Shown here piece after piece: positions 1 to 23,222 of a DNA stretch of 23,222 nt. Position numbers and translations under genes: made by a program. The notes beneath the pieces were generated by a model, which saw only the letters and a list, made by a program, of their open reading frames with translations, ran no database searches and was not told the origin of the DNA. Source of the stretch: a virus; the IMG/VR virus record IMGVR_UViG_3300017788_000182, positions 1-23,222 of that record; one strand, 5' to 3'. Position 1 is the stretch's first letter, and each line of letters starts with the position of its first letter.

Positions 1-78
1 GTTTGGTGATACATCGTCAACATTTACGTCAATTCTTTGTTCCTGGACGATGACTTGATTTGGTACCGCGTTGCTCAT
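1..78 (-). CDS. N-terminus of a probable tail fibre or distal tail protein (partial)
   Basis: The ATG at 78-76 overlaps the stop of the 124-residue gene upstream in an ATGA junction. The frame then stays open for 26 codons to the window edge, starting MSNAVPNQVIVQ and rich in Val, Gln and Asp. The rest of the gene lies outside the window. Its place after the gpI-like wedge, holin and a beta-rich protein is where Mu- and P2-like phages carry tail fibre genes, so a receptor-binding or fibre-attachment protein is the best guess. Only the reading frame and the coupled start are seen; the function is inferred from position. Too little sequence is present for a family assignment. Confidence 0.6.
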   Translation of the reverse strand, partial: MSNAVPNQVIVQEQRIDVNVDDVSPN

Positions 79-449
79 CTCGTCACCTCTGGGGACAGCG
101 TAAAGTCACCTTGAAGTATTCTGCTGACGACTCCGTTGGAGGCAATGATTTCTAAATCGTAAACACCAGAACTGGTTATTGTTGCTGTATCTGCAGCGGT
201 AATGTTTAATTCGATTATTCCGCTTGCGCCACCAAGAGAAATTCTTCCGTTTTCTGTGGTAAGCGAAATTAGCGTCGTACTTGAATCAATTGTTCTTCTT
301 ACCTGCATTCGCGCAGTGTAGCCAGTCAGGTTCCATGGCAGATACGTTGGGTCTGCTGACGGTGACGCAGGGTCTGGATATTTAAAAGTCAGCGTGCGAC
401 CGAATGTCGAACCCTGCTGACAAGTAATGTTGTAAATACCAGCAAGCAT
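75..449 (-). CDS. Small beta-rich tail-associated protein, function unknown
   Basis: This 124-residue protein starts MLAGIYNITCQQGSTF and has alternating hydrophobic and polar residues typical of a beta-sandwich. The middle part (about residues 40-55, LTGYTARMQVRR) resembles short proteins that sit next to tail-fibre or baseplate genes in many phages and often read 'intC.qGatf.r.ltw'. It has no signal peptide or membrane segment. The start is supported by AGGAG about nine bases upstream of the ATG. The stop overlaps the next gene, suggesting translational coupling with a probable fibre gene. A role as a fibre adaptor or chaperone is possible but unproven; position in the distal tail cluster is the main evidence. 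Confidence 0.75.
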   Translation of the reverse strand: MLAGIYNITCQQGSTFGRTLTFKYPDPASPSADPTYLPWNLTGYTARMQVRRTIDSSTTLISLTTENGRISLGGASGIIELNITAADTATITSSGVYDLEIIASNGVVSRILQGDFTLSPEVTR

Positions 450-514
450 CGACGCGCGCTCCTAACTATTGTGTCCAATTGTAGATTACGCGCCCAACGA
501 ATTGCGGGCAGTAA

Positions 515-730
515 TTACAAGACGCTTGCGGATTCCTTGTTCTTGCCGACCTTCTTTAGGCCCATTGACATGGCAACTGACAAAGCAACGGCGACGACGC
601 CGACTTTCAAGTTGTCTGTCGATACCAGACCGTCAAAGTCAGCACCAGTGGCAAGCCAAGACCCCAGGTAACCCTGAAGAAACGTGCGCGCCGCTCTTTC
701 TGCAACATCCCTAACGAATGAAGTAGCCAT
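515..730 (-). CDS. Holin-like small membrane protein
   Basis: This 71-residue protein begins MATSFVRDVAERAARTF, which matches the start of a common class of phage holins ('f.rda.eRa.kTf.qa'). Two membrane segments are likely: residues 16-30 (TFLQGYLGSWLATG) and 42-58 (KVGVVAVALSVAMSMGL). They are joined by a short acidic loop (DFDGLVSTDN). The C-terminus is basic (KKVGKNK), as in holins with a cytoplasmic tail. Holins make lesions in the inner membrane that let the endolysin out and time lysis. The start is fixed by a very strong site, AAGGAGG, four to five bases before the ATG, so it is probably well translated. No endolysin gene is visible here. The gene is unusually placed inside the tail cluster. 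Confidence 0.8.
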   Translation of the reverse strand: MATSFVRDVAERAARTFLQGYLGSWLATGADFDGLVSTDNLKVGVVAVALSVAMSMGLKKVGKNKESASVL

Positions 731-759
731 AAACCCTCCTTATGGTCATAACAATTTTA

Positions 760-775
760 CCACTTATGCAAGTGG
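760..775 (-). promoter_or_regulatory. Hairpin overlapping the stop of the gpI-like gene
   Basis: CCACTT-GCAT-AAGTGG is a perfect 6-bp stem with a 4-base loop. The TAA stop of the gpI-like gene lies within it, and it sits about 30 bases before the holin start. No U-run follows on the minus strand (TAAAATTG comes next), so it is not a standard terminator. It might mark an mRNA 3' end or a processing site between tail and lysis genes. The palindrome is directly visible; any function is a guess. Confidence 0.3.
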
Positions 776-1957
776 GGCGGTGTCGAGTTTGCCGTAAAGC
801 GGGTCATCAAGAATAAACGGCAATTCATCATATGCTTCGTGATTTAGAACAAAGCCCATCGGCTTGGTTTTCTCAATAAGTGCAACAACCTCTGGTGATG
901 TATCTCCATTGACCGTCACTCCAGGAGTTTCGTCCAACAAGGTGTACACATTTATCTGAAAGAAACTACCGCCAGCAAAAACGTAGACAATTTTTTCGCC
1001 AGTCAATGCTTGTTTTGCGCACTCTTTGATTGCTTCTAATGTTCCAGCATTACGACCAAAATATGCGTTTTTTAGTTGCCAAGTAATCGAATCTTCTACA
1101 TTTTCAATCGCTTCTGTATTTGTGCTTGTTCTGACAGTGCGATAAAGCGGCGTTCCATTAAACTGAGAAAGCCAATCAGCATATTCCTCATTTACGTATT
1201 CTGGATTAACCAACTCGCTATATCTGTACTCATTATCTGCGTTAATTAGGTCAACTTCACCATTTAAATGCTCGTAAAATCTTGAGTACAAAACAGCACT
1301 TGAAGATGCGACTTGTGTGAGTGAATGAAATAATTTGGTAAATCGATAATTTGGAAACTCGGCAGTTTTGTCCAAATCCCAAATAAAAGTTGGAATAAAT
1401 TTTCTCATATTGTAGACGAATTGATTTTGTGCAAAACCAAGTTCATTCACTATCATCGGTAGTGTCAAGTATGTAACCGTTCCTCCATGGTTTGACAACG
1501 TCAAAGAAACACTAAATTCAATGTCATCTTGGTCTGTATCCACAATTCCAACATCGACCACAGGACTATACGCTGCATTCCACTTTGATACAGATAGTTC
1601 ACTTGTGTGTGATTTTGAAATAGATGATAAGACGTTAGTTAGTTGGCAATTTATCGTTGTCCCAGTCCCTGGAAATACCTTACAGTGAAACTGAGCCTGA
1701 CCTCCATTTATGTCGTTGTCCGTTGGTTTTATTAAGCCAAGTGAAAACACAATTGGAGATGAGTCGTCAAGTGGTTGTATTTTAAAAGAATAGTGACGAG
1801 GAGTCACATACTTCTCACCCACCACGGAAACGGTCGCGTTTGTTATTGTCCAGGAGTGGGTATATGTATCTGGAGGAATTATACGACTATTTGAATTAAA
1901 CTTAAATAAAGAATTAGAGTCGGAAATAATGTTCCTGGTTGGATTACGTAATTGCAT
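764..1957 (-). CDS. Baseplate wedge protein, P2 gpI / Mu gp48-like, with an N-terminal beta-sandwich
   Basis: This 397-residue protein has two parts. The C-terminal half (about 180-397) has the look of the phage tail protein I family: DWLSQFNGTPLYR (261-273), WQLKNAYFGRNAGTLEAI (293-310), an IVYVFAGGSFFQINVY strand pair (323-338) and KTKPMGFVLNH (363-373). Proteins of this family form the outer baseplate wedge and connect to the tail fibres. The N-terminal 170 residues are beta-rich, with patterns like VFSLGLIKP, FHCKVFPG and VTYLTLPMIV, and recall jelly-roll carbohydrate-binding modules; they are not part of the minimal family. The start ATG lies just after the TGA of the gpJ-like gene, matching the J-I order of P2 and Mu. 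The family call is good; the N-terminal domain's role is inferred. Confidence 0.85.
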   Translation of the reverse strand: MQLRNPTRNIISDSNSLFKFNSNSRIIPPDTYTHSWTITNATVSVVGEKYVTPRHYSFKIQPLDDSSPIVFSLGLIKPTDNDINGGQAQFHCKVFPGTGTTINCQLTNVLSSISKSHTSELSVSKWNAAYSPVVDVGIVDTDQDDIEFSVSLTLSNHGGTVTYLTLPMIVNELGFAQNQFVYNMRKFIPTFIWDLDKTAEFPNYRFTKLFHSLTQVASSSAVLYSRFYEHLNGEVDLINADNEYRYSELVNPEYVNEEYADWLSQFNGTPLYRTVRTSTNTEAIENVEDSITWQLKNAYFGRNAGTLEAIKECAKQALTGEKIVYVFAGGSFFQINVYTLLDETPGVTVNGDTSPEVVALIEKTKPMGFVLNHEAYDELPFILDDPLYGKLDTAPLA

Positions 1958-1958
1958 G

Positions 1959-3398
1959 TCAGATGGCGGTTGCGGTTATTGTTATTTTATGTTTTGAAAT
2001 ATTTAGACAACTTCCCTTTTTGCTAAATAGTATGTCGCTCCCACTAACGCTGCCCCAGTTTGGAAATGTCGCCGCGTACGCGCCACCAGAAGAATATGTG
2101 CCAGTGGCCGCAGAATTCACTACAGTAAATGTGTTTGTCGTAATGGCAGTTACGGCCCGTTCAGTTGAATTTAAACCGTTTGGTGTTATGCCAGTGACGG
2201 TGACCAAATCCCCTACAGCAAGTTGATGAGCCGCTTTAGTGTATGTTACGGTTTGAGACGCACCAGCACCCGCTCGTACAGCGTTTGTAACCGCACCACT
2301 GTCCGTTGTGCTAATTGTGAGTGAATCAACATCGCGAACAAAAAACTGATTAAGCAGAGTCTGCAAAACGTCGTTATATTTTAGTTTTTCTTCAATCCAT
2401 TGCGCTCCGTCAGAGATTGAAAATTGTTGTACGAGAGCGTCAGTAAGTTGAATTATTAACTCTGAAGATTCAATATCTGAAAAATGTTTTACTGCTGCAG
2501 TAATTTTGCAATCTAACAAAATTGGGTCTTTAATGCCAATTTCCAAACCAGCAACAGTCTTGTTGTTCACTTCGTTTAATATATTTGTTTTCTCAGGAGT
2601 AGTCAAAAATCTTTGCGGACCGTAAACAAAAACAGTAACGTGTCCATTTACTGCTGCGTCACCAACCAAAAGCGCGGAATCAGGGTCTGTTAAGTCATAG
2701 ACCTTTGACCTAGAAACGAGTGCTGGATTTTGTGTTAATACATAGTTGTTCAATTGTGTTGCGGTTACCAACCCAGAAGACATTGTTGCTATTCTGGCAA
2801 CGCCTCGGTCCAAAAATCTAAGAACAGATTCTGCATCTGTACCCTGTACAAAAGTTCCATCCGCTTCAGCAGAATAAACCGTTGGAAGATACGAAAGCAC
2901 GGAAAGTGTTTTTCCGCTTTCAATTTCTGGAATTATTCCAATATTTTGCGCTGTAGCCGCAACCGTTCCATACGGCAACGCAGCGCCTAATTCGTTGGAT
3001 GCAATAACCAGTTGCTCGTCTGTTTCAAACGCATATGATATTTCAAAATCGTCATTTCTTGTCGTACACTGAACAATCGTCCCAATGGGTATTGTGGCGC
3101 CGTCATTGGAGTTGGCTGTAAATTTTACGTTCATGGTTGCGCGTTGTCCATCCGCATATGGGGTTCCAATCATTTTTATAACTCCCATAAACAATGAATT
3201 TGGAAGTCTGTTTATGCTTCCAACATTCAAAGCAGTCATATATGCAAATGCTTGAAACATGGCGTCTTCAATTGTTCCAGGACGCAATTCAAAATCTGGC
3301 AAAACAGTGCGTGCAACTTCGATTGCATCCAAATACAACTGCGCTGGAGATACATCCATTGGCCTTAGGTCTACGTAATATCTAAAATCTGCTGCCAT
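1959..3398 (-). CDS. Baseplate wedge protein, gpJ / Mu gp47-like
   Basis: This 479-residue protein belongs to the baseplate J family, whose members (T4 gp6, P2 gpJ, Mu gp47) form the ring of wedges around the hub and open on infection. Typical features are the N-terminal helical region with PGTIEDAMFQAFAYMTA (40-56), the segment ATIPIGTIVQCTTRNDDFEI (101-120), ATQLNNYVLTQNPALVSRSKVYD (213-235) and the C-terminal stretch NDVLQTLLNQFFVRDVDSLTI (342-362) that ends in DILFSKKGSCLNIS. A beta-rich module (about 368-443) is inserted near the C-terminus and recurs in the connector protein. The gene follows the gp25-like gene by a few bases and precedes the gpI-like gene. AGGT lies eight bases before the ATG. 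Confidence 0.92.
   Translation of the reverse strand: MAADFRYYVDLRPMDVSPAQLYLDAIEVARTVLPDFELRPGTIEDAMFQAFAYMTALNVGSINRLPNSLFMGVIKMIGTPYADGQRATMNVKFTANSNDGATIPIGTIVQCTTRNDDFEISYAFETDEQLVIASNELGAALPYGTVAATAQNIGIIPEIESGKTLSVLSYLPTVYSAEADGTFVQGTDAESVLRFLDRGVARIATMSSGLVTATQLNNYVLTQNPALVSRSKVYDLTDPDSALLVGDAAVNGHVTVFVYGPQRFLTTPEKTNILNEVNNKTVAGLEIGIKDPILLDCKITAAVKHFSDIESSELIIQLTDALVQQFSISDGAQWIEEKLKYNDVLQTLLNQFFVRDVDSLTISTTDSGAVTNAVRAGAGASQTVTYTKAAHQLAVGDLVTVTGITPNGLNSTERAVTAITTNTFTVVNSAATGTYSSGGAYAATFPNWGSVSGSDILFSKKGSCLNISKHKITITATAI
2070..2297 (-). repeat. Beta-rich module copy 1, inserted in the gpJ-like protein
   Basis: Residues about 368-443 of the gpJ-like protein read as a separate small domain: AHQLAVGDLVTVTGITP, then TAITTNTFTVVNSA, then TGTYSSGGAY. 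The same order of motifs occurs in the connector (copy 2 at 16479-16703): NHGFTLGQTVTITGATP, TAVATNTFSIANSG, TGVYTSGGTA. The similarity is at protein level; the DNA has diverged. Modules of this type are widespread as add-ons in phage structural proteins and probably fold as a small beta-barrel or sandwich exposed on the virion. Identity is direct from the sequence; surface exposure is inferred. Confidence 0.75.
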
Positions 3399-3403
3399 TA
3401 GGT

Positions 3404-3700
3404 TTACCTGTTGTACACAAAACTCACGTTGAGTTTTCCACTAGGTTCGTCGTATTGATTAGAAGATGAAATGATTGATATTTCTGGTATATATTTTGCA
3501 GCCGCAAGTATGAGTTGGTCTGGAGACACGGTGGCAAACGATGGGTCGGAAATTCCAAATTCTGGGGTCAATGGCAAAATGTATGGCTCTGTCAAGATAC
3601 ATATACTAAGCAGTTGCTTTACGTATTCGTCGGTGCCGTCAATGACACGAACAAAATTACCCAACCCGTCAAATTTAATCGGAAATTTTAATGCGTCCAT
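3404..3700 (-). CDS. Baseplate wedge protein, T4 gp25 / P2 gpW / Mu gp46-like
   Basis: This 98-residue protein has the expected size and position for the gp25-like family, a small lysozyme-like fold that forms the core of each baseplate wedge and helps start sheath assembly. The sequence shows PIKFDGLGNFVRVIDG at the N-terminus, a central helix (DEYVKQLLSICILTE), the family-type 'Pl.peFGisdp.F' stretch PLTPEFGISDPSF (about 43-55), and alternating strands near the C-terminus (GKLNVSFVYNR). It lies between the OB-fold protein and the gpJ-like wedge, the order found in Mu and P2. No strong ribosome binding site precedes the ATG; translation may be coupled to the gene upstream, which ends 16 bases away. 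Confidence 0.85.
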   Translation of the reverse strand: MDALKFPIKFDGLGNFVRVIDGTDEYVKQLLSICILTEPYILPLTPEFGISDPSFATVSPDQLILAAAKYIPEISIISSSNQYDEPSGKLNVSFVYNR

Positions 3701-3716
3701 AATGTATCCATATCTA

Positions 3717-4133
3717 TTATGATGGAGGAACTTGTTGTTTAAAGGATGACAGAGTGATGGCGGGTAGTGGTGGGACCAAGTTTGCCCGCACGGTGTTCAA
3801 TTCTGTTGTCAACTGGTCAATTAGTGCATTGAGTTTCAATACGGTTGCAAATACGTCAACCTTTTTTGTAAAAGTTCCCAAGATATATAATTCTTCAGTT
3901 TTTTGGTTTGCAAAAGAACACAATACCCGCTCACCTTTGTTTAATTTAACCGTGTTTGTTGCACCAACATATGACACATCGTTGTAGGTGCAGCCATTTT
4001 CTACCTCAACCACAACTTTTCCGTTAACAAAAGACTTGACGGTTCCAACCAAAATTCCACTTTCATATTTTGACGGATGGCTAGAACCCTTTGTTCTATT
4101 TATTTGGGTTGATTGCTCATAACGATACGGCAT
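3717..4133 (-). CDS. OB-fold baseplate protein, gp45/gpV-like (spike base)
   Basis: This 138-residue protein has the pattern of the OB-fold found in phage baseplate assembly protein V / Mu gp45 / T4 gp5 N-domain: ESGILVGTVKSFVNGKVVVEVENG (about 24-47), GATNTVKLNKGERVLCSF (57-74) and EELYILGTF (80-88). In those phages it joins the hub to the central spike. A short helix (VFATVLKLNALIDQLTTELN) follows, and the C-terminus is Pro-rich. There is no long beta-helical spike and no HxH iron-binding tip, so the membrane-piercing apex must be reduced or encoded elsewhere. AGGAG lies about eight bases before the ATG, just after the hub gene's TAG stop. Assignment rests on fold pattern plus position between the hub and gp25-like genes. 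Confidence 0.7.
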   Translation of the reverse strand: MPYRYEQSTQINRTKGSSHPSKYESGILVGTVKSFVNGKVVVEVENGCTYNDVSYVGATNTVKLNKGERVLCSFANQKTEELYILGTFTKKVDVFATVLKLNALIDQLTTELNTVRANLVPPLPAITLSSFKQQVPPS

Positions 4134-4144
4134 GTGCTTATCTC

Positions 4145-5377
4145 CTAGTAGGCCACGGCGGAATCGCCACCGCCGCCACCTCGATTTGATGTTTGGGGAG
4201 GAAGCATACTTCCAGTTTGCGGTTGGCTAGCAACAAGACCCTCAACCAGCGCCCACGGTGTACTTCCTGGGTATATTTTTCCAACTTCAATCGGCTTGAT
4301 TTTCTTTTCCTGTCGTGGTGGCGTAGCAAAACTAACCTGTACTGGGTCATTTACCAGTTCTTGAAAATCAACAGACTGAATTAAAAAATCACCAGTATGC
4401 CAAGGAACGTCGCCAACATTAACGGTCATTCCAGGTCTTAATCTTACGCCATTTGTTCTGTCCACGGTGCAAGAACCGTCGCCCTCAAGCGGGTCGTTTT
4501 CTGCTTTGTGCATCGATGGCATCTTTAAGAGAATAAAACGATTATCTCGTTCTCCATTAACTACTCTAGGTGGATAATGAAGATATGTAACATGTCGTTT
4601 TTCTGTTACGTTTCTTTTCAATTTTTTGCTATATCTTACATGGTCATATGAATCATGACCCCATTTGTGCATCAACCATTGCTGAGTGCAAAAATATAAA
4701 TGCCCGTCTGATTCAAAGATAATAAACGGATTTTTGTTTTCGTCCTTTGCTTGGCCAGCCAGGTTTTCCAAAACAGTCCATACGGAGTCTGACGCCTGGT
4801 CGCTGTCCCCAGACGAAATCTGACGTGTTGCGGATGTTTTTTGCACTATGGGAATCAAGCCATATTTCTTTGCCGCGTTTTCAACATAATCAGATGAAGT
4901 TCCCTTTATTGCTCCAGGCTTTTTATCACGCTTCATTTGCTGAATGGCTTTTGTATAACACTGAACACGAACAATAGGAGCATTGCCCTGACTCTGCTCT
5001 ATGCTCACATCGGCAACTTCAAGAAAGTAGCCAATGTACGCTTCGTTGGGCACTGGAGTGTACGTTGGTTTGTTTGGCAACAACCGTGCACTGTTGTGGC
5101 TCCTGTAAACCAGCGTTTGTCCAACCTGAAAATAGTTTTGTAGTGTCATCTCAAGACCAGGGTCCAAAATATTAAATGTGACCGCTGTTGCCGCCGATAT
5201 GGAATAACTTACGCTTAAATCAATAATGTTTGCCCCTACCTTTGCTAGCCACGCTGGCTTTTTCTCTGACGCGGGATACACCCACATCAGGGGAACGTTT
5301 CTGTCTGTCCCCTGAATTCTTTCCATTAGTACAGCACCATCGGTGCCGCCGTCTGTTGTCTGGTAAGCGTTACTCAT
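4145..5377 (-). CDS. Baseplate hub protein, gp27 / P2 gpD / Mu gp44-like
   Basis: This 410-residue protein fits the hub family that forms the trimeric centre of the baseplate below the tail tube. It has an early strand-rich domain (ANIIDLSVSYSISAATAVTFNI, about 49-70), a second domain (AYIGYFLEVADVSIEQ, then PIVRVQCYTKAIQQMKRDK), a helical segment SSDYVENAAKKYGL (about 161-174), and a C-terminal domain with LRPGMTVNVGDVPWHTGDFLIQSVDF typical of the late-control-D type. A run of five glycines (400-404) lies near the C-terminal end (GGGGGDSAVAY). The ATG overlaps the stop of the 617-residue protein gene as ATGA, so translation is probably coupled. No catalytic residues are expected. Confidence 0.82.
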   Translation of the reverse strand: MSNAYQTTDGGTDGAVLMERIQGTDRNVPLMWVYPASEKKPAWLAKVGANIIDLSVSYSISAATAVTFNILDPGLEMTLQNYFQVGQTLVYRSHNSARLLPNKPTYTPVPNEAYIGYFLEVADVSIEQSQGNAPIVRVQCYTKAIQQMKRDKKPGAIKGTSSDYVENAAKKYGLIPIVQKTSATRQISSGDSDQASDSVWTVLENLAGQAKDENKNPFIIFESDGHLYFCTQQWLMHKWGHDSYDHVRYSKKLKRNVTEKRHVTYLHYPPRVVNGERDNRFILLKMPSMHKAENDPLEGDGSCTVDRTNGVRLRPGMTVNVGDVPWHTGDFLIQSVDFQELVNDPVQVSFATPPRQEKKIKPIEVGKIYPGSTPWALVEGLVASQPQTGSMLPPQTSNRGGGGGDSAVAY

Positions 5378-7227
5378 GTTATTTGTGGCTGAAATGGAGC
5401 ATATGAGTATGTACCAGTTGCACCAGTTGTCAACGTATCAGTTGGTAATAGATATTTTTGTTCTGGCGGAGTCTTTGGTGGCACTGGTGGCACTGATTTA
5501 TGATTGAGCCTTGGCATTCCTATAATTGCTGTTGACTCAACTGGTATTTCCTGAAGAGTTATGTTTGCTTGCGCGCGTGTTATTTCCATTTTTTCGTTTC
5601 GTCGCAGTGCGGTGATTTGCAAATCTTGGATGACAAATTGAATTCCGCGCGCTTTTTGGCCAGAAATAGTGTCATATCTAAATTGTTGAGTAAGCATTCT
5701 GTCAAAACCATAAAACATTACTGGATATGGCGCCTGGGACATGCGCTGTAATCTTAATATTTCTTCGGTCACGGGAATATCTATTCCGTCAGCAGTGGCT
5801 GATTTTTTGTCTGGTTTTGCAACGACTAGGAAAGTAAAAGAAATTTGTAACAACTTAAATGATTTCCAATCGATGTATGGGAAAGAACCGACTCTATCAA
5901 TTTGAGTCCATTCACTGCCAAAGCCAGAGTAGTTAATTTCGTTTGGTGCAATATTAAATACAAATTCATCTCGAACTGGTCGTATTGTTCCTGTTCCTTG
6001 CGGGTCACCCATGTATACCTGATACATGATTTTTTCTGCGCCAGTGGCATTATAAATTCTTGATTGCGTATCTGCGTCAAAAAATACGTTTCTACTTCGT
6101 TGAATTGTCAGGTTTGATATTTGTCCAGGCGTATATCCTTCTGGTCCATACCATGTTTTATTGTTTGGCGTAGTCGCTCCACCAGGAGACCCACTACCAC
6201 CGCCACCGCCGCCACCGCCACCGCTACTGCCAGGATTCCTGCCTGTATATGCACTGGTATACGCATCAACAGTTTGTCTGTACGTGTAAAGTGTGCGGGC
6301 ATCTTTTGCCTGTTGGTTCGTAAAACCCTGTTGTATCAAAGCCTCAATTATTTTGTCATCAGTCAAGCCTTTTTCAACAAAACTTTTCCATAGGTCTACG
6401 TACCCCTCAGGATATGTTTTGTTGTTGTAATAGGTTAGCCTGGCATCTTTTTCAAATAATTGTGTAAGTGCAGAACCTTGTAGTCGTTGGTCGTATACAA
6501 TGTAGTTGGGAAACGTTCCTAGAAAATCTTCGATTGTGTGGATTTCTTTTCCGATTTTGCCTGTTCCGTCATAGTACCGCAACATTGCGACGCCATCCAC
6601 TTTTTGTCCAGACTTTACATATTCGTTCCATCGCATGATTAATTCGGTTGCGTTGAATTGGTAATCAGCGGTTCCTGAATTGCCCACTGTAATACTTTCG
6701 CCCGTGAGGTTGCCGCTCTGGCTGGGATTGGAAACAATAGAGTTACGCACCATTGAGACTTGATTGCGTTTTTTTAACTGTATTGTCGCGCTATTCTGGG
6801 ACGGATTTGCCCCAGAGTGTGCGGAGAAAGCATCTTTTGCTGTTCTTAAAGCCGCAATCTCGGTAGCAGATATGTTGGCTTTGCTGGTGTCAACATAGGA
6901 CAATACTTTCGTTACCGCATCGAACGTATCTGATGTTCCACAGAAAGGTGATGTACTATCGGTTCTGCCAATAGAAATATAAGAGTATCCCCCTGATGTC
7001 TTTTCAAACCGCAAATAGTTGGTATTCGTACTTTCTCTTTTAAACGTATCTACAGTAGTTGAATTGCCCTGATATCTATACCACACAGTCTTCTCTTGAA
7101 AGAGTGTTCGAAATGCGGGTCGTAAATTGGTTATCTCATAATCGGTTTCAATGTATGTGTACCACACTTGGTTGCCATCTATGACCATATTATTTACTAC
7201 TGTCGTTTGGGGTGGTCGCAGGCTCAT
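5374..7227 (-). CDS. Tube-initiator / LysM-partner-type baseplate protein with a long unique N-terminus
   Basis: This 617-residue protein has two domains joined by a poly-glycine linker (G336-G344, then SGSPGG). The C-terminal domain (about 365-565) shows DEFVFNIAPNEINYSGFGSEW (420-440), SFPYIDWKSFKLLQISFTFLVV (448-469), EEILRLQRMSQAPYPVMFYGFD (488-509) and the end block IQDLQITALRRNEKMEITRAQANITLQE (533-560). This pattern is seen in proteins at the tube-baseplate junction of contractile systems (T4 gp53/XkdP/Afp7-like, 'CIS tube' family). The N-terminal 330 residues are not recognised; they are polar and partly helical. The gene overlaps both neighbours as ATGA, directly after the tape measure, where Mu has its N gene. 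A Pro-rich segment (579-590) precedes the C-terminus. Confidence 0.7.
   Translation of the reverse strand: MSLRPPQTTVVNNMVIDGNQVWYTYIETDYEITNLRPAFRTLFQEKTVWYRYQGNSTTVDTFKRESTNTNYLRFEKTSGGYSYISIGRTDSTSPFCGTSDTFDAVTKVLSYVDTSKANISATEIAALRTAKDAFSAHSGANPSQNSATIQLKKRNQVSMVRNSIVSNPSQSGNLTGESITVGNSGTADYQFNATELIMRWNEYVKSGQKVDGVAMLRYYDGTGKIGKEIHTIEDFLGTFPNYIVYDQRLQGSALTQLFEKDARLTYYNNKTYPEGYVDLWKSFVEKGLTDDKIIEALIQQGFTNQQAKDARTLYTYRQTVDAYTSAYTGRNPGSSGGGGGGGGGSGSPGGATTPNNKTWYGPEGYTPGQISNLTIQRSRNVFFDADTQSRIYNATGAEKIMYQVYMGDPQGTGTIRPVRDEFVFNIAPNEINYSGFGSEWTQIDRVGSFPYIDWKSFKLLQISFTFLVVAKPDKKSATADGIDIPVTEEILRLQRMSQAPYPVMFYGFDRMLTQQFRYDTISGQKARGIQFVIQDLQITALRRNEKMEITRAQANITLQEIPVESTAIIGMPRLNHKSVPPVPPKTPPEQKYLLPTDTLTTGATGTYSYAPFQPQIT
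6196..6222 (-). repeat. In-frame GGN trinucleotide run (poly-glycine linker)
   Basis: Nine consecutive glycine codons appear on the plus strand as a mixed GCC/ACC run. They encode a flexible linker between the two domains of the 617-residue baseplate protein. As a triplet repeat it can change length by slippage without breaking the frame. A shorter Gly5 run (4166-4180) lies near the C-terminus of the neighbouring hub protein. Confidence 0.8.
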
Positions 7228-10200
7228 TGTCTATTTCCATATTCGTATAGTGTTCTTTGCAATTCTGCCTGAATCTGTGGAATGGCTTCTTTTATTCCAA
7301 TACCGTTTACGTTGAGATTTATGGTTATTGATTTTGCTGGTGCTCTAGATACATCCCCACCAGAATATGAGCCCATTTTCACTGCCGCCGTTGTGTCGCC
7401 CATTGGTCCAGGACCAGGAACAACGTGCAAATGCCTGTCGTGCAAACCACCGTGAAACTCTGCAAATCCACCATTATTTTCAACTGCAGTTTTGTACATC
7501 CCAAGTTGATTCCCGATTAGGTCATATGCACGTCCAGTCACATGGTCGGAATTTAGTGAGCCAAGTCTATTGGTTCGATAAGACGACGTGATTTGTCTCT
7601 TGCCAGAAATCATGGAATCAAGAGATTCGTGCCTTGCTAGGGTCCTGCTCAAGCGCGAGCCAGTGGTGTCGCCTATGCGTCCACCTCTTGGGGTTCTTGT
7701 ATCTGGAATACCAGCAGCCGCAAAAACCTCAGTTAGTGCCTGTTTGCTCCACCATTCTGGTTTTTCGGCATCGTCACCAAAAAATTTTGCCATATCTTGG
7801 GTGACTTTCAATTGTGCGTCAAGCAAAACCCCCTCTTTGGCTAGATTGTCTTTGGCCTTTGCAAAATTTGCTTCTAGTTCGCTTAATTCTTTATAACCAC
7901 CGACAGCGGCGCCCATACCAAATTCGTTTAACAAAGCGTCCATGCTGCCACCAAATTGCGACAAATTGCCTGAACTCAAGATATTGGTAAATCGTTCTTG
8001 GTCATCAACGCTCATTTTGCCAAATTGTGTCCTAATAATGTCTAACTGTTCAGGGTTGGCAAATGTTCGTCCTTGTTCACCCAAAATCGCTCCAATTTGT
8101 GGAGCCAAAGTCTCATCAAATATTCGATTACCAGCAGTTTGTATAAATCCCCTATTTCTTTGTCCTACGTCACCAGAATGAAAGTTTTTTCCCATTCCGT
8201 AAAGCGGATGCCCTGGCGTCGTGAAGGCAATTGCGTCTGCCGTTCCAATTTGACGCTGCATTTCAAAAAATGCTCTGGTTGTGTCACCGCCGTAATAATT
8301 TGAAAGTTGCTCGGTGTAGGCACCAAATATGTTTTTGGAATCTTCTGCGGTAACAGTTTTATCGGCTCTTCCCTGAAAATCTTCCACAAAATTCTTAATT
8401 ATGTCATTGAGAATATGTGGGGCCTGTTCTTGCTTGATTATTGCGTCAAAATGACTATCGAGAGTTTGGGCAAGGATTTCAGATACTGCTTGGTCAATTT
8501 GGTGTGCCGTTTTGACCATCAATACTCCAAGTGTACGAAGTTGTTCAACAAAGTCAGCACTGGCATCGGCGAGATTGACTCTCATTTTTTGTGCAAGAGC
8601 AATAATGTCGGTTTCGGCCATTCCAGTCATTGACTCAATTGCATCCACTTTGCCCTTTATCATTTGTTCAGTATCGGCATATGCTTCTGCATACGCTTGT
8701 GCTTTTTTCTCAAGGTCAATTAAAAATTGCTGTTGCAAATCATCGTCAACTGCTTCGTCTCGCCTAAACCTTCGCTTCTTTTTTGTCGTCGTTAATTTTT
8801 TGTATTCTGCTTCACTTATTGCTCCAGAAGCATAAAGGTCTGCGATTGCTTTCCCTCTTACTTGGCGGTCTTTTGCGTTTTGTCCACTTCTTAGGACTCC
8901 CTCGACCATACCCATGGTGCCAGCAATTATGCCCACGACTGGTGAAAGTATGGTTCCCACAGTGGCAACAAGTGCTCCTCCAATCATGCCAAGCGGGCCA
9001 CCAAATATTGCCATTGCACCACCTATCCCCGCAAAGGTCAAAGCAGTAGCACCCGTACCAGTAAGAAAGTGCTGGGTAAAATTACCTTTATCTCCAACTT
9101 TTCGCTGTCCACCCTTGGCTGTCTTTTGCATACCTCTCATTCTTGCTGCTTGATTTCGCAGGGAATCATCAATTGTTGTGTCGCCACCGCGTTCTCCAGT
9201 GGCTGGATTAAATGTTTCTCGCGCTGCCGCTTCCGCAAGCGCCATGTTCACCATAAATGACGCCTGCATTCTTGCAAAAGATTGAGTAACTATTCCTTGT
9301 GCCTGTTTTGCAACTATTGCAAGTGCAGTAGAACTGGACTTTATGGCACCCGCTATGAGTCCAATAGTTCCACCGATAAAGGCGCCCGCGGCGCCAAACT
9401 CACTACCTATTGTCGCGCCAGCGACCGCCCCACCAAGACCTGCAGCCAAGGGGTCGCCACTTTTAAGAGCAAGAGTGCCACCAGCAACTCCAATACCCAT
9501 CTTTGGGGCAAACATTGAAACCGTTCCAGCCAACGCCATTCCCGAAGCAATGTCTTGGTTTTCTATCCTGTCCGACGCTGCAGAAAATAGCATGGATGTT
9601 CCAAGGGCACCCATACCGCCAAACGGCTTACGAAGACCCGCCGCGTCTTTGTCGGCTTTCTTTTGTGCGAAGTAACCATAACCCCCCATCGCCGCCATTC
9701 CCCTGGAAAATAGGCTGAACTTACCTGGACTTGCGGCTGGATGTCCCTTGCCTGGTCTTACTCGAAGCGGTGTGCCAACTGCTGAACCTGAACCTGGACC
9801 TGAACCTCTACCAGATGGAGTTCTTCCACCTGGTGGTCGACCAGACAACAATCTTCCAGTCGCATGTCCCAACGCTCTTGAGAAATGACCAAGACCAGTC
9901 GTTGCTTTTGCAGTCGGCGTAACCATTGAATCAACACTTGCTGCCGCTCTTCCAGATGCAAGACCAAGACTGTCAACACCAGTCGCTGGTGCGGCTCCGC
10001 CCTTTGCTCCGCGACCAAGAAGTCTTGCAATTAAACCTGCTGGGCCACCTTTTGCCAACGCTTCGGCAGCCGCTGGCCCCAGAACGCCAGAACCAGCAGC
10101 AGCACCAGCCACACCGCCAACGACGGCGCCCTTGGGCCCTCCGATTGCCATACCTGCCTTGGCTCCAGAAATACCCCCTTTTATCGCGCCACCAATGTTG

Positions 10201-11906
10201 ACTTGGTTTGCTCTTACGTTCATCAATTTCGTTACAAGTTCTCTGTCAACGAGTGTTCCACGTGTGGTTTTCAAACCTCTTGCCATCGCCATAAACATCA
10301 TGAACGCATTGCGATTGCCAAACATTCCGCTTATCATATTGAACATCTTTGTAAATTCTTCAACCATTAATCCGATTGCTTTCACAACCCTGGTAATAAA
10401 CGGAAGATTTCTAATTAGAACTTTCTCAAATACGGTCAGCAATTGAAGAAGTTTTACTGTTGAATCTCCAATCGCAGCACCGAATTCCAACAATGCTGGT
10501 TTATTTCTTTGGATATCGCGATTAAACTCTTTTGTTCGTACTTTGATTTCATTCCAAATAGGCCGCCATGCTTTTCCAAAAGTTTCTTCGACTACCCGCG
10601 CACCGTCAATAAGTGGTCTTAACGCATCGGTTACATCCTTCCACCCGCTCTTAAAATTATCCCACCATGCACCAAGGCGACGAAACATTCCTTCTGATTT
10701 TGGCAACCAGTCTCTTATTAATGTGAGGTAAAAATCAGATACCTTTTGGGTTGCATTGACAAGTGCATCAACAAAACCGCCACGTTTTTCCCAGCCAGTG
10801 ACTGATGCTGTTGTTGCTGACATTGTTCTTGTAAATATTCTGTAGATTTTCTCAAAACCAACTTTTGCTTCTGGCAAAAACTGGTTTCCAAAATCAGCGA
10901 ACTTAACCCTTATCAAATTAAAATATTTTTTTAGTTGTCCAACCAGCGTATTATTTACAGCATCAAATTGGCCCGTCACGCCACCAAGTTGTGCAAGCGT
11001 GCCATCTTGAATTGCCTTCAAAAATTCTTCTTTGGTATCTATTCCTTTTTTCTTTGCCTCCTCCATCGCCTTTTCCATTGCTGGTCCAAGTTCTTTTGCT
11101 GCGGCGGTGACGGCTCCAAATCCCTTCTTTTTGTCCTGAAGCGCAATTACAAGGGCTGCCGCTTTCTGCAATCCTTCCTCTACTGGTTGTCCAGCCGCAG
11201 CAAAATCCGTCAGCCCTTTAAGGATTGCCTTACTTGCTCCGTTGTAGCCAGTCTTTGACTTTGCAATTTCTCCATAGACCTTAGAAAGTGCTTCCGCACC
11301 AGCACCAGCCAGTTTCGTGTCAGCCTGAAGACTCCTTAACGCAACCTGCGCCTGCCGAGCGCCAGTTCCAAATTCGCTATGCCCCTGTCCGCGATAGGCG
11401 AACATGGCCGCCTGATATTCCCGAAGTGCCGCAGAAATTAAACCTATTGCTACCGCAGAGCCAGCGGCTGTCGCAGCCAATCCCTTGAGGGCAACGTGAT
11501 ACGACTTGACCAAAAATCTTCCAGTAATAAACAGAGCGTGCACGCCGACCAGGGCAACGCTCATTGCACCTATTGAGATGGTTGCAAATTTTAATCCTTT
11601 AACAAGCATTGCTTGAAGTACTGCACCCAATGTCCTCATCATGTGATGGACTTTATACATCACTCTTTCTAATTTTTTTGTTTCGTTCCCCATGCCCGCA
11701 AGTGCTACTTTTGCAACGCTTGCCGCTCCCGCCAGTTTTAGCAATGACCTACTGGCGCCATCGGCGGCCTTGGCCATTAATTTGAGCCTGCCACCAGTCT
11801 TTGTTGCGTGGTCGCCCAACTCGTCAACGCGTTCCGTTGACCTTGTGGGACCTTCGTCGCGTGTTGTTCTTACCTTAAGGGTAATATCTCTGGATGTTTC
11901 AGCCAT
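7224..11906 (-). CDS. Tail tape measure protein with C-terminal M15-type peptidase domain
   Basis: At 1560 residues this is the largest gene in the window and sits directly after the tail chaperones, as tape measures do. It sets tail length and leaves the tube during infection. The N-terminal quarter is Lys/Ala/Leu-rich and helical (e.g. GPAMEKAMEEAKKKG). Long Gly/Ala-rich hydrophobic stretches follow (e.g. AVVGGVAGAAAGSG, TIGLIAGAIKSS, GMIGGALVATVGTILSPVVGI), as does a disordered Gly/Ser/Arg segment encoded partly by CCTGAA/CCTGGA repeats near 9785-9807. The C-terminal part carries an M15-type metallopeptidase signature, S1453-x-H1455-x2-G-x-A-x-D1462, and a HxH pair (H1492, H1494), so it could cut cell-wall peptides at the entry site. 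The start ATG has AGGA just upstream. The stop overlaps the next gene as ATGA. If about 0.15 nm per residue applies, the tail is over 200 nm long. Confidence 0.93.
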   Translation of the reverse strand: MAETSRDITLKVRTTRDEGPTRSTERVDELGDHATKTGGRLKLMAKAADGASRSLLKLAGAASVAKVALAGMGNETKKLERVMYKVHHMMRTLGAVLQAMLVKGLKFATISIGAMSVALVGVHALFITGRFLVKSYHVALKGLAATAAGSAVAIGLISAALREYQAAMFAYRGQGHSEFGTGARQAQVALRSLQADTKLAGAGAEALSKVYGEIAKSKTGYNGASKAILKGLTDFAAAGQPVEEGLQKAAALVIALQDKKKGFGAVTAAAKELGPAMEKAMEEAKKKGIDTKEEFLKAIQDGTLAQLGGVTGQFDAVNNTLVGQLKKYFNLIRVKFADFGNQFLPEAKVGFEKIYRIFTRTMSATTASVTGWEKRGGFVDALVNATQKVSDFYLTLIRDWLPKSEGMFRRLGAWWDNFKSGWKDVTDALRPLIDGARVVEETFGKAWRPIWNEIKVRTKEFNRDIQRNKPALLEFGAAIGDSTVKLLQLLTVFEKVLIRNLPFITRVVKAIGLMVEEFTKMFNMISGMFGNRNAFMMFMAMARGLKTTRGTLVDRELVTKLMNVRANQVNIGGAIKGGISGAKAGMAIGGPKGAVVGGVAGAAAGSGVLGPAAAEALAKGGPAGLIARLLGRGAKGGAAPATGVDSLGLASGRAAASVDSMVTPTAKATTGLGHFSRALGHATGRLLSGRPPGGRTPSGRGSGPGSGSAVGTPLRVRPGKGHPAASPGKFSLFSRGMAAMGGYGYFAQKKADKDAAGLRKPFGGMGALGTSMLFSAASDRIENQDIASGMALAGTVSMFAPKMGIGVAGGTLALKSGDPLAAGLGGAVAGATIGSEFGAAGAFIGGTIGLIAGAIKSSSTALAIVAKQAQGIVTQSFARMQASFMVNMALAEAAARETFNPATGERGGDTTIDDSLRNQAARMRGMQKTAKGGQRKVGDKGNFTQHFLTGTGATALTFAGIGGAMAIFGGPLGMIGGALVATVGTILSPVVGIIAGTMGMVEGVLRSGQNAKDRQVRGKAIADLYASGAISEAEYKKLTTTKKKRRFRRDEAVDDDLQQQFLIDLEKKAQAYAEAYADTEQMIKGKVDAIESMTGMAETDIIALAQKMRVNLADASADFVEQLRTLGVLMVKTAHQIDQAVSEILAQTLDSHFDAIIKQEQAPHILNDIIKNFVEDFQGRADKTVTAEDSKNIFGAYTEQLSNYYGGDTTRAFFEMQRQIGTADAIAFTTPGHPLYGMGKNFHSGDVGQRNRGFIQTAGNRIFDETLAPQIGAILGEQGRTFANPEQLDIIRTQFGKMSVDDQERFTNILSSGNLSQFGGSMDALLNEFGMGAAVGGYKELSELEANFAKAKDNLAKEGVLLDAQLKVTQDMAKFFGDDAEKPEWWSKQALTEVFAAAGIPDTRTPRGGRIGDTTGSRLSRTLARHESLDSMISGKRQITSSYRTNRLGSLNSDHVTGRAYDLIGNQLGMYKTAVENNGGFAEFHGGLHDRHLHVVPGPGPMGDTTAAVKMGSYSGGDVSRAPAKSITINLNVNGIGIKEAIPQIQAELQRTLYEYGNRQ
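7413..7655 (-). other. M15-type peptidase domain within the tape measure
   Basis: Residues about 1418-1498 contain ITSSYRTNRLGSLNSDH, VTGRAYDLIG and GGLHDRHLHVVPG. This matches the zinc-binding pattern of D-Ala-D-Ala carboxypeptidase / VanY-type peptidases (SxHxxGxAxD ... HxH): ligands H1455, D1462 and H1494 are predicted, with H1492 nearby. In tape measures such domains act on peptidoglycan cross-links during DNA entry. The motif is directly visible; zinc binding and activity are inferred. Confidence 0.8.
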
Positions 11907-11957
11907 TGTGTCCTGAGCCTGTTAAACAGTTTTAATTAACTTGGGCCGAGGGGAGTG

Positions 11958-12164
11958 CTACCGTTTTTTATCCAGTTCGCGCCGTTCTCGCTCGCGGTCT
12001 TGCTCTACTACTTTAGCACAAGCCATAAGTATTAACCATTCATCAGCAGAACACCGCATCAAATCAAGTGGATTGGTCCCCCAAAGTTCTCCAAGCCTTG
12101 CAGCATTAATGATTAGGGAATCTTCGATTAATTCGTCGAAGACTCCCTCATAGGGTCCTCGGTG
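11958..12164 (-). CDS. Tail assembly chaperone, second part, expressed by -1 frameshift
   Basis: This frame is open from just after a TGA at 12167-12165 to the TAG at 11960-11958, but has no ATG, GTG or TTG start near its beginning. It encodes 68 residues, of which 64 follow the probable slip site: YEGVFDELIEDSL, then NAARLGELWGTNPLDLMR, then SADEWLILMACAKVVEQ and a charged end DRERERRELDKKR. The content is protein-like, and its place between the first chaperone and the tape measure is that of lambda gpT or Mu gp42-type extensions. These chaperones coat the tape measure while the tube assembles. The first 172 or so codons of the upstream frame plus this segment would make a fusion of about 234 residues (from ATG 12661). 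The internal ATG at about 12060 would give only a fragment. Confidence 0.82.
   Translation of the reverse strand, partial: HRGPYEGVFDELIEDSLIINAARLGELWGTNPLDLMRCSADEWLILMACAKVVEQDRERERRELDKKR
12115..12148 (-). promoter_or_regulatory. RNA hairpin likely stimulating the -1 frameshift
   Basis: On the minus strand AGGGAGTCTTCGA (12148-12136) pairs with TCGAAGATTCCCT (12127-12115) around the 8-base loop CGAATTAA. This gives 13 base pairs, one of them G-U. The stem starts three bases after the CCT codon where slippage fits, and the zero-frame TAA stop lies in the loop. No U-run follows on either strand, so it is not an intrinsic terminator. Hairpins just downstream of a slip site are the usual stimulator of -1 frameshifting. 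The pairing is directly visible; its role is inferred. Confidence 0.75.
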
Positions 12165-12661
12165 TCAACTGTATCCGAATATCCAGCAGCCTCAAGAATT
12201 GCTACTGCCGCTGATTCAACATGTGGGTCAACGCCAAAAAATGCCCGAACGCAATCTGGCTGCGGCCTGGTCGTGTCAGTCATTGCCAAAATGATGTCTG
12301 AACCAAAAGTGAGTTCGTTGCCATCATCGTCACGCACTTCCTCGTTGTCGAACATGATGCCACGTGTTGTCGAGCCGATGACCATGCAGGCGAATCGCAA
12401 CGCATCCATGCCAGCCTTTGTGTCCTCACCAGCACTTTTGCGCCAAGAGCGGATTTGATTCTGCGTTATGTTTGGGCTGATAATCAACTTGACATTGGGG
12501 CGTTCTGGAACGTTTAAATAAACGACAGGACGCTCAACCTTTCGTTTGATTGCAGAACTAAGTTGGTCAAGAAGGGTTGGTTCGCCCTTCTTTTCCTGCT
12601 TATCAGCCTTTGCTGGCTTCTTTGGTTCATCTGATGATGTGTACAGTTCGTTGTTGCTCAT
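12128..12661 (-). CDS. Tail assembly chaperone, first part (lambda gpG / Mu gp41-like position)
   Basis: This 177-residue protein starts MSNNELYTSSDEPKKPAKAD and has a charged, disordered N-terminus, then a compact part with VERPVVYLNVPERPNVKLIIS and MDALRFACMVIGSTTRGIMF. It ends in an acidic helix region (VESAAVAILEAAGYSDTVDTED). It follows the tube gene and precedes the tape measure, the fixed place of the tail assembly chaperone pair in long-tailed phages. A share of ribosomes probably shift to the -1 frame near codon 170 and add 64 residues. The ATG at 12661 is preferred over a TTG two codons upstream because ATG is the more usual start; AGG lies about eight bases before it. There is no detectable catalytic motif. 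Confidence 0.85.
   Translation of the reverse strand: MSNNELYTSSDEPKKPAKADKQEKKGEPTLLDQLSSAIKRKVERPVVYLNVPERPNVKLIISPNITQNQIRSWRKSAGEDTKAGMDALRFACMVIGSTTRGIMFDNEEVRDDDGNELTFGSDIILAMTDTTRPQPDCVRAFFGVDPHVESAAVAILEAAGYSDTVDTEDPMRESSTN
12152..12158 (-). promoter_or_regulatory. Candidate -1 slippery site, G-GAC-CCT
   Basis: Within the overlap of the two chaperone frames, the zero-frame codon CCT is preceded by C, so a proline tRNA can move back one base from CCT to CCC and keep pairing. Reading then continues TAT GAG GGA in the second frame (E-D-P then Y-E-G-V). It is not a classical X-XXY-YYZ heptamer, since GAC does not re-pair well with GGA, but it is the best-pairing site in the overlap and lies right before the hairpin. 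Confidence 0.55.
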
Positions 12662-12695
12662 AGGCAAAACCTAGCACATCAAAACGCAACCAGTT

Positions 12696-12717
12696 GTAAA
12701 TTATTAAACTAATTTAC
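12696..12717 (-). promoter_or_regulatory. AT-rich hairpin at the end of the tail tube gene
   Basis: GTAAATTA-gtttaa-TAATTTAC is a perfect 8-bp inverted repeat with a 6-base loop, starting within the tube gene's TAA stop. No U-run follows, so it is not a normal terminator. It could protect the 3' end of the tube message or lower expression of the downstream chaperones and tape measure, which are needed in far fewer copies. Only the repeat is seen. Confidence 0.35.
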
Positions 12718-13187
12718 TTACTAGCGACCTTTGAAATTGAGAAAGTAAGAGCAAAGGTTGATGGTGCGCCAGAAGACGAGTCTCCGTCTGGCTCGGTCAA
12801 GCCGACCAAAAGGGCCTTTGAGTACATGCGGTCCAAGCCTGGCTTTTTGATATCGCAGTCGTACGTTTCAATTGTGATGTCGTAGTAGGCCTTTCCAACA
12901 TACTCGCGCAACTTTGCGACCTTTGCCGCAATACCAGTCGCACCATCAGATGCAACTCTGTCGTCGTCGTAGTGGGCGGTCAGGGTAATGTCGCCAATAT
13001 CAAATGGGGCGCACAGCACGGTGGGGAAATCGTTTCCACCCTCGTAGATTTTCTCCACCGAAGCAGTGATTTCTCCACCAGAGACTTGAGCAAAACGAAA
13101 AGTTTCAAATTTGGGCAAGTCAGTAATTTGCTGCGTGCCATGCGGTTGAACTCTTGCGAGAACTTGTCGTTGCGCTACTTTTGCCAT
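12714..13187 (-). CDS. Tail tube protein (P2 gpFII / T4 gp19-like)
   Basis: This 157-residue protein lies directly downstream of the sheath, the standard sheath-tube order of contractile phages. Tube proteins of this kind are about 140-170 residues and stack as hexamers to form the inner channel. The sequence is beta-rich with one helix: FETFRFAQVSGGEITASVEKIYEGG (about 28-52), FDIGDITLTAHYDDDR (62-77), a helix AAKVAKLREYVGK (87-99), YYDITIETYDCDI (101-113) and FALTFSISKV near the C-terminus. The strong site GGAGGAA sits about seven bases before the ATG, as expected for an abundant structural protein. It begins 18 bases after the sheath stop. Confidence 0.87.
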   Translation of the reverse strand: MAKVAQRQVLARVQPHGTQQITDLPKFETFRFAQVSGGEITASVEKIYEGGNDFPTVLCAPFDIGDITLTAHYDDDRVASDGATGIAAKVAKLREYVGKAYYDITIETYDCDIKKPGLDRMYSKALLVGLTEPDGDSSSGAPSTFALTFSISKVASK

Positions 13188-13205
13188 GATTTATTCCTCC
13201 GTTGA

Positions 13206-14684
13206 TTAGACGACCGACTTGGTCAAGTTGGACTTAATGATGTCGACTTCAATTTTGTCGCCGACGCTAGATACTCTGAGACCAACCTTTGCTTTGATAA
13301 GACCATCAGCCAATTGAGCAGTCGGGTTAAGCGACGCATCACACTTTACTGAATAACCAAAGTCGATTCTCTTTCCATTGGTATCAAATGCCTCAAACAA
13401 GGCGCCGCTAGTTCTTAGTGGCTCAAGAATCGCAAACAGTTTTGATTCAACAGCAGAAAAAACGGTGTTTCTGCCGTCGATGACGCTGAACAACAGGTCT
13501 TCAAGTGAGCGGTTGGCCTCAACCACAACCTGATTGACAACATCTTGCGCCGTGATATAGCGGAAATTCGTTGTATCAGAAGATAGCGAGCGAGCACCAT
13601 AAACACGAACTGTGTTATTAATGACACGAATCGCATTGACATTTGCTTCATCAAGGGCGTCACCATTTGACTTGTCAATATCAGTCGCTACGCCATTAAC
13701 AAACGAGGACACCGAAATAAGACCAGCGCCTGGCTTGTGTGCACCAACCTGAGTGTGTGCAACCGCTCTTTTCCCAGCGGCGTAGCCCACGGGTGGAATC
13801 AGTCTGTTTACGCCAGGGGTTGCCGTCGGCACATACACCCAGGGATAGAAATAGGCGACGTGTTCAGTATTTATGGCAGCCGCAGACAAAGTTTGTCCAG
13901 CAGTCGTTGCTTCCGCAATCATGTCGTCAAACGCGCCAAACAAAAACGCGATTCTATTGTATGCATTCGCATGATTTGCCAAGGCCGTTTGAACGGTTGC
14001 GTTTGATGATTCCGCGCACATTACGGCACCAGTTCCAAATGATTCAAGGAACAAATTGAGCCCAGCGACATAGTCGGCTGCGACCACGGTTTCTTGATTG
14101 TCGTCCCCAGCACTGAGTGCGACTGCCGATGCATCGTTGTGTGGTACACCTTCCGCATCAAGGTCTGTGGCGGTTACAAGTTTTGACACAGTTGGGTTGG
14201 AATTAATGCGACCGACTGCTTGTGCAACCGTCGTGACATTGCCCGTGCTGAACACAAGCGTGCCGCCATCAAAAATCTTAATGATGAAAGTACCAGCAGC
14301 AGTTCCTGGGTTTACACACTGAACGGTGATTCCAGTACTCCACGCACCAGGTCCGTTGGCGGTAATCGTCATGACGTTTGTTCCGCCATCGCCAGCCGTT
14401 GTGTTGAGGGTTCTTGAACCAGTGCTATGACCAGAACCAGCGACGCGAGCAATGTATGCTCTTGTGCCACCCTCTTCAAAAAATGTCTGCACTGAAGGAT
14501 GCGTGTACGAATACGACGCGTACCCACCGTAAATCGCCTCAAACTCGGCAAGGCTCGTGACCAACTTGGCTGAACCAACTGGTCCACGCGCAGTCTTACC
14601 TACGAAGAATGCTTGGGATGTTTCAACTGCCGTTGCGGCGTTTGGTCCGACTCTTACTGCTGTTTGTATGCTTACGCCTGGCAT
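13206..14684 (-). CDS. Tail sheath protein (P2 gpFI / Mu gpL-like)
   Basis: This 492-residue protein has the hallmarks of contractile sheath subunits. The N-terminus PGVSIQTAVRVGPNAATAVETSQAFFVGKTARGPVG is followed by SLAEFEAIYGGYASYSYTHPSVQTFFEEGGTRAYIARV, matching the typical 'f...fG......l...v..ff.nGg..ayvvRv' pattern. A variable beta domain (about 90-190) follows. The conserved core has AYFYPWVYVPT, PPVGYAAGKRAVAHTQVGAHKPGAG and YGARSLS, then the C-terminal assembly domain ANRSLEDLLFSVIDGRNT and LIKAKVGLRVSSVGDKIEVDIIK. The sheath contracts to drive the tube through the envelope, so this gene identifies the phage as a myovirus. AGGAAGG lies just upstream of the ATG. The tube gene follows 18 bases later. 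Confidence 0.96.
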   Translation of the reverse strand: MPGVSIQTAVRVGPNAATAVETSQAFFVGKTARGPVGSAKLVTSLAEFEAIYGGYASYSYTHPSVQTFFEEGGTRAYIARVAGSGHSTGSRTLNTTAGDGGTNVMTITANGPGAWSTGITVQCVNPGTAAGTFIIKIFDGGTLVFSTGNVTTVAQAVGRINSNPTVSKLVTATDLDAEGVPHNDASAVALSAGDDNQETVVAADYVAGLNLFLESFGTGAVMCAESSNATVQTALANHANAYNRIAFLFGAFDDMIAEATTAGQTLSAAAINTEHVAYFYPWVYVPTATPGVNRLIPPVGYAAGKRAVAHTQVGAHKPGAGLISVSSFVNGVATDIDKSNGDALDEANVNAIRVINNTVRVYGARSLSSDTTNFRYITAQDVVNQVVVEANRSLEDLLFSVIDGRNTVFSAVESKLFAILEPLRTSGALFEAFDTNGKRIDFGYSVKCDASLNPTAQLADGLIKAKVGLRVSSVGDKIEVDIIKSNLTKSVV

Positions 14685-14729
14685 GACACCTTCCTCACTA
14701 TTAGAGAACTACGCGTATTAATTTGATTC

Positions 14730-15044
14730 CTATTGTACAGAACTGTTGTCTTCTGTGACAGCAACTGTTGATTCTGATTGAACTTCGACTGGTTCAACAT
14801 TTTTTACTTTTGATTTTGGTGATTTTGGGGCTGAAATGGTGTGAAGTACTTGCAATTTTCCTTTTTCAATTCCCGCCTTGCAGATGGGGCACGACTCATC
14901 AACGGCTGCGACCTTCATGCTCGAAAGGATTCTGCCGTCTTCATCAATTTCAAAGGGTCCAATGGTGACGTTTTTGACGATGAGTGCTGGACCATTGACC
15001 GACGAATAGTTGCCGTTTTCAATAATTTCAAATAGATGCGACAT
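14730..15044 (-). CDS. Small CxxC protein between tail terminator and sheath, function unknown
   Basis: This 104-residue protein starts MSHLFEIIENGNYSSVNGP. A beta-rich first half ends in DEDGRILSS, then comes a single CPIC pair (C52, C55) in ESCPICKAGIEKGKL, a histidine at 68, and a disordered tail rich in Lys, Pro, Ser and Glu. One CxxC plus a histidine could form half of a metal site, so a dimer might bind zinc; this is inference. It has a strong ribosome binding site (AAGGAG, about 10 bases upstream). It is flanked by the probable tail terminator and the sheath, so a minor structural or assembly role is likely. No family is recognised. Confidence 0.75.
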   Translation of the reverse strand: MSHLFEIIENGNYSSVNGPALIVKNVTIGPFEIDEDGRILSSMKVAAVDESCPICKAGIEKGKLQVLHTISAPKSPKSKVKNVEPVEVQSESTVAVTEDNSSVQ

Positions 15045-15094
15045 TTTTCGCAGTCTCCTTACGTATTGCGGTATAAATTGTACCCCATAAAGGG

Positions 15095-15730
15095 TTAGTC
15101 AATGGTATGGGTCTCAAAGCCAGAACTGACTAGAAGGTTTGTATCGGTAACGCCTTGTTGAGAAATTGACAATTCAATCTCTGAAATTTCTCCGATGTCT
15201 TGACGGGTTACAACTTCGTTGATTCCAAGGTCGTACCCAACATAAGCACCACATAAAACTCTGTCACCTTTAAGTAGGGTGATTTCAGAAAATTCTTCCC
15301 TCATGCTGGATTCGTCAATCATTACCTGAAATGACTGTCTTGGGTCAACTGCTTGCAAACATGGGTAATCAAGAAGGGCAGAACGAACCACCGCCGTAAG
15401 TCTGTCCCTAGCAATGGTCGCCTCATCGGCGCCAACCGCCCTGCACCAAACGTAAGTTCTCATCGCGTAATTGACTCGATATAGGGGGTCTGGCCCATCA
15501 AATCCCATTCTGTCAAAACGAGTAGTTGATATAGCAACCGTAATTATTGTCGGCCAAACATCAAGAGCAAGTGGTTCGTACGTATAAAACTTAAGTGGCG
15601 TTGGTAATTCAGTATCTGATAAGTCCCAGCCGTTACGATAACGCACTGCTCGTTTTGGCAAATCGTTTTGCAAGTATGAAGAAACATAGTCTTTCGCAAA
15701 ATGCGCGCCATGCATTAAGTAATTTGGCAT
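15095..15730 (-). CDS. Probable tail terminator / tail completion protein
   Basis: This 211-residue protein lies between the gpG/gpS-like completion protein and the sheath region, where Mu-like phages encode the protein that caps the finished tail and joins it to the head. It contains LPTPLKFYTYEPLALDVWPTIITVAIST (about 42-69), YRVNYAMRTYVWCRAVGADEATIARDRLTAVVRSALLD (83-120) and a C-terminal strand-rich part (EISEIELSISQQGV). The middle segment, a strand pair followed by a helix that runs into 'R...v...l', is typical of tail terminator folds. The ATG comes two bases after the previous stop, with AGGA inside that gene's end. Assignment rests mainly on size, fold pattern and order. Confidence 0.6.
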   Translation of the reverse strand: MPNYLMHGAHFAKDYVSSYLQNDLPKRAVRYRNGWDLSDTELPTPLKFYTYEPLALDVWPTIITVAISTTRFDRMGFDGPDPLYRVNYAMRTYVWCRAVGADEATIARDRLTAVVRSALLDYPCLQAVDPRQSFQVMIDESSMREEFSEITLLKGDRVLCGAYVGYDLGINEVVTRQDIGEISEIELSISQQGVTDTNLLVSSGFETHTID

Positions 15731-15732
15731 GA

Positions 15733-16200
15733 TTAAACATTTCCTTCAACAATGTAATCACCAATCGCATCGGCAACTTCTTGCACCCATCTTTCTGGAG
15801 CAAAAAGTATTGGGCGCGCAGGCATCTTTTCGGTGCCGTATTGATGAAAACGAGTTATTTTTCCAGTGAATGTAAAACTTGCTGTTCGTGCCCCACCATC
15901 AAGTTTTGGACCGCGTGCAATTCGCTGAAAAAGTGACCCAGTTTGAACCAACATCGGCGCGCCAGGAAATGTCCTGGTCTTCCACGAGGCATATTCTGCA
16001 TCGAGCGGTTTCCACCCACCAGCAGGCAGTCCTTGGGCAGTAAAGTTTTCAATCATATAAGCCTTAAGACTTTGATGAACTTTTGGCCACACAGGACTCA
16101 AATCGCGCATCCTTTTCTTTACGTCATCAAGATAGTCCTTTGTTCCATCGTCATTAAGTTCTACTTTTATGTCGACGTTTAATTCTTTTGGTGTTGCCAT
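15733..16200 (-). CDS. Tail completion protein, Mu gpG / P2 gpS-like (virion morphogenesis family)
   Basis: This 155-residue protein matches the phage virion morphogenesis family, which helps join tails to heads. The family pattern is visible: a helical N-terminus with YLDDVKKRMRDLSPVWPKVHQSLKAYMIENF (about 19-49), PAGGWKPLDAEYASWK (58-73), the block LVQTGSLFQRI (83-93) that normally reads 'L..tG.L..sl', a beta strand (TASFTFTGKI), and the end block RFHQYGTEKMPARPILF (117-133), the usual 'Ya..hQ.G....iPaRpfl'. The ATG overlaps the connector gene's TAA stop (TAATG), implying translational coupling, and the stop lies two bases before the next ATG. Confidence 0.85.
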   Translation of the reverse strand: MATPKELNVDIKVELNDDGTKDYLDDVKKRMRDLSPVWPKVHQSLKAYMIENFTAQGLPAGGWKPLDAEYASWKTRTFPGAPMLVQTGSLFQRIARGPKLDGGARTASFTFTGKITRFHQYGTEKMPARPILFAPERWVQEVADAIGDYIVEGNV

Positions 16201-17072
16201 TATGCAATTCTTCTTCGCGAATATTTCTTTAGTTGCATTAATTCGGTCTCTAAAAATCCAGTTTCAACGATGGCCACACCTCGTGGATTTAAGTCCTTAA
16301 CACCGACAACGTCATCGTGCATGTTTTGCATTTCTCTTGTTGCCGCTCGCAAAATCATCAATTTAAACATCTTGATGTTGTCCCCATCAAGACCACCTCT
16401 ATACGTAACCCTGATTATGTCGTTTGCAAAACCAGTGTAAATATCTAATCCGTATCGTCGAACTGTATATTCACTTCCGTTTGCTGTTGCTGTTCCACCC
16501 GACGTGTAAACACCAGTAACACCAGAATTGGCAATAGAAAAAGTATTAGTTGCTACGGCAGTGATTATTTTGGCATTGATATTGTATGTCGTTGGTGTTG
16601 CTCCCGTAATGGTTACGGTTTGACCAAGAGTAAATCCATGATTTGCCGCAGTGTAGATTGCGGTTCCAGATGCAACTGTTGCTGCGGTAATTGTTGCTGT
16701 TCGTTTTACCGCTTCACCAAGAATTTTATTATTTAATGTTGGTCCGTCTATTTCTACTTTGGACACAGAAACGATGGGGGTGTGTCGCATATAAATTGTG
16801 CTTGGCGGCGCAGCGTATGTAATAATGCCGTTTGGGTCAGAATCCCCAAGACCAAGCCCCTGGTTATAGAAATATGAGCCCATCGGCACATTGACGTGGT
16901 TTGCTTCAAGAATGTGAGTTTCTTCGACAAATTCAGTCACTTCTACTGGCCGACCCAAAAACGTTTCCATTTCGCTTTGAAGACCCTGCAAAATCATTTC
17001 GGCAGCATCTTGTTGTCGTAGCGACAACGTAATGTCCATATAAGTTGTGAGGTCAGAAAGTGTCACCAACAT
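16200..17072 (-). CDS. Head-tail connector (adaptor) protein with an inserted beta module
   Basis: This 290-residue protein has the general outline of head-tail adaptors (gp6/gp15-like): an N-terminal helical part (SLRQQDAAEMILQGLQSEMETFLGRPVEVTE, about 17-47), a central strand region (HTPIVSVSKVEIDGP, 97-111, as 'h.PV.sV..V..dg'), IRVTYRGGLDG (220-230, the usual 'v.v.Y..G'), then C-terminal helices with LMILRAATREMQNMHDD. Such proteins form the ring under the portal. A beta-rich module (about 124-198) interrupts the strand region and recurs in the gpJ-like wedge. AGAGG lies about nine bases before the ATG. It opens the tail cluster, right after a candidate terminator. Confidence 0.82.
   Translation of the reverse strand: MLVTLSDLTTYMDITLSLRQQDAAEMILQGLQSEMETFLGRPVEVTEFVEETHILEANHVNVPMGSYFYNQGLGLGDSDPNGIITYAAPPSTIYMRHTPIVSVSKVEIDGPTLNNKILGEAVKRTATITAATVASGTAIYTAANHGFTLGQTVTITGATPTTYNINAKIITAVATNTFSIANSGVTGVYTSGGTATANGSEYTVRRYGLDIYTGFANDIIRVTYRGGLDGDNIKMFKLMILRAATREMQNMHDDVVGVKDLNPRGVAIVETGFLETELMQLKKYSRRRIA
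16479..16703 (-). repeat. Beta-rich module copy 2, inserted in the connector
   Basis: Residues about 124-198 read NHGFTLGQTVTITGATP, then AKIITAVATNTFSIANSG, then TGVYTSGGTATANG. They align in order with residues about 368-443 of the gpJ-like protein (copy 1 at 2070-2297). The module splits the connector between VEIDGPTLNNK and SEYTVRRYG, which would otherwise be adjacent strands. A common origin by domain shuffling is the simplest reading. Confidence 0.75.
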
Positions 17073-17099
17073 CTAAGTAACCTCTCTTGGAGCGAGAAG

Positions 17100-17124
17100 A
17101 AAAAGTCCTTGAACGGACGTTTTT
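17100..17124 (-). terminator. Candidate intrinsic terminator, nearly symmetrical
   Basis: On the minus strand AAAAAC-GTCC-GTTCAA-GGAC-TTTTT forms a short GC stem (GTCC/GGAC) with a 6-base loop. A flanking A-run and U-run can extend the stem with one bulged C. The T-run continues as TTTTTCTT. It begins at the stop of the arginine-rich gene and lies before the connector. Because both flanks carry runs, it could act on either strand. The short stem suggests a leaky terminator separating the DNA-metabolism genes from the tail genes. Confidence 0.4.
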
Positions 17125-17368
17125 ATCGTCGCCTACCGCTTGCCAAACGTGGAACAATCCCACCAGCACGACGACCACGGAGACGACCAAGGATTCCTCT
17201 AGCAACGTTGCCAGCGGTTTCAATTGCTGTTTGCGCGGCTCGCCGAATTGGGCCAGCGCGGCCTTCGTCTTCGTCACCCTCAAGTTCTGGGTCGAGAAAA
17301 CACTGAGTTTTGCCAAGTGAAACTTTGATGTTTGGCCTTCCGCCAATCGTGCGTCCTGGATTAAACAT
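17123..17368 (-). CDS. Small arginine-rich protein, function unknown
   Basis: This 81-residue protein starts MFNPGRTIGGRPNIKVSLGK. An acidic patch follows (ELEGDEDEG, 29-37), then a basic, probably helical segment (IRRAAQTAIETAGNVARGILGRLRGRR, 41-67) and an arginine-rich end (RLASGRRR). The start is chosen because AAGGAG lies eight bases before this ATG. An ATG a few bases further upstream, in another frame, is too close to the same site. A longer version from 17413 lacks a binding site. The arginine content suggests nucleic-acid or membrane contact. The stretch looks richer in G+C than its neighbours. It is the last gene before the candidate terminator and the connector gene. No family is recognised; an internal virion or DNA-binding role is only a guess. 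Confidence 0.7.
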   Translation of the reverse strand: MFNPGRTIGGRPNIKVSLGKTQCFLDPELEGDEDEGRAGPIRRAAQTAIETAGNVARGILGRLRGRRAGGIVPRLASGRRR

Positions 17369-17442
17369 TGTTGCATCTCCTTGGGGGATGTCGTGCCTAA
17401 CTATACGCAACAAATTTTATCATTATTAATGCCCTTGATGGA

Positions 17443-17985
17443 CTATCTATCGGAATTTGGTGGCCGTTCGGTCTCAAATTTGTCAACAGTTCCCGCTGGC
17501 GCCTCAATTGGAACCCATGCGCGTGAGTATTTGTGATTTTGGATATTCAGTTTTTTGATAATTGTTCCGTCCATTAATAACTGCAATTCATCATATTTCA
17601 TTGACAGCAATGCCTGAATTTGTTCCTCGGTATATTTTTTGCTGTAAATAAAATCTTTGATTATTCTAGAAATCAAATGTGCAACAAGGGTTCCCCTGCC
17701 CCTATTTATTTGCAGATGCATCATTGCCGCTTCCAAAGAATCGCATGATTTGAAAACACAAGGCACTTGCGGGAATTGTTTTTGAAAATGTTCGTTATCT
17801 TTTACCAACATCCATCTGTGGTAACCGTCAATAATCGAATTGTCTTCTTTTCTAACCAAAATTGGATAAATAAAACCATTCTCTCGGAGCGATGCGGAGA
17901 GCGTTAATAAATCTGGACGAAGAATGTAATTGCTGTGCCAATCACCCTTTTTTAACAAATCCACCGAAACGTAACTAATTTCCAT
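17443..17985 (-). CDS. ParB/sulfiredoxin-fold protein, IbrB-like, second copy
   Basis: This 180-residue protein has the ParB/Srx signature in order: VSVDLLKKGDWHSNYILRPD (7-25), LSASLRENGFIYPILVR (29-45), the key motif SIIDGYHRWMLVK (50-62) and a region with INRGRGTLVAHLI (93-105). A C-terminal extension (about 106-180) has helices and an acidic end. The GxHR core can bind nucleotides; some members are nucleases or CTPases, others act in regulation. It starts within the last codons of the PP-loop gene (11-base overlap), so the two are translated together. This matches the IbrA-IbrB pairing known from E. coli prophages. It differs clearly from the ParB-like protein upstream of the cassette, so the two are not a recent duplication. 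Confidence 0.85.
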   Translation of the reverse strand: MEISYVSVDLLKKGDWHSNYILRPDLLTLSASLRENGFIYPILVRKEDNSIIDGYHRWMLVKDNEHFQKQFPQVPCVFKSCDSLEAAMMHLQINRGRGTLVAHLISRIIKDFIYSKKYTEEQIQALLSMKYDELQLLMDGTIIKKLNIQNHKYSRAWVPIEAPAGTVDKFETERPPNSDR

Positions 17986-19132
17986 TTGTCCCTTCCTCTA
18001 CATCGTTTATCTCGTGAGAATCTAGTTCTCTCATTGTGTGTGCTTTTGTTTTTGGACCGATTGGGCTTGCGGCTTTACTTATAGCCAAAGAGTGCATAAA
18101 CAACGAATTTATCAAAGAATAAATTGTGTACGACTTTGGGTCAGCAACATGTTTTCGTCTGTATTCAGCCACAAAAGACTTGGCACGCTTTGTTTTGCTT
18201 GGGCCAATAATATAGTCGTCAATAAATTGACTGGCGCCCGAAAAACCCATTTTTGTATATTTTCGAATAATTGATTCAACATCAAGAACTGGCCAGTAAC
18301 GATATTGAGCATCCATATACGGAAAACATCGATATAGTTCGTCATAGAATTCTGGTTCAGTAGCAACTACGTCTCCAATTCGACGTATTGCCACAGAGTG
18401 CAGTGGAATACCAACTCGCGTATTACTGCCAGTTATGGCCGCCCTGTCGTAGTATTCGCAATATCGCTCACCGTGCTCTTCTGTAATGAACTTAAATACA
18501 TCCGCTGTTTGCCAATCATAAATGACCTTTGCGAATTTGAGTGGCATGCCCTTCTTGGTCTTGTATGGGGTAACGATGTAATTTTCGTGCAATTTTTGAA
18601 CCAGCGAACGATATCGAATCATGGATTCTGTTGCCCTAACTCCAGTAATAAAAGCAACACTTCCAGTCTTTCCCTGCATCGTGTAGTAATCAATATGTTG
18701 CGGAAGTGGCTTGCTGTTATCCAGACCAAAATGATGGCCAGTTATGGCAAACGGTGGAACTTCTCTGACCAATCGACCCGCTTTTCTTCGGGCGTCGCTC
18801 CACAAAATGCAGGATTGGCGACGACCAAGGACCCATATTTCAGAACCCTGCGGCAAGCAATACCACTCCATGTCAACCCATGGGCGGGTGCGAACATATT
18901 CAATGTATTCAAGAGTAAGAGGACTAACCATTTCTTCGTCGCGAAATATCACTTTGACTGGTCCAAGATTTCGCTCTTCGTGTACTTCTTTTGCCAACAA
19001 CAGCACGGCTGTCGAATCTTTGCCGCCAGAAAATTGAACGCAGACGGTATCGAACGTGTCATAGACGTGACGAATGCGTTGGCGCGCAGCCTCTACGCAA
19101 TTTATATCTAAAAATAGGCGCTGCCTAGTCAT
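17975..19132 (-). CDS. PP-loop ATPase of the PAPS-reductase / IbrA family
   Basis: This 385-residue protein has the PP-loop SGGKDS (35-40) after a strand (DTVCVQF), then VKVIFRDEEMVSPLTLEYI, in which DEE takes the place of the acidic motif of adenine-nucleotide alpha hydrolases. It also has SVAFITGVRATESMIRYRSL (around residue 175-195), the 'G.Ra.ES..R' motif of PAPS reductase-like enzymes, and VIYDWQTADVFKFI, the 'P..dWt..dvw..i' motif. No C-terminal ECGLH active-site motif of CysH is present, so it is unlikely to reduce sulfate. The length and pattern fit the IbrA/DUF3440 group, related in fold to DndC of DNA phosphorothioation. The gene overlaps ParB-like genes on both sides. Adenylation of a substrate is the likely chemistry; the substrate is unknown. 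Confidence 0.88.
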   Translation of the reverse strand: MTRQRLFLDINCVEAARQRIRHVYDTFDTVCVQFSGGKDSTAVLLLAKEVHEERNLGPVKVIFRDEEMVSPLTLEYIEYVRTRPWVDMEWYCLPQGSEIWVLGRRQSCILWSDARRKAGRLVREVPPFAITGHHFGLDNSKPLPQHIDYYTMQGKTGSVAFITGVRATESMIRYRSLVQKLHENYIVTPYKTKKGMPLKFAKVIYDWQTADVFKFITEEHGERYCEYYDRAAITGSNTRVGIPLHSVAIRRIGDVVATEPEFYDELYRCFPYMDAQYRYWPVLDVESIIRKYTKMGFSGASQFIDDYIIGPSKTKRAKSFVAEYRRKHVADPKSYTIYSLINSLFMHSLAISKAASPIGPKTKAHTMRELDSHEINDVEEGTNGN

Positions 19133-19923
19133 GCGTCTGTATGGGCGTCGATGAAATTTATAAGACGTTCAGACGTGGTTGAACCATCTATTGCCGCGTC
19201 GTTGCGGAGCCACCTAATAAAGTCATACCAGCGTCGTTGCTGTTCGGGTGAATCAAAAACAATCTGAACAGAAACAATTGCCTGAGGGGCAGAGCCAGGA
19301 ACGGCGACAGTTGAACCCTGTAATACGACATTCTTTTGGTCCATGTCTTTTGCTGCTATTAACTTTGTTTCTCCGTCGTCGTCTTTTTGCACCAATGATG
19401 AAAGTTGTTTTTCAACCTCGTCAATCGAAGATGATGGCGGAATAATAATTACTGGAGCGACGTATGCCGTGTTGGTGATTTCGTCGTTCGCTTTTATCGC
19501 TGCCCGCTCATCCATGGCGGCCATTTCAAATTCATCCCACCCCAGACCACTCCATAGGTCACTAAAATCTTGTGAAACTTCTGTCAGCATTTTTTGCAGC
19601 ATGTCGTCATCGGTATAGCCGAGTTCCATTGTTCGGTTATCTGCCAAAGCGTATGCAATCGCGCGCTTGTCATCACCATCAATAAATACAACAGCAATCT
19701 CATTCCATCCAAGTTGCTTGGCAGCCATAACCTGGTGGTTGCCCGCAACAATTGTCGCAGTTCCGTCATCGTTTTTCTTAACAACGATGGGCTTTATTTG
19801 TCCGAATTCCGCATATGACGCCGCAATCGCGTTTACGTCACCCTTGCGGGGGTTGTTGTTGAGGTGTACGAGTTGGTCAATCGGGAACACCAATGATTGC
19901 AGCGATGGATGGATGTTGCTCAT
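19129..19923 (-). CDS. ParB/sulfiredoxin-fold protein, first copy
   Basis: This 264-residue protein carries the ParB N-terminal domain: FPIDQLVHLNNNPRKGD (13-29), SYAEFGQIKPIVV (36-48), TIVAGNHQVMAAKQLGW (57-73) and YALADNRTMELG (91-102, the usual 'a.aDNr....'). The GNH at 61-63 is in the position of the GERR/GxHR nucleotide-binding loop. A linker (about 140-210, with PPSSSIDEVEKQ) leads to a C-terminal part with VSVQIVFDSPEQQRRWYDFIRWLR and ERLINFIDAH. No helix-turn-helix is obvious, so this is not a partition ParB. Both ends overlap neighbours as ATGA. It probably works with the PP-loop protein encoded next. Confidence 0.87.
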   Translation of the reverse strand: MSNIHPSLQSLVFPIDQLVHLNNNPRKGDVNAIAASYAEFGQIKPIVVKKNDDGTATIVAGNHQVMAAKQLGWNEIAVVFIDGDDKRAIAYALADNRTMELGYTDDDMLQKMLTEVSQDFSDLWSGLGWDEFEMAAMDERAAIKANDEITNTAYVAPVIIIPPSSSIDEVEKQLSSLVQKDDDGETKLIAAKDMDQKNVVLQGSTVAVPGSAPQAIVSVQIVFDSPEQQRRWYDFIRWLRNDAAIDGSTTSERLINFIDAHTDA

Positions 19924-20258
19924 ACCTGCACCCTCACGTTTGCGTTCAAAGTTCGTAGTGAATCCATTGATGTTCGCAGGGAAAGAAGTTTTTCTCGTTT
20001 GGATTTAACTAGCGCCTCTGCGATTTTGTAGTCATAATCAAAGTCAGCCATTTTGTAGTCGGCCCACGCTTCGCGTTCCTTTATCGAACCCTTGGCTGAC
20101 AGATATTCCTTTGCCCAATTGGCCTTGTACAACGCCTCTTTTTTCGCAGCGTCCTCAGCCAATTTTTCAAATGCCTCAGTTTCGCTTTCCAGCAAATCCA
20201 TCATGCGTAGTAACTCTTGCTCGATTTCTACTTGACTTATCGGAGCAGTTCGGACCAT
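19920..20258 (-). CDS. Small coiled-coil protein, function unknown
   Basis: This 112-residue protein is almost entirely charged helix: EIEQELLRMMDLLESETEAFEKLAEDAAKKEALYKANWAKEYL, then a conserved-looking core GSIKEREAWADYKMADFDYDYKIAEALVKSKREKLLSLRTSMDSLRT. Proteins of this type recur in phage recombination and replication clusters, but their role is not established. The ATG has a strong site (AAGGAG) about nine bases upstream, inside the end of the resolvase gene, with which it overlaps by 22 bases. The stop overlaps the ParB-like gene as ATGA. A DNA-binding or scaffold role with Rad52 or the nuclease is possible but unsupported by direct motif. Confidence 0.8.
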   Translation of the reverse strand: MVRTAPISQVEIEQELLRMMDLLESETEAFEKLAEDAAKKEALYKANWAKEYLSAKGSIKEREAWADYKMADFDYDYKIAEALVKSKREKLLSLRTSMDSLRTLNANVRVQV

Positions 20259-20815
20259 TTTGTATTTCTCCTTAGTGCTTTAAACAGTGGTTCCCAATCT
20301 ACCTTTTGTAAAGCCGCCAACTGGTCTTTTGACCAGGAATACCACGATTCGTTCAATTTGGCGTAAGCCATCTGCTCCAGCACCCATGCATCGCATTCAT
20401 CATCGCTGTACTCGTCTACAAACCGCATTGGGAACTGCTTTTGTAATGATGCCAAAACGTCGGCTTTATTGGAATTGCCGTTGCCAGTGGCGAATTTTGC
20501 CCTACATTTTGGGGGTACTTCAACAATTTCAAACCCAGCCTTATGTAGGGCCACCTTAACCACACCGCCCAATTCGCCCAAAGAATGGGCTCTTGAGAAT
20601 CGCGACCCAAAGGAATAGCCCTCCATGACCACTGCTATGGATTGCGCCGCCAGGGCAGAATTTACGATTCGGTCTGATATTTCCGCCAATCGCTCAACGC
20701 CACGCAGTTTCGATTTGATTGAGAAAGTTTGCCCATTAATGCTTACGCCAGTAGAGGTAAGCGATAGGTCAAGGCCCATCATTTTGGGATAATCCATTTT
20801 TGCCAGGCTGCCCAT
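20237..20815 (-). CDS. RuvC-like Holliday junction resolvase
   Basis: This 192-residue protein has the RuvC/RNase H-fold pattern: MMGLDLSLTSTGVSI (12-26) with catalytic D16, AVVMEGYSFG (61-70) with E65, SLGELGGVVKVALHKAGFEIVEVPP (78-102), the basic loop KCRAKFATGNGNSNKADV (103-120), and DDECDAWVLEQMAY (138-151) with D139/D142. It would cut four-way junctions and branched DNA during recombination or packaging. The ATG at 20815 is preferred over an in-frame start 60 bases upstream, which would overlap the HNH gene by 50 bases; the site here is weak, and the ATG six codons further on (MDYPKMMG) is also possible. It follows HNH and overlaps the coiled-coil gene. All four catalytic acids are visible. 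Confidence 0.9.
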   Translation of the reverse strand: MGSLAKMDYPKMMGLDLSLTSTGVSINGQTFSIKSKLRGVERLAEISDRIVNSALAAQSIAVVMEGYSFGSRFSRAHSLGELGGVVKVALHKAGFEIVEVPPKCRAKFATGNGNSNKADVLASLQKQFPMRFVDEYSDDECDAWVLEQMAYAKLNESWYSWSKDQLAALQKVDWEPLFKALRRNTKWSELLR

Positions 20816-20825
20816 GGCGACAAGA

Positions 20826-21140
20826 TTAGTTGCTGGGTGGCTTGTCCCAGTGATGCTTTGATAAACCCAAATCAAACGCCAATTGTGGGTATCTGCCTAT
20901 CCTGTCATGACATTTTCTGCAGACGGCCAGCAGATTTGACTCATCCAAAATTGAACCGCCCTGCGAGCGCCTTACCAGTTCGTGAATGTCCTGCGATGGA
21001 TTTTGCTGATAGGTAACCTTGCCATCATGTTTGGCGAATACCCCACAGGCCTGACAAAAGGGGTATTTTTCAAGGAGTTTTACAACTAGCGGTCTTCTTA
21101 GTTGATACTGCTGCTCTTTCTTTTTGCTACGAAAGCGCAT
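20826..21140 (-). CDS. HNH endonuclease
   Basis: This 104-residue protein has a basic N-terminus (MRFRSKKKEQQYQLRR), a CQAC pair (C29, C32), the HNH core DIHELVRRSQGG (51-62, H53), ILDESNLLAVCRKCHDRIG (64-82, N69, C74, C77, H78). The two CxxC pairs bind a structural zinc, and H53, N69 and H78 form the catalytic set. The length is that of a minimal free-standing phage HNH. Such proteins often assist terminase; here the gene lies between a hypothetical gene and the resolvase, so a role in recombination or processing of branched DNA, or a homing enzyme, is equally possible. The start overlaps the previous stop (TAATG). Confidence 0.9.
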   Translation of the reverse strand: MRFRSKKKEQQYQLRRPLVVKLLEKYPFCQACGVFAKHDGKVTYQQNPSQDIHELVRRSQGGSILDESNLLAVCRKCHDRIGRYPQLAFDLGLSKHHWDKPPSN

Positions 21141-21667
21141 TACAGATTGCTTTCGTTAATCCCCTCGAAGGCCCATTCGTTGTCTAGCGCTCGCCACAAA
21201 GCCCTATCAATCTCGGTTGCTTCAAGGTCGTACTCGTCAAGCAATGAACGGTGTTTAGCAATGGCCTTTCTATAGAAATTGGCGTCACTATTTGATGTCA
21301 GCGCATCGCGCCGAACGTGGTCAGATGTGCCAGTTTCAATCATTTGGGTCACGTCGTCAAGTCGTCGGTTGACATGAAACTTGAATCGTTCGATTTTCAT
21401 TTTACGTGACTTGTAGGCGTAGTCCGCCTCTTCGGCAAGCACAACACCATCTTCGCCCATGGCGCCAAAACGACGTGCATCTGCTTTTTGGTCTGCTTCT
21501 ATGTTGGCAATTTGGTCATTAAGGTTTTGGGTGAGCAGCACCAACGCACGCTGCCAACGACTCCAATTCTCTTCGGCCATTAGGGTTTGGCGCTGACGGC
21601 TGGAAATCTTGTTTTTTACGTCTTCGGATACAAGACGTGCAAACTCATCGTCTGTTATGTAGTTCAT
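21140..21667 (-). CDS. Charged helical protein, function unknown
   Basis: This 175-residue protein starts MNYITDDEFARLVSED. It is helical and charged: RQRQTLMAEENWSRWQRALVLLTQNLNDQIANIEADQKADARRF, then a mid-region YAYKSRKMKIERFKFHVNRRLDDVTQMI and a second helix set (NFYRKAIAKHRSLLDEYDLEATEIDRALWRAL). There is no catalytic motif and no membrane segment. It overlaps the nuclease gene upstream as ATGA and the HNH gene as TAATG, so it is part of the recombination operon. Mixed Lys/Arg and Glu/Asp helices suggest protein-protein or DNA contact. I do not recognise the family; similar proteins of unknown function are common in phage recombination clusters. Confidence 0.82.
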   Translation of the reverse strand: MNYITDDEFARLVSEDVKNKISSRQRQTLMAEENWSRWQRALVLLTQNLNDQIANIEADQKADARRFGAMGEDGVVLAEEADYAYKSRKMKIERFKFHVNRRLDDVTQMIETGTSDHVRRDALTSNSDANFYRKAIAKHRSLLDEYDLEATEIDRALWRALDNEWAFEGINESNL

Positions 21668-22458
21668 TTTTTACCCCATGCTGGACAGATTGGCTTATAG
21701 GAGCACCAATCACACAACCTAGATTTTACAGCCTCGAATTCACCAGTGTTACAACGCTGGTCGACTTCTTCCTTAATCCGCGTTACCCTGCCAATCGTCT
21801 TGGATAGAGATTCTGCCGTTACTTGTTCTGAAAACTTCACCCCATCCCTCAGGTAGATGAGTTCCAACGAAGTAACTGGGAAAATTTGCACTTCCTGCAT
21901 GATGGCGGCATAAATACGCAACTGTTCAAATTTGTCAGACACCCATTCGGCACGCGGAGTTTTTCCAGTCTTGTAATCAGAAATGGTTAACCCGTTATCG
22001 TCCTTCAACGATTTCGTGTAGCGGTCGATAAACCCCTTGAGCATCACGCCCCCAAGAGCGTGATTCAACTCGCTTTCCAAACCTATTGGATGGACTTTAG
22101 TTGGGTCTTCTACCAACCAAAGATTTTCTATACAGAACCACGCTTGCCATCTAAATTTCGCAATATCGTCGGCGCGACGCAGATAATTCTGAACTGTTTC
22201 TACGTACTTATCCATATAGACACTGCGTGCTTGGTCGCGGGCAGTATCTTTCGTTCTAAATTCTGGCGAAAACGCATACAACGATTCAAGAACGTCATGC
22301 ACGAAATTGCCCAAAATCGCTTCGATGCCTGGTTTATCTGGAATTTGGTCAATCTTGCTGAAACGAAATTTCAGCGGGCATTGCTCAAATGTGGCCAATG
22401 AACTTGGCGACAAATGTGGTGGAGGTATCAGTACCTGTTCACTCTTTGGTGGCAACAT
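21664..22458 (-). CDS. Cas4/RecB-like PD-(D/E)XK exonuclease
   Basis: This 264-residue protein has the RecB/Cas4-type nuclease motifs in order: LSPSSLATFEQCPLKF (16-31) with C27, AILGNFVHDVLESLY (47-61) with H54, KGFIDRYTK (141-149) with D145, TISDYKTGKTP (158-168) with D161 and K163, and FEQLRIYAAIM (177-187) with Q179 and Y183. The C-terminus has RLCDWCSYKPICPAW (C249, C252, C258); with C27 these are the four expected iron-sulfur ligands. It is probably a 5'-3' or single-strand exonuclease that makes substrate for the annealing protein encoded just upstream. The start is the ATG at 22458, inside the end of the annealing-protein gene, rather than one 48 bases further upstream, because MLPPKSEQ precedes the nuclease domain with normal spacing. 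Confidence 0.92.
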   Translation of the reverse strand: MLPPKSEQVLIPPPHLSPSSLATFEQCPLKFRFSKIDQIPDKPGIEAILGNFVHDVLESLYAFSPEFRTKDTARDQARSVYMDKYVETVQNYLRRADDIAKFRWQAWFCIENLWLVEDPTKVHPIGLESELNHALGGVMLKGFIDRYTKSLKDDNGLTISDYKTGKTPRAEWVSDKFEQLRIYAAIMQEVQIFPVTSLELIYLRDGVKFSEQVTAESLSKTIGRVTRIKEEVDQRCNTGEFEAVKSRLCDWCSYKPICPAWGKK

Positions 22459-23095
22459 GACTACCACTAAATTGTAGTCGAACTGCCTCGGCCAATAGTG
22501 CGTCAAGTTCTTCGGGGGTCACCGTTTCTGCGCCTTTTGGTTTTGGTTTGTCGCCATAAGTTGCTTTCCAAAACGCGCCGATTGCCTCTTTTTGGTCCTT
22601 GTTCAAACCGACAGAAATGTTCTTGAAGTTTTCCCACTTTTGCTGGTGTTCAGAAAGAGGCGTATTTGATGCCTCAATTACCTGTTCAATTTCCATCGCC
22701 TCTTCACTGCGGGCAAGATAGAGACCCACACCAAATGTTTGCGCCGCCTTCTTTACGGCATCAGAAATGGCGCCCTTAAATTCGTCGCCCAAGTCAAGGA
22801 TTGCTCCAGTCTTGGTGCGCTTGATTTTTTGACCACCAATTCCGTCGCGGGTAATCGTGCTGAATTCAGTGAGAAAATACTCAATGCGAACGTGAGCAAT
22901 AACAAATTCTGGGTCGGTTGGGTCACGGTGACAACTCTGAATAGTCATTGACCACTTGTCAACGCCAAGCACTTTGTTGAGACGATTGATGACTTCGCCA
23001 ACAGGAATGTAGGTGAGATTAACCCCACCCTTGTTAATTATCTTTTCCATCTCCTGCGGAAATGGTTCGGATAGACGATTGTAAATGTCGCTCAT
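22439..23095 (-). CDS. Rad52-like single-strand annealing protein
   Basis: This 218-residue protein has the Rad52/22 family core: NLTYIPVGEVINRLNKVLGVDKWSM (26-50), VIAHVRIEYFLTE (65-77), TITRDGIGGQKI (80-91) and the strongest block DEFKGAISDAVKKAAQTFGVGLYL (104-127). It is followed by a helical linker and a small C-terminal domain (KDQKEAIGAFWKATYGDKPKPKG). Proteins of this kind anneal complementary strands in phage recombination and work with a partner exonuclease. That partner, a Cas4-like nuclease, is encoded next with overlapping start. A GGGGGAC site lies upstream of the ATG, which overlaps the preceding stop as ATGA. Length matches phage Rad52 homologues. Confidence 0.9.
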   Translation of the reverse strand: MSDIYNRLSEPFPQEMEKIINKGGVNLTYIPVGEVINRLNKVLGVDKWSMTIQSCHRDPTDPEFVIAHVRIEYFLTEFSTITRDGIGGQKIKRTKTGAILDLGDEFKGAISDAVKKAAQTFGVGLYLARSEEAMEIEQVIEASNTPLSEHQQKWENFKNISVGLNKDQKEAIGAFWKATYGDKPKPKGAETVTPEELDALLAEAVRLQFSGSHVATKE

Positions 23096-23222
23096 TTGTT
23101 TTTGTCCCCCAATCGGACGATGACGTTTGTTTTGTGTTCGCCTTGTTCGCAGTATAGGTCAGGGTTGATACCCAGTTCGCCCAACTTGCCAACGCGCCAG
23201 TACGAAACAGCAGCGTAATCAA
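23092..23222 (-). CDS. C-terminus of an unidentified gene (partial)
   Basis: One minus-strand frame is open from the window edge to a TGA that overlaps the annealing-protein ATG (ATGA). The 42 visible residues include DYAAVSYWRVGKLGELGINPD and end VIVRLGDKNK. The overlap style matches the rest of the operon, so this is the frame in use. Another frame is open here too and runs into the annealing-protein gene, but lacks that junction. The family is not recognised; upstream in such clusters one often finds replication or recombination genes. Confidence 0.7.
   Translation of the reverse strand, partial: DYAAVSYWRVGKLGELGINPDLYCEQGEHKTNVIVRLGDKNK

Follow-up and report, generated by a model that had tools for sequence, protein, structure and literature searches.

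Programmed frameshifting between overlapping tail-chaperone genes is an established mechanism. Phage lambda uses a -1 frameshift to produce gpG and gpGT (Xu, Hendrix and Duda, 2004, as cited in PMC5009743), and a programmed frameshift in the tail assembly chaperone of phage GMA6 has also been described (PMC4524720). Slippage of a single tRNA on a tetramer has been ranked in E. coli in the order A_AA.G > U_UU.Y > C_CC.Y > A_AA.A (Sharma et al., 2014, PMC4066793). In that work C_CC.U was weak and required a strong stimulator, and C_CC.A and C_CC.G were among four motifs that exceeded background by only 1.8-3.6 fold (PMC4066793). The mechanism proposed for the locus described here is already known and its Gordonia relatives are already annotated as frameshifted, and the modestly new element is a bare pyrimidine tetramer as a family-wide slip site of tail chaperones. 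In the open-licence literature, no paper was found that names C_CCU as a tail-chaperone slip site, many subscription papers lying outside that scope, and the backward motif classes of PRFect appear without the bare C_CCT (PMC10885494). The initial annotation had called the slip site unusual, which is accurate for tail chaperones; E. coli experiments had already demonstrated shifting at this motif (PMC4066793).

The window, which is the whole stretch of 23,222 nucleotides that was analyzed, is an IMG/VR viral metagenome contig whose minus strand carries a contractile-tail module (Table 1). The first of the two overlapping frames encodes a tail assembly chaperone and is located between the tail tube and tape measure genes. 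In BFVD, its AlphaFold model is closest to the Brevibacterium phage Cantare tail assembly chaperone (E 9.4e-10). Searches of Pfam and NCBIfam gave no named family for either chaperone part, and no relative of the fusion protein was found among solved structures.

Table 1. Features of the tail module on the minus strand of the window
Feature	Coordinates	Strand	Evidence
Tail sheath protein	13206..14684	(-)	phrog_23 tail sheath, E 1.2e-37; contractile tail
Tail tube protein	12714..13187	(-)	phrog_5102 tail tube, E 7.4e-19
Tail assembly chaperone 1 (G-like), zero frame, 177 aa	12128..12661	(-)	phrog_5088 'tail assembly chaperone', E 1.2e-14
Tail assembly chaperone 2 (T-like), -1 frame	11958..12164	(-)	conserved protein in all relatives
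Slip tetramer C_CCT	12152..12155	(-)	Y_YYN in 81/81 distinct relatives
Spacer ATG, 3 nt	12149..12151	(-)	5-6 nt to conserved core stem in relatives
Hairpin, 13 bp	12115..12148	(-)	-20.9 kcal/mol; synonymous-null z; covariation
Tape measure protein gene, 1560 aa	7224..11906	(-)	longest ORF, directly downstream; position matches annotated relatives

Several other features of the window were recorded. Close to its C-terminus, the tape measure protein weakly resembles M15 peptidases (PF08291, E 0.048). A three-gene cassette at 17443-19923 (minus strand), encoding ParB_N, PAPS reductase-like and ParB_N proteins (PF02195, PF01507), is like the IbrA/IbrB-type pair of phages and adjoins the head-tail connector genes. 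Two otherwise different structural-module genes (1959-3398 and 16200-17072, minus strand) share a similar repeat, which matches E1_FCCH (PF16190) weakly and below the curated cut-off.

The zero frame of the first chaperone ends in GAC CCT ATG AGG GAG TCT TCG ACG AAT TAA, with the TAA stop at 12130-12128. Open from 12164 to 11961 (68 codons), the -1 frame has its stop at 11960-11958 and is directly preceded by a TGA at 12167-12165. Checking of coordinates and codons bore out the earlier description of a 68-codon frame between the chaperone and the tape measure that has no proper start. The first common start codons, TTG and ATG near 12060, are encountered about 30 codons into the frame, and their use would lose half of its conserved domain. 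The initial annotation correctly placed a C-CCT within a short overlap of the two frames, although the overlap is 37 bases by our recount and not 36. The tetramer occupies 12155-12152, where the zero-frame proline codon CCT (12154-12152) can be exchanged for re-pairing on CCC (12155-12153). With G_GAC_CCT as its context, re-pairing as a heptamer would need the Asp tRNA to pair on GGA; the site is not an X_XXY_YYZ heptamer with two tandem re-pairing codons and belongs with the Z_ZZN tetramers followed by a downstream structure, here C_CCT and the hairpin (the class of PMC4066793).

Relatives were collected from GenBank phages and by scanning IMG/VR with the fused protein and its alignments. The 202 usable locus records, some of which are the same contig twice, comprise 81 distinct sequences, counted as unique over a stretch that opens 6 nt ahead of the slip codon start and runs to 60 nt beyond it; three records cut by contig ends and L207, which had no match in the sequence search, were left out. 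The named relatives are myophages of Gordonia (ScarletRaider, GMA6, DalanDe, and ChisanaKitsune), Arthrobacter (ArV1, DrYang, EastWest, Abba, and Lymara), and Brevibacterium (Cantare), and judging by these the hosts are actinobacterial. The second frame lies in -1 in all 202 usable records and all 81 distinct sequences. A sequencing error or a decayed gene, for which the missing start codon and nothing else would speak, has a negligible probability and is refuted by the recurrence of the same arrangement in all usable relatives, which come from many metagenomes and isolates.

The coding nature of the -1 frame is clear at the level of sequence. Its product after the slip point begins with YEGVFDELIEDSLIINAARLGELWGTNPLDLMR... 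and comprises 64 aa (YEGVFDELIEDSLIINAARLGELWGTNPLDLMRCSADEWLILMACAKVVEQDRERERRELDKKR). This protein is conserved across all relatives, and among close pairs, 64% of the substitutions hit a third codon position of the -1 frame. The AlphaFold model of the -1 part is a confident four-helix domain (pLDDT 92.6). A PHROG search with the second part returned weak matches only, to unnamed families, and a structure search likewise returned weak matches only, to small unnamed phage proteins.

The second frame overlaps the first in -1 and is conserved as a protein without a start of its own. A separate start codon was considered and rejected, as no relative has a proper one there; such a codon had been named beforehand as an observation that would speak against frameshifting. 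ATG, GTG and TTG are all missing from the first 20 codons past the slip in 46 of the first set of 65 distinct relatives, and an in-frame ATG within 20 codons of the slip is found only in four named Gordonia and Arthrobacter phages, where it lies inside the domain. The second frame could nevertheless be translated as a protein in its own right if ribosomes that had passed the zero-frame stop re-initiated, internally or by coupling, at a non-standard or late start codon. The close overlap of the zero-frame stop and the second frame would suit such a process, as would a TTG located 12-15 codons past the stop in some relatives, the late TTG and ATG in the window, and the short separate ORFs annotated in Arthrobacter and Brevibacterium records. 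Re-initiation is very improbable, however, given the scarcity of early starts just described, the removal of part of the conserved domain by those starts that are usable, and its failure to explain the conservation of Y_YYN and the choice of CCY codons.

A Y_YYN tetramer is located 6-24 nt before the zero-frame stop in every usable relative (81/81 distinct), mostly as C_CCU or C_CCC, rarely as C_CCG and once as U_UUU. The codon pairs among the 81 distinct sequences are GAC CCT (53), AAC CCT (11), GAC CCC (8), GAC CCG (4), AAC CCC (3), AGC CCT (1), and GAT TTT (1). On the protein tree, all of the slip-site substitutions needed (10/10) preserve Y_YYN. The GAT TTT of L009 arose from GAC CCT by three C-to-T changes that retained a homopolymer. 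The overlap therefore holds a conserved slip site that permits -1 re-pairing of the tRNA. Protein-level constraint was controlled for with another Asp-Pro, in the FGxDPH motif of the same protein: the slip-site proline is encoded by CCY in 76 of 80 sequences versus 9 of 67 at the control (Fisher p 3e-26, a nominal value since the sequences are phylogenetically related and relatedness is uncorrected). This preference for CCY fits the E. coli order U_UU.Y > C_CC.Y > C_CC.R (PMC4066793). A small clade (L061, L062, L063, and L065) combines C_CCG with a strong hairpin (-18.6 to -21.1 kcal/mol).

The position of the shift can be bracketed by relatives at the extremes. L040 and L096 have a TGA in the -1 frame, adjoining the CCC on its 5' side, so the shift would occur no earlier than the CCY codon. 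In ArV1 (L036) the zero-frame stop starts 6 nt past the slip codon start, with one codon between, so the shift would occur no later than the codon after CCY. These limits would confine the shift to CCY and the next codon only if the homologous site is used throughout. Within that interval, the slip could take place one codon later, in tandem on CCU and its neighbor, or as a net +2 shift, in place of single-tRNA slippage on CCU. The Gordonia and Brevibacterium site, a C_CCU_UUR heptamer that would place CCU in the P site, is compatible with these variants, and the A_AAC_CCY clade would put CCY in the A site. They are nonetheless quite unlikely, as the codon after CCY is unconserved and in most relatives (ATG, ACG, TCG, CAC) offers no good re-pairing, whereas CCY alone is kept throughout; full heptamers are limited to the A_AAC_CCY clade and the C_CCU_UUR relatives.

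The hairpin reported behind the slip site (AGGGAGTCTTCGA / CGAATTAA / TCGAAGATTCCCT) was found as described, with arms at 12148-12136 and 12127-12115 and the zero-frame TAA at the 3' end of the loop CGAATTAA (12135-12128). In the resampled window, a 13-bp stem (G-U allowed, loop 3-10) is expected about 0.9 times per strand, and the mere existence of such a stem is therefore unremarkable. The hairpin is striking by its position behind the slip, its depth relative to a synonymous null, and its conservation with covariation. Against a null in which the same -1 peptide was recoded with synonymous codons, it has a z of -2.45 (p 0.017). The clade that carries it has the stop 24 nt past the slip codon start and a bare tetramer (48 distinct sequences). 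Across this clade, the 45 nt behind the slip fold at a mean of -18.1 kcal/mol, with a mean z of -2.1 to -2.3 (-2.12, n = 48) and p < 0.05 in 32 of the 48.

Covariation was assessed in 42 aligned sequences, in which 86% of the cells pair and 6 of the 14 pairs show two-sided changes. The covariation score is 0.220, which none of 500 shuffles reaches (0.156 when shuffled), and with slid partners it is at most 0.113. Among the compensatory changes, an A-U pair became G-C at columns 15/40, and G-C became U-A or A-U at columns 22/33; on the tree several double changes, these two column pairs among them, are independent. The outermost stem pairs, columns 11/44 and 12/43, are poorly kept (70% and 47% paired), so the conserved stem begins 5-6 nt after CCT, which is an ordinary spacing. 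The 3-base spacer that the initial annotation regarded as unusual is thus peculiar to this sequence.

The hairpin is absent from most A_AAC_CCY sequences, the Arthrobacter phages, and the L102/L112 group, and the relatives with the tetramer only and no local hairpin comprise the Arthrobacter phages, L105, L107, L108, and the L102/L112 group. A family-wide role was accordingly rejected, since the element is missing outside mainly one clade, and the hairpin is regarded as a clade-level candidate stimulator, not a family-wide requirement. The expectation that relatives would keep the stem and show covariation held in the stop-at-24 clade and failed in some others. A strict trade-off, in which a heptamer would mean no hairpin, also fails, as L135 and L143 have A_AAC_CCU together with a significant hairpin and several bare tetramers have neither. 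A search of Rfam gave no match for the hairpin.

This patchy distribution, along with tailed-phage shifts that are apparently stimulator-free (reviewed in PMC5009743), would be expected if the shift were real, the tetramer alone were enough, and the hairpin were a by-product of FDELIEDS/FDELVEDS coding with no stimulatory role. Such a by-product is unlikely, though, in view of the stems outperforming their synonymous versions, the repeated two-sided stem changes, and the stimulator required in the E. coli tetramer work.

Programmed -1 ribosomal frameshifting at C_CCT, yielding a G/GT-type chaperone pair, is very probably the explanation of this arrangement. The same shift between the tail-chaperone frames had been proposed at the outset, and it agrees with a second frame that is always in -1 and a tetramer that is never lost. 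A small share of the ribosomes on the chaperone gene would slip one base 5' with tRNA-Pro on CCU (12154-12152), and this tRNA would re-pair on the overlapping CCC (12155-12153). In the hairpin clade, the 13-bp mRNA hairpin downstream probably pauses the ribosomes. Ribosomes that slip would go on in the -1 frame (UAU GAG GGA ...) and produce a fusion, ...TVDTEDP|YEGVFDELIEDSLIINAARLGELWG..., of about 234 aa beside the 177-aa product. If the division of labor follows that of lambda gpG/gpGT, the tape measure protein would be coated by the short form and the tail tube protein recruited by the fused T-like helical domain, with the shift rate setting the ratio of short to fused product. Slippage during transcription is unlikely with three C in a row. 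Sequence comparison shows how the frames are related, the slip site and that it is conserved, the covarying hairpin, and that the -1 frame is coding. We infer the shifting, its rate, and the roles of the products in assembly from work on lambda and E. coli (PMC5009743, PMC4066793); the ribosomal site that would slip and stimulation by the hairpin are inferred as well. Two observations count against the proposal: C_CC.U is weak in E. coli (PMC4066793), yet several tetramer-only relatives lack a hairpin, and four related sequences use C_CCG, which is barely above background in E. coli.

It is possible, and we suggest it tentatively, that the ancestral and family-wide slip site is the bare single-tRNA Y_YYN, and that individual lineages have extended it with A_AAC on the upstream side, with UUR on the downstream side, or by a hairpin, as interchangeable parts that keep the shift rate. 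The family provides a natural and well-sampled set of weak one-tRNA -1 sites in which the slip codon, hairpin, and stop position vary, and the rules from E. coli reporters may thereby be tested against evolution.

The joined-CDS fusion is already annotated in the Gordonia records examined, and the GMA6 record carries the note 'translated by conserved programmed translational frameshift'. The second chaperone is unannotated in the ArV1 record, and the EastWest, DrYang, Abba, and Cantare records have a short separate hypothetical ORF at the second frame. Arthrobacter and Brevibacterium GenBank records (L036/L197, which is ArV1, L042, L038, L043, and L039) are without the frameshift fusion but still carry GAC/AGC CCT and the conserved -1 frame, and the missing fusion is likely an annotation gap. 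This suggests that the annotations of Arthrobacter phages, ArV1 for example, lack a second chaperone product and that automated searches limited to longer motifs also miss it.

As in lambda G/GT, two overlapping frames are located between the tube and tape measure genes, the second is startless, and a -1 shift near the end of the first is expected to give short and fused products. The differences from lambda are a pyrimidine tetramer as slip site, C_CCU with U_UUU in a single relative, in place of a G_GGA_AAG-like heptamer, and a hairpin that covaries within one clade; a family search gave no relation to the lambda proteins. Shared with GMA6 and other Gordonia myophages are a homologous chaperone (~30% identity), the gene order, and the GAC CCT slip pair, and a -1 fusion is already annotated in them. 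They differ in having the heptamer C_CCU_UUG, a zero-frame stop 9 nt past the slip codon start, and no significant local hairpin. Listeria phage PSA (PMC5009743) also uses a proline codon as a slip site in structural genes, although the shift there is +1 on CCC before a stop or pseudoknot and would be -1 on CCU here. The slip site itself resembles the Z_ZZN motifs of E. coli (PMC4066793), among which C_CC.U, C_CC.C, and U_UU.U are functional, a pyrimidine N is preferred, and the stimulator was placed 5 nt downstream. Those motifs were studied in IS3/IS911 contexts in E. coli, whereas the tetramers described here belong to a natural phage gene family.
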